DNA from: Halorussus pelagicus
Lineage (GTDB): Archaea > Halobacteriota > Halobacteria > Halobacteriales > Haladaptataceae
Reading direction: 5' to 3'
NCBI RefSeq assembly: GCF_004087835.1
Contig: NZ_CP035120.1
Location: 1-64,000 of the forward strand
DNA length: 64,000 bases
The notes under the pieces were generated by a model. It was not told the origin of the DNA, ran no database searches, and was given only the letters and a program-made list of their open reading frames with translations. A program made the translations under genes and the position numbers. Positions 1 through 64,000 of this stretch are shown one piece after another. How positions within the stretch are numbered: position 1 is the first letter of the stretch; every line of letters starts with the position of its first letter.

Positions 1-29
1 TCTATACTGCTCGCCCAGACTCACACAAT

Positions 30-37
30 TTTAAACG
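30..37 (+). promoter_or_regulatory. TATA-like box of the M24 peptidase gene
   Basis: The sequence ATTTTAAA lies about 26-30 bp before the ATG at 60. That spacing fits a haloarchaeal TATA box driving a leaderless transcript, and it supports the chosen start. The call rests on position and composition only. Confidence 0.45.
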
Positions 38-59
38 CCATCCCGAGCAATTCCCTCGC

Positions 60-1169
60 ATGAGCGCGTTCGAGGACCGAACCCGGCGATGCCAACAGCG
101 ACTGAGCGCGGTCGGCGCGGACGCCGCCGTGCTGTTCCCGAGTACCAACCTGTTCTACGCTTCGGGGTTCCGCGAGGAACCCGGCGAGCGCCATCTCTTT
201 CTGGTGATTCCGAGCGATGGCGACCCCGCCTTCGTCGCGCCCGAGATGTACGACGCCCAGATTCGGGACGCCTCGTGGGTCGAGGACCTTCGCCTCTGGT
301 CTGACGGCGATGACCCCGCACAAGTCGTGGCCGACCTCGCCGCGGAGTTCGAAATTCGGGGCGGCCACCTGCTCGTGGACGACACGATGTGGGCGCGATT
401 CACCCAAGACCTGCGCGAGACCCTGCCCGAGGCGACGTTCGGACTCGCCAGCGAGGTGTTCGACGACCTCCGGATGCGGAAAGACGACGCCGAACTCGAT
501 TCGCTTCGGCGGGCGGGTGAGGTCGCCGACCGAGTGAGCGTCGAGATTCGGGAGTTGGGTGAGGAGGCCATCGGAATGACCGAGACCGAACTCGCCGACG
601 AAATCGAGCGACGACTCGCCGCCGCGGGCGGCGAGGAAGTCGCGTTCGGCACCATCGCGGGGTCGGGTCCGAACGGTGCCAAACCCCACCACCGCCACGA
701 GGACCGCGAGATTCGGCGCGGCGACCCCGTGGTGCTGGACTTCGGGGCGTCCGTCGATGGCTACCCCGGCGACCAGACCCGAACGGTCGTGTTCGCGGGC
801 GACCCACCGGAGGGTTACGAGGAAGTCCACGAGACCGTCCGCAAGGCCCAGCAGGCCGCTATCGAGGCGACCGAACCGGGCGTTCCCGCCGAAGAAATCG
901 ACCGCGCGGCGCGCGAAGTCATCGAGAACGCGGGCTACGGCGAGGAGTTCGTCCACCGAACGGGCCACGGCGTCGGACTCGACGTTCACGAGGACCCCTA
1001 CATCGTCGCGGGCAACGAGACCGAACTCGAAGCAGGGATGGTGTTCAGCGTCGAACCCGGAATCTATCTGCCCGGCGAGTTCGGCGTCCGCATCGAAGAC
1101 CTCGTGGTCGTCACCGAATCGGGCTGTGAGCGATTGAACGACTCGCCGCGGACGTGGGAATCGCTCTGA
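60..1169 (+). CDS. M24 family Xaa-Pro peptidase (aminopeptidase P/prolidase-like)
   Basis: A 369-aa cytosolic metallopeptidase predicted to cleave X-Pro bonds in peptides. The N-terminal creatinase-like domain covers about residues 1-135 and the pita-bread catalytic domain about 140-365. The five expected metal ligands are visible: the Asp pair in LDFGAS (~225) and GDQTRT (~236), the His in TGHGVGLDVHE (~303), and the Glu residues in SVEPGIY (~332) and RIEDLVVV (~347). Length is normal for the family. The ATG is preceded by a TATA-like ATTTTAAA 25-30 bp upstream. A small gene starts 11 bp downstream and may be co-transcribed. Family assignment is firm; the exact substrate (dipeptidase or aminopeptidase) is inferred. 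Confidence 0.9.
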   Translation: MSAFEDRTRRCQQRLSAVGADAAVLFPSTNLFYASGFREEPGERHLFLVIPSDGDPAFVAPEMYDAQIRDASWVEDLRLWSDGDDPAQVVADLAAEFEIRGGHLLVDDTMWARFTQDLRETLPEATFGLASEVFDDLRMRKDDAELDSLRRAGEVADRVSVEIRELGEEAIGMTETELADEIERRLAAAGGEEVAFGTIAGSGPNGAKPHHRHEDREIRRGDPVVLDFGASVDGYPGDQTRTVVFAGDPPEGYEEVHETVRKAQQAAIEATEPGVPAEEIDRAAREVIENAGYGEEFVHRTGHGVGLDVHEDPYIVAGNETELEAGMVFSVEPGIYLPGEFGVRIEDLVVVTESGCERLNDSPRTWESL

Positions 1170-1180
1170 CTCCGGTCACG

Positions 1181-1441
1181 ATGCCCTACCTGAGCCACAC
1201 CGTCCGGTCGCTCCGCGACGACCCGATTCCCGACGAGACGGTCCGACTCGTGCTAACGGTCGGCGACGACGCCGACCTCTCCTCAGTCGCCGAGTCGGTT
1301 GAATCGCTCGACGGCGAGGTCATCCGAGAACTCCAGTTCGAGCGCCTGCTGGTCGAAGTCGCTCAGACCGACCTCGATGAGGTCTGTTCGCTCGACGGCG
1401 TTTCGTCCATCGAGACTGACGCGGTTCTCGGGCCGACCTGA
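1181..1441 (+). CDS. Small conserved-type protein of unknown function
   Basis: An 86-aa acidic protein beginning MPYLSHTVRSL. It alternates predicted beta strands and helices (LVLTVGDDADL, VAESVESLDGEV, FERLLVEVAQTDLDEV), which resembles a small ferredoxin-like or ACT-like alpha/beta fold, but no named family is recognised. An in-frame GTG at 1154 overlaps the upstream gene. The ATG at 1181, 11 bp after the peptidase stop, is preferred and suggests a two-gene operon. Codon use and acidity match the neighbours. Function unknown. Confidence 0.6.
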   Translation: MPYLSHTVRSLRDDPIPDETVRLVLTVGDDADLSSVAESVESLDGEVIRELQFERLLVEVAQTDLDEVCSLDGVSSIETDAVLGPT

Positions 1442-1549
1442 GTCCCGCGGGAATGCCGACTTCTCGTCGCGTGCGGATATCAATTGTAAGAGCCGCGTCC
1501 CGAAGCGGTGACCTCCGACCGCCCACGTTTGTAGCGCGTACCCGAACAA

Positions 1550-1730
1550 ATGGATCGGACGGTCCTACTGATTTGGCTGTTGGAAGCCTCGATATTTTGT
1601 GATCGGGTATGGCCGTCGAGTGTGCCGTTTCGTCATCGACCCCAGGGGCTTAGGGGGTTATCGAGGGTCGATGAAAATGTTGATGTGTCAGGCGGAGGTT
1701 CACCCTGGTGAGGCCCGTGAATCGGGCATG
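1550..1730 (+). promoter_or_regulatory. Putative CRISPR leader
   Basis: A non-coding stretch immediately before the first repeat. It holds an inverted repeat with 10-bp arms (TCATCGACCC at 1633-1642 and its reverse complement at 1665-1674) around a G-rich middle, followed by an A-rich segment. The repeat orientation (3' end TTTGAAGC) and the degenerate last repeat at the far end both place the leader here. The leader call is inference from position and orientation. Confidence 0.6.
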
Positions 1731-3609
1731 GTTTCAGCAGAACCCTTGTGGGTTTGAAGCTCCGAGTCCTATCCACTACCCACACTCCGGAACCGCGTTT
1801 CAGCAGAACCCTTGTGGGTTTGAAGCCAGATAGGGGCGTGCGTCCCAAATCGGGAGAACTCGGTTTCAGCAGAACCCTTGTGGGTTTGAAGCCTCCATCA
1901 CCCGTTTAAGCTCAGGCAGGAACGCGTTTCAGCAGAACCCTTGTGGGTTTGAAGCAGTATTTCGACCCTGAGAGTCCGTCAGACGGCCGCGTTTCAGCAG
2001 AACCCTTGTGGGTTTGAAGCCACCAACCCGCGGTCGTTTCGTAGCCAGCGCGGTCGGTTTCAGCAGAACCCTTGTGGGTTTGAAGCCTCAAGCGCCCCGC
2101 CACCGCCGTCACCAGCCGAGATGGTTTCAGCAGAACCCTTGTGGGTTTGAAGCGCCGAATCCGGGTACAAAGCGATGGTTCTGAAGGGTAGTTTCAGCAG
2201 AACCCTTGTGGGTTTGAAGCGTTCTCTCGACGGACGCCTATCACACGATGGGGAAGTTTCAGCAGAACCCTTGTGGGTTTGAAGCCCCACATCACAGTAG
2301 CAACGTAAAGTTGTTACGCTGTTTCAGCAGAACCCTTGTGGGTTTGAATCTCTCCTAACCAGTTACCCGTTTAACGTTTTAAGTGCGTTTCAGCAGAACC
2401 CTTGTGGGTTTGAAGCCTCTGCCGACGAGACCCCAACCCCGAGCGCGCCCGTGTTTCAGCAGAACCCTTGTGGGTTTGAAGCGTCCGACTCGCCGAGTCC
2501 TCAAACCTATCCCATTGCGTTTCAGCAGAACCCTTGTGGGTTTGAAGCGACCGCCCTCCGGAGGCGCGCGAAGGTCGTCGCGCCGTTTCAGCAGAACCCT
2601 TGTGGGTTTGAAGCGCACTCGTCGAGCGGGGAGTCGGCCAAAAGGTCCCTGTTTCAGCAGAACCCTTGTGGGTTTGAAGCTGATTTAGGACGCGCATATC
2701 CTCGAATCGGTCAGGAGTTTCAGCAGAACCCTTGTAGGTTTGAAGCCTGAGTCGTGCGACGGGCCAGCAAGCGCGTCGCAAGTTTCAGCAGAACCCTTGT
2801 AGGTTTGAAGCATCATCGACGAGTTTGGCCTCTCCGACCGGAAGGCAGTTTCAGCAGAACCCTTGTAGGTTTGAAGCGTTTGGTGGCCTTTCAGCGCGGA
2901 CTCGCGGAGGAACGTTTCAGCAGAACCCTTGTAGGTTTGAAGCCGGATGGTCCTGCGGGTCGGGCACGGCCACGTCTTGTTTCAGCAGAACCCTTGTAGG
3001 TTTGAAGCACCGACTTGGTGATTCAGACGCTCAACGGCAACAGCGTTTCAGCAGAACCCTTGTAGGTTTGAAGCCTCTGGTCCGACCTTCTCGACCACGC
3101 CGACGAGAGTTGTTTCAGCAGAACCCTTGTAGGTTTGAAGCGGGCGCGGTGACAACCGGACTGTCGTGTCGGAGCAGTTTCAGCAGAACCCTTGTAGGTT
3201 TGAAGCCCGCGGACCTGAAACCCTCCGTAGCCCGTGCTGTGGGTTTCAGCAGAACCCTTGTAGGTTTGAAGCACGGAGGTGTCCGACTGATGAGTGAGAC
3301 TACAGACGACGGTTTCAGCAGAACCCTTGTGGGTTTGAAGCAACGGACAGTTTAAGACGACTGTCCTCCCGAACCAATGTTTCAGCAGAACCCTTGTGGG
3401 TTTGAAGCGCGCCGGTCGTCACGCGCCTCACGTCGTACCACGACGTTTCAGCAGAACCCTTGTGGGTTTGAAGCGTGACCTACGACGGCGAGACGGGCGC
3501 GCGCGCGTCGAGAGTTTCAGCAGAACCCTTGTGGGTTTGAAGCGTACCGTCGTCGGATGTGTACATCGTCTCGTCACCTGTTTCAGCAGAACCTGTGTGC
3601 GGTTGAAAC
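1731..3609 (+). CRISPR. CRISPR array, 29 repeats / 28 spacers, type I-B-like repeat
   Basis: Thirty-base repeats beginning GTTTCAGCAG and ending TTTGAAGC recur at 1731, 1797, 1863, 1926, 1991, 2057, 2124, 2191, 2256, 2321, 2387, 2453, 2519, 2585, 2651, 2717, 2782, 2848, 2914, 2979, 3045, 3112, 3177, 3243, 3312, 3379, 3445, 3514 and 3580. Spacers are 33-39 bp. Repeats 16-24 carry A instead of G at repeat position 20; repeats 1-15 and 25-28 carry G. Repeat 10 ends GAATC. Repeat 29 (3580-3609) is degenerate in its 3' half, as expected of the leader-distal end. The 3' terminal TTTGAAGC resembles the 8-nt crRNA handle of haloarchaeal I-B systems, so transcription is rightward. No cas gene is present in the 64 kb, so any Cas proteins act in trans. 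Confidence 0.97.
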
Positions 3610-3852
3610 GTAGTTACGAGCGATAAATGAGGCAAATATAGCCCGACCCGACTTGTCGCCGTGATCGGTCGCTTCAGTCGCTGTCGCGGTTGGATCGACC
3701 TGAACCTCGTCGGGCGCGGGTGGACACCGCCTTAACCGCCGAAACCGACATTCCGGCTCCAAGCACTCACCTGCCGGTATCGTGTCACCGACCACCACGA
3801 TCATTCTCAGAGGCGAAACGCTAACAACCACTGAGTGTCTGTCGTGTGTACG
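3610..3852. other. Intergenic region after the CRISPR array
   Basis: About 240 bp without a credible gene. It contains the trailer of the CRISPR array and presumably the promoter of the downstream regulator gene. A weak AT-rich patch (GCTAACAACC, about 3815-3825) lies about 30 bp before the ATG at 3853. Nothing else recognisable. Confidence 0.4.
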
Positions 3853-4248
3853 ATGCTCAGGCCGCAGGGGGAACAAAGCCGAGCGATGGGGACGGCACTG
3901 CAGGTGGTGTACGTCGGCGAGGAAACGCGCGGCGACGCAGTCGCCGCGGCGCTGCCGGACGCCGAGGTGACGAGCGAGCGCGATGGCGCGGGCGCGCTCG
4001 ACCGCCTCGAAAGAGACGAGGTAGACTGCGTCGTTGTCGAGAACGAATCCGTGGGCGGAAACGGCGGTGAACTGCTCGCCACGGTTGGACGGCGCGCTCC
4101 CGCCGTCGCGCGCGTCCTGCTCGCCGAGTCGGTCCGCGACGCGCCCGACGACGCCGCGTTCGTCCCGACTCGGCCGCGGTCCGGACTCCCGGCGCGGACC
4201 GCCCGACGAATCGAGCGCGAGACCGTCGCGCGAGCGAGCGAGACCTGA
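3853..4248 (+). CDS. Degenerate receiver-like N-terminal module, split from the downstream Bat regulator
   Basis: A 131-aa reading frame with a response-regulator-like pattern: beta strand LQVVYVGEE, then DGAGALDRLERDEVDCVVVENES, then ARVLLAES. At the phospho-acceptor position the usual D is E (VVVENES), so phosphorylation is doubtful. The end, ...RRIERETVARASET, resembles the linker that in haloarchaeal regulators runs straight into a PAS domain. The frame stops at 4246-4248 right after three tandem CGAG units (4231-4242). Adding one unit would continue it as ..ASERDLTADRFETLVEG into the next gene. ATG 3853 was chosen over GTG 3835; ATG 3886 is also possible. Most likely the N-terminal part of one REC-PAS-GAF-Bat gene, broken or phase-switched. 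Confidence 0.6.
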   Translation: MLRPQGEQSRAMGTALQVVYVGEETRGDAVAAALPDAEVTSERDGAGALDRLERDEVDCVVVENESVGGNGGELLATVGRRAPAVARVLLAESVRDAPDDAAFVPTRPRSGLPARTARRIERETVARASET

Positions 4249-4268
4249 CGGCCGACCGGTTCGAGACG

Positions 4269-7200
4269 TTGGTCGAGGGGTCGCCCGACCCTATACTCAC
4301 CATCGACGACGATTTCGAAGTCGCGTTCGCCAGCGAGACCATCGAACGCGTCTTCGGCTACCGGCCGGACGAAATCGTCGGCGAGTCGGTCGAGACGCTG
4401 CTCGCGGAGTCGGTCCACGACGATGTGGCCGAGACCGCCCGGTCGCTGTGCGAGGATGGACACCTCCGACGCGACTACGTGGAACTGCCGGGTCGCCACC
4501 GTGAGGGTCACGAGGTGCCGCTGGCCGTCTCGTTCCGCGAGATCGAGCGAGACGGGCGAACATACTTCTCGGCCATCGTCCGCGACGCGAGCGAGCGCGA
4601 GCGACTGCGAAAACGGCTCGAAGCCGAGAAGCGAAAGACCCGCGAACTCCACGAGGTCGCGGTCATGCTGGAAAACTGCGAGAGCGTCGAGGAGGCCTGC
4701 CAGTTGGCGGTCGAGACCGCAGAGCAGTTGTTGCAGTTCGACCTCTGTGCAGTGGACACCGTTGAAGACGACGAACTCGTCCCGCAGGCCGTCTCCAAGG
4801 GCGTCCCGACCGACGGGTACTACACGACCACGCCGCTGTCGGCCGACGACAAACTCGGCGCTCACGCCTACCGCGAGAACGAGACGTTTCGCGCCGACAA
4901 CCTCCACGAGGAGGGCTTCGACCCGGCCGAGAGCGGCTACCAGTCGGCCCTGACGGTCCCTATCGGCGATTTGGGCGTGTTTCAGGCCGTCTCGAAGCGG
5001 ACGGGTGCGTTCGACGCGGGCGACGGCGAACTCGCGGAGTTGTTGGCTTCGCACCTCGGGCAGTCGCTCCAACGAATCCGGTCTGAGGCCGCGCTACAGG
5101 CCGAGCGCGACCGGTTCGCCGCGCTGTTCGAGAACGTACCCGAACCGACCGTGGACTACGGCATCCGGGACGGGCGGCCGGTCGTCCACTCGGTTAACGA
5201 GGCGTTCGAGGAGACGTTCGGCTACAACGAGTCCGAAATCGTCGGTCGGTCGCTGGACGACCTCATCGTCCCCGACTGCGAGCGGACGAACTACCAGTGT
5301 CACCTCGAAACGGTCCGCGAGCGCGACCACTTGAACACCGAGGTCCGCCGCGAGGCCGAAGACGGGATACGCGATTTCCTCCTGCGGACCGCGAAGGTCG
5401 TCGGGAGCGGTTCGGGCGGGTACGCCATCTACACCGATATCACCGACCGCAAGCAGTTGAAGCGGGACCTGACCCGCGAGAAGAGCAAAATCGAGGACCT
5501 CCACCACGTCGCGGTCAAACTCGAAGGCTGTGACACGCCCGAAGAGATATATCGCCGGACCATCGACGCGGCCGAGGAAATTTTGAAATTCGACATCTGC
5601 GGCGTCGATATCGAGGAAGACGGCTACCTCGTCCCCAAGGCGACCTCCTCGAAACTGGACGAGGCCGACTACGCGACGTTACGGGCCGACGAGGGACTGG
5701 CGGGCGAAACCTACCAGAGCGGCGAGTCGTTCGTCATCAACGACATCCACGAGGTGACGGACGTGAACGTCGTGACCGAGCAGTTCCGGTCGGTACTCAG
5801 CATTCCCTTCGGCGACGAGGGGGTCTTTCAGGCCGGGTCAGAATCGCCCGGTGCGTTCGACCCTGAGGACGCGAAACTCGCGGAACTGCTGGTCTCACAC
5901 GCCGCCGAGGCGCTGGTTCGCGTCCAGTCTGAGACCGCGCTCCGCGAGGAGCGCGACCGGTTCGCCGCGCTGTTCGAGAACGTTCCCGAACCGATAGCCC
6001 GGTACGAGCTTCAGGACGACGAGCCGGTCATTCAGTCGGTCAACGAGGCGTTCGAGGAGACATTTGGCTACGACGCCGAGACGGTCGCCGGGTCGTCAAT
6101 CGATGACCTCCTCGCCCCCGAGGGGCGACTCTCGGACGCCGAGCAACTCAACGAGCGCGTGGGTCGGGGCGAGCGCGTCGATGCCGAGGTCAAGCGGACC
6201 GCTGAGGACGGCGTTCGAGACTTCCTGCTCAGAAACGCCGAGGTGTCGGGCGACGGCGACAACTACGTCATCTACACCGACATCACCGAGCGCAAACAGC
6301 GCGAGGAGATGCTGGACGAACTCCACGGGGCGACCCGCAAACTGATGACCGCCGAGCGCCAGCGTGACATCTGCGAGACGGCGGTCGAAACGTCTCGGAA
6401 CGTCCTCGACATTCCCCACGCCTCGGTGTTCCGGTGGGACGAGACGACGGGCGCACTCGAACCCTACATCATCCCCGAGAACACGGTCGTCGAAGTCGGC
6501 GACTCCCCGTCGTTCGCGCCCGGCGAGGGAATCGTCGGGAGCGTCTTCCAGAACGGTGAGGCCTCCCACTTCGACAACGCGTGGAACGACCCGCGGGCAC
6601 ACGACGACGGGGCGGAGGGAATCCGGGCGTTCGGCGCGTTCCCGCTCGGCGACTGGGGCGTGATGACCGTCGCCTCGCCGACGGTCGGCGCGTTCGACGA
6701 CTACGAAATCGACCTCGTGCGCGTGCTGGCGGCGAACGTTCAGGTGGCGCTGAACCGCGCGGCCCGCGAGACCGAACTCGCCGAGCGGCGGAGCCAACTC
6801 GTCGAACTCGACCGCATCAACGCGGTCATCCGCGACGTTGACCAACTGCTCGTCCGGGCCTCGACCCGCAAGGAGATAGCGGAGGCCGTCACCGAGCGAC
6901 TCGCGGAGTCCGACCACTACCAGTTCGCGTGGACGGGCGAGGCGATGGCCGGGAGCAACGACGCCACGCCGACCGCGTCGTCGGGCGTCGAAGCGGGCTA
7001 TCTCGAAGAGATACTCTCGATGCGCGACGAGACTCCGAAGGGACCCTCCCAGCGCGCGCTCGACACCGGGGAGGTACAGGTGGTCCAGAGCGTGCCCGAG
7101 GACGACGACTTCGAACCGTGGCGCGAGGCGGCGCTCGAACGGGGCTACCAGTCGGCCGCCGCCATCCCCCTGCGCTACCGCGAGACGCTGTACGGCGTCC

Positions 7201-7982
7201 TCTGTGTCTACGCCGACCGGGCCAACGCCTTCGACGACCGCGAGCAGGCCGTGCTGGCGGAACTCGGCGAGACCATCGGTCACGCCATCAACGCCGCCGA
7301 GAACAAGAAGGCGCTGCTCTCGGACAGCGTGGTTGAGGTGGAGTTCCGGATTCACGACGGCGACGGGTTCTTCGCCCGCATCCCCCGCGAGGACGGCGGC
7401 ACCTTCTCGCTGGAGGGCGTGACGATGACTACCGACGGGTCGTTCGTCTACTTCATGACGGTCGAGGGTCTCGAACCGGACCACGTCCGAGCGCGCGCTG
7501 AGGAAGCCCCGGACGTGGAGCAGATCCGACTCGTCAACGAACACGACGGCGGCAACCTCTTCGAGTTCGTCTACACCGGGCCGTCGCCGCTCCAAGGACT
7601 CTCTGAACACGGCGGCACGCTCCGGAACGTGGAGTTCGACGCCGATGGTGGCCGGAGCGTGGTGGAACTCCCGCGGAAGGCCGACGTGCGCTCGGTCGTT
7701 GAGTCGATTCAGGAGAGCATTCCCGGCACCGAAGTCGTGGCCCAGCGCGAGCGCGAGCGACCGGACCAGACCGTCCAAGAGTTCCAGTCGTCGCTCGAAG
7801 ACGACCTGACCGAGCGCCAGCGGTCAGCGCTCGACGCCGCCTACTACGCCGGGTTCTTCGAGTGGCCCCGCGAGAGTACCGGCGAGGAGGTCAGCGCCTC
7901 GCTCGGCGTCTCCGCGCCGACGTTCCACCAGCACCTGCGCGTGGGCGAGCGGAAACTACTGTCGGCGTTTCTGGACGACTGA
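4269..7982 (+). CDS. Multi-PAS/GAF sensor regulator with Bat-type HTH-10 output
   Basis: A bacterio-opsin-activator-like cytosolic sensor and transcription regulator, 1237 aa from the first in-frame start. Approximate order: PAS 1-115, GAF 120-275, PAS 278-392, GAF 404-557, PAS 560-674, GAF 680-830, GAF 845-1010, Bat-associated beta domain 1015-1165, HTH-10 1178-1237 (LTERQRSALDAAYYAGFFEWPRE, then VSAPTFHQHLRVGERKLL). The second and third PAS and the first two GAF modules are internally similar (for example AALFENVPEP in both PAS copies), which points to module duplication. The only in-frame start near the beginning is TTG 4269, already inside the first PAS domain. With the CGAG tract upstream this indicates a frameshifted gene starting in the receiver-like frame. 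Target genes unknown. Confidence 0.85.
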   Translation: MVEGSPDPILTIDDDFEVAFASETIERVFGYRPDEIVGESVETLLAESVHDDVAETARSLCEDGHLRRDYVELPGRHREGHEVPLAVSFREIERDGRTYFSAIVRDASERERLRKRLEAEKRKTRELHEVAVMLENCESVEEACQLAVETAEQLLQFDLCAVDTVEDDELVPQAVSKGVPTDGYYTTTPLSADDKLGAHAYRENETFRADNLHEEGFDPAESGYQSALTVPIGDLGVFQAVSKRTGAFDAGDGELAELLASHLGQSLQRIRSEAALQAERDRFAALFENVPEPTVDYGIRDGRPVVHSVNEAFEETFGYNESEIVGRSLDDLIVPDCERTNYQCHLETVRERDHLNTEVRREAEDGIRDFLLRTAKVVGSGSGGYAIYTDITDRKQLKRDLTREKSKIEDLHHVAVKLEGCDTPEEIYRRTIDAAEEILKFDICGVDIEEDGYLVPKATSSKLDEADYATLRADEGLAGETYQSGESFVINDIHEVTDVNVVTEQFRSVLSIPFGDEGVFQAGSESPGAFDPEDAKLAELLVSHAAEALVRVQSETALREERDRFAALFENVPEPIARYELQDDEPVIQSVNEAFEETFGYDAETVAGSSIDDLLAPEGRLSDAEQLNERVGRGERVDAEVKRTAEDGVRDFLLRNAEVSGDGDNYVIYTDITERKQREEMLDELHGATRKLMTAERQRDICETAVETSRNVLDIPHASVFRWDETTGALEPYIIPENTVVEVGDSPSFAPGEGIVGSVFQNGEASHFDNAWNDPRAHDDGAEGIRAFGAFPLGDWGVMTVASPTVGAFDDYEIDLVRVLAANVQVALNRAARETELAERRSQLVELDRINAVIRDVDQLLVRASTRKEIAEAVTERLAESDHYQFAWTGEAMAGSNDATPTASSGVEAGYLEEILSMRDETPKGPSQRALDTGEVQVVQSVPEDDDFEPWREAALERGYQSAAAIPLRYRETLYGVLCVYADRANAFDDREQAVLAELGETIGHAINAAENKKALLSDSVVEVEFRIHDGDGFFARIPREDGGTFSLEGVTMTTDGSFVYFMTVEGLEPDHVRARAEEAPDVEQIRLVNEHDGGNLFEFVYTGPSPLQGLSEHGGTLRNVEFDADGGRSVVELPRKADVRSVVESIQESIPGTEVVAQRERERPDQTVQEFQSSLEDDLTERQRSALDAAYYAGFFEWPRESTGEEVSASLGVSAPTFHQHLRVGERKLLSAFLDD

Positions 7983-8033
7983 ACGAGCCGCGGCCGTTTC
8001 GCTCGCTCGTCTTCGTCGTCGGTTCGGCGGAGT

Positions 8034-8564
8034 TTAGACCGTGAATTCGGCGATTTTGTACGAGTCGTCCCCGCTCACGATTCCGGGGTTGACGCTTCGG
8101 ATTCTGCTCGCGCTCCAGTAGATTCGGACGGTAACGTCGCTCGCGCTCCCCTCGGGGTCGAGATATATGGTCTCTCCGGCGTCCCACGTATCTCCGATAC
8201 CGACCTGCGGCGGGTTGCCACCGCTGGACTCGGTGAACCGCTCCAGTTCGCTGGCGTAGGCGTCGTTCGCCCCCGACCCGCTTCCGGGACTCCCGCCGAT
8301 GTCGAGTCGCTTGGAGGCAGTCACGTAGAGTTGGTCCGTCTTCAGTCCGCGACTCGCCTCCATGGTCACGGCGATAGTCCGTTCGCCTCCATCCTCGACG
8401 AGTTCGTACGACACCGAGACCTGCGGGGCGGTCGATTGGGCCGACGACCCGAGGTTGAGGACGAAGACCGAGATGGTGGACGCGAGGATGACTACGACCG
8501 CCACCATGATTATGGTCCCGACCACCGGGGAGGCTCCCCGCCGATGTCCTATCGGACTGTTCAT
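8034..8564 (-). CDS. Type IV pilin-like / archaellin-like secreted protein
   Basis: A 176-aa protein with an archaeal class III signal: short charged N-terminus, then RGASPVVGTIIMVAVVVILA (about residues 9-28), the typical H-domain of haloarchaeal pilins that a prepilin peptidase would process just before it. The rest is a beta-rich extracellular domain (VSVSYELVEDGG, TIAVTMEASRG, DVTVRIYWSASRI). It probably assembles in adhesion pili or is a minor pilin. No pilus assembly ATPase or membrane platform gene is nearby, so it is a stand-alone pilin gene. It converges on the Bat regulator, with 51 bp between stop codons. Confidence 0.82.
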   Translation of the reverse strand: MNSPIGHRRGASPVVGTIIMVAVVVILASTISVFVLNLGSSAQSTAPQVSVSYELVEDGGERTIAVTMEASRGLKTDQLYVTASKRLDIGGSPGSGSGANDAYASELERFTESSGGNPPQVGIGDTWDAGETIYLDPEGSASDVTVRIYWSASRIRSVNPGIVSGDDSYKIAEFTV

Positions 8565-8660
8565 GTGTAGGAAGACAGGTGTATAGGAGTAAATATTTGT
8601 CTACTGAGGGTTCGCCTACGCGTACTGTTTGTGAACTCACCGGCTCCCCGCCCCGAACGG

Positions 8661-9893
8661 TCAAAATGTGAACCCGTGGTTCTTTGTGACGTGGTGGGCC
8701 GCCGTCCCCCAGATGTAGTTCTCGCCGGGCCACCACGTCCGGGCGTTGTTGAACCCGCCGACCAGCACGCCCACGTCGGGGTCGTCCGGGTCCGGGTGGT
8801 AGTTGACCGACCCGCTGTCGCCGTCGTCGAACCCCGACTCTTTGCCCCACTTGAGCTGGCCCTGCTTGCAGATGGCTCCGTAGGCGCAGGTCACGCCGTC
8901 CACGGCCTGAATCCGCCCCGTCGTGTGGCCGGTCTTGACGCCGACCTTTTCGAGGGGTTCGCCCGCCGCCTTCAGGTCCGCGAGACCGACCTTGGTGAAC
9001 TGCCCGAGGACGCGCCCCGGTTTACCGTCCCGAATCCGGTGGAGCGGCCGGTAGCCCTCGTTCGGACTGGCGCAGACGAGGTCCGACTTCGGGTAGCTCG
9101 CCCGGACCGACCCGATTTTGGTCCGGCCGCCGTCGAGCAGGTAGAACGGGTCGCCGTCGTTTCCGGTACCGCCGAAGACGTGGTTCGAGGTAGCGAAGTA
9201 CAGCGACTCGTCCGCGGGGTCGCGCATCGCGGGCGCGAGCGTGCCGTAGGCGTCCTCGCTGGCGACGGCGACGCTTCCCGGAACGCTCTCGTCGGCCGCT
9301 TCATCGCTCTCGAACGCCGTGGAATCGCGGTCGAGTGCCGCGACATCCGCGCCAGTCGGCGCGGATGTCGCATCGAGCGCGGCGGATTCACCTTCCGCTT
9401 CGCGCTCGCCCACCCGTTTGATCCGGCGGACCTCGACCGGGGTGTCCTCGACGCGCTCGGGCACCGCGCCGCGGACCTCCTCGGCGGTTATCTCGACCCG
9501 AATCGTGGCGTTCGCGCCGCCGTATTCTCCGGGCGCGACGGCGGAACTGGCCACCCCTTCGCGGCGAATCACGTCGAGGTTTCGGTGGGCCGCGACGGCC
9601 GACCGGAAGTCGTCGTACCAGTCGGCCGGGACCGTCGTCCGGCGCGGGCGGACCTCGCCAGCGGTGCCGTCGCCGCCGCTTTCGCCGTCACTCTCGCTAT
9701 CGCGCGCTAACCCGTAGACGACCGGTACTTCGTCGCTCCTCGCCGCCCGCACGTCGTCCGCGGTTAGCAGACTCGCCGAGAGCGCGCCGAACCCGAGACC
9801 GGCGAGCGTCTCCACGAATCGCCGACGGCCCATCCGCCCGACGGGTTCGTCGTGGACGGCGCTACTCCGCGGACCCCTATCGTCGTCCCCCAT
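8661..9893 (-). CDS. Tat-exported trypsin-like serine peptidase-fold protein
   Basis: About 410 aa. A twin-arginine signal is visible (MGRRRFVETLAGLGFGALSAS, about residues 21-41). The C-terminal half has a chymotrypsin-like pattern: SNHVFGG (putative catalytic His), YPKSDLVCA (putative Asp), and FDDGDSGSV with the GDSG nucleophile signature. About 120 residues of charged linker precede the protease-like part. It is predicted to act outside the cell. In-frame GTG 9905 and ATG 9833 are alternative starts; ATG 9893 was chosen. Catalytic residues are inferred from spacing, so activity is likely but unproven. It diverges from the MutS-like gene. Confidence 0.72.
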   Translation of the reverse strand: MGDDDRGPRSSAVHDEPVGRMGRRRFVETLAGLGFGALSASLLTADDVRAARSDEVPVVYGLARDSESDGESGGDGTAGEVRPRRTTVPADWYDDFRSAVAAHRNLDVIRREGVASSAVAPGEYGGANATIRVEITAEEVRGAVPERVEDTPVEVRRIKRVGEREAEGESAALDATSAPTGADVAALDRDSTAFESDEAADESVPGSVAVASEDAYGTLAPAMRDPADESLYFATSNHVFGGTGNDGDPFYLLDGGRTKIGSVRASYPKSDLVCASPNEGYRPLHRIRDGKPGRVLGQFTKVGLADLKAAGEPLEKVGVKTGHTTGRIQAVDGVTCAYGAICKQGQLKWGKESGFDDGDSGSVNYHPDPDDPDVGVLVGGFNNARTWWPGENYIWGTAAHHVTKNHGFTF

Positions 9894-10091
9894 TTTCCCG
9901 CACACCTGTACGCCGGACTTTCACTTGAAACTGCTTGCCCCGAAGAAAGTGTTGCCAGTTGAAACAACGCGGGAGGTAGCTCGTGAAAACGTCCGCAAGC
10001 CGTCATTTCCGCGGCCACCGGGGAAACCGGCGAGTCTCGGCGAGACGACGCTTCTACAACCCTTAAGAGTCGCGGGCCTCACATTTCGGGT

Positions 10092-11885
10092 ATGCGACTG
10101 GAGGAATACTGGGGCGTCGGACCCAAGACGCGCGAGCGGTTGGAGGCGGAACTCGGCACCGAGCGCGCGGTCGAAGCCATCGAGTCCGGCAAGGTCCGGG
10201 CGCTCGTCTCTTCGGGACTTTCCCGCGGGCGAGCGACCCGAATCCTCCGTCGGGCCAACGGCGGCGAGGGCATGTCCGTGCTGGCGACCCGCGACACCCG
10301 CGCCGTCTACAAGGAACTGCTCGACGTGGCCAGCGACTACGCCGTGACCGACGATGCCGCCGACCGGATTCGAGTTCTGACGCCGCTGATGGAGCGCGAG
10401 GCGGCCGAGCGACGACTTGACTCGGTGATGGCCGCTACCGAATCGTGGGCCGGACTCGACGGCGAGACCCGCGAGGCGGTCCGCTCGGCGTTCGCCGAGT
10501 ACGCCGAGAACGACCGCATCGGCGACGAGGAGGCCGCGGTCCGGACCGTCCTCGCGCTCCGAGACGCGGGACTCTCGGAGGGCGCGTTCTCGCGCGTGGC
10601 CGACATCGACCGCGCGGACCTCGACGCCGCGGCCTCGGCGCTTTCGGACCTCGACGGCGGTGAGGTGGCCCGCGGTGTGGACGGCGAACTCGACTCTCTG
10701 CGCGACGCGCTCGACGGCGTCGAATCGCTCTCAGCCGACTCCCTCGACGCGATGCAGGAGTTGCGCGAGGAGGCCCGCGCCGGGGCGGAGTTCGGCGAAG
10801 TCGTCGTTGATTACGTGGCCAGCGAGACCGACGCCGGATTTCAGCGCGTCCGCGACGCCACGCCCGACGAGGCGGTGGACGCCACCGACTTCGTGGACGC
10901 GACGCTCCGGGAACTCACCGACGACCTCCGGGAGGCGGCCGCGGAGCGCGAGCGGTCGGTCGCCCGGCGACTCCGGGGCCGCATCGCCGAGACCCGCGAC
11001 GCCATCGACGCCGCGAGCGCGGCCGTCTCGGACCTCGCCTTTACCCTCTCGTTGGCGCGGTTCGCGGTCGATTTCGACCTCGTTCGCCCCGCGTTCGCGG
11101 AGAACGGCTTCGCGGTCCGGAACGCTCGGAACGTCTCCATCGAAGCCGCAGGCGAGACTGTCCAACCGGTCACGTACGCTGTCGGCGACCACGACGTGCC
11201 GGGCGGGAGTGCGACCGGTGGCGGTTCGACAGCAAACGACCCGGTCCCGCCCAGCGGCGACCGCGTGGCCGTCCTGACCGGCGCGAACTCCGGCGGGAAG
11301 ACGACCCTGCTCGAAACGCTCTGTCAGGTCGCCCTGCTCGCCCAGATGGGCCTGCCGGTCCCCGCCGAGCAGGCCGAGGTCTCGGTCTCCGAGGATATCG
11401 TGTTCCACCGCCGCCACGCGAGTTTCAACGCTGGCGTCCTCGAATCGACGCTCCGGAGCATCGTTCCGCCGCTGACCGAGGGGGAGAACACATTGATGCT
11501 CGTTGACGAGTTCGAGGCCATCACGGAACCGGGGAGCGCCGCCGACCTCCTGCACGGTCTCGTCCGTCTGACGGTGAACCGGGGCGCGCTGGGCGTGTTC
11601 GTCACGCACCTCGCGGACGACCTCAAGCCACTGCCCGAGAAGGCCCGGAAGGACGGCATCTTCGCGGAAGGGTTGGACGACGACCTCGAACTCGAAGTGG
11701 ACTACCAGCCCCGCTTTGGCACGGTCGGCCGGTCCACCCCGGAGTTCATCGTCTCGCGCCTGCTCGCGGGCGCTGACGACCGCCCGGAGCGCGCCGGGTT
11801 CGAGACGCTGGCCCGCGCGGTTGGCGAAGAGGCCGTCCATCGAACGTTGAAGGACTGGTCGCCGGAGTCCACTGCTGAGGACTGA
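10092..11885 (+). CDS. MutS-family ATPase (MutS5/MutS2-like)
   Basis: A 597-aa DNA-binding ATPase of the MutS superfamily. The N-terminus has a helix-hairpin-helix-like segment (WGVGPKTRERLEAELG, LSRGRATRILRR). The middle is a long helical clamp/lever region (about 100-330). The C-terminal ABC-type ATPase has Walker A TGANSGGKTTLLETL (~395) and Walker B LMLVDEFEAITEPG (~470). It lacks the N-terminal mismatch-recognition domain of MutS1 and has no Smr nuclease domain at the C-terminus, so a role in recombination or structure-specific DNA binding fits better than classical mismatch repair. The start follows a CTTAAGA TATA-like box at about 10063. The next gene begins 5 bp downstream. Confidence 0.85.
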   Translation: MRLEEYWGVGPKTRERLEAELGTERAVEAIESGKVRALVSSGLSRGRATRILRRANGGEGMSVLATRDTRAVYKELLDVASDYAVTDDAADRIRVLTPLMEREAAERRLDSVMAATESWAGLDGETREAVRSAFAEYAENDRIGDEEAAVRTVLALRDAGLSEGAFSRVADIDRADLDAAASALSDLDGGEVARGVDGELDSLRDALDGVESLSADSLDAMQELREEARAGAEFGEVVVDYVASETDAGFQRVRDATPDEAVDATDFVDATLRELTDDLREAAAERERSVARRLRGRIAETRDAIDAASAAVSDLAFTLSLARFAVDFDLVRPAFAENGFAVRNARNVSIEAAGETVQPVTYAVGDHDVPGGSATGGGSTANDPVPPSGDRVAVLTGANSGGKTTLLETLCQVALLAQMGLPVPAEQAEVSVSEDIVFHRRHASFNAGVLESTLRSIVPPLTEGENTLMLVDEFEAITEPGSAADLLHGLVRLTVNRGALGVFVTHLADDLKPLPEKARKDGIFAEGLDDDLELEVDYQPRFGTVGRSTPEFIVSRLLAGADDRPERAGFETLARAVGEEAVHRTLKDWSPESTAED

Positions 11886-11890
11886 GAGCC

Positions 11891-13129
11891 GTGACCCCGC
11901 CCCGAAACCCCACCGACGCGCGCCTCGTCCTCGCCACCGGAATCCTGCTCGGCGTCGTCGGGTTCGTCACGACCGCCGTCCAGCACCCGGCGCTGGTCGG
12001 CATCGACCTCCAAGTCTACTACTTCGCGGCGGAGACCGCGCTCGCTGGCGGCGACTTCTACGCGGCCGCGCCGCCGATGCACCCCACCTACGGCTACGTC
12101 TATCCGCCGCTCACGCTCCCGTTCTTCTACCCCTTCGCCCTGCTCGGAAGTTGGCAGGCCGCGTTCGTCGCGTTCACTCTGCTCAACGTCGCGGCGGCGC
12201 TCGGGGTCGCGGTGTTGCTCGTGCGCTCCATCGAGGACCACCGGGACCGGCCGCTCTCGTGGCTAGACCGCGGTCTCGTCGCCGGGTTCGCCCTTATTTC
12301 GCTTCACTCGGCCTCGACGCTGCTCTACGGCGAGACGAACTTCCTCCTCCTGCTCGCGCTGGTTGCTGGCTTCCGGTGGCTCGCAATCGGCCGCGAATCG
12401 CGCGCCGGAGTCGCCTTCGCGGTTCCCGCATTCGTCAAACTGTTCCCGGCCGCGGTCGGGGTCTGGCTTCTCCGCAAGCGCGCGTGGCGCGCAATCGCGG
12501 CCGCCACCGCGACCGGCGTCGGCCTGTTCGCGCTCAGCGCGGCCGTCTTCGGCGTCGAAACCCACCGCACCTACGTTGAGTTCGCCGTCCTCCCGCGACT
12601 GTCGAGCGCGAACTTCGCGGGCGGGCTTCCGGCGGGCGCGGACCTCCTGACGCTCCGGCGACCGCTCTCGGTCTTCCTGCCCAATCTCGACCCCTCGCTG
12701 TACGGCCCGCTCGCGTTCGGCCTGCTCGCGCCGGTCGTCGGCTACTGCTACCTGAACGTGTCGGGTCCCGTGAATAGACTGGTCGCCGTGTTTGTGACGA
12801 TGGCCGCAATCGTCGTCGGCTTCCCGTCGCTGTTGCTCTACGGCGTTTTCCTGCTCTTTCCGCTCGTGCCTCTGCTCTACCTGCTTGAGCGCGGTCCCGC
12901 GAGGACGCTGTTCGTCGCGGGGGCGTTCGTCGCTAACTTCACGGTGACGCTGGCGAACGTCCGGAACGCGCTCGGCGGAACGGTTTTGGCGGACCTCGTC
13001 GGCGTTCTGCGCCCGGCGTTGACGCTCGGGACGCCGACGCTGTACGGAATCGTCCTGATGCTCTGTGGCTGTGTCGTTCACGTCCGGAACGCGGCCGGGA
13101 CGCCCGAGGCGTCTCCGGAGTCGGCGTAG
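11891..13129 (+). CDS. Polytopic membrane glycosyltransferase-like protein (GT87/DUF2029-like)
   Basis: A 412-aa integral membrane protein with about 9-10 hydrophobic segments. After the first segment (LLGVVGFVTTAV) comes an extracytoplasmic loop, IDLQVYYFAAETALAGGDFYAAAPP..YVYPPLTLPF, typical of polyprenyl-phosphate-mannose-dependent glycosyltransferases, with the conserved Asp in IDLQVYY. VKLFPAAVGVWLLRKRAWRA is another hallmark segment. It likely adds a sugar to a lipid or glycoprotein at the membrane. GTG start, 5 bp after the MutS-like stop, so co-transcription is likely even though the functions appear unrelated. Acceptor and donor are unknown. Confidence 0.75.
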   Translation: MTPPRNPTDARLVLATGILLGVVGFVTTAVQHPALVGIDLQVYYFAAETALAGGDFYAAAPPMHPTYGYVYPPLTLPFFYPFALLGSWQAAFVAFTLLNVAAALGVAVLLVRSIEDHRDRPLSWLDRGLVAGFALISLHSASTLLYGETNFLLLLALVAGFRWLAIGRESRAGVAFAVPAFVKLFPAAVGVWLLRKRAWRAIAAATATGVGLFALSAAVFGVETHRTYVEFAVLPRLSSANFAGGLPAGADLLTLRRPLSVFLPNLDPSLYGPLAFGLLAPVVGYCYLNVSGPVNRLVAVFVTMAAIVVGFPSLLLYGVFLLFPLVPLLYLLERGPARTLFVAGAFVANFTVTLANVRNALGGTVLADLVGVLRPALTLGTPTLYGIVLMLCGCVVHVRNAAGTPEASPESA

Positions 13130-13135
13130 CGCGTC

Positions 13136-13348
13136 TCAGAAGAACAAGGCCCACGCGATGAGTCCCATCGTGAGGAGGGCCAACAGCGCGGGGAGAATCG
13201 CCAGCAGTGCGTTCGTCAGTTTTCCGAGACGTTGCTCGTTGTTCACTGGCCGCAGTACGCTGTAGCCACACTCGACGCACTGCTTGCGGTCGGAGCGATG
13301 CTTTCGTCCGCACTCTTTACATTCCCACTGTTTTGGCCCGATACCCAT
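13136..13348 (-). CDS. Small zinc-ribbon protein with C-terminal membrane segment
   Basis: A 70-aa protein. The N-terminus is a zinc ribbon with two CxxC knuckles (WECKECGRKHRSDRKQCVECGYS). After a short linker comes a hydrophobic C-terminal helix (LLAILPALLALLTMGLIAWALFF), so it is probably tail-anchored with the zinc ribbon in the cytosol. It lies head-to-tail against the preceding gene (convergent stops 6 bp apart). Small zinc proteins of this kind are common in haloarchaea; no specific role can be given. Confidence 0.8.
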   Translation of the reverse strand: MGIGPKQWECKECGRKHRSDRKQCVECGYSVLRPVNNEQRLGKLTNALLAILPALLALLTMGLIAWALFF

Positions 13349-13579
13349 ATCGCGTTGACCGACTCCACGAACGCGGGGGTGTTAGCTTTTGGGACCTCTC
13401 TCCGAACTGACGCCGAACCGACGACGGGGCGACACGCCGCACGAAATCTGGAACTCGACGCCTCTCTGCCGGAGTAACACCGTGCGACTGACAAATCCGC
13501 ACCTTTTCTCTCCGGTTTTCGCCGCCAGCGCCGAGTGAAGGAACACTTATCCGGCAGGCGCGACACCCCCGGCGTACGA

Positions 13580-15220
13580 ATGGCAGGCCGCGAGCGAGAC
13601 GGGAGCGAGCGCGCCGGTGACGACCGCGACGAGGGCGACCGCGCCGGAACCGACCAAGAGACCGGCGGGAGCGACCGCATCGAGCGACTCCGCGCGGAGG
13701 CCCGCGAGCGGTGGGGCCGGTCGGACGACGACGTGATGGCGGTCGCGCCCGACCTCGACAGCGCCGACCCCGAGGAGCGCGCCGCGGCCGCGTGGACGCT
13801 CGCGGAACTCGCGGCCGAGGACCCCGACAACTCACGGCGCATTCCGGTCGAATCAGACCTCGCGCCGCTGTTGACCGACGACGACGAGTGGGTCCGCCGC
13901 GGTGCCTCGTGGGCCGTGGCGAACGTCGCCGACCAGCAACCCCACCGGGCGCGCGCCGCGCTCTCGGAAGTCACTGAAAGTCTCGGCGACGGGGACCCGC
14001 TGGTCCGGGAGAACAGCGTTCTCGCGGTCTCGGAGGTCGCCCGCGAGCATCCTCACGCCGCCGAACCCGCGTTGAACCGACTCGCGCAACTCGCGCGCGA
14101 GGGCGACGGTCTCGCCCGCCGCTACGCCGCCGAGACGCTTCGCCGACTCGTCACGAGACTCGACGAGAACGGGTTTCCAGAGACCATCGAGGCGTCCTCC
14201 GACGTGGCGGCGCTCCTCTCCGAGACGGGCGTGGTCGCCGTGACCGACGACGAGGGCGACGGTCCCGTGCGAGTCGGCGGCGCTGGCGACTCCTCGGAGG
14301 AGGACGAGCGGTCGAGCACTCCCCGTCGAGGGACCGCGACGACCGACGACCGCGGCCCGCCCGACCACTTCCCCGACCCGCCGGAAATCGTCGCCGACCG
14401 CCGCGATTTCGAACGCTCTGAGGACCTCGACAGCGGGCCGCTGACCAGCGCCGCGAAGGTTCGCGCCCGGACGACGAACGACGGCGGCCAGCGCGTCGTG
14501 GTCGTCTTCCGGATGCTCCGCTCGGACACGGGACTGAACCCGGCCGACTTCGAGGACGCGGTCCGTCTCTGGGCGGCCGTAGACGACCACCCGCACGTCG
14601 CGCCCGTCCTCGCCCGCGGCCCGAACCCCCGGCCGTGGGTCGTCACAGAGGTCTTAGACGGCGGAAGCCTGCGGGACCACGTCGGGAGCATCGGCTTCGA
14701 GCAGGCGGTCTGGTACGCCGACTGCGTCGCCGCGGCGGTCTCGCAGGCCCACGCTCGCGGGGTCGTCCACGGCGCGCTCCGGCCGAACGCGGTCGGGTTC
14801 TCGCGGACGCTCGGCGCGTGGCCGATTCCGAAGGTCGGCGAGTGGGCCTTCGGCGACTTGCTCGCGGCGGTTCGAGACCTCCCCGTGCCGCCCGCCTTCG
14901 CCGCACCGGAACACGTCGCCCCCGAGCGGTTCGGCGCGCCGGACTCCACGACGGACGTGTACCAGCTCGGCGCGCTCTGTTACGCGCTGTTCGCGGGCCG
15001 ACCCCCGTTCGTCGGCGACGCGACCGAAATCGTCCGACAGGTCCGCGACAAGGAGCCGAGACCGGCCAGCGAGTTCACCGAGCGCCTCCCTCAGTCTATC
15101 GACGACCTGCTCGCGCGGGCGCTGGCGAAGCGAAAGCGGGCGCGCTTCGAGACGGCCGCGGACTTCCGGCGCGAGTTGGCGGTCGCTACCCGAGAGCTAT
15201 CGCTGTCCGTCGAGTTGTAG
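13580..15220 (+). CDS. HEAT-repeat protein fused to a protein-kinase-like (pseudokinase) domain
   Basis: About 546 aa. Residues 1-45 are a charged tail. About 55-205 is a HEAT-like helical array (EERAAAAWTLAELAAEDP, DEWVRRGASWAVANVA, DPLVRENSVLAVSEVA). A disordered acidic linker follows. About 275-540 is a Ser/Thr kinase fold: WVVTEVLDGGSLRDHV hinge, VVHGALRPNAV in place of the HRDLKPEN catalytic loop, VGEWAFGD in place of DFG, APE motif FAAPEHVAPE, then DVYQLGALCYALFAGRPPF. The catalytic Asp is Ala and the DFG Asp is missing, and the VAIK Lys position reads VVFR, so catalysis is unlikely. ATG 13580 was chosen; it lies about 30 bp after ACTTAT. GTG 13535 is an alternative. Probably a signalling scaffold. 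Confidence 0.8.
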   Translation: MAGRERDGSERAGDDRDEGDRAGTDQETGGSDRIERLRAEARERWGRSDDDVMAVAPDLDSADPEERAAAAWTLAELAAEDPDNSRRIPVESDLAPLLTDDDEWVRRGASWAVANVADQQPHRARAALSEVTESLGDGDPLVRENSVLAVSEVAREHPHAAEPALNRLAQLAREGDGLARRYAAETLRRLVTRLDENGFPETIEASSDVAALLSETGVVAVTDDEGDGPVRVGGAGDSSEEDERSSTPRRGTATTDDRGPPDHFPDPPEIVADRRDFERSEDLDSGPLTSAAKVRARTTNDGGQRVVVVFRMLRSDTGLNPADFEDAVRLWAAVDDHPHVAPVLARGPNPRPWVVTEVLDGGSLRDHVGSIGFEQAVWYADCVAAAVSQAHARGVVHGALRPNAVGFSRTLGAWPIPKVGEWAFGDLLAAVRDLPVPPAFAAPEHVAPERFGAPDSTTDVYQLGALCYALFAGRPPFVGDATEIVRQVRDKEPRPASEFTERLPQSIDDLLARALAKRKRARFETAADFRRELAVATRELSLSVEL

Positions 15221-15324
15221 TCTCGAAACCGAACCCGGACGCGGCCCTCCTCGGTGGCTGTCGCGTCGGGGACGCCGCGTTCTCGCACTGACTGTCCACC
15301 GTCGAGAGCGACTGTTCCGTTCGA

Positions 15325-15564
15325 CTATCGCCCGCCCGCGGGACCGTCGTCGTGGAAGTACAGCACTCGCTCGCTCTCGCTTCGGGCGCGCTCTTCTTCC
15401 ACGTCGTGGCGACTCGAACACCGGCGCGCGTACTTCGTCAGCGCGGAGAACGGCGGTCCGCCGAACACGTCCGCCCAGCGGTCGCCGCGCTCCACGACGA
15501 CGCGCTGGTCGTAGGCTTTGCCACAGACCGGGCAGGGCGTCTCGTCCGGGTCGTGGGAGTGCAC
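15325..15564 (-). CDS. Small CPxCG-type zinc-finger protein
   Basis: A 79-aa protein beginning MHSHDPDETPCPVCGKAY with one CPVC knuckle and a later Cys (ARRCSSRHD) that may complete the metal site with His residues. The remainder is charged. It belongs to the broad class of haloarchaeal micro-proteins with CxxCG motifs, several of which influence swarming, biofilm or stress responses in model species; that role is not shown here. It sits alone between the pseudokinase gene and a membrane protein gene. Confidence 0.65.
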   Translation of the reverse strand: MHSHDPDETPCPVCGKAYDQRVVVERGDRWADVFGGPPFSALTKYARRCSSRHDVEEERARSESERVLYFHDDGPAGGR

Positions 15565-15672
15565 GTCGGGCTAGACGGGCGCGGACGGTTTCAATCTCTC
15601 GGCAAGAGCGAGGGCGTCGCCGAACCCGACTCGCCCGCTTTTAAGTGGTCTCGCTTCGTCGCCCCGACAACG

Positions 15673-16416
15673 ATGGCGCTCGCGCCGCTCACCGCGCACG
15701 CCTCCGGAGACGCCAGCGCCGCGGCCGTCCACTTCCTCGCGTCGGTTCTCGTCGCCGCGGCGGCGGTCTTCTTCGGCTACTACGCCGTGCTGAACCTTCG
15801 CCTGAATCGGTTGGAGTCCCAACGGCCGTTCTGGCGCTACCTCGCGCTGGTCGGCGCGACGGCCGGTGGCTACGGACTCCTCGGCGTCGCCGAGACCGTC
15901 GTCCACTCGCGGGCGCTGACTGCCTTCGGTTATGGGGCGTTGCTGTTCTGTATCGTCTTCCTCGCGTTCTCGATGCGGGAGGTGTACTACGAGTCGGCGC
16001 TGGCCCCCGCGCCCGCCGACCAGCGGTTCTCGCTGGAGACGCTTCGGCAGGTCGAGGCCGGGTTCGTGGTCGTCATCCTCGTGGAGTGGGTCGCGGTCCT
16101 GCTCATCGGTCAGTCGGTCGTCGCACAGTTCGTCAAAGGAGTCGGGAGCGTGGCGTTCGCCGCCTACGGCGTCGTCTTCGCCGAGAAGTTGGAGGAGATG
16201 GCTCGCGGGACCCCGCTCGACACCCTTCGCCGACATCTCCTTCCGGTGTTGGTTTCGTTGGGCATCCTCGGGGTCGCGGACCTCGGAGTCGCCGTCGGTC
16301 TCAGCCCCGTGGTCGTGCAAGCCGTCGAGAGCGTCTTCGCCGTCCTCGTCGCGGGCTTTCTGGTCACGGCGACGATTCGACTCCAGCAGAACGTCGAGGG
16401 ACTGTCTCCGGAGTAG
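15673..16416 (+). CDS. Seven-helix membrane protein of unknown function
   Basis: A 247-aa integral membrane protein with about seven hydrophobic helices (for example FLASVLVAAAAVFFGYYAVLNL, FGYGALLFCIVFLAFSM, GFVVVILVEWVAVLLIG, AVESVFAVLVAGFLVTATI). The N-terminus is short and outside. A conserved-looking cytosolic segment is MREVYYESALAPAPADQRFS. ATG 15673 follows a TTTTAAG TATA-like box about 30 bp upstream, so a leaderless transcript is likely. The seven-helix layout recalls haloarchaeal sensor membrane domains, but no catalytic or output domain is attached. Function unknown. Confidence 0.7.
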   Translation: MALAPLTAHASGDASAAAVHFLASVLVAAAAVFFGYYAVLNLRLNRLESQRPFWRYLALVGATAGGYGLLGVAETVVHSRALTAFGYGALLFCIVFLAFSMREVYYESALAPAPADQRFSLETLRQVEAGFVVVILVEWVAVLLIGQSVVAQFVKGVGSVAFAAYGVVFAEKLEEMARGTPLDTLRRHLLPVLVSLGILGVADLGVAVGLSPVVVQAVESVFAVLVAGFLVTATIRLQQNVEGLSPE

Positions 16417-16494
16417 GTTTCGAGCGCGTCGCGGCCCGAACTGGTCGGAAATCATTAGTACGAGTCCGTCGTCTCCGTCTTCGGGGGTTGACAG

Positions 16495-17778
16495 ATGGTA
16501 ACACACGACGACACGGTATCGAGACGCACGTATCTGCGAGCGACCGCCGGGGCGAGTGCGGCAGGACTCGGGGGTTTGACCGGTCTGCTCGGGCAGAACC
16601 TACAGACGCTCGAAGTGCAACACTGGTGGACCGGCGGCGACGGTGCCGACGCCATTCAGGCGCTCTTCGAGGGGTTTCAGGAGCAGTACCCGAACGTTCA
16701 GGTCAACCAGAACCCGGTCTCGGGCGGGGCGGGCCAGAATCTCCAGACGGTCATCAAAAAGCGCGTGCTGAACGACAATCCGCCGAGTTCGTGGCAGGCG
16801 TGGCCGGGCGCGAACCTGCTTCCGTACACGCGAGCGAACAAGTTGGAGGACATCGAGGAGTCGGTGTGGTCCCGAAATAGCATGAAGGAGGCTTATCTTC
16901 AGGGACCGCAGGACGCCGCCCGGCCCTCGGGGAACTACGTCACGGTGCCGCTGAACATCCACCGCATCAACAACCTGTTCTACAACGTCGAAGTCATCGA
17001 GCAGGCGGGCGTGGACCCGTCCTCGGTCTCGACACCGAGCGACCTCGTGGGCGCGCTCGAACAGGTCAGCAACAACACCGACGCCGCGGGGATGGCCCAC
17101 CAGACGCAGTCCGCGTGGTCCACGTTACAGCTCTGGACGACGGTCCTGCTCGGCGAACACGGACTCGACACCTACACCGCGTTCACCGAGGGGAACGTCC
17201 AGCAGAACGAGCAGGCCGTCAAAAACTCCCTCCAGATAGTCGCCGACTACCGGGAGTTCTTCAACGAGGACGCGGGGTCAGTCGGCTGGACCGAGGCCAA
17301 CAGCAAGGTCATCAACGGGAACGCCGCGTTCATCCATCAGGGCGACTGGGCCGCCGGGATGTACCGCGGCCAGAGCGGGTTCGCGTTCTCCGAGGTGTGG
17401 GACCAAGCCCCGTTCCCCGGAACGCAGGGGACCTACATGCTCAACATGGACTCGTTCCCCTTCCCGACGAACAACCCGTCGCCCGAGGCGACGACTCGAT
17501 TCCTACGGTACGTCGGGAGCGTGGATGCCCAGCGACGGTTCAACCCGCCGAAGGGGTCGATTCCGCCGCGGACCGACGTGTCACAGGACGCCTTCGGGCC
17601 GTTCCTCCAGCGCCAGATGGACCAGTTCCAGAATGCGGAGTCCCAACCGCTATCGACGGCCCACGGTCTCGCGGTGGACCCCGAGACCCTGACGAACCTC
17701 GAAGACGCGATGGCGACGTTCGTCTCGTCGTGGAACGTTGACCGGACGTATCAGGGACTGGTGCAGGCGTTCCAGTAA
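16495..17778 (+). CDS. Tat-exported sugar ABC transporter substrate-binding protein
   Basis: A 427-aa extracytoplasmic binding protein of the carbohydrate uptake (CUT1) type. The N-terminus has a twin-arginine motif SRRTYLRATAG and a hydrophobic stretch. No lipobox cysteine is seen, unlike many haloarchaeal binding proteins. The body starts LEVQHWWTGGDGADAIQALF, and ENGNAAFIHQGDWAAG-like segments (here NGNAAFIHQGDWAAGMY) are typical of glucose/oligosaccharide binders. Length is usual. No permease or ATPase genes flank it, so it must work with a transporter encoded elsewhere or act independently. The specific sugar cannot be told. Confidence 0.85.
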   Translation: MVTHDDTVSRRTYLRATAGASAAGLGGLTGLLGQNLQTLEVQHWWTGGDGADAIQALFEGFQEQYPNVQVNQNPVSGGAGQNLQTVIKKRVLNDNPPSSWQAWPGANLLPYTRANKLEDIEESVWSRNSMKEAYLQGPQDAARPSGNYVTVPLNIHRINNLFYNVEVIEQAGVDPSSVSTPSDLVGALEQVSNNTDAAGMAHQTQSAWSTLQLWTTVLLGEHGLDTYTAFTEGNVQQNEQAVKNSLQIVADYREFFNEDAGSVGWTEANSKVINGNAAFIHQGDWAAGMYRGQSGFAFSEVWDQAPFPGTQGTYMLNMDSFPFPTNNPSPEATTRFLRYVGSVDAQRRFNPPKGSIPPRTDVSQDAFGPFLQRQMDQFQNAESQPLSTAHGLAVDPETLTNLEDAMATFVSSWNVDRTYQGLVQAFQ

Positions 17779-18003
17779 CTCGCGCGGTTCACATTTTTCC
17801 GCGGAGGCGGTTCGTTCGGCGACGCCGTCGCTCAGAGCGTAGAAACAGGGCGGCAAGGACCGCCCCGGTTGTCAGAGGCACAGTTTCTGGTACGACTCCC
17901 TTGCCTGCGACGCCGGGGCGTCTGGCAGGCGTATCTACACGCGTCCGATACACGGTTAGCTGTACTGCATGGTATGACGCCTCTTTAAATGCCCTCCAGA
18001 GTG
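17779..18003. other. Intergenic region between the sugar-binding protein and the HTH gene
   Basis: About 225 bp between two converging genes. It contains GTTAGCTGTACTGCATG-like moderately AT-rich sequence and CTCTTTAAATG near 17980. No credible gene, RNA fold or strong repeat was seen. Confidence 0.3.
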
Positions 18004-18306
18004 TTACCCCGACAGTTCGGCGTCCTCGGGGGCTTCGACCGACCGGCGGTCGTACAACCGCTTGCGCGCGTCAGGGACGTACAGCTGTTCGACAACGAGT
18101 CCTTGGTCTTCGAGTTTACTCAGCGCGTCCCGCGTCGTCCGCGCCGGGAGGAGCGCCTGGTCACGAATTTGACTCTGCGTCAACGCCGCGTCCGCTTGCT
18201 CCAGCACTTTGTAGACGAGTTTCGCGCTCGGCGGGAGATTCAGAAGTCTCTCGAATCGTTGCTCCGGAGTAGTCTCCGGGTCACTGCCCGTGGCAAAAAC
18301 GATCAC
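18004..18306 (-). CDS. Winged-helix transcriptional regulator (MarR/TrmB-like)
   Basis: About 100 aa. The core reads LPPSAKLVYKVLEQADAALTQSQIRDQALLPARTTRDALSKLEDQGLVVEQL. This is a typical haloarchaeal winged helix with recognition helix PARTTRDALSKL and a beta wing YVPDARKRLYDR. The start is a GTG at 18306; an ATG eight codons upstream is out of frame and stops quickly. The stand-alone gene converges on the sugar-binding protein gene, and its targets are unknown. A role in controlling that sugar uptake gene is possible but only positional. Confidence 0.75.
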   Translation of the reverse strand: MIVFATGSDPETTPEQRFERLLNLPPSAKLVYKVLEQADAALTQSQIRDQALLPARTTRDALSKLEDQGLVVEQLYVPDARKRLYDRRSVEAPEDAELSG

Positions 18307-18644
18307 TGGTCTTCGACATAGCCATCGAACGCTACCGTCTCGACCGACTTAGTTATTCCGCTATAAAGTGTTGAAAAAACACTATTTTCTCAGTTCGACC
18401 TCTTTTCTTTCGGGATTGTAAACGTTCAGAGATGTATCTAATTGGAGTAAAGTATAATCCGCGTTTCACTCTACGAAGTCCCGTCGCCCGCTTAGGTTCC
18501 GCCGCCAGAGCCACCAAGAGACCGACACGACGACGATTTATCTCTCGGGAATAGTTTCGGACTCGTAACCACAAGATATAAGTTTATCTTGTTGCATGAT
18601 TCAGTCAGTAACCAGAGGCGATACGACGCCGCCCCGAAACGATC
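18307..18644. other. AT-rich intergenic region with the HalX gene promoter
   Basis: About 340 bp, clearly lower in G+C than its surroundings. A strong TATA-like patch GATATAAGTTTATC lies about 18576-18589, some 55-65 bp before the response-regulator ATG, so this transcript would have a short leader. A minus-strand frame at 18353-18574 is basic, lacks the acidic haloarchaeal bias and is not considered a gene. Confidence 0.4.
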
Positions 18645-19208
18645 ATGTCTCCCGACCAATCGACAGTTCTCGTCGTCGATGACGAGCAAGATGTTGCCGA
18701 CCTCTACGCGATGTGGTTGCAGGCGGACTATCGCGTGCTGAGTGCCTACGAGGGCGACGAAGCCCTTGACGTTCTCGACGACTCCGTGGATGTTGTTTTG
18801 CTGGACCGCCGGATGCCGGGCCAGTCCGGCGACGAGGTACTGGCAGTCATCCGCGAACGCGACCTCAACTGTCGCGTGGTCATGGTGACCGCAGTCAAAC
18901 CTGACTTCGACATTCTCGAAATGGGCTTCGACGACTACCTCGTCAAGCCGGTTACGAAGGACGAACTTCAGGACACCGTCGAGAAGATGCTCACTCGCGT
19001 CGATTACGGCGCGAAGTTACAGGAATACTACTCGCTGGTCTCGAAGAAAGCGGTCCTTGAGTCCGAGAAAGACTCCGAGGCGCTCCGGACCAACGAGGAG
19101 TACGCCGAACTGGAAGACGAAATTCAGGAACTCAGCGCGGAAGTTGACGACACCCGCGAGCAATTGGACGACCACGACGACTTCGTCGGCGCGTTTCAGG
19201 ACCTCTGA
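18645..19208 (+). CDS. HalX-type response regulator
   Basis: A 187-aa two-component receiver protein. The REC domain covers about 1-118: VLVVDDEQD with acidic D12/D13, phospho-acceptor D54 in VVLLDRRMPGQSG, the conserved Thr in VVMVTAVKPD, and Lys in DDYLVKPVTKDEL. The C-terminal about 65 residues form a HalX domain, a charged coiled-coil-like helix pair (YYSLVSKKAVLESEKDSEAL, EYAELEDEIQELSAEVDDTREQL). No DNA-binding domain is present, so the output is probably protein-protein. No histidine kinase is adjacent. Start ATG is well supported by the domain beginning. Confidence 0.92.
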   Translation: MSPDQSTVLVVDDEQDVADLYAMWLQADYRVLSAYEGDEALDVLDDSVDVVLLDRRMPGQSGDEVLAVIRERDLNCRVVMVTAVKPDFDILEMGFDDYLVKPVTKDELQDTVEKMLTRVDYGAKLQEYYSLVSKKAVLESEKDSEALRTNEEYAELEDEIQELSAEVDDTREQLDDHDDFVGAFQDL

Positions 19209-19254
19209 GCCGTCGTCTCGTTCCCTCACCTTCCGCCTTTCCTCGTCCGTCTTT

Positions 19255-20229
19255 TTATGGCTCGCCGTCGCTTGCGTGTCGCTCCAAAATCCGGGACCGA
19301 CTCCGGAGCAGCGCCGAGAGGTGGTCGTCCGTCTCGAAGACGGTCAAGTCGGCGTCCGGAATCCGCTCGGCGAGGCTCCGAGCGCCCTCGACCGGAACGT
19401 TCCCATCTTGCTTCCCGTGCCAGAGCCGGACCGGCCGGTCGATGTCGGCCAGCGAAAATTCCCACTCCCGAACTGACTGTTTGCTCTCGGTCACCATCCC
19501 CTCGCGCCGAGCGTCGAGCGCGCGAACGAAGTCCCGGCGGACGATTTCGGCCGCCTCGTCGGGTATCTCGCCGCCCTCGTCGGTGTACTGGCCGACGACG
19601 ACCGAGGGCGGTCCGCGCTCGGCCAGCCACGTCTGGACGCCGAGCAGTCCCGTCAGGAGTCGCGGCGTCCGCTCGGCCAGCGTTCCGAGCAGTCGAATCA
19701 TCCGCGGCGTCTCGGCCCGGAGCGACGGCGGGGTCGCGCCCGATACGATGTCGATTTCGGTCACCAACTCCGCGCAGGTGGCTCCGAGCGCGAGCGCGTG
19801 GGACGCTCCGCCCGAGAATGCCACGACGCCGACCCGCGAGACTCCGGCGTCGTCCAGCACCGGGCGCAGGTATTCGCCCGCGTCGGTCGGCGCTCGCTCG
19901 GGGCGCGGCGTCGAGTCGCCGTATCCGGGCCGCTCCACGGCGAGCAGTCTGACGCCTCGCCGTCGCGCCGCCTCGTCGTACAACTCCCCAAGGACGTGCG
20001 ACCCCGGCGTCCCGTGGAAGAACGCGACCGGCGTGGCGTCGGTCGCTTTGTCCGTGGTCCTGTCCGTCGCTCCGTACTCCGCGTACGCGACGGTTCCGCC
20101 CGTTTCGGTCGAGACCGTCCGGACTGTGGATGCTCCGCCCGACCGTACTTCGCCTGCCTGCGCTCCAGTCACTTCCTCGGCGCGTTCCGACTTCATGCTC
20201 GTCTGTTCGCGTTCGCCCCGAGAGTCCAT
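19255..20229 (-). CDS. Alpha/beta hydrolase
   Basis: A 324-aa serine hydrolase of the alpha/beta fold. The oxyanion segment is VAFFHGTPGSHVLG, followed by AVERPGYGDSTPRPE. The nucleophile elbow is VVAFSGGASHALALG (~140), with late acidic and His residues VRLWHGKQDGNVPVE and FETDDHLSALL completing the triad. The first about 45 residues are a low-complexity charged extension. ATG 20229 sits about 22-29 bp from the shared TATA element at 20251-20258, which supports this start over the internal ATG eleven codons later. Substrate unknown (esterase, peptidase or haloalkane-like). Confidence 0.85.
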   Translation of the reverse strand: MDSRGEREQTSMKSERAEEVTGAQAGEVRSGGASTVRTVSTETGGTVAYAEYGATDRTTDKATDATPVAFFHGTPGSHVLGELYDEAARRRGVRLLAVERPGYGDSTPRPERAPTDAGEYLRPVLDDAGVSRVGVVAFSGGASHALALGATCAELVTEIDIVSGATPPSLRAETPRMIRLLGTLAERTPRLLTGLLGVQTWLAERGPPSVVVGQYTDEGGEIPDEAAEIVRRDFVRALDARREGMVTESKQSVREWEFSLADIDRPVRLWHGKQDGNVPVEGARSLAERIPDADLTVFETDDHLSALLRSRSRILERHASDGEP

Positions 20230-20250
20230 TTCGCCGGACTGATACGCTTG

Positions 20251-20258
20251 TTTATAAG
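20251..20258. promoter_or_regulatory. Single TATA element shared by divergent genes
   Basis: TTTATAAG is nearly symmetric and is the only TATA-like box between the hydrolase start at 20229 (minus) and the GTG at 20283 (plus), which are 53 bp apart. It has the right spacing to both starts (about 22-32 bp), so it may serve as a bidirectional core promoter. This is inferred from sequence and spacing only. Confidence 0.5.
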
Positions 20259-20282
20259 TGTTCTACGGCCGTCGCGTTCGTC

Positions 20283-20927
20283 GTGAAGCGAGTCTCGTTT
20301 AGCGTCCGCTACTCGGACGAACTGGCCCACCCGATTCATCGCCGGATGATGGCCGGTCACCCGGTCTCGCGGATGGAACTGTTGATGTGGGGACCGATGT
20401 CCTCGGTGACGACGCTCTCGTGGTTCGACGCCGACCGCGAGGCCGTCGCCGACGCGTTGGACGCGGTGGAGTCGGTGGTCTCCACCCACCTCGTCTCGGG
20501 CGACGGGGGAACCTACGCGTTCGTCGGCCAGTCCGAGTACGAACTCGGCGGGCCGGTCCTCGAACTCGTCGCCCGGTCGCGGGTGGTGTTCGTCCCGCCG
20601 GTCGTGTTCCGGGACACCGGCCGGGTTACCTTCGAGGCGGTCGGCCAGTCCGACCGCCTCGGCGCGTTCTACGACGACCTCGCCGACACGCTCGACGCCG
20701 CAATCGAGGAAGTCCACGAGTTCTCGCGGTGGTCGTCGCCGACCGACGTGACCGACCGCCAGCGGGCCGCGCTGGAGGCCGCGGTCGCGGTCGGTTACTA
20801 CGAGGTCCCCCGGACGGGGACGGTCGAGGACGTTGCCGCGGAACTCGACTGCGCGGCCAGCACCGCCGGAGAACTCCTTCGCCGGGCGGAGTCGTCGGTA
20901 CTGACCGCGTTCGCGGGCGACGTGTAG
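20283..20927 (+). CDS. Bat-type HTH-10 transcription regulator
   Basis: A 214-aa regulator without a sensor PAS/GAF region. The N-terminal about 150 residues form the Bat-associated beta-rich ligand-like domain (SVRYSDELAHPIHRRMM, MSSVTTLSWFDAD). The C-terminus is an HTH-10: VTDRQRAALEAAVAVGYYEVPRTGTVEDVAAELDCAAS, then LLRRAESSVLTAF. GTG 20283 is about 25-32 bp after TTTATAAG, giving a leaderless transcript. Longer frames upstream run through the divergent hydrolase and are not used. Target genes are unknown; the divergent hydrolase gene is an obvious candidate. Confidence 0.85.
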   Translation: MKRVSFSVRYSDELAHPIHRRMMAGHPVSRMELLMWGPMSSVTTLSWFDADREAVADALDAVESVVSTHLVSGDGGTYAFVGQSEYELGGPVLELVARSRVVFVPPVVFRDTGRVTFEAVGQSDRLGAFYDDLADTLDAAIEEVHEFSRWSSPTDVTDRQRAALEAAVAVGYYEVPRTGTVEDVAAELDCAASTAGELLRRAESSVLTAFAGDV

Positions 20928-20975
20928 CGGTTTCGTTACGGAAAACATATCCTCGGTCTCGCTGATGCTACGGGT

Positions 20976-21527
20976 ATGCCTGGTGCATACGTCCAGCGCG
21001 GCGAGCGCGTCACCCTTCGGACTGTCGAATCCGAAGACGCCTCGTTCGTCCAACGCGCAGGCACGAACCCCGAGATTCGCTACCCGCTCGGCAATCCCGT
21101 GATGACTCGCGCGACCCACGAGGAACGCATCGAGGACGACGGCGACGACCGGTTTCTGGTCTGTCTCGACGGCGACGATGCCGACCCCGCGACCGACGAC
21201 GAAAACGTGACCCGAATCGGGCAGGTGGATGTTGTGGACGCCGACTACAAGCGCCCCGAACTCGGCTACTGGCTTGTCCCGGCGGTTCACGGCGAGGGGT
21301 ACGGGACGGAAGCCGTCGCGCTCGCCCTCGATTACGTCTTCCGGGAGTACGACACCCCCGCCGTCGGCGCGAAAGCCTTCGACTTCAACGACGCCTCTCG
21401 GGGCCTGTTGGAATCGCTCGGCTTCGAGACGGAGGGCCGGTGCCGCAAGTACATGTTCGTCGATGGCGACCACCGCGATATGATTCAGTACGGACTGCTC
21501 CGAGAGGAGTGGCACGAACGGGGGTGA
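20976..21527 (+). CDS. GNAT-family N-acetyltransferase (RimJ/RimL-like)
   Basis: A 183-aa acetyl-CoA-dependent acyltransferase. It starts GERVTLRTVESEDASFVQRA, typical of the RimJ/RimL branch. The acetyl-CoA loop reads VVDADYKRPELGYWLVPAVHGEGYGTEAV, with GxGxG/A variant HGEGYGTEA. The C-terminus has the NDASRGLLESLGFETEGR motif common to this family. Likely acetylates an amino group of a protein or small molecule; substrate unknown. A TATA-like AACATATCC lies about 30 bp before the ATG. Its stop is followed by the hexad dyad at 21611-21664. Confidence 0.88.
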   Translation: MPGAYVQRGERVTLRTVESEDASFVQRAGTNPEIRYPLGNPVMTRATHEERIEDDGDDRFLVCLDGDDADPATDDENVTRIGQVDVVDADYKRPELGYWLVPAVHGEGYGTEAVALALDYVFREYDTPAVGAKAFDFNDASRGLLESLGFETEGRCRKYMFVDGDHRDMIQYGLLREEWHERG

Positions 21528-21610
21528 GCGCGGGCGTCCGGTTCGATTCCCGCGCTGGCCGATTTTCCGTTAGAGACGATTCGACGCCGCCGACTCTCCC
21601 GATGACTCGA

Positions 21611-21664
21611 CGTTTACGCATGCGTTTGCGTTTCCAGAAACGCAAACGCAAACGTATGCGTACG
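21611..21664. repeat. Hexad dyad cluster A (CGTTTN/NAAACG), also a strong hairpin
   Basis: A large inverted repeat: CGTTTACGCATGCGTTTGCG on the left and CGCAAACGCAAACGTATGCG on the right. The inner part is a perfect 13-bp stem (GCGTTTGCGTTTC / GAAACGCAAACGC) with a 2-base loop. The half sites share the hexad CGTTTN with other intergenic clusters at 22961-23067, 24365-24697, 27165-27230 and 34121-34166. It lies between the GNAT gene and the converging DUF192 gene, so it could also act as a terminator. Confidence 0.75.
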
Positions 21665-21789
21665 TCGCGCTTGGCTACCCATCGCTACTCGGTAACGTCG
21701 AAAGAAAGCACCTCGTGTACCCCTACCCGAGGTGTATCGTTGGTCACACGCCCTTCATATATGCTTTGTGTTCCGCCCGATTCTGCCGG

Positions 21790-22398
21790 TTAGAGACTCA
21801 TCGACGGCAACCAGCCGCTCGACTCGGCTTCCGGAGGGGCGTCCTCGAACACGAGTTCCGTTCCGGGACCGACGCCGGTCCGGTTGGCGAATCCGCGCGG
21901 GAGTTCCACGACGTATTTGGCTTCGCCGTCGCTCGGGTAGGTTTTCAACTCGCCGCCGGAGGCGTTCGGTTGCGGGGTGGCGTGCTGGACGTTCAGGACG
22001 CTCCGGTCGGGACCGAGGAAGATCATGTCCAGCGGAATCAGGGTGTTCTTCATCCAGAACGACACCTGTTGGGCGTTCTCGTAGACGAACACCATCCCGG
22101 TCCGGTTCGCCAACTCCTCGCGGTGCATCAGTCCCGACTGGCGCTCGCTCCGTTCGTCGGCGACCATGAGCGACACCGTCTCGTTCTCGCCGTCCTCCAC
22201 GACGAACGTCGCGTTGACCGTGCGTTCCACGTCAGTCGTGGTCGGCGGCGTCGCGTCCGCGCTCGTGGTGTTTGCAGTCGATGCCGGTTCCGTCGTCGGC
22301 TGTCGATTCGCATCATCGGTGGCGGTACCGCCGAGTCCCCCGATACAACCCCCGAGCAGCACCATCGCCCCCACGAGAACCGCCGCGTACGTCTTCAT
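21790..22398 (-). CDS. DUF192 family lipoprotein
   Basis: A 202-aa secreted lipoprotein. The N-terminus MKTYAAVLVGAMVLLGGC is a signal peptide with a lipobox Cys at 18, followed by a Thr/Ala-rich linker. The DUF192 domain occupies about 75-190: VADERSERQSGLMHREELANRTGMVFVYENAQQVSFWMKNTLIPLDMIFL, which is the family hallmark. These proteins are single-domain beta proteins of unclear function. ATG 22398 was chosen because it starts the signal peptide; longer upstream frames overlap the next gene. Probably membrane-anchored on the outside. Confidence 0.87.
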   Translation of the reverse strand: MKTYAAVLVGAMVLLGGCIGGLGGTATDDANRQPTTEPASTANTTSADATPPTTTDVERTVNATFVVEDGENETVSLMVADERSERQSGLMHREELANRTGMVFVYENAQQVSFWMKNTLIPLDMIFLGPDRSVLNVQHATPQPNASGGELKTYPSDGEAKYVVELPRGFANRTGVGPGTELVFEDAPPEAESSGWLPSMSL

Positions 22399-22430
22399 GC
22401 ACGCTACTACTTCCCGGTCGGACAAAAAGG

Positions 22431-22907
22431 TTAGAGCGCGACGAACAGGAATCCGACGAGCAGCGAGAGCGTCACGACCAGTTGGACCACCGCCGACCCG
22501 AGGACGCCGACCGCGGCGAAGACCGCCGCCCGCGCGCCCTGCCCGGCGCTTCGAGTTCGGTAGAACTCGGCAGCGAACACGGTAGCCGCGATGCCGAGGA
22601 CGAGTCCGACTGGTCCCGCGACGAATAGAAGCGGAATACTGAGGACCGTCGCCAGTGCGGTCGTCTTTATCGACGCGCCGCCCGCGCTCGCGGCCAGCGC
22701 ACCGCCGAAGTGGTCGGCGACGACGGCACCGAGTCCCACGAGCGTGAACGCGACTAGTACACCCAACTCCGGCGTCGCGTAGCCAGACGACCACCAGTAG
22801 AGATAGATTCCCGCCAGTGAGAGGCCCGCACCGGGAACCACCGGGACGACGCTACCGACGACGCCAGCAAGCAGTAGCAGGACCGCGGCGACGAAGAACA
22901 GGTCCAT
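22431..22907 (-). CDS. DUF456 family membrane protein
   Basis: A 158-aa membrane protein with about four to five hydrophobic helices. The N-terminal LLLLAGVVGSVVPVVPGAGLSLAGIYLYWW is the characteristic DUF456 stretch (PxxPG between helices), and GGALAASAGGASIKTTALATVLSIPLLFVAGPVGLVLG is the Gly-rich central segment. The start ATG 22907 is the first residue before the first helix; an upstream in-frame extension through the palindrome region is basic and rejected. It is transcribed away from the ParA gene, and hexad dyads lie between the two. Function unknown. Confidence 0.82.
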   Translation of the reverse strand: MDLFFVAAVLLLLAGVVGSVVPVVPGAGLSLAGIYLYWWSSGYATPELGVLVAFTLVGLGAVVADHFGGALAASAGGASIKTTALATVLSIPLLFVAGPVGLVLGIAATVFAAEFYRTRSAGQGARAAVFAAVGVLGSAVVQLVVTLSLLVGFLFVAL

Positions 22908-22960
22908 ACGCGCTCGTAGGCGGCCGCGGTGGTTAGCGATTCCGGCCTTCTCACGACGGT

Positions 22961-23067
22961 ATTTCCGAATGCGTTTACGCAAACGTAAACGCATCCGTAA
23001 ATGTTATTTCTCTCACAGGTGTCTGACGAAGGATTAAATGGCTCGTTTGCGTTTGCGCAAACGCAAA
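22961..23067. promoter_or_regulatory. Hexad dyad cluster B: ParA operator-like palindromes
   Basis: Two dyads lie in the 162-bp divergent gap. At 22961-23002 two 19-bp arms pair at 17 positions around CAAA (core GCGTTTACG / CGTAAACGC). At 23046-23067 a perfect 22-bp palindrome is built from TTTGCGTTTGC and its reverse complement; it ends two bases before the parA ATG at 23070. A TATA-like ATTAAAT (23032-23038) lies just upstream, so the palindrome covers the probable transcription start. Direct repression by a bound protein is the simplest reading (inference). Confidence 0.75.
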
Positions 23068-23069
23068 TC

Positions 23070-23960
23070 ATGTCTCGATCCATCCGCGCCTGCACTTTCC
23101 TCGACAAAGGGGGAACGGGCAAGACCACGACGGCGGCCCACCTCGGTGTTGCGCTCGCCGAACAGGGCAACGACGTGTTGCTCATCGACCTCGCTGGCAA
23201 ACAGGGCGACCTCGTCAAGCATTTCGGCCGGTGGGAGACGGTCGAGCGCCAGATTGCCGAGGACGACGACTGGCCAAACATCTCGACAGTCTTTCAAGAC
23301 CAGTGGGGCGCTATCGCCGAGAAGTTGGGCGACGCCGCGGTGGACGACCTCATTCTGGAGACCGACGAGGGCGTTGACCTGATTCCGGCCCATCCAGGAC
23401 TAGACAGTCTCGACGCCGAACTCGGCAACATCGACGACGCCCACGACCGCTACTCGCGTCTCGACTCGTTTCTCGACGAGTACATCGAACCGCTCGGCTA
23501 CGACGCCATCCTCATCGACCTGCCCGGCCTGACGAACAACGTCAGCTACAACGGTCTCTGGGCCGCGCGCAACGTCATCGCGCCGGTCGAGATGGGACCG
23601 TTCGAGTCCGAGCAGGCCGAGGCGCTCCGGGCCGACCTCGACAAAATCGGCGCGAACTTCGACGTGGACGTGGAACTCGCCATGGTTCTCCCGAACAAGG
23701 TAGACACGCGCACGAAACTCGCCGAGGAGTATCTCGACGCCTTCGAGGAGGCCTATCCCGAGGCGTTCGTCTCCTCGCACGTCCCCGTCAGCCAGGACAT
23801 CCGCAACGCCGCCGAATCCGGCCGGACCGCGTTCGCGCTGGAGGACCCCTCGACCACGGCCCGACGCGCGCGCGAAGCATTTCTGGAAAATGCCGCGACG
23901 TTGGTCGAGCGACTGGAAGAGTCCGAGCGCGCCGCTCCGGTCGGAGGTGAGACCGCGTGA
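23070..23960 (+). CDS. parA: ParA/Soj-type partition ATPase
   Basis: A 296-aa deviant Walker A ATPase. The nucleotide site KGGTGKTTTAAHLGVALAEQG starts at about residue 13, with the signature Lys of ParA/MinD proteins. Switch I region LLIDLAGKQGDLVKHFG and Walker B-like AILIDLPGLTNNVSY follow. The C-terminal third (RNAAESGRTAFALEDPSTTARRAREAFLENA) resembles ParA rather than MinD, as no C-terminal amphipathic membrane helix is seen. ATG 23070 is preferred to upstream starts because the earlier frame crosses the TATA box and palindrome. It overlaps the next gene by four bases. Predicted to move a DNA-bound partner complex along the nucleoid. Confidence 0.93.
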   Translation: MSRSIRACTFLDKGGTGKTTTAAHLGVALAEQGNDVLLIDLAGKQGDLVKHFGRWETVERQIAEDDDWPNISTVFQDQWGAIAEKLGDAAVDDLILETDEGVDLIPAHPGLDSLDAELGNIDDAHDRYSRLDSFLDEYIEPLGYDAILIDLPGLTNNVSYNGLWAARNVIAPVEMGPFESEQAEALRADLDKIGANFDVDVELAMVLPNKVDTRTKLAEEYLDAFEEAYPEAFVSSHVPVSQDIRNAAESGRTAFALEDPSTTARRAREAFLENAATLVERLEESERAAPVGGETA

Positions 23961-24349
23961 GCGACCCCGACCTTGAAGAACTCCGCCAGCAGACCCAACG
24001 CACCGACCGTCTCGCCGAACAGGACGCGCGCGAGGACGGCACCGAAGACCTGTTCGAAGACCTCGTGGACGCCATCGCGGCCATCGACTCGGGCGAGCAG
24101 GCTAAGACGTTCGCGGCCAGAGACGAGTCGGTAACCGCGCTCCTCTCGACGCTCGACGACCGCCAGCACGACCTCGAAGCCGTTGGCACCGCCCTGCAAG
24201 GCGCGCTCGGCCGGGAAATCGAGACGGATTCGCTCGACCGGAGCGAAATCGTCCGGCTCGCAGTCCGACTCGGTCTCCGAGAGGCCGCCCCGAAGTATCT
24301 CGATCTGCTTGCCGACGCGTCTGGCGAGTACGCCCGTCGGAACGTCTAA
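23957..24349 (+). CDS. ParA partner, probable ribbon-helix-helix DNA-binding protein
   Basis: A 130-aa acidic protein whose GTG start overlaps the parA stop by four bases, so the two are translationally coupled. The N-terminal about 75 residues are charged and helical (LEELRQQTQRTDRLAEQDARED). The C-terminal part IETDSLDRSEIVRLAVRLGLREAAPKYLDLL fits a ribbon-helix-helix core: a short strand, then a helix with the SRSEIVRxAVRxGL-like pattern. That would make it the centromere-binding partner (ParB/Omega-like) and the natural reader of the surrounding hexad dyads. Family membership is inferred from pattern; no close named family is recognised. Confidence 0.7.
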   Translation: MSDPDLEELRQQTQRTDRLAEQDAREDGTEDLFEDLVDAIAAIDSGEQAKTFAARDESVTALLSTLDDRQHDLEAVGTALQGALGREIETDSLDRSEIVRLAVRLGLREAAPKYLDLLADASGEYARRNV

Positions 24350-24364
24350 AGAAACTATATTTGG

Positions 24365-24697
24365 ACGTTTACGGTATCGTTTTTCATTTCGTTTTCGAAA
24401 CTGGTAACGAAGACGATTACGTTCGCGTTTTCGAAAACGATTGCGTATTCGATTTCGAGTGTGGTTTTGGGTCCGACCCCGCCACTTTCCGACTCCGCTC
24501 CTTCCCGAAGTCGCCTCGCTAGACTACGCTATCGTTTCCGAAACTGCTATCGTAAACCTATACGTTTTCGTTTTCGTTAACAATGCCGTCGGTGTTCGAA
24601 CAACTGCACTGGCGAATCCTGCGCTCAAAATCGACCGACGACCGACTTTCAGGCCGGAAACGTTTGCGTAAACGATATCGTAAGCGAAAATGCAAAT
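24365..24697. repeat. Hexad dyad cluster C downstream of the ParA operon
   Basis: The non-coding region after the operon carries many copies of CGTTTN or its reverse complement: CGTTTACGG at 24366, CGTTTTCGAAAC at about 24390, a perfect palindrome CGTTTTCGAAAACG at 24426-24439, CGTTTCCGAAAC at about 24533, CGTTTTCGTTTTCG at about 24563, and CGTTTGCGTAAACG at 24661-24674. In places hexads abut with a 6-bp period. The layout is that of an array of binding sites for a small DNA-binding protein and resembles plasmid centromeres in organisation. Confidence 0.72.
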
Positions 24698-24780
24698 GTC
24701 TTCGAGCGCGTCGCTCGAAAATAACTACGTACTGACACTCGACGTGGAGATTGATAACGGATGCCGACGTACCTCGGTTC

Positions 24781-25170
24781 GTGACCGACGACGCGCCGAC
24801 GTTCGACATCCCCCGGCGGCCCGAGCGAGTCTACCCTCGGGACGGCGGCGTCGAGTACGAGGGCGGCACCGTCTTTCGACTCTCGCCAGACCCCGAGGTT
24901 CCCGAAGAGGAGCTAACCACGCTCGTGGAGGGGGTTTTGGACGCCGACCGATACATCTACGGCGACTGGTTCGAACTCCCCGCGCCGGTCTATCTGGTCC
25001 ACGACGAGCGCCACTCGACGGCGTTTCGGGTCGTGATTCGCTACGGAAGCGTGGAGTTCCACGTCCTCCCAGACACCGCCGTGGAGGCCCTTCGCGGGAT
25101 GTACTCACGGTTCCGCGACGCGGGGGACCTCCGCTGGTGCGTCGATTGCGAGACCACCCGGCCGAGATGA
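24781..25170 (+). CDS. Conserved-type haloarchaeal protein of unknown function
   Basis: About 129 aa, acidic, starting MTDDAPTFDIPRRPERVYP. It shows alternating strand-helix segments (GTVFRLSPDPEVPEEELTTLVEGVLDADRYIYGDWFELPAPVYLVHDE, FRVVIRYGSVEFHVLPDT) and a terminal CVDC pair. No known domain is recognised. GTG 24781 was chosen; a TTG at 24751 in the same frame would add ten residues. Located directly downstream of the hexad array, so control by the proposed RHH protein is conceivable. Function unknown. Confidence 0.6.
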   Translation: MTDDAPTFDIPRRPERVYPRDGGVEYEGGTVFRLSPDPEVPEEELTTLVEGVLDADRYIYGDWFELPAPVYLVHDERHSTAFRVVIRYGSVEFHVLPDTAVEALRGMYSRFRDAGDLRWCVDCETTRPR

Positions 25171-25237
25171 TACTCTCGGGACAGACTCGTCGCGGTGCGC
25201 GGTAGCTTTTTACCGTCGCCGTGATACCCCCACAGTA

Positions 25238-25906
25238 ATGACCCTCCCCACGGCCGACGACGCCCAGTTACGCACGAGCGACACCGAGCAGGAGATGTGG
25301 AACCTCGTTGAGGGCGGCGACCCCGCCGAGGCCCGGCGGGCCTACCCGAGCGGGTGGCTCTGGCTGACCGGCGAGAAGTCGGTCCGGTCGCTACTCGCGG
25401 CGCTCCTTGACGCCGACACCGACGCGCGCTACGGCGTGGACGATCTCGCCTCGCGTGCTGACCTTGACGAACCAGCGGTCGAAGCGGCCATCGACGCGCT
25501 CATCTCGCTCGGCGTGCTGATTGCTGACGAGGGCGCGTATCGAATCAACGACTGTGCCATCGTCTATCACGCGGTCACGGAGCTATCGGCCGCCGTCGAG
25601 ACCACGGGCGCGCCCGACGACGAGTCCGGATTTGAGTACCTCGCGCGACTCGAATCGGTGCGCCTGATGCTCGACGCGCTGTTGGAGGTGGACCCGGACC
25701 AGTCGCTCGAACAGGAGGATATCCATCGACTGAGCGGCGTCTCGCGCAAGCGCGTCTGGCATCACGTCGAGAAGTTGGTAGACCTCGGCGTCGTCGAGGA
25801 GTCGGGAGACGAGTACGTCGTTAGTGGCGCTACTCCCGTGATTCGCTGGGTGCAGTCGCTCGACGCGGCGGTCGTCGGCGCGACGCTCGCTCCCTCGCAC
25901 CCCTGA
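25238..25906 (+). CDS. Double winged-helix transcription regulator
   Basis: A 222-aa protein with two winged-helix regions: about 45-105 (EKSVRSLLAALLDADTDARYGVDDLASRADLDEPAVEAAIDALISLGVLIADEGAYRI) and about 130-205 (LESVRLMLDALLEVDPDQSLEQEDIHRLSGVSRKRVWHHVEKLVDLGVVEES). Both have helix-turn-helix plus a wing. A CTTTTTAC TATA-like box about 30 bp before the ATG supports the start and a leaderless transcript. Ligand and targets unknown; it resembles small haloarchaeal regulators that act near their own gene. Confidence 0.75.
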   Translation: MTLPTADDAQLRTSDTEQEMWNLVEGGDPAEARRAYPSGWLWLTGEKSVRSLLAALLDADTDARYGVDDLASRADLDEPAVEAAIDALISLGVLIADEGAYRINDCAIVYHAVTELSAAVETTGAPDDESGFEYLARLESVRLMLDALLEVDPDQSLEQEDIHRLSGVSRKRVWHHVEKLVDLGVVEESGDEYVVSGATPVIRWVQSLDAAVVGATLAPSHP

Positions 25907-25930
25907 TTCGCCGGACTGTTTCCGGTACGC

Positions 25931-26224
25931 TTAGGCGGTCGCTTCCTGTGGCAGATCGACGTACTGGGTCTCCCACTCGCGGCGGGCCTCGATTTCTCGG
26001 GTGCCGCGGCGGGTCAGCGTGTAGTAGTTTGTCCGCCGGTCGCGCTGGCCCTTCTCCACGAACCCCTTGTCCACGAGCGTATCGAGGTTCGGATAGAGTC
26101 GGCCGTGATGAATCTCTTTTTCGTAGTACGATTCGAGTTCGTCCTTGATAGCGAGGCCGTGCGGTTCGTCTCGTCCCGCGATGACGTAGAGCAAGTCTCG
26201 TTGGAATCCTGTTAGGTCGTACAT
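25931..26224 (-). CDS. PadR family transcription regulator
   Basis: A 97-aa winged-helix regulator. The sequence MYDLTGFQRDLLYVIAGRDEPHGLAIKDELESYYEKEIHHGRLYPNLDTLVDKGFVEKG is the textbook PadR N-terminal domain with the GRLYPNLDTL recognition helix, followed by wing residues TNYYTLTRRGTREIEARREW. The C-terminal dimerisation helix is short, as in the minimal haloarchaeal PadR group. It converges with the double winged-helix gene. Effector and targets unknown. Confidence 0.92.
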   Translation of the reverse strand: MYDLTGFQRDLLYVIAGRDEPHGLAIKDELESYYEKEIHHGRLYPNLDTLVDKGFVEKGQRDRRTNYYTLTRRGTREIEARREWETQYVDLPQEATA

Positions 26225-26326
26225 CGTCTCCCCTTCTAGACCGGAATTTCCGTATCGGCAAAAGTATGGTGGCCATTTCGAGAGGCCGGAACTATCACGG
26301 CGGAAAGATTGCGAAACCGACTGACA

Positions 26327-27061
26327 CTATCGGGACGGAGCGGTTAAGCATTCCATACTCACGGACTCGAGCCACGTCTCCGCGACGGTCGAGTCGTCGG
26401 CCAGACTGGCGCGCGGGATGGCAACGATTCGGACCTCGTCGCCGTCCGACACGGCGTCGGTCAGGTCGTGTTCGAGCAGGACTGGGAGTTCCGCCTCACC
26501 CGTGGGGTCCCGAACGCGGACCTCCCGCGCGTCAACGTAGTCGCTGGTCTCCGGCGCGAACGAGAGATAGCCCACCGAACTGCACCGCGGACACTTGGCG
26601 TGCGCCTGGAACTCGCGGCCGGGTTGGGCGACGTAGCGCGTTACCGTCTCGCACTTTGCGCATCGGAACCCCGCCCGGACGACTTTCGGCCGAACTGGGC
26701 CGGTGTCGGCGACGACGCCGTGAACGGTGTGTAATTCGTTCAGATGGCTCGCCCGAATGTCCTCTAGGGCCACCTCGCTCTCGTCGGGCAGGTTGCTGAC
26801 CCGGAGGTACACGTCCTGCATCTCGCGGTCTACTCCGTCGTCGAGGACTCGTCTGAGCGCCGCTTTCCCGGCGCGAAGCGCCTCGTCGGGGTTGCGCAGG
26901 AGCGGCCGGACGAACTGGTAGTCGTGTCCGAACCGGTCGCAATTCACCGACAGCGCGCGCTCGTCGGGGTATCGCTCCACGAACCGACGCACCGATTCGC
27001 CGCGGTCGCGGTACACGTACTCGTACCACTTTTCCGTTAGGTTCCCGCTTCGAACTGACAT
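26327..27061 (-). CDS. Stand-alone MCM N-terminal OB-fold domain protein, no AAA+ motor
   Basis: A 244-aa protein that aligns by eye with the N-terminal part of archaeal MCM helicases. It has a helical A domain (about 1-105, ...PDEALRAGKAALRRVLDDGV), then MCM-type OB-fold features LHTVHGVVADTGPVRPKVVRAGFRCAKCETV with zinc knuckles FRCAKC and AKCPRCSSVGY, and EFIDAQ-like YVDAREVRVRDP. After VRIVAIP the protein ends; the AAA+ ATPase and winged helix are absent, so it cannot unwind DNA alone. It might modulate the MCM ring or bind single-stranded DNA. ATG at 27061. It could be a relic of a full paralog, but the frame is intact. Confidence 0.8.
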   Translation of the reverse strand: MSVRSGNLTEKWYEYVYRDRGESVRRFVERYPDERALSVNCDRFGHDYQFVRPLLRNPDEALRAGKAALRRVLDDGVDREMQDVYLRVSNLPDESEVALEDIRASHLNELHTVHGVVADTGPVRPKVVRAGFRCAKCETVTRYVAQPGREFQAHAKCPRCSSVGYLSFAPETSDYVDAREVRVRDPTGEAELPVLLEHDLTDAVSDGDEVRIVAIPRASLADDSTVAETWLESVSMECLTAPSR

Positions 27062-27366
27062 GGAGTTCGCTTCTCGCCTTTCGGCCTTTGTTATGCGGTT
27101 CCTGTCTGTTTGTGTGCGTCGAGTGGCGCGAACCTACGCCCGCAATCTGCTCGCTCGATAGCTAGTTTACGTTTTCGTTTACGATTTCGTTTGCGGAAGC
27201 GATTACGTTACTATTTACGCTTCTCGAAACCCGGCCTGCGACGACGACTCGCCGCGTCGTCGAGAGGTCGCCCACGACACCGCTTCGTCGGTAAACATTC
27301 GTTATCTTTCCTGATAACTGTCGGGTAGTTTTAAATCTCTAGAGTGGGACACGACTAACTAACGAA
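27062..27366. other. Intergenic region between MCM-like and small membrane genes
   Basis: About 305 bp with no gene. It contains hexad cluster D (27165-27230) and, near 27329-27337, the TATA-like TTTTAAATC of the rightward gene. A TAGCTAG motif at about 27160 also occurs in the interspersed element copies at 36 kb and 49.6 kb. Confidence 0.55.
27165..27230. repeat. Hexad dyad cluster D
   Basis: Repeated TTTACG/TTTTCG/TTTGCG blocks: TTTACGTTTTCGTTTACG, then ATTTCGTTTGCGGAAGCG, then ATTACG and TTTACGC, ending at TCTCGAAAC. The half sites match those around the ParA operon, 4.1 kb upstream, although here direct repeats dominate over palindromes. The cluster is in the upstream region of the MCM-like gene and could serve as a regulatory or anchoring site (inference). 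Confidence 0.65.
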
Positions 27367-27645
27367 ATGCAACCCATGGAAGTCGCCTACGTCGTTCTCA
27401 GCGCCGCCCTCGGCGTCGCGGGACTCACGCTCGTCGCTAAGTCGGCCCGCGCCTACCTCGAAACCGAGAACCGCTCGATGCTCTTGCTGACAGTCGGCTT
27501 TTCGTTCGTCGTCGCGGCCGCGGTTGCGACGACCTACAGCGCGTTCGTGACTGACTTTTCCCAGAGTCGGACTCTGTTGACCGCCAACTACGCCGTCACG
27601 ACTCTCGGTTACGCCTTCATCGTGACGAGCGTGCGGGCGCAGTGA
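27367..27645 (+). CDS. Small membrane protein with three hydrophobic helices
   Basis: A 92-aa membrane protein: helix 1 VAYVVLSAALGVAGLTLVAK, helix 2 MLLLTVGFSFVVAAAVATTYSAF, helix 3 LLTANYAVTTLGYAFIVTSVRAQ. A short loop contains the conserved-looking ARAYLETENRSM. This pattern resembles the small haloarchaeal membrane proteins often encoded next to winged-helix regulators and possibly acting as their membrane partner, but no regulator is fused or directly adjacent here. TTTTAAAT upstream supports ATG 27367; ATG 27376 is an alternative. Confidence 0.7.
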   Translation: MQPMEVAYVVLSAALGVAGLTLVAKSARAYLETENRSMLLLTVGFSFVVAAAVATTYSAFVTDFSQSRTLLTANYAVTTLGYAFIVTSVRAQ

Positions 27646-27758
27646 CCGTTCCTCGGCTTCGTTTTTCCTCTTTTGCTGCCCTGTAGCGAGCCGAGCGTTC
27701 TCGAAACGTCCTTGCCGACTCGGAAACCTACTTGCCGGGCGACGCCTACGAGTTACCC

Positions 27759-28571
27759 ATGACGGACGCGACGGCGTTCAGACGACTGCTCCGCGACGGT
27801 GACCCCGTGGTCGGCCACTGGCTCTCGCTCGGCCACCCGGCCGTCGCGGAGGTCTGCGCCCGCGACGCCGACTTCGCGGTCGTGGACACCGAACACGCGC
27901 CGACTGACCTCGAAACCGTGGCGAACGTGGCTCGCGCGGTCGAATCTGTCGGGAACGCGGTGCTTCTCGCCCGCGTCGCGGACAACGACCCCGTGCGAAT
28001 CAAGCGCGTGCTGGACACCGGCGTTTCCGGTGTCCTCGTCCCGATGGTGGAGTCGGCCGCGGAGGCCCGCGAAGCGGTTGAGGCCGCGCGCTACCCGCCC
28101 GAGGGAATCCGGGGAATCGCGGGGTCGCGCGCCAACGACTACGGCCGAGACCTCGCCGCGCAGGTCGGCGACGGGCGGACCCCCGCGGTAATCGTACAGG
28201 TCGAGACCGAGGCGGCGGTGGCCGAGGCGGGCGACATCGCCGCCGTTGAGGGCGTTGACGCTCTGCTTGTCGGCCCGGCGGACCTCTCGGGTTCGCTGGG
28301 CGTCTTCGGCGAGTACGAGAGCGACCGCTTTTGCGAGGCGGTCGAGACGGTCCTCGACCGGGCGCACGAGACCGACACGCCGGTCGGCACGCTGGCGACC
28401 GACGACGGCGAGATTCGACTCTGGGCGGAGTACGGCTACGACTACCAAATCGTCGGTACCGACGCGGGCTATCTCGCTTCGGGGACCGAGCGCGCTCAGC
28501 GCGCCTACGAGGACGCCATGGGACGCGATTCCGCGAGTCCTCGCCGCGACGACGAGGACGCGATTCGATGA
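27759..28571 (+). CDS. HpcH/HpaI family class II aldolase
   Basis: A 270-aa metal-dependent aldolase of the HpcH/HpaI (RhmA-like) family. It splits 2-keto-3-deoxy sugar acids or 4-hydroxy-2-keto acids into pyruvate and an aldehyde. Family features: VVGHWLSLGHPAVAEVCARDADFAVVDTEHAP (catalytic region with Asp/His), KRVLDTGVSGVLVPMVESAAEA (PxVESxxEA metal/pyruvate segment), VQVETEAAV (metal-binding Glu), and DALLVGPADLSGSLG. The ATG 27759 start was chosen over an upstream in-frame ATG-like start because it begins at the conserved domain. It overlaps the next gene by four bases, so the two are co-translated. Confidence 0.9.
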   Translation: MTDATAFRRLLRDGDPVVGHWLSLGHPAVAEVCARDADFAVVDTEHAPTDLETVANVARAVESVGNAVLLARVADNDPVRIKRVLDTGVSGVLVPMVESAAEAREAVEAARYPPEGIRGIAGSRANDYGRDLAAQVGDGRTPAVIVQVETEAAVAEAGDIAAVEGVDALLVGPADLSGSLGVFGEYESDRFCEAVETVLDRAHETDTPVGTLATDDGEIRLWAEYGYDYQIVGTDAGYLASGTERAQRAYEDAMGRDSASPRRDDEDAIR

Positions 28572-29860
28572 CCGACGCGCCCCTGACGTGCTATCGCTGT
28601 GGGGCGACCGCCCGGTTCCCCGAGCGCAAGCGCTGTGACTGCGGGGAACCGCTCTGGTTCGACACCGACGCCGCGGCCGAGTCGTTCGCGTGGCCCGACT
28701 CGGGAATCGGCGTCTGGCGCTACGCCGACCTCCTCCCGGCCGAGATTCGGGGTCGCTCGCGCGCCAGCGAGGGCGTGAGCGGGACCGCTGGCGCGACTCC
28801 GCTCGTCCGCGCGTCGGGTCTTGACGCCGACGCCGGATGCCGACTCTGGCTGAAAGACGAGAGCGAGAACCCGACTGGGAGTTTCAAGGACCGCGGGAGC
28901 GCGGTGGGCGTCGCGTGGGCCGTGGCCGCGGGCCGCGAGTGGGTCGGCACCGTCTCGCACGGCAACATGGCGATGAGCGTCGCCGCGAACGCGGCGGGCG
29001 TCGGCGGGACCGACGCCCCGCGCGCGCTGGTTCTCGTGCCCGACGACATCTCGGGCGAACGACTCGCGGCGATTGCACAGTACGACCCCGCCCTCGTCCG
29101 GATTGCGGGCGACTACGGTCGCCTCTACCGCGAAACGCTCGACGCCGACGCGCCCGTCGAGTTCGTCAACTCCGACACGCCCTTGCGCGTGGCCGGGCAG
29201 AAGACCACGGCGCTGGAACTCTGCGAGGCGTTCGCCAGCGAGGCGCGCGCTCGGTCGGAGCGCGCGCCGGGCGCTTCCGACGCGTCGGACACCAAATTCG
29301 GCGCGCCCGATGCCGTCGTCCTCCCGGTCAGTAGCGGCGGCCACGCCAGCGCGACGTGGAAGGCCCTGCGCGAACTCCGGACCGCGGGCCTGCTCGCCGA
29401 GCGCGACCTGCCGCGACTCTACTTCGTGCAGGCGGCGGCCTGCGACCCCATCGCGGCGGCCTACCGCGAGGGCGCGGACGAAGTGACGCCCGCCGAAGAA
29501 ACCAGCGAGACGGTCGCTTACTCCATCGCCAACGCCGACCCCCCGAGCGGGACGCGGGCGCTCGCGGCGGCCTGCGAGACGGACGGCGCAGTCCTCTCGG
29601 TTCCGGACGACGAGATTCTGGACGCGAAGAAGACCCTCGCCAGCGAGGCCGGATTCTGCATCGAAGCGGCCTCGGCGACCACGCTGGCCGGGATTCGACG
29701 GCTCTCGGCGTCCGGCGAACTCGCCGACGACGACGAGGTGGTCGCGGTGCTGACCGGCACGGGGTTCCGCGAACTGGACGCCGGGAGCGCGACCCCCGAA
29801 ACCGTCGCGCTCGGGGACCTCTCCGAGCGTCTGCGGGCGCTCACCGACGCCGAAAACTGA
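28568..29860 (+). CDS. Threonine synthase-like PLP enzyme with N-terminal zinc knuckles
   Basis: A 430-aa PLP-dependent beta-family enzyme. The N-terminus CYRCGATARFPERKRCDCGEPLW is the zinc ribbon seen in archaeal threonine synthases. The PLP Lys lies in NPTGSFKDRGSAVG (~100), and the phosphate loop is VSSGGHASATWKAL. It would convert O-phosphohomoserine to threonine, though many haloarchaeal paralogs act on other substrates. The segment ARSERAPGASDASDTKF is a low-complexity insert. It overlaps the aldolase stop (ATGA), which is unusual company for a threonine enzyme, so a different substrate or a coupled pathway is possible. Confidence 0.87.
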   Translation: MTDAPLTCYRCGATARFPERKRCDCGEPLWFDTDAAAESFAWPDSGIGVWRYADLLPAEIRGRSRASEGVSGTAGATPLVRASGLDADAGCRLWLKDESENPTGSFKDRGSAVGVAWAVAAGREWVGTVSHGNMAMSVAANAAGVGGTDAPRALVLVPDDISGERLAAIAQYDPALVRIAGDYGRLYRETLDADAPVEFVNSDTPLRVAGQKTTALELCEAFASEARARSERAPGASDASDTKFGAPDAVVLPVSSGGHASATWKALRELRTAGLLAERDLPRLYFVQAAACDPIAAAYREGADEVTPAEETSETVAYSIANADPPSGTRALAAACETDGAVLSVPDDEILDAKKTLASEAGFCIEAASATTLAGIRRLSASGELADDDEVVAVLTGTGFRELDAGSATPETVALGDLSERLRALTDAEN

Positions 29861-29872
29861 GTCTCGCTGGGG

Positions 29873-30112
29873 CTACTCCTCGGCGAAGACGATTTCCTCT
29901 ATCTCGCGGCGCTCGCCGTCCGAATCGTCGTTTTCGTACTTGTAGCGCACGCTCGGTTCCTCGTCGTCGGTCGCGTTGTGCGACCCGTCGCAGAAGGGGT
30001 ACTCCGCCGAGAGTCCGCAGAGACAGACCGCAACGCCGCCTTTCTCGTCGTCGATGTCGTCCTCGTCGAGTTTGAGCGGTCCGGTCGCGTCGTGGGTGAC
30101 TTCGCGGGACAT
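29873..30112 (-). CDS. CDGSH iron-sulfur domain protein
   Basis: A 79-aa acidic protein with the CDGSH motif CLCGLSAEYPFCDGSH (about residues 31-46), the three-Cys/one-His ligand set for a [2Fe-2S] cluster. The rest (VRYKYENDDSDGERREIEEIVF) is a haloarchaeal acidic tail. Such proteins bind redox-active, labile clusters; the partner is unknown. It converges on the threonine-synthase-like gene with 12 bp between stops. Confidence 0.93.
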   Translation of the reverse strand: MSREVTHDATGPLKLDEDDIDDEKGGVAVCLCGLSAEYPFCDGSHNATDDEEPSVRYKYENDDSDGERREIEEIVFAEE

Positions 30113-30136
30113 GCGCCGGGTTACGAACCGGAGACG

Positions 30137-30727
30137 CTAATCGTTGGTCCCGCTGTCGCCGTCGTACGCACCTTCCCGAACCAACTCGCCGCGCTCGGCC
30201 AGCACCTCCGGCGTCCGGCAGACGCCGCTCGCGCCCGAAGTCCGCCGCGAGGTCGTACGCTTCGTCGGTCGAGAGGACGCGCGCGCGTCGAGTTCGAGGA
30301 CACCGAGTCGGTCGGCCGCCCGGAACGGCCACGGCGGCCGCGACACCGCGAGTTGGCGCAGGTCGGGGTTCGCCCGCCGGTACGCGGCGTGCCACGTCTC
30401 CATGCTCCGGAGACCTCCGGCGTCGAGTTGCGCGAAGATGCGTCCGCCGTGGGCGTGGATTCGCTCGGGCACCGCCGAGAGAGTGGCGACGAATGTCGGG
30501 TCCGCGAAGGGAGTCATCGACGGCGCGACGCGGCCGCCCGACTCTCGGACGGGGGCCGCGCCCTGACAGACTAGTCCCGCGCCCGCCGCGGCGGCGGGTT
30601 CGAGTTCGTCGGCGAGAACGTCCGCGGCGTCGGGTCCCTCACCCGCACACTCCAACAGCGGCGCGCGGTAGAGTCGGTTCGGGAGTTCGACGCCGCCGAT
30701 TTCGAGAGGAGATTCGAGTTCGGGCAC
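30137..30727 (-). pseudogene. Disrupted old-yellow-enzyme-type NADH:flavin oxidoreductase
   Basis: The first about 150 residues match the N-terminus of an OYE-family enzyme: LPNRLYRAPLLECAGEGPDAADVL, GAGLVCQGAAP, GGRIFAQLDAGGLRSMETWH. At the run of GC repeats (about 30275-30285) the frame shifts. Removing two bases restores ...ARVLSTDEAYDLAADFGR in the family register. After that the sequence jumps to a C-terminal-looking CRTPEVLAERGELVREGAYD in the shifted frame. Most of the barrel (about 200 residues) is missing. So the gene carries a frameshift and an internal deletion and is very likely non-functional. The intact enzyme is usually about 380-420 aa. Confidence 0.78.
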
Positions 30728-30784
30728 GCTCGCCTCGTCGTTCGACGGGTTTCGGGTAAAGTGTTTGGTCAGTGGGTTTCCCAG

Positions 30785-31216
30785 TTAGCAGTCTTCAGAC
30801 GCTCCGATACTGACGCGTATATCCGACGGTTCGATGGTGAACGCAGTGTCAAAGCAGGTGTTCCCCCCCCAATCGGAGACGTCTTCTTCCGCGTCACTTG
30901 TGGTATACGTTTTCGTCACGGTAGCGTGGACTACCTTGACGGTAATTGAGTACGGGACCTGGTCTCCCATCCAGTCCGTCTCTATTTCGGTCGCGTTGTC
31001 GTCCGCGTCTTGGCCAGAAATTCGATGGGTCTCCTGATACTGCGTACTCCCGTCTTTGTCGATGCGAACGGCGACCTCAACGGGATTCTTGCGGTCGTTG
31101 ACGACAAGTACGCTCGCTAAGGTCGCCTCAGGTGTCCTATCGGTCAAGCATCCTGCCACTGAGAGCGTTCCGCAACCAAGTGCTGAGAGAATGGTACGGC
31201 GTTTCGCTTTTAACAT
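30785..31216 (-). CDS. Small Tat-type lipoprotein
   Basis: A 143-aa exported protein. The N-terminus KAKRRTILSALGCGTLSVAGC has a twin-arginine-like RR and a lipobox ending at Cys 22, so it is probably a lipid-anchored extracellular protein. The remainder is a predicted all-beta sandwich (LVVNDRKNPVEVAVRIDKDG, YSITVKVVHATVTKTY). Its composition is less G+C-rich than that of its neighbours. It is divergent from a Tat-exported 322-aa protein, with a very AT-rich gap between. It matches in overall design the lipoprotein at 59211-59654. Function unknown; an immunity or binding role would be speculation. Confidence 0.72.
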   Translation of the reverse strand: MLKAKRRTILSALGCGTLSVAGCLTDRTPEATLASVLVVNDRKNPVEVAVRIDKDGSTQYQETHRISGQDADDNATEIETDWMGDQVPYSITVKVVHATVTKTYTTSDAEEDVSDWGGNTCFDTAFTIEPSDIRVSIGASEDC

Positions 31217-31386
31217 TATTCCTTATAAATGATATGGACATTGTGTGTATAGTTCTTATGCTAGTAGTAAGAATAAAAAATTTCAGAATTATATTTTTAT
31301 TAAAATTATAGTATCTTAAACAAAATAAATATAATTAATACTTTTATAAAATAGATTTAAGTTTATAGCTTTATTTTATCTAATGC
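31217..31386. promoter_or_regulatory. Extremely AT-rich divergent promoter region
   Basis: A 170-bp gap of roughly 80% A+T by eye, with long A/T tracts (for example TATTTTTATTAAAATTATAG). It separates two diverging exported-protein genes and must hold both promoters; several TATA-like boxes are possible and none can be singled out. Such composition is strikingly unlike the rest of the window and marks acquired DNA. Confidence 0.6.
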
Positions 31387-32355
31387 ATGTCTGATAATAG
31401 AAGGTCAGTGCTGAAGAAAATAGGGCTGGCTGGCGCAAGTATGGCAACAATGACCGGAGCTGTCGGAACAGCGAGTGCAGGAGAAGACTGGACCTGCTCT
31501 GACTGTGACGTGACGCTTGAAAAGAGTGATTCGTTCGATCTCCCTGAGACTTGGCAGGGTGACAGAGCTGACATTGACTCGAAACTCGGCCTCCATTGGT
31601 TCGCATCGGACTACGTCGGCGAGGATATCGGCTATCTTCACGACTTCGCGGTCTCGGGCGGCGGTGCGATTGAGTGGAACGAGCCGACAGCGCCGGGTGA
31701 GTACTTCAAGGGTCATAAGTACAAGATTCAGGGTTCGGAGGGTGAACTCCGGCCCAACACGAGCAATGACGACCACGGTGTCATTCCTAACGGTGGTAGC
31801 GAAACACTTGACGGCTGGGGCGGGCTAATTCTGGAGCAGACCATTGGGACGTTCGTCGCAGGTGCTGGCTACTTCCTCGCAGTCGACAAGAAACTCAAGG
31901 AAAAAATGGGGCCTGCCGACGGGTTCGACTTTGACGTCTCGAATGGTTTTGCTTACCGCGATACGCCGGGTCAGTTGAGTCTCGGGTGGTTTGAGTGTGC
32001 CTTCTTCCACCGTTGTCAGTACCAGAGCGACTACTACTCTGCCGACCTCGATATCGAAGCTTCGCTGAAGGACAGCCTCAACACGTGGAATAATGTGAAA
32101 TTTAGTACAACTCCGCAAGGCTATGCTACGTCTACGGCCGTCGAACCGACTTCGATGACCGCAAGCGAGCGGAAGTCGCTGGGACTCCGAGACGTTTCAG
32201 ACAAGCCGATTACTCGGGTTGTCGACGGAAAAGAGTACGACGTCAAGTACAGATCGACAAGTTCCCCCTACGACAGCATCGAGGTGACGAAGAGCACGGA
32301 GAAGGGCCGCGAAAAGAATAAGAGTAAAGCTGCTGGCAAAAACGCTAGCGAGTAG
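31387..32355 (+). CDS. Tat-exported protein of unknown function (low-G+C patch)
   Basis: A 322-aa protein with a twin-arginine signal, NRRSVLKKIGLAGASMATMTGAVGTASA, and a likely cleavage after about residue 31. The mature start has a CxxC (DWTCSDC) and a later FECAFFHRCQYQ pair, so disulfides are possible. A hydrophobic segment GGLILEQTIGTFVAGAGYFLAV sits mid-protein. The tail is Lys-rich (KGREKNKSKAAGKN), unusual for an acidic proteome. Codon use is AT-richer than that of its neighbours, suggesting recent transfer. The architecture is loosely like that of the exported protein at 59673-60686. A halocin-like or other secreted effector is conceivable but unproven. Confidence 0.7.
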   Translation: MSDNRRSVLKKIGLAGASMATMTGAVGTASAGEDWTCSDCDVTLEKSDSFDLPETWQGDRADIDSKLGLHWFASDYVGEDIGYLHDFAVSGGGAIEWNEPTAPGEYFKGHKYKIQGSEGELRPNTSNDDHGVIPNGGSETLDGWGGLILEQTIGTFVAGAGYFLAVDKKLKEKMGPADGFDFDVSNGFAYRDTPGQLSLGWFECAFFHRCQYQSDYYSADLDIEASLKDSLNTWNNVKFSTTPQGYATSTAVEPTSMTASERKSLGLRDVSDKPITRVVDGKEYDVKYRSTSSPYDSIEVTKSTEKGREKNKSKAAGKNASE

Positions 32356-32483
32356 ACGCCGAACGGGCGTTCTCCTTTTCTCTCGCTTTCGTTTTTGTTC
32401 GGTTTATGCTAACGTTTTCTTTTATAAAATCGCAAAGTTCTGTGGAATAGCTGTTCGTTTATGTGCTCATCAGAAGACTCCTC

Positions 32484-34034
32484 TCAGTCACTGACAGTCC
32501 GATTCTGGGTGCCTGAAGATCGGAACAGTTTGATTCGGCGGGTCGATTCCGCCCCGTCGAGTCGAGTCGGCTGTTCGACGTAGTAGAGCGCAATTTGCTC
32601 CACGTCGTTCTCGTGGTTGGCGTTCCAGCGCTCGCAGAGATAGCCCGCAAAGTGGGACCGGAGCGGTTCGGCCGCGCTCGCCCGGAGGTCCATCATGTAC
32701 TTGAACCACCGAATGTTGCGATAGCTGGCCGCCACGTCCGGCGGTTTGTCCCACTCGACCGCTCGGTCGTGGAACACGTCCGCGCGCTCGCCCGACTCCA
32801 ACTCGCCCGCCACGACGTACCAGCCGTCGGCCGTCCGCGGTTCGGGCGCGAACATGTCCCAGCGGTACTCCTTCGGGTCGGCCGAGTCGCTCACGCCCTC
32901 CGGCAGGGCGACGTAGCCGAGCGCCGCCGCGTTCCAGACGAGGACGAGCGCGAGCAGGCCTGCGACGACGGGCGAGCGAAGCGTCTTCGCCCATCCGCGC
33001 AGGCGGCGTACTCTCTCTGAAACTCGGCGGGCGTCCGGAATCACGGCGTCAAGTCGCCCGCGGATGTTCGCGTCGTCGAACCACTTTCTGAGGCGTGATT
33101 CGCGGGCCGTCGCCGTCGCGGCGTCCCAGAAGACGCACGGCAGGAACGGAATCAGCCCCGCGATAGAGAGCAGCGGGAAGACGGTAATCTGCATCGTCAG
33201 CGCCATTCCGAGGTGCATCCCGGCGAACAGCGCGGAGAAGGCGGCCCGCGCCCACCCGGTGAGGACTAAGAGTCCGACCGAGGTGACGAGCAGGCCGAGC
33301 CACACCCTGTCGAAGGCCCTGAGAAGCGTCGGGTAGTCGGCCAGCGCGTCGCCGAGTCCCGTCGTCAGTTGATTGAGGCTGAACACGTACAGAATTGCGT
33401 CGCCGTTGACCCACAGGTCGCCCCGGAGTTTGTACACCGCGTTCGTCGCGTAGACGAACACGACCTGAACCAATAGCGCGGCCGATGCGAGGTTGGCCAC
33501 GCGACTCCGCGCGTTGCTTTCTCGGTCCTGCAACTCGTCCGCTCGACGCGCTCCGCGCCGGAGCGCGTCCACCGACCAGCGACGACCCAGTGGCAGGAAC
33601 GCGCCCCAGAACAGCAGGCGGCGGAGCAACGAGTCGCCACCGTTCAGCAAGACCGGGTTCCGCGCGTGGAGCGAGACCACGAGGACGAACGAGACCACCG
33701 TTGCGAGTCGCGTCCGGTAGCCAAGTAGGAGCGCCACCCCGAACGCTCCGGCGACCAGAAAGAGCAGTCCAACCGCCCACGGCGACCCGAAGTGAGCGTG
33801 AATCGAGAGGGCGGCGATACCGCCGAACTGCTCGCGGAGGACCGACCGCGGCAGAACCCCCGAATCGGTGTAGAACGCCACGAGGTCCCGTGAGCGCAGG
33901 TAGAGGTCCGCCAGCAGAAGCACGCCGAGCGAGACGCGGAGCGCGGCCAGCGCCCGCGCGTCCACGCCGAACCGACGAGCGAGCGCACTCCCGCCGCGGT
34001 CCCGGACTCTCGCCGCGAACGAACGCGCGTCCAT
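32484..34034 (-). CDS. HTTM domain membrane protein (gamma-carboxylase-like)
   Basis: About 516 aa. The HTTM domain (about residues 15-330) has four to six transmembrane helices with the signature RVSLGVLLLADLYLRSRDLVAFYTDSGVLPRSVL and LNGGDSLLRRLLFWGAFLPLGRRWSVD. It is the family of vitamin-K-dependent gamma-carboxylase-like proteins in archaea and bacteria. The C-terminal third (EYRWDMFAPEPRTADGWYVVAGELESG, HFAGYLCERWNANHEN) is soluble and extracytoplasmic. ATG 34034 was chosen over the TTG at 34052. Hexad cluster E (34121-34166) lies in its upstream region. Substrate unknown; a role in lipid or small-molecule carboxylation would be inference. Confidence 0.8.
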   Translation of the reverse strand: MDARSFAARVRDRGGSALARRFGVDARALAALRVSLGVLLLADLYLRSRDLVAFYTDSGVLPRSVLREQFGGIAALSIHAHFGSPWAVGLLFLVAGAFGVALLLGYRTRLATVVSFVLVVSLHARNPVLLNGGDSLLRRLLFWGAFLPLGRRWSVDALRRGARRADELQDRESNARSRVANLASAALLVQVVFVYATNAVYKLRGDLWVNGDAILYVFSLNQLTTGLGDALADYPTLLRAFDRVWLGLLVTSVGLLVLTGWARAAFSALFAGMHLGMALTMQITVFPLLSIAGLIPFLPCVFWDAATATARESRLRKWFDDANIRGRLDAVIPDARRVSERVRRLRGWAKTLRSPVVAGLLALVLVWNAAALGYVALPEGVSDSADPKEYRWDMFAPEPRTADGWYVVAGELESGERADVFHDRAVEWDKPPDVAASYRNIRWFKYMMDLRASAAEPLRSHFAGYLCERWNANHENDVEQIALYYVEQPTRLDGAESTRRIKLFRSSGTQNRTVSD

Positions 34035-34120
34035 GATACGGCGAGTTATCAACTCCGACTTGTAAACGTAGCGAAGCGAGCGTCGGTACTGACGCCGAAG
34101 GCGGCGACTCCGACGAAGCG

Positions 34121-34166
34121 GCGTTTACGAAAACGTAACCGATTTCGAAAACGAAACTGTAAACGC
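34121..34166. repeat. Hexad dyad cluster E
   Basis: Outer arms GCGTTTAC and GTAAACGC form a perfect inverted repeat. Between them are CGAAAACG, then CGATTTCGAAAACGAAAC, again made of CGTTTN/NAAACG half sites. It is 11 kb from the ParA operon and lies between the HTTM gene start and the end of the thioredoxin-like gene. Same motif family as clusters A-D. Confidence 0.65.
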
Positions 34167-34180
34167 TGGATTCGAGCGTC

Positions 34181-34738
34181 TTACTTCCACTTGATAGAGC
34201 ATCCCCGCGAGGGCATGAACTCCAAATCGACTTCCTCGCCCGCCAGCACCGCGTCGATGGCGTCCCGGATGTAGATTTCGGTCGGGTCGTCGTCGGGGTT
34301 CAGCGCGTCGTCGAGGCGGCCGTGGTACGCGAGGGTGAACTCGCCGCCGTCGTTCTTCAATAAGAATGGGTCGGGCGTACACTCCGCGCCGTAGGTCTCG
34401 GCGACCGCTTGGGTGTCGTCGCGGAGGTAGGCGTCGTAGCCAATCGTCCCGTTCTCGACGTACTCGACCATCTTCTCGTAGGAGTCGTCCGGATACTCCG
34501 TCTCGTCGTTCGGATTGACGCCGACGATTGCGGCGTCGTCGTACTCCGCCGCGAGGTCGTTGAGGATGTCGAACTTGGCCTTCGCGTACGGGCAGTGGTT
34601 ACAGGTGAAGACGAGCAGGACGGCCTCGTAGTCGGCGAAATCCGCGAGCGTGTGGGTCTCGCCGTCGGTGCCCCGTAACTCGAAGTCGGGGACCGATTCG
34701 TCGCGCTCTAACTTCTCCGCTGACTCTTTCATGACCAT
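34181..34738 (-). CDS. Thioredoxin-fold peroxiredoxin/ResA-like protein
   Basis: A 185-aa cytosolic thiol protein. The redox motif TCNHCPYAKAKFDIL (about 46-60) has a CNHC pair in the thioredoxin-fold position. VPDFELRGTDGETHTLADFADYEAVLLVF is the usual start of AhpC/TSA and ResA-like domains. A second Cys lies in YGAECTPDPFLL, and the C-terminus ends in RGCSIKWK. It could reduce peroxides or act as a thiol-disulfide carrier. ATG 34738 and ATG 34732 are both possible starts. Length is typical for this subgroup. Confidence 0.87.
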   Translation of the reverse strand: MVMKESAEKLERDESVPDFELRGTDGETHTLADFADYEAVLLVFTCNHCPYAKAKFDILNDLAAEYDDAAIVGVNPNDETEYPDDSYEKMVEYVENGTIGYDAYLRDDTQAVAETYGAECTPDPFLLKNDGGEFTLAYHGRLDDALNPDDDPTEIYIRDAIDAVLAGEEVDLEFMPSRGCSIKWK

Positions 34739-34807
34739 GGTCGGGAGTTGGTGGTCGTCGGAAAAATAGGTTCGCCTCGCGGCGTCGCGGTTCGAGCGGT
34801 CGGCGGC

Positions 34808-35809
34808 TTATCGAGCGAAAGCGTCGGTCTTCTCGGCCGCTCCTCTCGACAACGCCTCGCGGTCGTGGGGCGCGGTAAAGTCCACGTCGGGACCGTTCGG
34901 CACGATTTGCTTGGGGTTCAGGTCGGCGTGGCTCCGGTAGTAGTGTTCCTTGATGTGGCTCATATTCACCGTCTCGGCGACGCCGTCGGTCTGGTAGAGG
35001 TCCCGGAGATACGGCCAGAGGTTCTCGTAGTCGGAAATCTGGCGCACGTTACACTTGAAGTGGGTGTGATACACCGCATCGAACCGGACGAGCGTGGTGA
35101 ACATCGCCACGTCGGCCTCCGTGAGGCGGTCGCCACAGAGGTATCGCCGGTCGGCCAGCAACTCGTCGTAGCGGCCGAGCGCGTCGAACAGGTCGGTGAC
35201 GGCCTCGTCGTAGGCGGCCTGCGTCCCGGCGAACCCGGCGCGATAGACGCCGTTGTTGATGGGTTCGTAGATGTCCGCGATGGTCTCGTCCACCTCGTCG
35301 CGGTCGCCCTCGGGGTAGAGGGTCACGTCGCGGTCGGCCACCTCGTCGAATGCCGTGTCCAACATCCGCATTATCTCCTCGGACTCGTTGTTCACGATGG
35401 TTTCCTTCTGCTTGTCCCACAGCACGGGCACCGTGACGCGCCCCGTGAACTCGGAGTCGGCCGCGACGTAGGTCTCCCGGAGGTAGTCGAAGCCGTTGAT
35501 GTGGTCCTCGGTACAGCCTTCTTTGTCAGGGCTGAATTCCCACCCGTCGTTCTCGCGGTAGGGTTCCACGACCGAGACCGAGATGGCGTCTTCGAGTCCC
35601 TTGAGCGTGCGCGTGACGAGCGTGCGATGTGCCCACGGGCAGGCCAGCGAGACGTAGAGGTGGTACCGTCCCGCCTCGGCCGGGAACTCGGCGTCGGAGT
35701 CGGCTTCCACCCAGTCCCGAAAGCTGGTTTCCTGCCGGTCGAAGTTCCCCTCCTCGTCGGTTGATTCGTAGGCGTCGGTCCGCCACTCGCCGTCCACGAG
35801 CATGTTCAT
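34808..35809 (-). CDS. Glutathionyl-hydroquinone reductase-like GST
   Basis: About 333 aa. The N-terminal thioredoxin-fold domain has the Xi-class active-site motif SLACPWAHRTLVTRTLKGLED, which in this family is CPWA. It is followed by SVVEPYRENDGWEF and the C-terminal helical GST domain (LFDALGRYDELLADRRYLCGDRLTEADVAMFTTLVRFDAVYHTHF). The family reduces glutathionyl-hydroquinones. Haloarchaea generally use gamma-glutamylcysteine rather than glutathione, so the thiol co-substrate may differ. ATG 35809 was chosen; an in-frame upstream extension is hydrophobic and unlikely. Confidence 0.9.
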   Translation of the reverse strand: MNMLVDGEWRTDAYESTDEEGNFDRQETSFRDWVEADSDAEFPAEAGRYHLYVSLACPWAHRTLVTRTLKGLEDAISVSVVEPYRENDGWEFSPDKEGCTEDHINGFDYLRETYVAADSEFTGRVTVPVLWDKQKETIVNNESEEIMRMLDTAFDEVADRDVTLYPEGDRDEVDETIADIYEPINNGVYRAGFAGTQAAYDEAVTDLFDALGRYDELLADRRYLCGDRLTEADVAMFTTLVRFDAVYHTHFKCNVRQISDYENLWPYLRDLYQTDGVAETVNMSHIKEHYYRSHADLNPKQIVPNGPDVDFTAPHDREALSRGAAEKTDAFAR

Positions 35810-36179
35810 GATGAATGGGTAAGCGCCGAAGGCCAAAAGAGGCGTTGCTCGCGGCAGTCGGGACCTCAAAAATGAGCGCGAGATGATACATTACCATCCG
35901 TCGCGTGCGGGCGCGAGGTCTGCGCGAGCGAAGCGAGTGCAGGCTCGTCAGAGCGTGCCTCTGACGGTGGACGACTGAACGCCGGAGGGAGTCAGAGAAG
36001 AGGTTGGTGGAGGCGTGAGGCTGCTGCGGGGCGGTGTTGTGCGTTCTGAGTGGCGTCGGCCATAGCTAGCTTCACCCAGTTCGACCAAAATTCGTGGTAG
36101 CGACTTCACGCGGTTCGGTCGCCTGCTGTGCCATCCCGAGTGACAAGATACTTGAAAGTCACTTCGGTACTCATTATCG
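35810..36179. other. Intergenic region with interspersed repeat copy 1
   Basis: About 370 bp without a gene. It carries the repeat element listed at 35998-36090, and before it a palindrome-like GCGAGCGAAGCGAGTGCAGGC stretch. The TATA region of the downstream lipoprotein gene is near 36148 (AGATACTTGAAAG). Confidence 0.5.
35998..36090. repeat. Interspersed repeat element, copy 1
   Basis: A stretch containing GGTTGGTGGAGGCGTGAGG, then GCGGGGCGGTGTTGTGC, then GTGGCGTCGGCCATAGCTAGC, and ending near TCGACCAAA. Copy 2 is at 49558-49655 and is similar across about 90 bp, with the same order of blocks (GGCGTGAGG, GGTG(T/C)TG, TGGCGTCGGC, TAGCTAGC). Both copies are non-coding. Whether it encodes an RNA or is a non-autonomous mobile element cannot be told. 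Confidence 0.6.
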
Positions 36180-36650
36180 ATGCCCTCCAGACGCGAACTG
36201 CTCGGCGGCGTCGCCGGACTCCTGACGCTCTCGGCCGGGTGTCTCGGCGCGGAAGAGTCCGTTGCTCACTGTTCCAGTCGGTCGAACGGCGGCGGCAACG
36301 AGTACCTCCGCCGTGTGGCCCCGATTGACGGCGACGAACAGGTGTCGCTCGGCCTGCTCGTCGCCGAGGAGGCCACTCACTCCGAGGACTTCATCGCGGT
36401 GCGTGTCGAGGACGCGGACGGGTCGCTCGTCGCCAGCGTCCCCCTTGACGAGAACCGCGATATGAGCGAACTCGACCCTGAGGACCACAATATCTTCGCC
36501 TCGAACACCGGAGAACTCTACGCCATCCCGCTTGGGCCGCCGCCCCAGCACGGCCGGTTTACCGTCGCCGCCGTCGGTCCCGACGGCGACCGTCTCAACT
36601 CCATTGAGTTCCAGTTCAACTGCTACTCGCCGGATGGGTCGCTCCCGTGA
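36180..36650 (+). CDS. Tat lipoprotein of unknown function
   Basis: A 156-aa exported lipoprotein. Signal: MPSRRELLGGVAGLLTLSAGC, with twin Arg and a lipobox Cys at 21. Another Cys pair is seen (VAHCSSRSN and FNCYSP), so a disulfide is possible. The mature part is an acidic beta domain (VSLGLLVAEEATHSEDFIAVRVEDADGSLVASVPL, HGRFTVAAVGPDGDRLNSIEFQF). The stop lies inside a strong hairpin (36647-36686) that would terminate transcription. Function unknown. Confidence 0.8.
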   Translation: MPSRRELLGGVAGLLTLSAGCLGAEESVAHCSSRSNGGGNEYLRRVAPIDGDEQVSLGLLVAEEATHSEDFIAVRVEDADGSLVASVPLDENRDMSELDPEDHNIFASNTGELYAIPLGPPPQHGRFTVAAVGPDGDRLNSIEFQFNCYSPDGSLP

Positions 36651-36686
36651 GTCGAGCGGCGAGTCGGGACTCGCCGCTCGACTCAC
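36647..36686. terminator. Perfect hairpin between convergent genes
   Basis: A 19-bp perfect inverted repeat (GTGAGTCGAGCGGCGAGTC and its reverse complement) separated by GG. It begins at the stop codon of the lipoprotein gene. The converging regulator gene ends at 36741. A run of similar CGACTCACC elements continues to about 36715. Likely a bidirectional terminator or a protein site. Confidence 0.6.
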
Positions 36687-36740
36687 CACGTCCCTCACTG
36701 CTCGACTCACCCTCTCGTTCGCTACCGGACCCACCGCCCG

Positions 36741-37457
36741 CTATCGATCCTCGCCGACGAAACTCTGTGCCAGTTCCGCCTCCGCGCGCCGGAGGCGGTA
36801 CGAGAGCGTCGAGCGCGGTAGGTCCAGTTCCGCGGCCAGCTCCTTGACGGTGATTTCGCGGGGCGTCTCGTAGTACCCGCGCTCCACCGCGGCCGCCATC
36901 GCCTCGTAATGGGTGTAGGGGAGCGCGGGTCGCCCGCTGTAGGCCGAGAGCCACGCCGATTCGTCGGTGACTTGCCGGAGGTCGAACCGAACGCCCGCGC
37001 CCGTCTCCGTCCGGATCGCGTCCGAGAGGTCCCCGAGATTGGCGTTGCTCGGCATCAGGACGTGCCACTCGTACCGGTCGCCGTGGCGCTCGGTGGCGAA
37101 GAGGACGCCGGGACCCAGATGGTCGAGCGCGAGGTGGGGAATCGAGCGGCAGTCGTCGGTCCGGGTCCACCCCGTGAACAGGATTCGGGTCGAGGGGTCC
37201 CGATGGAGGGCTTTGACCCGGAGGTCTCGGCCACAGTCGCCCGCGCCGAAGCAGTCGGCAGCGTGACCCGCCTCGGCGTAGGCTGCTTCGGCGCGCTCCA
37301 GCGCCTCTGTCGGGCCGGTGAGACGGTCCACTCGCCAGTAGTGGTCGGGGACGACCGAACAGGCCAGCGAGTGGCCGTAGAGGTCCGAATCGGCCCGGAA
37401 CGCGTCGGCGACCGGGTCACCGTCCTCGTACTCCAGCGTGAACGAGAAGGAGCGCAT
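36741..37457 (-). CDS. Bat-type HTH-10 transcription regulator
   Basis: A 238-aa regulator with a beta-rich N-terminal domain (MRSFSFTLEYEDGDPVADAFRADSD, YEWHVLMPSNANLGDLSDAI) and a C-terminal HTH-10: LPYTHYEAMAAAVERGYYETPREITVKELAAELDLPRSTLSYRLRRAEAELAQSF. A Cys-rich loop HAADCFGAGDCGRDL might bind metal. It is the third HTH-10 protein in the window. ATG 37457; a divergent oxidase gene begins 217 bp away and may be its target. Confidence 0.88.
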   Translation of the reverse strand: MRSFSFTLEYEDGDPVADAFRADSDLYGHSLACSVVPDHYWRVDRLTGPTEALERAEAAYAEAGHAADCFGAGDCGRDLRVKALHRDPSTRILFTGWTRTDDCRSIPHLALDHLGPGVLFATERHGDRYEWHVLMPSNANLGDLSDAIRTETGAGVRFDLRQVTDESAWLSAYSGRPALPYTHYEAMAAAVERGYYETPREITVKELAAELDLPRSTLSYRLRRAEAELAQSFVGEDR

Positions 37458-37674
37458 GGTTTCCGTTCGACGCGCGCCAAGTTAGGGTCGGTGGTGCCCG
37501 CGGTCGGGAGGTTCCGGATTCACTCCGAAATCGGTACCAACGAAGACCTGTTCGCTCTCGTCGTCGCCCGAATCGCGGGCAAGTGGCCGATTTTCCGCTG
37601 ACCCAATTGCGAGCCGAAACGAGTTGGCGCACGCCAACGGAGAAACCACGTATCTCTCGGCCTTGTCTTGGCGT

Positions 37675-39432
37675 ATGGTCGAAGCAGGGCAAATCGCACT
37701 CACCGCCGTCATGGGCGTACTGTTAGTCGCCGTCGTCGCGTACATCCTGCGCATCGAGGACTGGCGGTCGTACACGCCGCTTTCGGGTGGCGGCGGCGGA
37801 GCGTACCGCGAGGGCGCGGCGGTGACTCACGAGGAGAAGCCCGGCGGACTGGCGCGCTGGCTGACGACCGTTGACCACAAGGACATCGGCATGCTCTACG
37901 GTCTCTACGGTCTCGTCGCGTTCGCGTGGGGCGGCATCGCCATCCTACTGATGCGGACCGAACTGCTGACGCCCGAAACCGCCGTCATCGGCGCGAACTT
38001 CTACAACTCTCTGCTCACCTCCCACGGAATCACGATGCTGTTTCTCTTCGGGACGCCCATCATCGCGGCGTTCGGCAACTACTTCATCCCGCTGCTCATC
38101 GGCGCGGACGACATGGCGTTCCCGCGGGTCAATGCCATCGCGTTTTGGTTGCTCCCGCCCGGCGCGCTCCTCATCTGGGGCGGGTTCTTCCTCGCGCCGT
38201 TGGGAATCGGTGTGGACCCCGCACAGACCTCGTGGACGATGTATACGCCTCTCTCGGTCGAGCAGACGAACCCCGGCGTGGACCTGATGCTACTCGGACT
38301 CCACCTCACAGGCGTCTCGGCGACGATGGGGGCGATAAACTTCATCGCCACCATCTTCACCGAGCGCGGCGAGGAGGTCGGCTGGGAGCGCCTCGACATC
38401 TTCTCGTGGACGATGCTCACTCAGTCGGGCATCATCCTGTTCGCGTTCCCCCTGCTCGGGAGCGCGCTCGTGATGCTCCTGCTGGACCGCAACTTCGGAA
38501 CCACGTTCTTCGCGGCGGAAGGCGGCGGTCCCCTGCTGTGGCAACACCTGTTCTGGTTCTTCGGTCATCCCGAGGTGTATATCCTCGTCTTGCCGCCGAT
38601 GGGACTGGTCAGTCTCATCCTGCCCAGATTCGCCGGGCGCAAACTCTTCGGGTTCAAGTTCGTCGTCTACTCGACGCTGGCTATTGGGGTCCTCTCCTTT
38701 GGCGTCTGGGCACACCACATGTTCAGCACGGGTATCGACCCCCGGATTCGCGGGAGTTTCATGGCGGTGTCGCTGGCAATCGCGGTGCCGAGCGCGGTCA
38801 AGGTGTTCAACTGGATTACGACGATGTGGAACGGAAAAATACGTCTGGCAGCGCCGATGCTGTTCTGCATCGGGTTCGTCCAGAACTTCATCATCGGCGG
38901 CGTCACCGGCGTCTTCCTCGCCTCCGTCCCGGTGGACCTCGTGTTGCACGACACCTACTACGTCGTCGGACACTTCCACTTCATCGTGATGGGTGCCATC
39001 GCGGTCGCCGGATTCGCGGGCATCTACTACTGGTTCCCGCTCTACACCGGCCGGATGTACCAACAGACGCTCGCCAAGTGGCACTTCTGGCTGACGATGA
39101 TCGGAACGAACGTGGTGTTTTTCGCCCTGCTCCTGCTGGGCTACGGCGGGATGCCCCGGCGCTACGCCACCTACCTTCCGCAGTTTCAGGACCTCCACCT
39201 CGTCGCCGGAATCGGGACTTTCGTCCTCGCGTTCGGCCAACTCATCTTCGTCTGGAACATCGTGACCTCGTGGCTGGAGGGCCGCCGCGTCGAGAGCGGC
39301 GACCCGTGGAGCCTCGAAGACGACGGCATGAAGACCAAAGAGTGGGCGTGGTTCGAGCGCAAGCGCGACACCGCCATCACCGACGGCGGGGAGTCCGACT
39401 CCCGCGACAACTCGGAGTCGGCCGAGGACTGA
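37675..39432 (+). CDS. coxA: Stand-alone heme-copper oxidase subunit I (aa3-like)
   Basis: About 585 aa, a 12-helix terminal oxidase subunit that reduces O2 and pumps protons. Low-spin heme and Cu-B ligands are visible: SHGITMLFLFGTP (heme His), HLFWFFGHPEVYILVLPPMG (Cu-B His plus the cross-linked His-Tyr site), GVWAHHMFSTG (Cu-B HH), and YYVVGHFHFIVMGAI (heme a3 and heme a His pair). A 40-residue N-terminal helix with a Gly-rich linker is additional to bacterial CoxA. ATG 37675 was chosen because of a nearby TATCTCTCGG and the loss of non-membrane residues. No subunit II or III is next to it; they may come from another locus. Confidence 0.92.
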   Translation: MVEAGQIALTAVMGVLLVAVVAYILRIEDWRSYTPLSGGGGGAYREGAAVTHEEKPGGLARWLTTVDHKDIGMLYGLYGLVAFAWGGIAILLMRTELLTPETAVIGANFYNSLLTSHGITMLFLFGTPIIAAFGNYFIPLLIGADDMAFPRVNAIAFWLLPPGALLIWGGFFLAPLGIGVDPAQTSWTMYTPLSVEQTNPGVDLMLLGLHLTGVSATMGAINFIATIFTERGEEVGWERLDIFSWTMLTQSGIILFAFPLLGSALVMLLLDRNFGTTFFAAEGGGPLLWQHLFWFFGHPEVYILVLPPMGLVSLILPRFAGRKLFGFKFVVYSTLAIGVLSFGVWAHHMFSTGIDPRIRGSFMAVSLAIAVPSAVKVFNWITTMWNGKIRLAAPMLFCIGFVQNFIIGGVTGVFLASVPVDLVLHDTYYVVGHFHFIVMGAIAVAGFAGIYYWFPLYTGRMYQQTLAKWHFWLTMIGTNVVFFALLLLGYGGMPRRYATYLPQFQDLHLVAGIGTFVLAFGQLIFVWNIVTSWLEGRRVESGDPWSLEDDGMKTKEWAWFERKRDTAITDGGESDSRDNSESAED

Positions 39433-39560
39433 CGCTCATCGCCGCGTGACATCACTTTCGGCCGCGCTCTCGCCGCGGCGTCATCTTCGGCCGCGCTCTC
39501 GCCGCGGCGTCATCTTCGGCCGCGCTCTCGCCGACGCTCGGACGAGCGTCGGCGACCGAC
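39433..39560. repeat. Three tandem 29-bp units and a hairpin between convergent genes
   Basis: A 29-bp unit starting TTCGGCCGCGCTCTCGCCGC recurs at 39457, 39486 and 39515 (the third copy partial). It is followed by a perfect 11-bp hairpin GCCGACGCTCG / CGAGCGTCGGC at 39531-39554. The block sits between the oxidase gene and the convergent nikR gene, so it may be the shared terminator. A short tandem repeat of this kind often varies in copy number. Confidence 0.65.
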
Positions 39561-39989
39561 TCACTCGCCGCCAGCGAACGGCCCGACCTCGTCCACCGGA
39601 ATCACGGAGTAATCGACCGTGAGGGTGTCCTGTGCGGCCCGAATCTTGCCGACGAACGTCGAGATGTCTTCGAGTTCGCCTTCGAGGATGAACAGTTCCA
39701 TGCAGTAGTGGTCGCCGACGTGGTTGTGGACGTTCGAGGCGACCAAGTCGTCGTACTCGTGGCGCAACTCCATCATTCGCTCCTCGACGGTAGAACTCTC
39801 GTAGTTGAACAGCACCGTGACGACGCCCATCAGGTCGCGGTCTTCGAGCTTCTTGTCCTCGAACTCGCCGAGTAGATTTCGCCCGGCCTCCCGGAACACT
39901 TCGCTCCGGCCGGTGTAGCCGTGTTCGTCGGCGAACTCGTCGATACGCTCCAGCAGTTCGTCCGGCATCGAGATACTGACGACTGTCAT
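39561..39989 (-). CDS. nikR: NikR nickel-responsive regulator
   Basis: A 142-aa ribbon-helix-helix transcription factor with a C-terminal ACT-like nickel sensor domain. The RHH is [40 protein letters not shown]. The nickel site [15 protein letters not shown] provides the canonical His/His/Cys ligands (H-N-H...H..C). It normally represses nickel uptake genes when Ni(II) binds. No nickel transporter is in this window, so the target lies elsewhere. Length matches NikR. ATG 39989 follows AATATATG, a TATA-like box. Confidence 0.94.
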
Positions 39990-40090
39990 ATATTAACCGA
40001 GTCGCCGGAAAATAATAGCTCTTAGTATTCGAGGGTGCGTTCGACTCCCCGGATTGCTAACTCCGGACGCGTCGTCGCGCTCGCCCTCGG

Positions 40091-43000
40091 TCAGTCTCTC
40101 GTTCGACTCCCCAATCGGGCCACCAGCATCGCGGACGCCAGCGCGACCAGCGCCGCGCCGACGCCGAATCCGGGGATTCCGGGCGGGTCGTCGCCGAATC
40201 CGCCGCTCGACTCCGTGACGCCGAGTTCGGCGGTCTCTCCGTTCACGTCCACGGTGTAGTTGCCCCCGGCGTCCACGCGCTGGACGAAGGTGACCTCCTT
40301 CGTCTCGCCTGCGGGCACGCGCGCGGACTCGTTAGCCAGTTGCTCGCCGAACATCGTCAGCGCGACCGCCCATTCGCCGACCTCGTTGCCAGTATTTTCG
40401 ACCGTCGCGGTAATCTCGACTCGCTCGCCTGCCGCAATGGTCGAGGCGTTCAGCGCCACGTCGGTCACGCTAATGTCGGCCGGAAGCGTCTCTTTCACCG
40501 TCAGCGTCCCCGCCGACGCCCCGCCGACCGTCGTCTCGTAGGTGCCCGGCGACGGCGCGCTTCCGGACAGCGTCACGTCCGTCCGCTCGCCTGCGGGCAC
40601 CTCGATTTCTTTCGAGACCAGCGCGCTCCCGTCCGCGGTGAGGTTCACCGTGGCGCTCCGGGGGGCGGTCCCGGCGTTCTCGACGGTCACGTTCGCCGTC
40701 ACGTCGCCGCCGGTCGCCACCGTGTCGGCCGACAGCTCGGCCCCGCTGGCCGACAGCGAGCGGTCCGCGCCGACCGCGAGCGCGCCCAGCGAGTCGGTCG
40801 TCGCCGTCACTCGGTAGCCGTCGGCGCTCGACGCCGCGACCGTCGCGTCGAGTTCCCGCCACCCGTCGTCGTACTGGTAGACTGAAACGTCGTCGCCGCC
40901 GTTCAGCGCGCCGACTGCGGACCGCTCGACGGCGAACCCGACCGTCGCGCTCTCGACGCCGCTATCGAGGTATTCCGCGTCGAGACCGAAGTAGGCCAGC
41001 GACTCGTCGGTCGCGGTCAGCGCCGCGGTGCCGTCGGGCGCGTCGGCGCTCGCCGCAGTCTGGAAGACGATGTGCGCGTCGTCTTCAGTCGGTTCGACCG
41101 CCAGACGCGCGAACTGAACGCCGGTCTCGTTGCCGACCGCGCTGGCGGGCAGGTCGGCTTTCACCCGCCGGTCGTCCTGCGCCTGCCGCACGTCCACGGC
41201 CGCCGAGTTCGCTCCCGTCTGTGTCGTCTCGGTCAGAATCGGTGGCGGGCCGAAGCCGCCACCGCCTCCACCGCCACCCCCGCCGCCCGTAGCCTTCTCC
41301 TCTGGCTTGACGAGGATTTCGGTCGTCGCGGTGTCGGTGTCGCCGCCGTCGTCCGCGACCGTCACGGCTGCCTCGTAGGTGTCTGCGCTCCCGTACTCGT
41401 GGGTCGCGGTCGCGTTCTCGCCAGTGGTGTTGTCCTCGATTTCGCCATCGCCGTCGAAGTCCCAGCGGTACTCGGCGACGGGACTCTCGCCGCTCGCGTC
41501 GGTCGAGTTACTCGCGTCGAAGGTCACCGACTCGCCGACCCGCGTCTCGTTGGTGACCGAGAGCGCCGCGCTCGGTTTGTCGGTGACTTGCACGCCGATT
41601 TCGCCGGTCGAGTTCCGCTGACCCGCCGCGTCGGTCACGACGAGTTCGACCGTCGCGGACCCCTGCTGGTCGAACCCCTCGTAACGAACCGATTCGCCGG
41701 TCGCGGAGTCGGTGTCGCCGCCCTGCCGGAACAGCCACTCGTAGGTCAGCGGCGTACTCTCGTCGCTCGCCGACGCGCTCGCGTCGAGCGCGCCGCCGAC
41801 CGATAGTTCCTCGCCCTCCTCGACGCTCACCGAGTCGATGGTCGGCGTCGTCGCATTTGTCACGGTGACATTCACGCCATCAGTGTCGGTGTTGCCGTGG
41901 GTGTCCGTGACCGTGAGATTCACCCGGTAGTCGCCCGCCGACTCGAACGTAACGCTGGTCTCGTTCGCGTCCGGGTCCGCCACGTCTCCACCGGGCGCGC
42001 GCCACTCGTAGGACTCGACGACGCCGGTGCCGTCGCTGCTCTGGGTTCCGTTGAGGGGTATCGGCGCGCCCGCTTCGACCGTCGTCGGGTCCGCCGAGGC
42101 GCTGGCCTCGGGGTCGTCGGTCTCCACGATTTCTATCCGCTTGGTAGCGTTGTCGGTGTTTCCGAGACGGTCGGTGACGGTGAGCCTGATGGTCTTCTCG
42201 CCCGGCGACGAGAAGGTCCGCTCGGCGGTGTCGCCGCTGGCCGCCGAGCCGTTCAGGTCCCACTCGTACCGCGAAATGGCAACGTTGTCGGAACTCGCGG
42301 ACCCGTCGAACGCGACTGATTCGCCGACGACGTGTGTCGCGGGGTCGCCCTCGCTCGTTGCGTCGAAGTCGGCGGTCGGCGGTCGGTCCGCGCCGACCTC
42401 GACCGTGGTGGATGCGGTCAGCGTCCGGTCGCCCTCGACCATCGTCACGGTCGCCTCCCGCGTTCCGGAGTCGTTGTAGGTGTACGACGCCTGCCGAGCG
42501 GACGTGTTCTCTTCGATTTCGCCGTCGCCGTCGAAGTCCCAGCGGTACCCTTCAGCGCCCGAACCGGCGGTGAACGTCACGCTCTCTCCGGTCTCTGCGG
42601 GATTGCGGTCCGCGCTGATGCTCGCGTCGAGGCAGTTCGCGCCTCGCTCGATGACGACCGGTCGGTCCATCCGGAGGTCCTTCAGCTCGCCGTCCATGTC
42701 GTCGTGGCCGGTGTTGTCCCGGACCTCCCACCTATCGACGTTTCGGAACGTCTCGGGGTCGATGGTGACTTGCTCGCCGTCGCCGAGATTGTGGAAGCCA
42801 CGGTACGCCCCGCCGTCAGTCCTGTTGTCGCCCCACCGCCAGTCGATGTCGAAGGTGCCGCCGGAGAACTCCCTGAGCGGCTCGGAGTCGTACTCGGCCT
42901 CTCGGTGGCCGTACCGAGTCCCGTCGCCGTCGGTGTACACGTCGTCCAGATTCTCGCGGGGGTACATATCGTCGATGTACGCCCACTCGCCCTCGGGGAG

Positions 43001-43615
43001 GTTTCGGAACTCCCACGACACCCGCCCGCCGTCGGGCGACGATTCGTGGAACCCATCACCGGCGATACCGCCGTAGAGACCGTTGTACTTCCTGTGTGAG
43101 GCCGTGTTGTAGTGGTCGTACAGTCGGTCGTGGCGGACGACGAGGCTGACCTCGCCGTTCGCGTTCTCGTAGAAGAACATGTGGCTGTCGCCGTCGTGCG
43201 ACCAGTTGTAGAGTCCGTAGGTGCTGTACTCCCAGTTCTCGTTCATGTACGGGGTGTTGAGATACGGCGCGTAATGCTCGGTCTGTCCCCGTCCGCCGTC
43301 GTGGTACCGGTAGTCCATGATGGACTCGATGCTCTCGAACCCGTTCCAGTCGGAGTCCCGATACGGACCGGTCACGTCCCCGACCGTGTTCGTCCCTCGC
43401 TTCTCGACTTCGGGCACCATCTTCGGGTGGTCGTGCGAATAGGGCGCTATCTCGTAACAGACCGACGTGCCGGGTTGGCGCACGGTGTACACCGGCCCGT
43501 CTTCGTGGTCCGCCCGTGCGGTTCCGACCATCCCGACCATGTTCGCGGGAAGCACCGACGCGACCAACAGCACCGCCAGCGTGAGACTCAGTAGCGCGGT
43601 TTTATCGGCGTTCAT
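40091..43615 (-). CDS. Large PKD-domain surface protein with PGF-CTERM sorting signal
   Basis: An 1174-aa exported protein. The signal peptide ends near TARADHEDG. The N-terminal about 330 residues form a His/Tyr/Trp-rich domain with no clear family. Then come PKD repeats (DGDGEIEENTSARQASYTYND, VVGESVAFDGSASSDN, EAGAPIPLNGTQSSDG) at about 330-800. A linker of a long Gly run (GGGGGGGGGG) follows. The last part carries CARDB-like segments (GAELSADTVATGGDVTANVTVENAGTAPRSATV and VENTGNEVGEWAVALTMFG). The C-terminus PGIPGFGVGAALVALASAM has PGF-CTERM features for archaeosortase lipid attachment. A cell-surface adhesin or S-layer-associated protein is likely. Confidence 0.82.
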   Translation of the reverse strand: MNADKTALLSLTLAVLLVASVLPANMVGMVGTARADHEDGPVYTVRQPGTSVCYEIAPYSHDHPKMVPEVEKRGTNTVGDVTGPYRDSDWNGFESIESIMDYRYHDGGRGQTEHYAPYLNTPYMNENWEYSTYGLYNWSHDGDSHMFFYENANGEVSLVVRHDRLYDHYNTASHRKYNGLYGGIAGDGFHESSPDGGRVSWEFRNLPEGEWAYIDDMYPRENLDDVYTDGDGTRYGHREAEYDSEPLREFSGGTFDIDWRWGDNRTDGGAYRGFHNLGDGEQVTIDPETFRNVDRWEVRDNTGHDDMDGELKDLRMDRPVVIERGANCLDASISADRNPAETGESVTFTAGSGAEGYRWDFDGDGEIEENTSARQASYTYNDSGTREATVTMVEGDRTLTASTTVEVGADRPPTADFDATSEGDPATHVVGESVAFDGSASSDNVAISRYEWDLNGSAASGDTAERTFSSPGEKTIRLTVTDRLGNTDNATKRIEIVETDDPEASASADPTTVEAGAPIPLNGTQSSDGTGVVESYEWRAPGGDVADPDANETSVTFESAGDYRVNLTVTDTHGNTDTDGVNVTVTNATTPTIDSVSVEEGEELSVGGALDASASASDESTPLTYEWLFRQGGDTDSATGESVRYEGFDQQGSATVELVVTDAAGQRNSTGEIGVQVTDKPSAALSVTNETRVGESVTFDASNSTDASGESPVAEYRWDFDGDGEIEDNTTGENATATHEYGSADTYEAAVTVADDGGDTDTATTEILVKPEEKATGGGGGGGGGGGFGPPPILTETTQTGANSAAVDVRQAQDDRRVKADLPASAVGNETGVQFARLAVEPTEDDAHIVFQTAASADAPDGTAALTATDESLAYFGLDAEYLDSGVESATVGFAVERSAVGALNGGDDVSVYQYDDGWRELDATVAASSADGYRVTATTDSLGALAVGADRSLSASGAELSADTVATGGDVTANVTVENAGTAPRSATVNLTADGSALVSKEIEVPAGERTDVTLSGSAPSPGTYETTVGGASAGTLTVKETLPADISVTDVALNASTIAAGERVEITATVENTGNEVGEWAVALTMFGEQLANESARVPAGETKEVTFVQRVDAGGNYTVDVNGETAELGVTESSGGFGDDPPGIPGFGVGAALVALASAMLVARLGSRTRD

Positions 43616-43802
43616 TTCGCTGCTACCGGGTCGTATTCGCGTATTTCCCTTTGTTATGGACTCTCTGGGCGTTGTCTGGCGACGATATCTGGTCTACAGG
43701 CGGTCCGTTCGGTCGGCGTAGCCACCGTGTACTGCAGGGAAACGACACAAGTGAACTCCCAAACTTCCAAACTCCCAAACTCCCGAACTCTCAAACTCCG
43801 AA
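43616..43802. other. Intergenic region with A/C-rich direct repeats
   Basis: About 190 bp. From 43752 to 43800 a run of near-identical 9-10 bp units (CAAACTCCC, CAAACTTCC, GAACTCTC) forms a simple tandem repeat just before the stop of the beta-helix gene. Otherwise nothing recognisable. Confidence 0.5.
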
Positions 43803-44399
43803 TCAGCCCTCGCGCTGAATCTCGATTTCGTTCTCTGTGATGTCGGTGTTCGAGAGCGTCACGTTCTCGCTGACGGCCGAGACGCCCACGAGGTTGTTCG
43901 TGACGGTGCTGTTCTCGACGGTGACGCCGGTGGCATTCTCCAGTCGGACGCCGTAGGTGTTCGAGTAAGTCTCGACGTTCCGAATCGTCGCCGACCCCTC
44001 GGTCACGTCGATACCCGCGTGCCAGTCGTCCACCGCGAGGTTCCGAATCGTCACGCCCTCAGCACCGACGACGGCGATGCCATTGGTATGGCTTTCGCCC
44101 CGGCCGTCGATGAGATGGCCGTTACCGTTGAAGGTCACGTCGTCGGCGGTAATCTCGATGCAGGGCTTCGAGATGGCCGTGTTGCCGCCGTTCTCGATTT
44201 CGCTCGACAGGATGTAGGTGCCCGGCCGGTCGATGGTCCCGCAGGAGTCGATGGTCCGCTGTGTCGCGTCGGTCGAACTCGGTGCGTCGGTCGAACTCGC
44301 GCCGGGTAGCGTCGCGCCCGCGAGGGCGACGCTTGCGCCCGCGGCGACGACGAGCGCGGCGATGAGGACGCCGAACCGGCGAACATCTCGGGAAGTCAC
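43803..44399 (-). CDS. Secreted right-handed beta-helix protein (NosD-like repeats)
   Basis: About 198 aa. An N-terminal hydrophobic segment FGVLIAALVVAAGASVALA is an export signal or anchor. The core has pectate-lyase/NosD-like rungs: IDSCGTIDRPGTYIL, CIEITADDVTFNGNGHLIDGRG, GVTIRNLAVDDWHAGIDV, and TVENSTVTNNLVGVSAVSENVTL. It shares the DSCxTIDxPGxY and GHxxDGRG signatures with the 358-aa protein at 48358-49434, suggesting paralogy. GTG 44399 was chosen because TATAATTAC lies about 26 bp upstream; a longer GTG start at 44450 would include the TATA box. Ligand or substrate unknown. Confidence 0.78.
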   Translation of the reverse strand: MTSRDVRRFGVLIAALVVAAGASVALAGATLPGASSTDAPSSTDATQRTIDSCGTIDRPGTYILSSEIENGGNTAISKPCIEITADDVTFNGNGHLIDGRGESHTNGIAVVGAEGVTIRNLAVDDWHAGIDVTEGSATIRNVETYSNTYGVRLENATGVTVENSTVTNNLVGVSAVSENVTLSNTDITENEIEIQREG

Positions 44400-44604
44400 G
44401 CTCGCGCCAACGAGAGACGAGTAATTATAGCCACCGTGCGGTTCGACCACTACCGCCCGCGAACGAAACGGTAAGCCGAGACTAACCGGCGGAAAATCCG
44501 CCGCAAGCGTCTCCTCCGGGCGAATCCCGGTTGTTCGCGTGTGTCGTCGCTTCGCCCTCGCCGAAATCAGTCGAGGTCGGTCACATTCGGTCTGGCCGCA
44601 GTTC

Positions 44605-44748
44605 TCACCGCCCGTCGGTTCGGCATTCCTCGCAGATGGCTACCTCCGCTGAAATCTGCCCTTCGCCGGAATCGACCGGTAGAACCGTTATTGGAACGTA
44701 CTCCCGGCAGTACGCACAGCGCTCAATGGCCGTGATGTGCGTGTCCAT
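44605..44748 (-). CDS. 47-aa double-CxxC zinc micro-protein
   Basis: A short reading frame starting MDTHITAIERCAYCREYV and ending EEC RTDGR-like (..AICEECRTDGR). It has two CxxC knuckles (CAYC and CEEC) 26 residues apart, fitting one zinc site. Codon use is normal for the genome. The 48-codon frame is short enough to be overlooked by usual length cut-offs. It is divergent from the helicase gene. Function unknown. Confidence 0.65.
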   Translation of the reverse strand: MDTHITAIERCAYCREYVPITVLPVDSGEGQISAEVAICEECRTDGR

Positions 44749-44893
44749 ACGGCTTTCCTCAAACCCCCACTACTCAAATGTTACCCTGGCTGTCAATCGA
44801 TAGAAATAAATCTTGTGGCCATCTGTCGGAAAACCAACGACGGAATTTACGGGAACGCAAGCCGTTTGTTTGTCGCTCTCGTACCGCCGTTCA

Positions 44894-47800
44894 GTGACCG
44901 ACGCAGACGACGAGACGGACGAACTCGATTTTGACGACGACGCGCCGAGCGAGAACCGGGGGACAGACGCGGCCGAAGACGGGGAGGTCGGGAACGACGA
45001 CGATAATCAGACCGAGGCGGAAACCGAACCGGTGGACGTGGAGTCGTTCCACGACGCTGTCGAACAGTTCGGCCGCCCGGTCGTCACCGCCGAGGAGGTC
45101 GCTCGCGCGCTTGACCGCTCGCAGGCCGAGACCGACGACGCGCTGGCGGGACTCGCAGAAGGCGAGGGCGTCGAACGCCTCGACGTGTCCAACGACCCCG
45201 TGGTCTGGTACCCAACCGACTGGGGGAACCTCGCCGACCGCGAGCGCGTCATCGTCTTCCCGAAGCGCCGCGAACTGGTCGTGGACCAACCGACCCAGTT
45301 CACGCGGGCGCAACTCTCGCAGTTTGCCCACCTCGTGGATACGACGCGCGACGGCGGTTACATCTACGAGATTCGCCAAGAGGACGTGTGGGCCGCGCCG
45401 TTCGACGACTTCGAGGACCTTCGTGGCACTCTCCGGGACGTGCTTCCCGAGCGGTCGCCCCACCTCGAAGAGTGGATGGAGAGCCAATGGAAGCGCGCCC
45501 GCCAGTTCGTTCTCCGGACCGACGACGAAGACGGCTATGTCGTCCTCGAAGCGGCGAGCGAGGACCTGATGGGCAACGTCGCCCGCCAGAAGCTGGACGC
45601 GGGCCAGTTGCGCGCGCCGCTCTCGGACACCGAAAGCTGGGTCGCCGAGGAGTCGGTCGCCGAGGTCAAGCGCATCCTCTACGAGGCCGGGTATCCGGTC
45701 CGCGACGAGCGCGACCTCGAAACCGGCGAGGAGTTGGACGTGCAGTTGAACCTCCGACTCCGAGACTATCAGCAGGAGTGGGTGAACGAGTTCGTCCAGA
45801 CCAAATCCGGCGTCCTCGTCGGCCCGCCGGGGAGTGGCAAGACGGTCGCCGGGATGGGCGCGTTGGAGACTGTCGGCGGCGAGACCCTGATTCTGGTGCC
45901 GGGCCGAGAACTCGCCAGCCAGTGGCACGACGAACTGCTCGCGCACACGACGCTCACGCCCGAGCAAATCGGCGAGTACCACGGCGGCACGAAGGACGTG
46001 CGCCCCGTCACGATTGCGACCTACCAGACCGCCGGGATGGATAGACACCGGCAACTGTTCGACCAGCGCGAGTGGGGCCTGATTATCTACGACGAATGCT
46101 TGAGTGGAGACACTATCGTAGAAACTCAGTCCGGACGTACGACGTTCGCTGAATTAGATGAGAACTTTGGGTTTGACTCGGGTTGGAACCGAGACATTGA
46201 TCTCTCAGTTCGAACATACCTACCGGAAGATGGAAACTACACTTGGACAGACGTACAGGGCGTATACAAGACCGAATCAGCGGTTCAGCGTATAGAAACA
46301 AATACTGGTCGTAGACTAGAAGCAACTCCAAATCACACGCATCTTGTCTTCGACCCCCAAACGGGGAAAGTTGAAGAACAAAAACACATTGAGCAAGGGG
46401 ATTTCCTCGTTCAGCCTCATAAACAGACCGAAACTCCGAGTTCGACTTCAGAGGCGGCTGATTTGACGAAACAGGAAGCACGTGCCGAGTTGATGGGTTG
46501 GTTCATCGGTGATGGCCATTTAAACCAGTATGGAGATGTGAAATTCTCGTTTGCCCGGCGAGCCGAGAGACAGGTGGAGATTCTTCAGGACCTCTGTGAA
46601 TGTCTCGATACGGAGTATTCCGTTTTCGACAACTCTCGGGGTGATCTGACCCTTTGGGCACCGAAACTACAAACTGAACTAAACTGGACTGGAGCAAGCG
46701 GCGATAAAGCAAGCTCAGTTACAGCACCGAAGGAGTGCTACTGCTGGTCGAAAGCTAAAATCGGTGCTCTTCTTCGAGGTCTCTTCGACGCCGAGGGGTC
46801 CGTCGATAAGAAAGGTCGTATCCAGTTCAATTCCGTGTCTGAGCAACTAGCGACGGACGTAACACTCCTTCTCCAGAAGCTTGGAATCCTCTCTCGAACG
46901 TTCGAAATTGACCGCAGCGACGAGGCGCACAACGACATCTACCGAGTGACGATTCCCTCGTACTATGGAGGCCATTTTGAGGAGCAGGTTGGCTTCCAAT
47001 TACAGCATAAGGCCGAACGAATCTGTGGGGGAGAATCACCGGCTACTGGGCTTCCAGTTGGCCCATATCTCCAGCAATTGAAAGAGGATATAAATCTGAC
47101 CAACGAGGAGATTGCGGAGATGTGTGACGTAGCAAGAGTCACTATCTCTGACGTGATAAACGGGAAATACCGGCTCGGTCAACAACATCTCCATACTTTA
47201 GCCAAGTCGCTTCAACGGTATGCAGACGAAGACAGAGGTACTCCGCAAGAAATCCGGGAGCGTTATAATATCACGTACTCGGAGATCGCAGAAGTAGCGG
47301 ACTCACCGCAAACGACGGTGTACAAACGATTTCAGCGCGAGGAGAAGGCGACGGTTCAAACGACGGTGGATATCGCCAAACGACGACGAAAAGCTGCTCG
47401 AAAGCACGCCGACCGTCTCGAAAAGCTGGACGGACTTATGTTCTTAGAAGTCACCGATGTCGAAAGTATCGGTACTAAAACCGTTTACGACTTTGAGACA
47501 GAAGCTCACACATTCCTTGCCGATGGCTTCTTGACTCACAACTGCCACCACATTCCGAGTCGGGTTTTCCGAAGGTCGGCAGACCTTCAGAGCAAGCACC
47601 GCCTTGGGCTTAGTGCTACTCCTGTCAGAGAGTCTGACGATGAAGAAGAAATCTTCACCCTCATCGGGCCGCCCATCGGTACCGACTGGGACGCGCTGTT
47701 CGACGCCGGATACGTCCAAGAACCGGAGGTACAGATTCGATATGTCCCGTGGGACGACGAGACTTACCGCCACGAGTACGGGAGCGCCGAGGGCCACGAG

Positions 47801-48286
47801 AAGCGCCAGATAGCCGCGAGCAACCCCGCGAAGGTGGCCGAGATTCGCCACCTGCGGGCCGAACACCCCCACGCGAAGACCCTCGTCTTCGTGGAGTATC
47901 TCGACCAAGGCGAGGAGTTGGCCGAGGCGCTGAACGTCCCCTTCATCTCGGGGGAGATGCGCCACGCGCGCCGCGAGCAGTTGCTCCAGCAGTTCAAGTC
48001 GGGCGAGCGCGATGCCTTGATAGTCTCGCGCGTCGGCGACGAGGGTATCGACCTGCCCGACGCCGAGTTGGCCATCGTCGCGTCCGGTCTCGGCGGGTCC
48101 CGGCGACAGGGCGCACAGCGGGCAGGCCGGACGATGCGCCCGACCGGGAACTCCCGGATGTACGTCCTCGCCACGCGGGGGACGACCGAGGAGGACTTCG
48201 CGCGTCGCCGGATGCAACACCTCTCGGCGAAGGGCGTCCGCGTCACCGAGCAGGGCGCGGACGCCGTCGAGGACCGACGACCGTAG
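44894..48286 (+). CDS. XPB/Rad25-like DEAH helicase containing an intein
   Basis: A 1130-aa precursor; the spliced protein would be about 648 aa. After an acidic tail come about 250 residues of N-terminal domains with XPB-like features (YIYEIRQEDVWAAPF). Walker A GPPGSGKTVAGMGALE (~311). The DEAH box is interrupted at IIYDE|CHH by an intein. Then LGLSATPVR (motif III), TLVFVEYLDQGEELAEAL, VSRVGDEGIDLP and QRAGRTMRP (motif VI). This is an ATP-dependent DNA helicase/translocase of nucleotide-excision or transcription-repair type; haloarchaeal XPB (Rad25) partners are not in the window. GTG 44894 was chosen; an upstream start adds 27 non-conserved residues. Confidence 0.9.
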   Translation: MTDADDETDELDFDDDAPSENRGTDAAEDGEVGNDDDNQTEAETEPVDVESFHDAVEQFGRPVVTAEEVARALDRSQAETDDALAGLAEGEGVERLDVSNDPVVWYPTDWGNLADRERVIVFPKRRELVVDQPTQFTRAQLSQFAHLVDTTRDGGYIYEIRQEDVWAAPFDDFEDLRGTLRDVLPERSPHLEEWMESQWKRARQFVLRTDDEDGYVVLEAASEDLMGNVARQKLDAGQLRAPLSDTESWVAEESVAEVKRILYEAGYPVRDERDLETGEELDVQLNLRLRDYQQEWVNEFVQTKSGVLVGPPGSGKTVAGMGALETVGGETLILVPGRELASQWHDELLAHTTLTPEQIGEYHGGTKDVRPVTIATYQTAGMDRHRQLFDQREWGLIIYDECLSGDTIVETQSGRTTFAELDENFGFDSGWNRDIDLSVRTYLPEDGNYTWTDVQGVYKTESAVQRIETNTGRRLEATPNHTHLVFDPQTGKVEEQKHIEQGDFLVQPHKQTETPSSTSEAADLTKQEARAELMGWFIGDGHLNQYGDVKFSFARRAERQVEILQDLCECLDTEYSVFDNSRGDLTLWAPKLQTELNWTGASGDKASSVTAPKECYCWSKAKIGALLRGLFDAEGSVDKKGRIQFNSVSEQLATDVTLLLQKLGILSRTFEIDRSDEAHNDIYRVTIPSYYGGHFEEQVGFQLQHKAERICGGESPATGLPVGPYLQQLKEDINLTNEEIAEMCDVARVTISDVINGKYRLGQQHLHTLAKSLQRYADEDRGTPQEIRERYNITYSEIAEVADSPQTTVYKRFQREEKATVQTTVDIAKRRRKAARKHADRLEKLDGLMFLEVTDVESIGTKTVYDFETEAHTFLADGFLTHNCHHIPSRVFRRSADLQSKHRLGLSATPVRESDDEEEIFTLIGPPIGTDWDALFDAGYVQEPEVQIRYVPWDDETYRHEYGSAEGHEKRQIAASNPAKVAEIRHLRAEHPHAKTLVFVEYLDQGEELAEALNVPFISGEMRHARREQLLQQFKSGERDALIVSRVGDEGIDLPDAELAIVASGLGGSRRQGAQRAGRTMRPTGNSRMYVLATRGTTEEDFARRRMQHLSAKGVRVTEQGADAVEDRRP
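46097..47542 (+). mobile_element. Intein with LAGLIDADG endonuclease and HTH insert in the Walker B of the helicase
   Basis: A 482-residue in-frame intervening sequence. It begins with Cys in CLSGDTIVETQSGR (block A) and ends FLADGFLTHN, followed by Cys+1 (CHH). Block B-like ATPNHTHLVFDP is present. Dodecapeptide motifs LMGWFIGDGHLN and LLRGLFDAEGSV indicate a homing endonuclease of the LAGLIDADG type. Between the endonuclease and the C-terminal splicing block is a pair of Xre-like HTH segments (NLTNEEIAEMCDVARVTISDVINGKYRLG and NITYSEIAEVADSPQTTVYKRFQ). G+C is lower than in the host gene, so the intein is foreign DNA. Splicing residues (N-terminal Cys, HN end, Cys+1) look intact. Confidence 0.95.
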
Positions 48287-48357
48287 CCCGCGCCGTAATC
48301 CGGATTACCGACGCGAAACGGCCGAAAAACGAGGTGGGTCGCGGTCGAAGCGCCGCC

Positions 48358-49434
48358 ATGCGCCGTGCGCTCGTCATCGTTGCCCTCTCGCTCCTGATTC
48401 TGCTCGCACCGCTCGCGTCTGCGGCGACTGTCTCGACTAGCGCCGACGCTGACCAGTCCGACCTCGCCATTATCGACTCCTGCACGACCATCGACGAACC
48501 GGGCCGCTACGCGCTCACCGGCAACATCCGCAACGCCTCGGCCGGGCAGTGTCTCAGGATTCGGGCGAGCGACGTGGAACTGGCCGGTCGCGGCCATATC
48601 GTGGACGGCCGCGGAGCCTTCGGCACGGCAGGGGTGACCGTCGGCGCGTGGGGCCGGGGCGTCTCGAACGTCACGGTCCGAAACCTGACCGTCAGCGACT
48701 GGGACGACGCGGTGCGCCTGACCGAGACCGACCGGGGCGTCCTCGCGGACGTAACCGCGACGCAGAGTCGGGTCGGGGTGAGACTCCTACGCGCGAGCGA
48801 GCACCGACTCATCGACCTGCGTGCGAGCGACAACGCGGTCCACGGCGTCTCGCTGTTGGACGATAGCGATGGGAACCGAGTGCGGAACGTTACGGCCGCA
48901 GGAAACGCGCTATTCGGGGTCCACCTCGGGACCGACTCCTCGGGGAACCGCGTCGAGAACGCGACCGCGCGGGGCAACGAGTACGGCGTTGTCGCGGTCG
49001 GCGCGGACGGAAATCGAATCGTCGGCGGGAGCGCGACCGGAAACCGAATCGCGGGGGTCTGGCTCTCGGCCGCCGAGGACACCCGCGTCGCGGACCTCCG
49101 ACTCACGAACCGATTCTACGGCGTCTTTCTTGCCGACGGCGCGGCGAACAACACCCTCCGGGGGAACCGCGCCGTGGACAGCGCGGTCGGGTTCCGTCTC
49201 CGGAACAGCGACCGGAACCGCCTCCGAGGCAACACCGTGGCGGGGAACCGCGACGGCGTCCTGCTCATCGAGAGCGACCGGAACACCGTCGTCGGGAACC
49301 GAATCGCGGACAATCGCCGGGGCGTCTCGCTTCTGGCCTCCGACGACAACCGCCTCCGGGGGAACGACCTTCGTGGGAACGGCCGGGCATTCGTGGTCGC
49401 TCGGGGAAGCCAGAACAACAGCGTTCCGGGGTGA
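48358..49434 (+). CDS. Secreted right-handed beta-helix (NosD-like) protein
   Basis: A 358-aa secreted protein. Signal peptide: MRRALVIVALSLLILLAPLASAAT. The rest is about a dozen parallel beta-helix rungs with NxVxxNxxxxNxxGVxL consensus (NRVRNVTAAGNALFGVHLG, NRIVGGSATGNRIAGVWL, NTVVGNRIADNRRGVSLL). It starts with IDSCTTIDEPGRYALTGN and GHIVDGRGAFGTAGV, the same signatures as the beta-helix protein at 43803-44399. In NosD such repeats handle copper, but copper binding cannot be claimed here. ATG 48358 is the signal-peptide start. It may bind or cleave a polysaccharide. Confidence 0.85.
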   Translation: MRRALVIVALSLLILLAPLASAATVSTSADADQSDLAIIDSCTTIDEPGRYALTGNIRNASAGQCLRIRASDVELAGRGHIVDGRGAFGTAGVTVGAWGRGVSNVTVRNLTVSDWDDAVRLTETDRGVLADVTATQSRVGVRLLRASEHRLIDLRASDNAVHGVSLLDDSDGNRVRNVTAAGNALFGVHLGTDSSGNRVENATARGNEYGVVAVGADGNRIVGGSATGNRIAGVWLSAAEDTRVADLRLTNRFYGVFLADGAANNTLRGNRAVDSAVGFRLRNSDRNRLRGNTVAGNRDGVLLIESDRNTVVGNRIADNRRGVSLLASDDNRLRGNDLRGNGRAFVVARGSQNNSVPG

Positions 49435-49748
49435 GAGTGGGGTTTTCGACGGACACACGAAAATTCGGGATTCTCCCCGGCGCGCGCTGGCGCGTCGCCG
49501 ACGGCGACGCGCCAACCGCGCGAGGGACGAGTAGCGCAGCGTAGCGAGCAACGCAGGCGGTTGGGGAGGCGTGAGGTCCGCGGTCGCGGTGCGGAGCGGT
49601 GCTGTTTGATTGGCGTCGGCAGTAGCTAGCGCCTCTCTTCACTTTTGGTCCAAGTCGGCGTTACCCACCTCCAATCTCGTCTCGGCAAAACCAAACGTAA
49701 TTTCCCCGACACTCGACGTTTAAGTCATGCGCCATTCTATCACGCCTC
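49435..49748. other. Intergenic region with interspersed repeat copy 2
   Basis: About 315 bp. It contains a GC-rich palindromic stretch (CGCGCGCTGGCGCGTCGCCGACGGCGACGCG) near 49480-49510, then the element of 49558-49655. The last 60 bp include the TATA region (GTTTAAGTC near 49720) for the CsaA-like gene. Confidence 0.5.
49558..49655. repeat. Interspersed repeat element, copy 2
   Basis: Same block order as the copy at 35998-36090: CGGTTGGGGAGGCGTGAGG, GCGGAGCGGTGCTG, TTGGCGTCGGCAGTAGCTAGC, and ending TTTGGTCCAA. Non-coding. A compact conserved structure (RNA or MITE-like) is possible. Confidence 0.6.
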
Positions 49749-50072
49749 ATGCCCGAAGACCTGTTCGAGACGACGTTCCGCGTCGGCGAAGTCCTCGACG
49801 CCGAGGCGTTCCCCGAGACGAACAAGCCCGAGATGGCCAAGTTGAAAATCGACCTCGGCGACGAGGAGGTCCAATCCGTCGCACAGACCGGATACAACTA
49901 CGACCCCGCGGACCTCGTGGGTCGGCAGGTCCTCTGCGCGACGAATCTCGGGTCCGTCCGAATCGCGGGGTACAAATCGGAAGTTCTCACGGTCGGCGTC
50001 CCCGACGAGGAGGGCCATCCCGTCCTCGTCGGTCCTGACGAGGACGTGCCGCTCGGCGGCGAGTTGTACTGA
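49749..50072 (+). CDS. CsaA-like tRNA-binding-domain protein
   Basis: A 107-aa single-domain protein of the OB-fold tRNA-binding family. It reads FETTFRVGEVLDAEAFPETNKPEMAKLKIDLGDEEVQSVAQTGYNYDPADLVGRQVLCATNLGSVRIAGYKSEVLTVG. The VGEVLDAEAFPETNKP and QVLCATNL segments match CsaA. It dimerises and may bind tRNA or act as a protein-export chaperone, as proposed for bacterial CsaA. The normal CsaA length is about 110 aa. Converges with the GH5-like gene 4 bp downstream. Confidence 0.87.
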   Translation: MPEDLFETTFRVGEVLDAEAFPETNKPEMAKLKIDLGDEEVQSVAQTGYNYDPADLVGRQVLCATNLGSVRIAGYKSEVLTVGVPDEEGHPVLVGPDEDVPLGGELY

Positions 50073-50075
50073 TAC

Positions 50076-51260
50076 CTATCTCCCGTGGGCGTGCCGTTTC
50101 ACTTTCCTCGCCCAGTCGGGCCACTCGCGGCGTTGCTCTACGTCCAACTCGGGGTCGCCCGACATCGCCTTGATGGCCTTGGCGTCGGCCTCGTTCCAGA
50201 CCGTGCCGTCCTCGTGGAACAGACCGTTGATGATGCCGCGCTTGCGCATGTACCGGACGTACGCCGGTTTCACCATCAGCGACCAGAAGAAGTTGCCGAC
50301 GCCGTGCTGGTGGATGGTCGGCGCGATGGAGGCGTAGTCGGGTTGCCACTGTTCGACCGTCTCGTTGCTTCCCCACCCGAAGTTGGCGATGCGCTGCCAC
50401 TCGGACAGATACACCGGCATGTCGAGGTCTTCCGAGAGCCTGTTCGCCTGCGGGAGCAGGTCGTGGTACACGTCGGCGTCGCTCGGGAAGTTGTAGTGGA
50501 ACTGCAACACGTCTGACCCCCAGTCCACGTAGTCGGCGTTGTTGGCGAGACTGGTCGAACCGACCGTCAGCGGGACCGACCCGCGGTTCTTCGCCATCGT
50601 CTCGAACATCCCCTCGGAGAAGTTCTTCATCGTGGGGAGCCACCCCGGTTCGTTCATCACCTCGATGGCCAGCAGGCGGTCGTCGTCCCTCCACCGGTCC
50701 ATGAACCACCGGACGTACTCTCGGGGTTCGTCCCACGCCGACTCGCGCTGGACGACCTCGCTTGACGGCGATTGGGTTGGCGGCGCGGTCAGCGGGTCGG
50801 TCGCGTGGAGGTTCTTCTCGGTCGGTTCCTTCCCGACGCTCTCGAACAGCCCGAACAGCACCTCTATCCCGCGGTCGTCGGCCGCCGACAGGAAGTGGTC
50901 GATGGACCGTTCCAGTTTGTCGGCGTCCTCGACCCACTGCTCGAAGTTGACCCACGTCCGGATGGCGTTGATATTCACTCGCTCGGCGTAGCCCAGATCG
51001 CGCTCGATGACGCTCTCGTCGTAGTCGTGCCACATCTGGAACGTGTTCCACGACCGCGAGGGGACGTAGAGCGCACCGCGAACGTCCACCGGTTCGGCGG
51101 TGACCTGGGCGCGCTCCGCGGGGGCGTTCCCGGCGTTCTCAGGTCGCGGAGAGGTCGCGTCGCCGCTTTGCTGTCGCTGTGAGTCGGTCGGAGCGGTACA
51201 GCCCGCGAGACCTGCGACGCCCGCTAACGAACTGGCTCGAAGGAACCTCCGGCGATTCAT
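50076..51260 (-). CDS. Tat lipoprotein with GH5-like glycoside hydrolase domain
   Basis: A 394-aa exported enzyme. Signal: MNRRRFLRASSLAGVAGLAGC with RR and lipobox. The barrel shows VNINAIRTWVNFEQWVED, the acid/base Glu in LLAIEVMNEPGWLPTM, LQFHYNFPSDADVYHDLL, and the nucleophile-like Glu in YLSEWQRIANFG. These fit the GH5/GH-A clan (cellulase or mannanase-like). Activity on plant or microbial polysaccharides is likely but the substrate is unknown. It is anchored outside the cell. Confidence 0.83.
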   Translation of the reverse strand: MNRRRFLRASSLAGVAGLAGCTAPTDSQRQQSGDATSPRPENAGNAPAERAQVTAEPVDVRGALYVPSRSWNTFQMWHDYDESVIERDLGYAERVNINAIRTWVNFEQWVEDADKLERSIDHFLSAADDRGIEVLFGLFESVGKEPTEKNLHATDPLTAPPTQSPSSEVVQRESAWDEPREYVRWFMDRWRDDDRLLAIEVMNEPGWLPTMKNFSEGMFETMAKNRGSVPLTVGSTSLANNADYVDWGSDVLQFHYNFPSDADVYHDLLPQANRLSEDLDMPVYLSEWQRIANFGWGSNETVEQWQPDYASIAPTIHQHGVGNFFWSLMVKPAYVRYMRKRGIINGLFHEDGTVWNEADAKAIKAMSGDPELDVEQRREWPDWARKVKRHAHGR

Positions 51261-51368
51261 TGGACCGACGGACTACATCGCCCGGTGTAAAAGTGTATCT
51301 ACGTTGTGCGATACGTTCTGCCTGAGAAACGTTGTAACCCCGTATTTCCGCGCTTTCGGTGACTGACG

Positions 51369-51662
51369 CTATCGCGCTCCTCGGAGAACGATTTCGGCGT
51401 CGCACTCGGGACAGACGCTCCGACCGGCGTCGAACTCCGTCTCGCAGAACGAGCAGAGATGTTCGTCACGCTCGCCGGACTCGGAGTCGGCCGCCGCGGG
51501 GGTCGATTGCTCTCCCGGTTTCGCGTCGGCCGCGGCGTCCTCGGGGCGTTTCGGGTTGTCCTCGCCCGTGCGCTCGCTGTCCTCGTGGTCGGTCGTGCTT
51601 TCGTCGTTTCCCGTCTTGTCGCCGCCTCGCAGTTCGCTCGTGATGTCTTTTAGCAGGTCCAT
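51369..51662 (-). CDS. Small acidic zinc-ribbon protein
   Basis: A 97-aa protein: MDLLKDITSELRGGD, then a long disordered acidic segment, then LCSFCETEFDAGRSVCPECDAEIVLRGAR, a zinc ribbon with two CxxC knuckles at the very C-terminus. ATG 51662 was chosen because a TATA-like CATAACAAT lies about 30 bp upstream; ATG 51692 would include that box. Function unknown. Confidence 0.7.
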   Translation of the reverse strand: MDLLKDITSELRGGDKTGNDESTTDHEDSERTGEDNPKRPEDAAADAKPGEQSTPAAADSESGERDEHLCSFCETEFDAGRSVCPECDAEIVLRGAR

Positions 51663-51780
51663 GCTATCTGGTCTTCGGAACCACGTTTGCATTGTTATGG
51701 ACCGCCTTAGTCGGGCGTAAGGAGGGCCTTCGTCAGGGTCACCACCGGCTAACCGTCGCGCGCAGTGAAACGGGAGAAGG

Positions 51781-52089
51781 TCACGCCCGGCGGTCGAGCG
51801 CCCGCACGGTCCGGCGGGCCGCGAACAGCGCCAGCAGGGGGACCGCGCGGGCCGCGGCGACGACCGCCGCGGTGGCCGCAAGCAGGGCGAAGGGGTTCGC
51901 GGGCAGGCTCCCGAGAAGGACCGCGAGCGCGACGGCGGCCGCCGTCGCGCTCGCGGCGAAGGTCGCTATCGCCGCACCCGCGACGACCGCGTGGGTAGCG
52001 TACTCGCTCGCGGCGTCGCGGGTTCGCGTCGCTGTGGTCCGGAAGGTCGTTCTCGTCGGCAGTTTCGTGGTGTCGTTCGTGTGTCGCAT
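51781..52089 (-). CDS. Small membrane protein of unknown function
   Basis: A 102-aa protein with a hydrophilic start (MRHTNDTTKLPTRTTFRTTATRTRD) and two hydrophobic helices (VVAGAAIATFAASATAAAVALAVLL and FALLAATAAVVAAARAVPLLALFAA). It ends RALDRRA. Head-to-tail with the next minus-strand gene (71 bp gap). No family recognised. Confidence 0.55.
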   Translation of the reverse strand: MRHTNDTTKLPTRTTFRTTATRTRDAASEYATHAVVAGAAIATFAASATAAAVALAVLLGSLPANPFALLAATAAVVAAARAVPLLALFAARRTVRALDRRA

Positions 52090-52160
52090 CGGTTCGCGTT
52101 CGGTGAGTGTCGGTCGGAGTGCAGTTCCTCGCGTCGAACAGGCGGCCGTTCGACTCCGCG

Positions 52161-52466
52161 CTACGCCGAGCGGTCGGTCTCGACTGCCGAGACTGCGCGG
52201 ACGCCGAACTCGTCGGCGACCGCCTCGCGGACGGCGTCGCGTTCGTCGTCCACGGCTCCCTCGATGTGGACTTGGAGGCGAACCGAGGCATCCACGCGGA
52301 GGTCGTTGAGCGTCGGCGTGACGCCCGAAACGTCGAGGACTTCGGTGCGGTCAACCGCGGTGCTGCGGTCGAGGACGGTTACGATGCCGTCCTGAAGCGT
52401 GCCGTCGCCGCCTCGCGGGACGTGAACTTCGAGGTCTGCTGTCGCGTCGATGACGAGTGCGTTCAT
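52161..52466 (-). CDS. Small protein of unknown function
   Basis: A 101-aa acidic protein: MNALVIDATADLEVHVPRGGDG..VLDVSGVTPTLNDLRVDASVRLQVHIEGAVDDERDAVREAVADEFGVRAVSAVET. It alternates beta strands and a C-terminal helix, suggesting a small ferredoxin-like or ACT-like domain. Possibly co-transcribed with the membrane protein at 51781-52089. No family recognised. Confidence 0.55.
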   Translation of the reverse strand: MNALVIDATADLEVHVPRGGDGTLQDGIVTVLDRSTAVDRTEVLDVSGVTPTLNDLRVDASVRLQVHIEGAVDDERDAVREAVADEFGVRAVSAVETDRSA

Positions 52467-53139
52467 TGTCGTGTAGTCGTGATGGATGTGGTCGTCTGCT
52501 GTGCGGTCGCGGTGAGCGTCGCGTTTCGGCCGGTGCGTTCCGGACGAGACCGACCTCGCCCGAGACGCGCGGCTACGCGCGGAGATGTCTCTCTGGGTGG
52601 GGCGCCGACGACGCAGGGACGCCGAACTACCGGGCCGATGCGTCGGAGAAAGGCGTGGCCGAACGGACCACGCTCCCGACGCACGCCGCTCGCTTCCGAG
52701 TTGGAGAGTCGAGAGGAAGCGAGCCGACCCGGCGTTTCGGTCGGCGCGACCCCCGGCCGATTGCTCGGGAGTCGCGTCCGGAACGCCTTACGCGGTCGGG
52801 GTGGTCCGTTCGAGGCGATAACTGCGCTCGCCCACGTCGCCCACCCAACCGGCGTGCTTGCGCATCGCCGGAATCGCCCCGGCGGAGCGGTCGGACGCCG
52901 GGGTTCCGGAGCGTGCGCTTTCGGCGTCGCTACCGAAAGTGCGTGCCCGGAGTGGTGGACAGACCATGGGTGAATCACCTCGCGCGCCCAGTCGTCTGGG
53001 CGGCCGAAGTAATGCTTGCTATTATCGGTTATCTATTAAAACTGACTGAACTATGTTACCACGACTCACGAAAATCGGCGTCGTCGAATCGGGAGAGCCG
53101 CCCGCTGGACCGCGAGAGGGGGAACCCGTAGCGGCCGCG
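52467..53139. other. Long GC-rich region without a credible gene
   Basis: About 670 bp. Reading frames on both strands are open but translate into Arg/Pro-rich sequence lacking the acidic bias of this proteome, so they are not called. No tRNA, 5S, RNase P or SRP hallmark was found. An AT-rich patch at about 53014-53043 (TATTATCGGTTATCTATTAAAA) looks like a promoter or decayed junction. Confidence 0.45.
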
Positions 53140-53790
53140 CTACGGGTAGAAGTCCACTATCCGCTCGCCGGTCCGGCCGTTCTCGTTGGTGACGACCAGT
53201 TTGACCTTCCAGTGGGACCCCGAACCGAACCGTTCGTTGAAGTCCGGGCCGGTGGCGGAGGGACTGTCGAGGAAGCTATCGCTGTAGTCCCAGTTGCGGT
53301 AGTACCACTCGTAGCTCTGGATTGTCCCGCGGGGCGCGTACGAATCCCGGCCGCTGAAGGCGTGAACTTCCGCGTCGGCCGGCGGTTTCTCTATCTTTGC
53401 GACCGGCGTGACCGAGCCTTCGGGTCGCACGAGGATGTTCTTGACCGCGCTGTCGGTGTTTCCGTTGCTGTCGGTGACGACCAACTTGATACCCCACGGC
53501 GCGTCGCCGAACGCTTCGCTGGCGGTCTGGCCGGTGGCCGAGGGACTGCTGAGCCAGTCGGACGAGTACTGCCAGTTGCGGTAGTACCACTCGTAGGAGT
53601 CGATGTCCCCGCTTGAACGACTCCCATCGAACGTAACCGTCTCGCCTGTTTCGGCCGGAAGCGGGTCGATGTCGATGACTGCGGTGGGACCGGCGGCCGT
53701 CGCACCGGTCGAACCGACGACGCCGACGGCACCGGCAACGCCCATCGCTTTCAGCACGCTTCGACGATTCGCTCTTTTAATTTCCGACAT
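53140..53790 (-). CDS. Tat-exported doublet of unusual PKD-like domains
   Basis: A 216-aa protein. Signal: NRRSVLKAMGVAGAVGVVGSTGATA. Two domains follow (about 35-125 and 130-216). Each has the PKD-like strands (PTAVIDIDPLPAETGETVTFDGSRSSG; KLVVTDSNGNTDS) but with an inserted conserved hairpin YEWYYRNWxYSxxxLxSPSATG. The two copies are clearly homologous, indicating duplication. Predicted extracellular; probably binds a ligand or another surface protein. Function unknown. Confidence 0.78.
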   Translation of the reverse strand: MSEIKRANRRSVLKAMGVAGAVGVVGSTGATAAGPTAVIDIDPLPAETGETVTFDGSRSSGDIDSYEWYYRNWQYSSDWLSSPSATGQTASEAFGDAPWGIKLVVTDSNGNTDSAVKNILVRPEGSVTPVAKIEKPPADAEVHAFSGRDSYAPRGTIQSYEWYYRNWDYSDSFLDSPSATGPDFNERFGSGSHWKVKLVVTNENGRTGERIVDFYP

Positions 53791-53940
53791 GCTACAAGGC
53801 AGAATAAAACTGCTACCGGGAAATATTTTTCTGCCGAATAGAACGTGAATCTTTCTCCCGTACGGCCGTTGCCGTCGCTCCGAACCACCGCCAATACTTA
53901 TGCTTGATACTCTCTAACAATCTATCGTGAGTGTTCGAAC

Positions 53941-54375
53941 ATGGCCGAAACAGCGTATCTGGCGAGCGCGCTCGTAACCGGGGCGCTCCTGCTCGCGGTC
54001 TGGGCGCTCGTCGCTCGATTGGCGGACTGGCGGCGCTACGACCCCGCGCCCGCCGAGGGCGGGCGCGGTCGCACGCGCTCGACGGACTCCGGCGACTCCG
54101 TGGGCGCGTGGGCGGCGGGGTTCTTCCTGCTGGCGCTGGTCGCCGGAGGCGGTGCGGTCCTGCTGGTCAGCGACGCGGCGTTCGCCGCGGCGATTGACTG
54201 GGTCGCGCTCGTCGTCGTCTTCGCCGCGCTCGTGGTCGGCTTCCTCCTCTGGGGGACGTACAGTTCCGCGCGTTTCCGTGGTCTCCGGAGTGCGCGGGCC
54301 GCGCTCCTGAGCGCGTGGCTGTTCGGGTCGTTGTTCGTCGCGGGCGTCGCGGCAAAACTCGTCCTCGGGGGGTGA
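53941..54375 (+). CDS. Cox-cluster membrane protein with three to four helices
   Basis: A 144-aa hydrophobic protein (SALVTGALLLAVWALVARLADW, SVGAWAAGFFLLALVAGGGAVLLVS, DWVALVVVFAALVVGFLLWG, ALLSAWLFGSLFVAGVAAKLVL). It opens a pair with the next gene, 3 bp away, and the pair faces the oxidase genes on the other strand. This arrangement suggests an accessory or assembly role for the oxidase, but no domain is recognised. ATG 53941 fits a TATA-like box CTTATGCTTG about 40 bp upstream. Confidence 0.65.
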   Translation: MAETAYLASALVTGALLLAVWALVARLADWRRYDPAPAEGGRGRTRSTDSGDSVGAWAAGFFLLALVAGGGAVLLVSDAAFAAAIDWVALVVVFAALVVGFLLWGTYSSARFRGLRSARAALLSAWLFGSLFVAGVAAKLVLGG

Positions 54376-54378
54376 GCG

Positions 54379-54672
54379 ATGCCCCGGTCCGTCCTCGACG
54401 CCGACGTGCGCGTCCCCGACGGCGAGACGCCCGCTCGGTGTCCCCACTGCCAGCGCCCGTTCCGGACCGAGCGCCTGCGCGCGCTCCACGTCGGCGACTT
54501 TCACGGGCGGGACTGCACCGACGACCAGCGCGAGGCGTACGACGAGGCCCGCGAGGCCGAGCGCGAGGCCCTGTTCGTCTACCACCTGAAGGTCGTCGCC
54601 GGTCTCGTGGCGGTGTACGCGTTCTTCTTCCTTACGTATCTCGCGGTGTCGATGGTACAGGTTCCGGGGTGA
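54379..54672 (+). CDS. Zinc-finger protein with one transmembrane helix
   Basis: A 97-aa protein. The first half has a C2H2-like finger: ARCPHCQRPFRTERLRALHVGDFHGRDC (CPHC...H...H). The second half is a coiled charged stretch and a C-terminal transmembrane helix LKVVAGLVAVYAFFFLTYLAVSM. It starts 3 bp after its partner gene, within the oxidase cluster. It may assist cofactor or metal delivery, or regulate assembly (inference). Confidence 0.7.
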   Translation: MPRSVLDADVRVPDGETPARCPHCQRPFRTERLRALHVGDFHGRDCTDDQREAYDEAREAEREALFVYHLKVVAGLVAVYAFFFLTYLAVSMVQVPG

Positions 54673-54699
54673 GTCGCTGGCGGAACGCTTCGAGCGCAC

Positions 54700-54963
54700 T
54701 CACAGTATCGAGTACGCGGCCGCCATCGTCAGCGCGAGCGCCGCGAGCAGGCCGACGAACATCGTGAACGCTACCGAGCGCGGTTCCCACTTGAGGTGCT
54801 GGTAGTACCACGCGACCAACAGTGCCTTCACGAACGACAGGGCGATGATTACCCAGAACGCGGTCCAGTAGGGTAGTTCGCCGGACTGCTCGACGAGAAC
54901 CTGCACGGTGGCGAACGCGAACAGCACGACGTAAATCGCGGTGTAGAGTTTCGTTCGGGTCAT
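54700..54963 (-). CDS. Cytochrome c oxidase subunit IV-like membrane protein
   Basis: An 87-aa protein with three helices: LYTAIYVVLFAFATVQVLVEQ, WTAFWVIIALSFVKALLVAWYYQHLKWEPR, and AFTMFVGLLAALALTMAAAYSIL. The AFWVIIALSFVKALLVAWYYQHLKWE segment matches the prokaryotic subunit IV family (CtaF/CyoD-like). It follows the fused I/III gene in the same direction, 36 bp away. Stabilises the oxidase complex. Confidence 0.85.
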   Translation of the reverse strand: MTRTKLYTAIYVVLFAFATVQVLVEQSGELPYWTAFWVIIALSFVKALLVAWYYQHLKWEPRSVAFTMFVGLLAALALTMAAAYSIL

Positions 54964-54999
54964 GGGTTGATGTTCGGATTGTTGATTATTCCGTTCGTG

Positions 55000-57540
55000 T
55001 CACAGAATGTAGAACAGCGGGAACAGGAACAGCCACACGATGTCCACGAAGTGCCAGTAGAGACCGAAGTATTCGACCGCTTCGTCGTCGCCGTCGAGAT
55101 ACGCCCCGTTCCACGCGCGCACGACGAGGTACAGCGTCACTACCAGTCCGGCGATGACGTGGAGCGCGTGCAGGCCGGTCGTCAGGTAGAACGTCGAGGA
55201 GGCGACGTTCGTGCCGATTTCCCACCCCTCGGGGAACGCCTCGGTGTGGACGTGGAACAGGTGGAGCCATTCTTGGGCCTTGTTGGCGAGGAACGCGATA
55301 CCGAGGACGAACGTTGTCACCAGCGACCCGACGAGTCCCAATCGACTGCCCCTCTCGGCCGCTACGAGCGCGAGGACGACGGTGAAACTGCTCGTGAGCA
55401 GGAGGTAGGTGTTGATGAGTCCCGGCAGGGGGACGTGGGCGGCCGGAATCAGGTGGTGCCAGTCGGTCCACCCTTCCGCGACGCGGATGAAGGCGTAGGA
55501 GCCGACGAACGCGCCGAACAGCACCACGTCGCTGGCGAGGAATATCCACATCCCGAGTTTCGTGTTCTCCACCGCCTCGAAGGGCCAACTCTCGCCGAAC
55601 GGTCCGGTCGGCCCGTGGAACCGCTGGCGGCCCATCCGGACCAGCGCCCAGAGGCCGCCGAGCAGGCCGCTCGCGGTGAGCGCGACGTAGAACCCACCTT
55701 CGAGTCCCGCCGGGTAGCTTCCCTGCCGGAGACCCGACAGGCCCAGCAGGAGAGCGAACGACGCGACGCCGACTGCGAACGGCCAGACGCTCGCGTGGCT
55801 CTCGTCGTGGTCGGCGATTTCTAGCGCGCCGCCGCCACCGCTACTGTCACCGCCACCTCTCCCACCGTCCGCTTCGAGTTCGCGGCCGTCCGCGGCCCGG
55901 CCCGGTCGTCGGAACTCCAGCGACCCGCTGGAGAACGACGGCCTGCCGGGGAAGTTTTCGAGGGGCGGCGGCGAGGGAATCGCCCACTCGGTCGTCGTCG
56001 AGTACCGCCACGGGTTGTCTGGGGCCTCCTCGCCGGTCCAGAGGCTTCGGCTCAGGTTGTAGAACATCACGAGGAACGACGCGCCCAACAGGAATCCCCC
56101 GACGGTGGCGAGTTGGTGCCACCCGACGAACGCCTCGGGGTAGACGAAGTCACGCCGCGGCGTCTCCCAGGCCACGAACATCGGGAAGTAGAGCAGATTG
56201 AACCCGACGAAGTACAGCGCAAAGTGGACCTTCCCTAAGAACTCGTCGTACATCTTCCCCGTCATCTTCGGGTACCAGTAGTAGAGACCGCCCACCAGCG
56301 CGGTGACGCCGCCGACCATCACGTAGTGGAAGTGCGCGACGACCCAGTAGGTGCCCCGGAACTCGTAGTCGAGGACGACCGCGCCGAGGAAGACGCCCGT
56401 GATTCCCCCGAGGATGAACAGCACGAGTGCGCCGAACGAGAACAGGAACGGCGTCGTAAATCGCACCTTCCCCTTGACGAGCGTGTAGATGAGCGCGAAC
56501 ACCATCAGGTCGAAGGGGAGCGAGATGCCGATGGTCGTCGCCATGAACAGCGTCTTAATATGGAGGTTGATGCTCGTCAGGAACATGTGGTGCATCCAGA
56601 CGAGGAAGCTCTGGAGCGCGACCAGTACCATCGCCGCGATGAACCACTTGCGCCCGACGAGGCGCTTGCCCGTGAACGTCTGGAAGCACTCGGCCATCAC
56701 GCCGAGCGCCGGGAAGAAGACGATGTACACCTCGGGGTGGCCGAAGAACCAGAACAGGTGCGCCCAGAGCAACGACCCTGCGTGTCCCGTGGCCGCGAAG
56801 TAGGTCGTCCCGAGCAGGCGGTCGGCCGAGAGAATCATCAGCGCCGCCAACAGCGCGGCAAACGCGAACAGCATCATCCACGTCGTCAGCAGAATCGTCC
56901 ACGTAAACAGGGGCATCCGGCGGAGCGTCAACCTCTCGGCGCGCATCCGGTGTATCGTCGTCAGGAAGTTCACCGACCCGACTGTCACCGACGCCGTGAA
57001 CATCACCAGCGCCAGTACCGCGGTACTCGCGCCGATGTTGGGCGTGTAAACCGGCAGATTCAGCGGTGCGTACATCGTCCACCCGCCCGAGAAGGTTCCC
57101 CCTTGGAAAAAGGAGACGCCGAACAGCACTCCCGAGAAGAGATAGAGCCAGTAGGACAGCGCGTTCAACCGCGGGAAGGCGAGGTCCTTCGCGCCGATTT
57201 GGAGCGGGACGACGTAGTTGGCGAACCCGAACGCGAACGGCGAGAGGAACCAGAACACCATCAGTAAACCGTGAGCCGAGACGGCCTGATTGTACTGGAG
57301 CGGTTCGAGGAGGCTCACTCCCGGCGTCCAGAGCTGAAGGCGCATCAACAGCGCCAGCACGCCGCCGAACACGAGGAAAAAAAGCGCTGTGACGGTGTAG
57401 AGGATACCCACGTCCTTGTGGTTGGTCGTGACAAGCCATCGCTTGACGCTCGCGGGGTCGGGCAGGTCGTGATGGCGGTCGGTCCCGTGGGTCGCGTCGG
57501 CGTACCCGCCGTCAGTCGTCGGATCCGCGTCGTCGCTCAT
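55000..57540 (-). CDS. Cytochrome oxidase subunit I fused to subunit III
   Basis: About 846 aa. Residues 1-560 are subunit I of a heme-copper oxidase: VSAHGLLMVFWFL (heme His), HLFWFFGHPEVYIVFFPALGV (Cu-B and His-Tyr), WMHHMFLTSI (Cu-B pair), YWVVAHFHYVMVGGVT (heme pair). After a Ser/Gly/Ala-rich hinge come subunit III helices (about 620-846): LGMWIFLASDVVLFGAFVGSYAF, GLHALHVIAGLVVTLYLV, and YFGLYWHFVDIVWLFLFPLFYIL. ATG 57540 overlaps the subunit II stop by four bases, so II and I/III are coupled. The I-III fusion is common in some archaea and actinobacteria. Aerobic respiration at the cell membrane. Confidence 0.94.
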   Translation of the reverse strand: MSDDADPTTDGGYADATHGTDRHHDLPDPASVKRWLVTTNHKDVGILYTVTALFFLVFGGVLALLMRLQLWTPGVSLLEPLQYNQAVSAHGLLMVFWFLSPFAFGFANYVVPLQIGAKDLAFPRLNALSYWLYLFSGVLFGVSFFQGGTFSGGWTMYAPLNLPVYTPNIGASTAVLALVMFTASVTVGSVNFLTTIHRMRAERLTLRRMPLFTWTILLTTWMMLFAFAALLAALMILSADRLLGTTYFAATGHAGSLLWAHLFWFFGHPEVYIVFFPALGVMAECFQTFTGKRLVGRKWFIAAMVLVALQSFLVWMHHMFLTSINLHIKTLFMATTIGISLPFDLMVFALIYTLVKGKVRFTTPFLFSFGALVLFILGGITGVFLGAVVLDYEFRGTYWVVAHFHYVMVGGVTALVGGLYYWYPKMTGKMYDEFLGKVHFALYFVGFNLLYFPMFVAWETPRRDFVYPEAFVGWHQLATVGGFLLGASFLVMFYNLSRSLWTGEEAPDNPWRYSTTTEWAIPSPPPLENFPGRPSFSSGSLEFRRPGRAADGRELEADGGRGGGDSSGGGGALEIADHDESHASVWPFAVGVASFALLLGLSGLRQGSYPAGLEGGFYVALTASGLLGGLWALVRMGRQRFHGPTGPFGESWPFEAVENTKLGMWIFLASDVVLFGAFVGSYAFIRVAEGWTDWHHLIPAAHVPLPGLINTYLLLTSSFTVVLALVAAERGSRLGLVGSLVTTFVLGIAFLANKAQEWLHLFHVHTEAFPEGWEIGTNVASSTFYLTTGLHALHVIAGLVVTLYLVVRAWNGAYLDGDDEAVEYFGLYWHFVDIVWLFLFPLFYIL

Positions 57541-58385
57541 GCGACCACCTCTCGGGCGCTCTGCGGGACATTCCACGGAGCGCGCGGTGAATCTTCTCCG
57601 GCCACGCTCGCGGGTGCGCTCGTCGCGCCTGTGGGCGCGACGAGCGCAGAGCTATTCGGACTCGACGCGCTCTCGGGACTCGACACGTTCTCGTACCACG
57701 ACCGGTACTCGGCGGAGTCCATCACGACGATTTCGGCGGTCATGTAGGAGTGACCCGCGCCACAGAGTTCGAAGCATCTGGCCTCGTAGGTCCCCGTCTC
57801 GTTGGCGACGAACCACGTCTCCGTGGTCTGGCCCGGAATGGCGTCGGTTTTCACCCGTAACTCGGGGACGCCGAACGTGTGGAACACGTCCTCGGAAGTC
57901 GCGCGGAGGTGAACCGTCTCGCCCTCCGGCACTCGCAAGGTGCTGGACGTGTGCCCGTTCGGATAGATGAACTCCCACCCGAACCGGAACCCGACGACTT
58001 CGATTTCCATCTCCTCGTCGCTCTCGCCGGGCGGGTTGTCCTCGACGTACAGCAGCGTCCCGTAGGTCCACGCGATGAGCGAAATCACGATAATCGTACT
58101 CAGTCCGAACGAGACGAACAGTTTCCGCCCGCCGCCACCGCCGGAAGGAAGTTCGCCCACCATCGTCGCTTCGTCGTTGACCGCTCGTCCGCCGCCATCC
58201 CGGTTCTTGTAGGCGTTGTACACCATGTAGCCGACGACGACGACGCCCACGAGCGTTCCCAACACCAGAAACACCGTGAATATCTGGCGAAACACCTCGA
58301 CCCGCGTTCCCTTCGGTACGAGTCCCGACTGGAGCGGCCCGAACGCTCCGACGGCGAGGGGTAGCTCTCCGACCGACGGGTTCAT
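57537..58385 (-). CDS. Cytochrome c oxidase subunit II (Cu-A)
   Basis: About 282 aa. Two N-terminal membrane helices (EVFRQIFTVFLVLGTLVGVVVVGYMVY; LFVSFGLSTIIVISLIAWTYGTLL) flank a short loop. The soluble cupredoxin domain contains VVGFRFGWEFIYPNG, DVFHTFGVPELRVKTDAIPGQT (Cu-A His), and CFELCGAGHSYMTAEIVV with the Cu-A ligands C-x3-C-x3-H-x2-M. It accepts electrons (probably from halocyanin or cytochrome) and passes them to subunit I. A Pro/Ala/Ser-rich tail follows. ATG 58385 was chosen; ATG 58400 is possible. Confidence 0.92.
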   Translation of the reverse strand: MNPSVGELPLAVGAFGPLQSGLVPKGTRVEVFRQIFTVFLVLGTLVGVVVVGYMVYNAYKNRDGGGRAVNDEATMVGELPSGGGGGRKLFVSFGLSTIIVISLIAWTYGTLLYVEDNPPGESDEEMEIEVVGFRFGWEFIYPNGHTSSTLRVPEGETVHLRATSEDVFHTFGVPELRVKTDAIPGQTTETWFVANETGTYEARCFELCGAGHSYMTAEIVVMDSAEYRSWYENVSSPESASSPNSSALVAPTGATSAPASVAGEDSPRAPWNVPQSAREVVA

Positions 58386-58481
58386 GATGTATGATAACAT
58401 CGTTCGTGTACTTATCGGTTTCCCACAAATTTTCGTGATATAACGGGAACGCTTTTGCACTGTGGGGTGGTACCGCTTATC

Positions 58482-59012
58482 ATGAGTGGGGACGAATCAG
58501 AATACACGACGGAGCTACCCGACGACGTAACCGAGGGTGCGGAACCCGACTTCGACAACCTATGGGGTATCGTTACCGACGGACTCATCGGTGCGGTCGG
58601 TGGGTTGGTGGGTACGGGGTCGCTGACCGTGGGCCTGCTCATCGCGGCGTCGCTCGGCGTCTTCGACATCAACGAGTTCGCCACGCTGGCCGAACTTACC
58701 GGTCTGAGCGCGCTGTTCGAGTCGAACCCCGCGGCCGTCGGCTACGTCCTGTTTCTCCTCGGCGGAATGGTGATGTGGCCGCTCCTGTTCGCGTCCATCG
58801 GTTCGTACCTGCCGGGCGACAGGTTCGCGCTGAAGGGTCTCCCGTTCGGGTTCGTGCTGTGGACCGGGTTCGCCCCCGCGTTCTACTCGGAGTACACCGG
58901 ACTCGCGCTGGCGCTGTACCTCTTGTTTACGCTCGGCGGCCACTTCGCGTACGGGTTCACGCTTGGGGCCGTCTTCGATTACCTCGGTGACCGACCGGAG
59001 ACGCTGGTCTGA
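58482..59012 (+). CDS. Oxidase-linked membrane protein of unknown function
   Basis: A 176-aa membrane protein divergent from the subunit II gene (97 bp). An acidic N-terminus (DESEYTTELPDDVTEGAE) precedes four to five helices (IVTDGLIGAVGGLVGTGSLTVGLLIAASLGVF, AAVGYVLFLLGGMVMWPLLFASIGSYL, LPFGFVLWTGFAP, LALALYLLFTLGGHFAYGFTLGAVF). This pattern is regularly seen beside haloarchaeal oxidase genes, hinting at assembly or regulation. ATG 58482 lies 31 bp after CTTTTGCAC. Confidence 0.75.
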   Translation: MSGDESEYTTELPDDVTEGAEPDFDNLWGIVTDGLIGAVGGLVGTGSLTVGLLIAASLGVFDINEFATLAELTGLSALFESNPAAVGYVLFLLGGMVMWPLLFASIGSYLPGDRFALKGLPFGFVLWTGFAPAFYSEYTGLALALYLLFTLGGHFAYGFTLGAVFDYLGDRPETLV

Positions 59013-59210
59013 GTCGTCGAATTGACGCCGAGCTAACCTCTTTTCTCCGAACCGATCTCGACTTCTTACCGAGGATGGGTCCAATCACTTCCTCATCGCT
59101 TAAATGGTTCTAGAAATCAAAATTTTGTTCAAAGTTTTCTTTTGTTGAAATATATTCTCTCTCATTAAAGCCGATATTTTCTTACTACTCCATAACTAAT
59201 AAATAGTGTA
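59013..59210. other. AT-rich start of the second low-G+C patch
   Basis: About 200 bp; G+C drops sharply after 59080 (AAATCAAAATTTTGTTCAAAGTTTTC). A TATA-like AATAAATAGTG lies just before ATG 59211. No gene seen. The sharp change marks a likely insertion boundary. Confidence 0.5.
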
Positions 59211-59654
59211 ATGGCCATGCTCTCCAGACGAGATGTATTGCTCGCAGGAACGACAGGCATGCTAAGTATAACGAACGGGTGTCTCAGCTCGTTACAACAA
59301 TCTTCACCAACTGGGAAGTTGGTTGGAATAACACTTCGGAACATCGATAGTAAGAAGCATACACTTATTCTTCAACTATTTCACGAAAACGAAAGAATTG
59401 TTAATAAAAAGTATGAACTCCGTGCCCAAACCATCAGTAATAGCAAATCAGGGCATGTAACTGCTGTTAAACCTACTTGGAAATCACAAACAGAAGCATT
59501 CACAGCAAAGGTTCGTTTAGACGGGAATGAACAGTGGTCTACGCTCCATCTAAATGATGATGGCGTCTCAGGCCAGTATAAATATGAAATTCGCATTACT
59601 GAAGATGGCGAAATAGAAGGCTGGCACAAAGCGTCTGACGGGTCAGAAAAGTAG
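59211..59654 (+). CDS. Small exported lipoprotein (low-G+C patch)
   Basis: A 147-aa protein. Signal: MLSRRDVLLAGTTGMLSITNGC with RR and a lipobox ending at Cys. The mature part is a beta domain (KLVGITLRNIDSKKHTLILQLFHEN, EAFTAKVRLDGNEQWSTLHL). It is basic and AT-rich, unlike the acidic proteome. Similar design to the lipoprotein at 30785-31216, and likewise next to a larger Tat-exported protein (here convergent, stops 18 bp apart). Function unknown. Confidence 0.7.
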   Translation: MAMLSRRDVLLAGTTGMLSITNGCLSSLQQSSPTGKLVGITLRNIDSKKHTLILQLFHENERIVNKKYELRAQTISNSKSGHVTAVKPTWKSQTEAFTAKVRLDGNEQWSTLHLNDDGVSGQYKYEIRITEDGEIEGWHKASDGSEK

Positions 59655-59672
59655 CACAAGAAAGGTGGCTTC

Positions 59673-60686
59673 TTATTCGTGGAACGGTTCAGCAGAGTGG
59701 TCGTATGAGTCTGGAATGATGCGGAAGTCTGCGGGTCCTGAGCCGAGGTTAATCGGTGAATCGTCTATCGATTGCGTTGCCGTCATCGACTGGGCGTTTA
59801 GGCCCGCATCGTTTGCTTCCTGTAGGGAACTTGCAGATTTATCGGGTGTTGTCGCTTGCAGATTAAAGAGCGTACCTGTCGGGCTCTCAGCGGCGAGTTT
59901 ATCACCAAGGAATGAGATCGAAACTGCCTGTCCATCGATGTCTACTCCCGGTTCGACCCGGACCTCGAATTCAACGTGATGACTTGTTCCACTGGTCACT
60001 TCATAGTTAATTCCCGCAATGGAATCAAGTTGCCACTCAAAGTCGCGGTTTACCGTCGTGCTGTCGTCAACCCAGAGATTTTTTGCAAGTTGGTCAGCAT
60101 CCTTGACTGTCCCGATACCAGGGGCAGCACCGACGAGCGTCTCAAGGATGTTCTCAGCACGCTCCGTCTTATCCATTGAATTATTTTGCTCGGCTGGTTT
60201 GGCACCGAGTTTGCCCTGACTTTGGTCACTGTCGGGGGTCCATACTTCCTCACCGAAGTTTTTAATATTTATTGCATGACCAGTCAAGTGTGGTGAATTT
60301 CCTGCGTCCTCTTTGGTTTCATTCTGATTCGTATTGTATCCGCCCGACTTGCCACGTCCAGCGACCCGGTAGACGTGACCATATTTAAAGTCACCGTTGG
60401 GGTCTTCGCGTGGTACGGTACCGTAATATTGGACCGTCATTGTGTGTGCGATATATGTGTGTTCACCATATGCGCAGCGGTCAGGGCCGCACACTGTAAC
60501 GTCGTCAATAGAGCTATCTTGCCACTCTGGACTCGTATCGGCTCTAGTTCCAATGGTGTTTCTCCTCTCGGTAGATGCTCCCCCTATCGCTGAGAATCCA
60601 GCAATAGAGAACCCAGTAGCAGCAACTTTTTCCATCGCTTTTCTTCGTGTTACATTCGAGATCGTATTATTCTCTTTCATCTGCAT
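59673..60686 (-). CDS. Tat-exported protein of unknown function (low-G+C patch)
   Basis: A 337-aa protein with a twin-arginine-type start (NVTRRKAMEKVAATGFSIAGFSAIGGAS). Mature Cys pair in VCGPDRCAYGEH. Segments TYIAHTMTVQYYG and FKYGHVYRVAGRGKSGGYN are His/Tyr-rich. A middle helix region ILETLVGAAPGIGTVKDADQLAKNLW is followed by a beta domain HHVEFEVRVEPGVDIDGQAVSISFLGDK. Low G+C, polar composition and proximity to a recombinase gene suggest horizontal gain. It loosely resembles the exported protein at 31387-32355 in size and layout. Function unknown. Confidence 0.68.
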   Translation of the reverse strand: MQMKENNTISNVTRRKAMEKVAATGFSIAGFSAIGGASTERRNTIGTRADTSPEWQDSSIDDVTVCGPDRCAYGEHTYIAHTMTVQYYGTVPREDPNGDFKYGHVYRVAGRGKSGGYNTNQNETKEDAGNSPHLTGHAINIKNFGEEVWTPDSDQSQGKLGAKPAEQNNSMDKTERAENILETLVGAAPGIGTVKDADQLAKNLWVDDSTTVNRDFEWQLDSIAGINYEVTSGTSHHVEFEVRVEPGVDIDGQAVSISFLGDKLAAESPTGTLFNLQATTPDKSASSLQEANDAGLNAQSMTATQSIDDSPINLGSGPADFRIIPDSYDHSAEPFHE

Positions 60687-61162
60687 TGATGATAACTAAT
60701 TAACATATTATATACTTTGTGGCGGTAGAAAATATAAATTAAAAGATGAAATTCTCAGATAGTATTCTGTTATTTTGTTCTAAGTGGAATGAATTCGCAT
60801 TTCAAGCAGAATCTTGTCTGATTCCTGCATCAAAACGTGAAGGATTGCATTTGAACAGGTTTGCATGAATAAATGGCCGTATCAAAGTTATCGTTTTGAC
60901 GTTGCGATAATCGACGATTCAGATTCTATATAGCGACATAGAGTTTACAAATTATCGCTCCAATACCGCCCAATTTTCCGTGGGCCTAACAGTCCACAGC
61001 GGACCGTTATCCCCACAGAATCATAAGTAATAACATAGAACCTCCGAGACGGAGAACTATGGCCGTCTCAAAATCGGCGTTCAACTCGTCGCGGGGGCTT
61101 CTCTCTCCGTTTTCCCGCAACGCTCGACTCACCACTGAAGGTACGATCAGGCGGGGTAAATC
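60687..61162. other. AT-rich to GC-rich transition before the recombinase-like gene
   Basis: About 475 bp with no gene. G+C rises from about 60960 onward. It contains several A/T tracts, an inverted motif GAGACGGAGAACTATGGCCGTCTC at about 61045, and presumably the promoter of the following gene. A search for a target-site duplication or attachment site could begin here. Confidence 0.4.
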
Positions 61163-62425
61163 GTGACGGAATCGTCGTCCGATCCGTTCGCGGACGTGCG
61201 CTGGCCGACCTGCTCGCTCGCCGACTTTCGGGACCTCTACTGGGACATCGTCGCGCCGCGACTCCGCGCGGAGGGCCGGGACCCCGAGACCGACCGGCCG
61301 ACCCACCAGTGGTTCCGCGATGAGGGACTCCGGGCGTTCCTCGCGGCACTTCGCCGCCATCACGACCGCTCGTTCGGCGAGTTCTGGCGCGAGGACCTCG
61401 GACTCGGCGACGACGAGGAGTACGACTGGGCGACCGACCACGACGAGACGCGCGACGCGCTGGAGACGTTTCTCGACCGGCGTCGCCGTCGCCACTCGCT
61501 CCGTGAGTCGAGCATCGAGACCAAGCGCAGGCGGTTGAACCTCTACGTCAAGGCCTACCGCGAGGCTAACGGCACCGACGACCTCCTCTCGCCGGTCGCC
61601 CGCGATTCCGAGACGCCGACCCACGAGGTCGTTCACGCCTGCTACGCCGCTTTCGACCGGATAAACGAACAGGAGTACAGCGCCGCGACGAAGACCCGCG
61701 TCCGCAGCGTCGTGGACGGGTGGTACCAGCATCTCGTCGGCCGCCGACTCGCCGCGGTCAACCCCGCGACCGGTCTCTACGACGAGTTCAAGTGGCAGGC
61801 CGACCCCTCCGACCCGGCACCGCTCTCGCACGCTCACGTCCGCGCGCTCGTCGAGGCCGCCGACTCGCCGCGCGAGCGCCTACTGGTCGTTGCGCTCGCG
61901 GCGTGGGGTCTCCGGGCGAACGAGGTCGCCAGCCTCCACGTCTCCCAGTTCGTCCGGGACGTGGGCGAGGCCGAGGCCCCCTACGTCACGTTCGCGGAGC
62001 GAAAGAACGGACCGGGCGAGGTCAACCTCGTCTATGGACTGGACGCGCTCGACGCCCAACTGGACGCGCTCGCCGACCGCGAAGACTGGTCGGGCTATCT
62101 CTTCCCCTCGTCGCAAGGCGCGGACCCGCACGCGACTCGGGAGACGATTTGGTCGTGGTTCCGGACGCTGGCCGAGCGCGCGGACCTGCCCGAGAAAATC
62201 GACGGCGAGCGCCCGAGTCCGCAACTCTGTCGGCGCTACTGGTACGACACCTACACGTCGGTTCTCGAAGCCGTACTGGAGGGACTGGAGGATATCGCGG
62301 CCGAGCAGGGGAGCAGCGACCCGCGCGTCGTCCTCTCGAACTACCTGACCGAAGAACGGTCCCGGAAGGTTCGCCGGGAGTTCATGCGCTCGGAACTCGC
62401 CGAGGCGTTCGAGCGGAACGAATAA
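61163..62425 (+). CDS. Tyrosine-recombinase-like (integrase-fold) protein with degenerate active site
   Basis: A 420-aa protein. An N-terminal SAM-like DNA-binding part (about 90-200: SIETKRRRLNLYVKAYREANG, TRVRSVVDGWYQHLVGRRLAAVNPATGL) precedes a catalytic-like domain. Box I is LLVVALAAWGLRANEVASLHVSQ with the conserved Arg. The Lys strand may be FAERKNGPGEVNLVYG. Box II reads PQLCRRYWYDTYT, where the first His is Cys and the second is Trp/Tyr. A Tyr candidate is in LSNYLTEERS. So the recombinase fold is likely but the chemistry may be lost or altered. It follows the low-G+C patch and may be the element's integrase. A hairpin (GAATAAA/TTTATTC) covers its stop. Confidence 0.7.
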   Translation: MTESSSDPFADVRWPTCSLADFRDLYWDIVAPRLRAEGRDPETDRPTHQWFRDEGLRAFLAALRRHHDRSFGEFWREDLGLGDDEEYDWATDHDETRDALETFLDRRRRRHSLRESSIETKRRRLNLYVKAYREANGTDDLLSPVARDSETPTHEVVHACYAAFDRINEQEYSAATKTRVRSVVDGWYQHLVGRRLAAVNPATGLYDEFKWQADPSDPAPLSHAHVRALVEAADSPRERLLVVALAAWGLRANEVASLHVSQFVRDVGEAEAPYVTFAERKNGPGEVNLVYGLDALDAQLDALADREDWSGYLFPSSQGADPHATRETIWSWFRTLAERADLPEKIDGERPSPQLCRRYWYDTYTSVLEAVLEGLEDIAAEQGSSDPRVVLSNYLTEERSRKVRREFMRSELAEAFERNE

Positions 62426-62434
62426 ACTTTATTC
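62417..62434 (+). terminator. Short hairpin at the end of the recombinase-like gene
   Basis: GAATAAA and TTTATTC (62420-62434) form a 7-bp perfect stem with a one-base loop overlapping the TAA stop. A/T-rich; may aid termination. Confidence 0.35.
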
Positions 62435-62530
62435 CGATATACAGAAATACCTCGCGTCGATTTCTTCGTGACGAGAAAACGAGACCGATTTTCGCGGCAG
62501 TACGGGCGTCGAGTCGCCGAAATCCCTCGA

Positions 62531-62731
62531 TTAGGCGTCGTTCATCCGCTTGGCAGTCATCTCGTTACACTCCATGCACTCGGTGACACGGTACGGTTCG
62601 CGCGAGAACTCGGTGTTGTTTTGCTTTTTGCTCTCGGTCTGAATTTCGATGGTCACGTCGTGGGGCGTTGACTTTTCACATTCCTCGCAGAGTTCGGTGG
62701 TCTCCGCGAACGTCGAGTTTTGCGTTGCCAT
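62531..62731 (-). CDS. Small zinc-binding micro-protein with two CxxC knuckles
   Basis: A 66-aa protein: LCEECEKSTPHDVTIEIQTES and VTECMECNEMTAKRMND. Two CxxC knuckles about 36 residues apart, and the pattern of a rubredoxin/zinc-ribbon-like micro-protein. It is less acidic than typical proteins of this genome. Stand-alone gene. Conserved among haloarchaea in general form; function unknown. Confidence 0.78.
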   Translation of the reverse strand: MATQNSTFAETTELCEECEKSTPHDVTIEIQTESKKQNNTEFSREPYRVTECMECNEMTAKRMNDA

Positions 62732-62860
62732 TTTCCTCGTCCCGTCTCTTCGGAATGCTTCCCTATCAACGGGTAACTCGGTTGAAATGCGTTCCGCGAG
62801 TTCGAACGGTTGCAGAAGCGAGAAACGACGGCTTTTCGAGCGCGACGGTCTCGGTCCAGT

Positions 62861-63409
62861 TCACTCGGGCACGTCGAAGTCGTGGACCGGTTCGCCCGCT
62901 TCCTCGCTCATAATCTGGAGCGCGGCCGCGCCGCCGTCGCCCGCCGAGATGACGGCCTCCCACTTCTGGTCGCGTATCATCGACCCGACGGCGTAGGCGT
63001 TCTCGACGCTGGTCCGCATGTTGAGGTCCACGTCGATTAGTCCGCCCTCGGTCGTCTCGCATCCCAACTGCTCGGCCAGTTCGGTGTCGGTTCCCGTGGC
63101 GAAGACGACGTACTGGGCGTCGTACTCGCCGTCGTCGGTCGTCACAGCGAACTCCTCGCCGTCGCGCTCGACGCCGGTGACTTCTTCGCCGACGCGGAGG
63201 TCGGCGTCGAAGCTCTCGACCTGCTCGCGGGCCTGCTCCACGAACTCGGTGCCGCCGACTTCCTCGATGCCGAGGTAGTTGTAGACGTGGGCCTTGTGCA
63301 TCCACGTCTCGTCGGTGTCGAACACGACGGTATCGAGGTCGTTCTTCGCGGTGAACAGTCCGGCACTGAGTCCGGCGGGACCGCCGCCGATAATTGCGAC
63401 TGTGGGCAT
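62861..63409 (-). CDS. Small FAD-dependent pyridine nucleotide-disulfide-like oxidoreductase
   Basis: About 182 aa. FAD-binding Rossmann motif TVAIIGGGPAGLSAGLFTAKNDLDTVVFD at the start. VGEEVTGVERDGEEFAVTTDDGEYDAQYVVFATG is the second FAD strand and ATG motif. SVENAYAVGSMIRDQKWEAVISAGDGGAAALQIM resembles the C-terminal FAD loop of thioredoxin-reductase-like proteins. It lacks the NAD(P)H-binding domain and the redox CxxC, so it is a minimal flavoprotein. ATG 63409 was chosen; upstream frames are basic. A shortened thioredoxin reductase with unknown electron donor is the likely identity. Confidence 0.85.
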   Translation of the reverse strand: MPTVAIIGGGPAGLSAGLFTAKNDLDTVVFDTDETWMHKAHVYNYLGIEEVGGTEFVEQAREQVESFDADLRVGEEVTGVERDGEEFAVTTDDGEYDAQYVVFATGTDTELAEQLGCETTEGGLIDVDLNMRTSVENAYAVGSMIRDQKWEAVISAGDGGAAALQIMSEEAGEPVHDFDVPE

Positions 63410-63550
63410 ATGGTATCGGTTTCGCTTTTCTCGCAAATAAGTGTTGGCGCGAGCGGCCGACTTTGCCAGTTTCCGGGCGGAGACCACTACCCCAACGTTC
63501 GTCGCGCTCTCGCTCGACCGATTTTTGCCGGTCCGTCGCGTTCTCCCGAC

Positions 63551-63691
63551 GTGATTCGCCTCCCGATTCGGCGGTGTCCGAACTGCCGGTACGTCGGCCT
63601 GACTCGGACGTTCGTCTCCGAGGAGGGCGCGCGCTACCGGTGTCCGCGGTGTGGTACCGAGGTCGAATCTCCGGACCCGCGCCTCGCGTGA
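63551..63691 (+). CDS. 46-aa zinc-ribbon micro-protein
   Basis: A short frame from GTG 63551: IRLPIRRCPNCRYVGLTRTFVSEEGARYRCPRCGTEVESPDPRLA. Two CPxC(G) knuckles (CPNC and CPRCG) about 23 residues apart, one zinc ribbon. It is shorter than common length cut-offs. Function unknown. Confidence 0.65.
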   Translation: MIRLPIRRCPNCRYVGLTRTFVSEEGARYRCPRCGTEVESPDPRLA

Positions 63692-63859
63692 CACCGGCGT
63701 TTCCGTTGTTTCGCTCACGCGCCGACCGCTGGCCGGGTCGCGTCCGCGGCCGACGAGATGAAACACTCTCTGGAACCTCCAACTCGGTTGTCGTCGAGTC
63801 GTTCTCCGCGGTCGTCGCCGAACCGAACTCGTAAATCGCTACCGGCCCAAACGACGGAT

Positions 63860-64000
63860 ATGCTTCGCAAGGCGGGGACGCTGGCGCCTCTCGATGCGGG
63901 GCACGGCGCGACCCCCGACCTCGGGTTCGTCGCCCTGCTCGCGCTGGCGGGTCTCGGGTCGGCAGTCCTCGTCGGTCTCGCGCTGGCCGCGCTCCTCCGG
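63860..64000 (+). CDS. Membrane protein, cut by the right edge of the window
   Basis: Begins with ATG 63860: MLRKAGTLAPLDAGHGATPDL then a hydrophobic helix FVALLALAGLGSAVLVGLALAALL. Only 47 residues are present and the frame is open to the last base, so the protein continues beyond the window. An N-terminal membrane segment is clear; the family cannot be determined. Confidence 0.6.
   Translation, partial: MLRKAGTLAPLDAGHGATPDLGFVALLALAGLGSAVLVGLALAALLR

Follow-up and report, generated by a model that had tools for sequence, protein, structure and literature searches.

Phased 12-bp repeat arrays around a haloarchaeal parA-parX operon: a probable centromere and operator

Phased repeat arrays surround a small partition operon on a 303-kb replicon of a Halorussus species, and they very likely serve the ParA-ParX system that keeps this replicon, both as its centromere (parS) and as its autoregulatory operator. 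The window, that is, the whole 64,000-nucleotide stretch of DNA that was analyzed, is part of that replicon (contig C2). The operon shows three traits of a type I partition module: a ParA with a deviant Walker A motif, a small partner in the same operon and a cis-acting repeat site alongside. An earlier sequence-only reading had remarked that a centromere-like locus would look like this, a view now supported by the clustering of arrays at parA, the conservation of their positions, their decay where parA-parX is missing and the same layout at other haloarchaeal operons. How haloarchaeal replicons are segregated and what archaeal centromeres look like have been named as open questions (PMC5120986). 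Haloarchaea are polyploid with several megaplasmids, and the arrays would bear on how these replicons are segregated. Neither a haloarchaeal plasmid centromere nor an earlier report of these arrays was found in the open-access literature searched.

Arrays around the operon

The features of the replicon discussed here are as follows.

21611–21664, unstranded: phased hexads lying past the DUF192/DUF456 genes; L092–L097 have counterparts at about −2.0 to −2.6 kb
22966–23007, unstranded: phased hexad array 5' of the parA promoter; matched in close relatives by an array about −1.0 kb from the parX start
23017–23040, plus strand: parA core promoter, a TGTCTGACG box and then a TATA-like ATTAAAT
23044–23067, unstranded: putative operator array in the TATA box-to-ATG gap, two CGTTTG hexads followed by two CGCAAA hexads; near-identical across Halorussus
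23070–23960, plus strand: parA, Walker-type partition ATPase of 296 aa, deviant Walker A motif KGGTGKT
23957–24349, plus strand: parX, 130 aa, proposed to encode the protein that binds the arrays; its GTG start codon overlaps the parA stop (GTGA)
24366–24461, unstranded: main downstream array, 16 in-phase hexads including CGTTTTCGAAAACG; score 40.7, the best of the replicon
24521–24580, unstranded: second downstream array, phased hexads
24655–24714, unstranded: third downstream array, phased hexads including CGTTTGCGTAAACG
27164–27223, unstranded: array beyond the PadR and MCM-OB-like genes; Halorussus relatives have counterparts at about +2.9 to +3.3 kb
34122–34169, unstranded: outer array of the cluster, phased hexads
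C2:116236–116277 and C2:242273–242326, unstranded: two distant arrays (L059, L065), conserved at orthologous loci in other Halorussus; they adjoin a beta-eliminating lyase gene and an HTH (HVO_1552_C-type) gene

The sequence-only reading had described a dense array of hexad sites right after the ParA operon, at 24365–24697. The density is confirmed: these 333 bp hold 11 CGTTT/AAACG words where 0.56 would be expected, and this interval is the peak CGTTT/AAACG density of the entire 303-kb replicon. Both perfect dyads named in that reading are present, CGTTTTCGAAAACG at 24426–24439 as a single copy in the 3.49-Mb genome and CGTTTGCGTAAACG at 24661–24674 with one other copy on the replicon, at 116248. 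The location 3' of the ParA operon also stands, but the extent given was too narrow: the arrays span 21.6–34.2 kb and include the ParA promoter. Within the interval, the sites resolve into three phased tracts, one of 16 hexads at 24366–24461, where 14 of the 16 in-phase hexads start with CG, and two of ten hexads apiece at 24521–24580 and 24655–24714; CG is thus retained at 6-bp intervals over long stretches just 3' of the operon. Across the replicon, the stretch from 21.6 to 34.2 kb contains seven strong tracts, and two further ones are at 116.2 and 242.3 kb. Arrays occupy the ParA TATA box-to-ATG gap, the DNA just 3' of the ParA-ParX operon and intergenic gaps 2–10 kb to either side.

Markov-3 shuffles of the replicon (n=150) gave a top tract score of 15.0, whereas nine real tracts score at least 17.5 and the top one 40.7. 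Sampled DNA of the chromosome (the 3.02-Mb contig C1) and of the 112-kb contig (C3), 160 kb in all, contained no tract that reached 12.6. The tract score was devised after the sequence had been seen, and pattern counts and other genomes therefore weigh more. The pattern CGWWWNCGWWWNCGWWW has 25 matches in the 3.49-Mb genome, all but seven of them within 21.6–34.2 kb of the 303-kb contig, and its reversed control has one genome-wide match. Genome-wide statements draw on such pattern searches, the complete 303-kb contig and the 160 kb of sampled control sequence; the independent tests are the pattern counts, the congeners, the genomes lacking parX and the lag spectrum in other genera. Because shuffles, sampled DNA and pattern counts all show local enrichment, the doubt raised by the earlier reading itself, that the motif might be as common in other intergenic DNA, is not borne out. 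Two points would fit an origin by chance or base composition, in AT-rich DNA between the genes of a GC-rich genome: the arrays contain more AT than the genome at large, and the score was tailored to them. Yet that explanation retains a negligible probability, being refuted by the shuffles, the reversed-pattern controls, genus-wide conservation and a 12-bp lag peak in independent plasmids.

The strong hexads are CGTTTN or its inverse, NAAACG, and they recur every 12 bp. Hexad repeats had been correctly recognized from the start, although the true period of the strong ones is 12 bp. Among 79 Halorussus arrays, CGTTTN follows CGTTTN at 12 bp 54 times against 26.6 expected, and inverted hexads do so 46 times against 20.7, while same-direction hexads at 6 and 18 bp are near expectation. 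Given this same-direction recurrence, the repeat unit is 12 bp, which after the spacing counts replaced the 6-bp hexad in that role. In the same arrays, forward hexads stand to the left of inverted ones and hence point inward, and each array tends toward a long dyad.

In Halorussus and in many other operons, a TGTCTGACG-N3/4-TTTTA box precedes ParA and an array sits between the box and the ATG; in the window this is the short perfect tract CGTTTGCGTTTGCGCAAACGCAAA (23044–23067), 5' of the parA ATG. TCTGACG is found 40–70 bp 5' of the ATG of ParA in Halorussus operons as well as in 28 of 51 others. The box is conserved whatever the array word (L113, L114, L116, L139, L170 and others) and is longer than the usual BRE/TATA element. 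An array between promoter box and ATG is what ParX autorepression would look like, and judging by its position the array before ParA is very probably an operator as well. Such placement, exactly between the parA TATA box and the ATG in Halorussus and most other operons, could also mean that the arrays are operators only, through which ParX represses parAX and neighboring genes with no centromere role. The remaining arrays in intergenic gaps and the distant sites beside a lyase gene and an HTH gene fit that account, but the strongest array lies past the 3' end of the operon, the arrays group around parA rather than spread as in a regulon, the downstream array is kept in relatives as regularly as the upstream one, and in plasmid systems of the ribbon-helix-helix (RHH) type one set of sites serves both functions (PMC9499535). 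We therefore regard a purely regulatory role as unlikely and favor a combined centromere and operator.

Conservation and loss in Halorussus

The relatives of the locus are Halorussus. parX occurs in 13 of 17 other congeners at 74–95% identity, on contigs of up to 560 kb. Arrays follow ParX at all 14 close Halorussus loci, and at nearly all of them an array before ParA exceeds the score threshold; the array bases differ among Halorussus though the positions match. Six loci of 16–20 kb carry 6–8 arrays each at matching relative positions, and, measured from the parX start, the recurrent ones lie at about −2.0 to −2.6, −1.0, +0.4 to +0.8 and +3 kb, with a further one often at +4 to +5 kb. The DNA beside the two distant sites aligns at 78–90% to the neighborhoods of distant arrays in three other species. 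In the genome G002, one and the same distant array is present, along with its flank, at two places of a single replicon (C2, 0.5 kb and 383.8 kb; L197 and L196), pointing to a duplication or an assembly artefact.

Matches to the array pattern number 14–44 per genome with parX and 0, 4 and 7 in three near-complete genomes without it; a 62% complete genome with no clear parX (G011) has 11. Two Halorussus genomes, G001 and G017, lack parA-parX yet keep the neighbors (HTH, PadR, MCM-OB-like and PALP genes) at 57–94% identity, with PadR at 91–94%, the MCM-OB-like protein at 64–65% and a 222-aa winged-helix protein at 57–73%. No array was found in 29 kb of G001, and G017 has two degenerate arrays in 34 kb (C2, about 243.8 kb and 252.4 kb; L119 and L120), possibly relics of a lost system. 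Since the neighbors are kept while the arrays are lost or degenerate, the arrays track the presence of parA-parX rather than that of the neighboring regulators. It is correspondingly very improbable that they are operators of the winged-helix protein or of PadR with no link to ParA. The genes for the two regulators are no more than 2 kb away, and conservation of PadR is high, but G001 and G017 retain the two at 57–94% identity with arrays absent or degenerate, and the same layout occurs at ParA-ParX operons with different annotated neighbors. The MCM-OB-like gene itself (26327–27061, minus strand) encodes a 244-aa protein that matches only the OB part of MCM helicase; it adjoins the par locus in Halorussus and is also present in the parA-parX-less G001, with one in-frame TAG, and G017.

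ParX and the repeat words of other operons

ParA matches AAA_31 (1.2e-18) and CbiA (5.1e-16) in Pfam, and its nearest solved relatives in the PDB are Soj/ParA segregation proteins. Its partner, for which the name parX is given in this analysis, has no family above cut-off in Pfam and none in NCBIfam or PDB searches. A weak match to the DUF7310 coiled coil and WD-repeat matches to its KTxSxWD segment were rejected as due to chance or composition. The best-conserved segments of ParX are an N-terminal DLEELRxQTQxGDR, a short KTxSxWD/RD and, near the C-terminus, DRSEIxRLAxRLGL. Two AlphaFold models of modest overall confidence (pLDDT 74 and 67), low in the key segment, are all-helical and lack any strand; neither contains a ribbon-helix-helix or has a fold match among solved structures. 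The KTxSxWD/RD segment, which precedes the helices, may suit an RHH strand. The two other ParA genes of this genome (G000:C3 at 48.6 kb and C4 at 15.7 kb; L090 and L091) have different small partners of 147 and 150 aa, and the three replicons thus seem to use three partition types.

The ParX family is found in 85 of 392 Halobacteriales genomes and in 27 listed plasmid records, and it adjoins ParA in the annotated plasmid records examined; no relatives were found in the scanned viral contigs. In the flanks of 62 non-redundant ParA-ParX operons outside Halorussus (the 140 bp preceding ParA and the 150 bp following ParX), repeats peak at lag 12 (mean z 2.33), followed by lags 24, 6 and 18; other lags in these operons are near 0, with nothing comparable. 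The word itself varies. CGTTTG accompanies ParX types PKTIAVRD, GKTIAVRD and AKTFAARD; CGTATA/CGTATC accompanies SKTLSVRD; CTATAG goes with QKTVSVWD and kin; CATATA is found with QRTVSFWD and HPNVSVRD, and CGATAA/CGATAC with TQSFGAKD and NRSLGCRD. CTATAG copies are spaced 12, 24 and 36 bp, forming CTATAG-N6 words. At L167, 3' of ParX, near-exact copies of the 12-mer CGTTTGCGCTTA stand head to tail, a pattern suggestive of array growth by complete 12-bp units. Some distant members of the family (L049, L050 and L149–L152) have weak or no recognizable arrays in the flanks examined.

The words track a ParX tree built without the word-correlated residues, with 11 changes against 32 when shuffled; operons L178, L179 and L183, whose flank placement is uncertain, were left out. 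Different words can coexist in one genome with different ParX proteins, as in a Haladaptatus (G026) with CTATAG at L123 and CGTAT at L173, and in G008 with CGTTT on C5 and CATAT at L184, which argues that ParX is the reader of the arrays. Another reading of the arrays is a replication origin with initiator iterons. Iteron-like repeats near a plasmid maintenance gene would be in keeping with an origin, but the array words follow ParX and not an initiator, and the only Orc1/Cdc6 gene above cut-off on the contig lies at 266.9–267.9 kb, about 60 kb off even if the contig is circular; this explanation has very little probability. Returning to the readout of the arrays by ParX, residue 53 is A with TTT and S with TAT, and residue 55 is R with CG and W with C/G. 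The scheme fits 20 of 21 A53 cases, and Fisher tests are strong yet phylogeny-dependent; because the words follow clades, the residue-to-word link comprises only 3–5 independent changes, too few to establish a code. It is possible, though we would stop a little short of calling it probable, that ParX is a new archaeal centromere-binding family that reads 12-bp repeats via residues 49–56 (P0002 numbering), residue 53 setting TTT or TAT and residue 55 the CG versus C/G outer bases. Each haloarchaeal replicon could then have its own centromere word, allowing several megaplasmids to be sorted in one polyploid cell.

Relation to known partition systems

In layout, the system is close to type Ib ParABS. 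The delta-omega-parS system of the Streptococcus plasmid pSM19035, with its RHH ParB, likewise pairs a small ParA lacking an N-terminal HTH with a small partner, and its parS consists of contiguous short direct and inverted repeats at several sites overlapping promoters (PMC9499535). There, the contiguous promoter repeats double as operator and parS, and triggering of ParA requires a minimum of four (PMC9499535). The pSM19035 repeats are WATCACW heptads with a 7-bp beat, in contrast to the 6/12-bp beat here, and WATCACW is not enriched at this locus (0 in 21.5–27.3 kb). Overlap of repeats with the operon promoter, seen here as the array from TATA box to ATG, is a trait shared with RHH/type Ib systems. 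In ParF-ParG-parH of TP228, too, the protein encoded after ParA is small, binds the centromere and has an N-terminal tail for contact with ParA, and the repeats are short and degenerate; the parH repeat word and spacing differ from those here. ParX, at 130 aa, is longer than TP228 ParG, and the PDB profile search gave no ParG match. By analogy, the system would be a haloarchaeal variant of RHH-type ParABS; membership in the RHH family is not claimed, because the ParX models are all-helical, have low confidence in the key segment and lack a fold match.

Among archaeal systems, SegA-SegB of Sulfolobales and some Euryarchaeota also pairs a ParA-type ATPase with a DNA-binding protein specific to archaea, whose gene overlaps the 3' end of the ATPase gene, and has sites clustered near the operon as well as distant ones (PMC12284271, PMC5120986). 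SegB sites, however, are single palindromes (TCTAGAsTCTAGA), mostly intragenic, rather than phased arrays mostly in intergenic gaps, and SegAB resides on the main chromosome whereas ParA-ParX is on a secondary replicon. TCTAGAsTCTAGA has 0 matches on the 303-kb replicon, and a profile of 16 ParX sequences against the PDB yielded no SegB chain at E <= 1; identity with SegAB is rejected by sequence and by site. The Sulfolobus plasmid pNOB8 provides another archaeal plasmid partition system with a ParA, AspA-ParB-ParA, which spreads on DNA from a palindromic site (PMC5120986). It comprises three proteins, including a winged-helix AspA, and a 23-bp palindrome, in contrast to the two proteins and 12-bp arrays here. 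A bacterial ParB-CTPase parS system is likewise rejected: the 16-bp site TGTTNCACGTGAAACA, tried in two common forms, has 0 matches, and ParX has no ParB match in Pfam.

A mechanism can be proposed in which ParX, probably as a dimer, would occupy one 12-bp unit, and adjacent units would be filled side by side and cooperatively, so that every array would carry a patch of nucleoprotein. With the hexads converging, CGTTTN on the left and NAAACG on the right, each array would form an extended dyad. Bound to the array between TATA box and ATG, ParX would repress parAX; on the downstream and flanking arrays it would build the partition complex. The N-terminal DLEELRxQTQxGDR segment is the likely ParA contact, and ParA-ATP on the host nucleoid could pull or position the replicon. 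The two conserved distant sites may serve as extra loading sites.

The arrays offer a portable test object: a delimited stretch of DNA, two genes and a set of compared words from which the pairing of each ParX with an array can be predicted. If confirmed, they could provide stable vectors and a tool for labeling haloarchaeal replicons in live cells. Elsewhere in the window, an XPB/RAD25-type helicase gene at 44813–48286 carries an apparent intein with a LAGLIDADG homing endonuclease domain.
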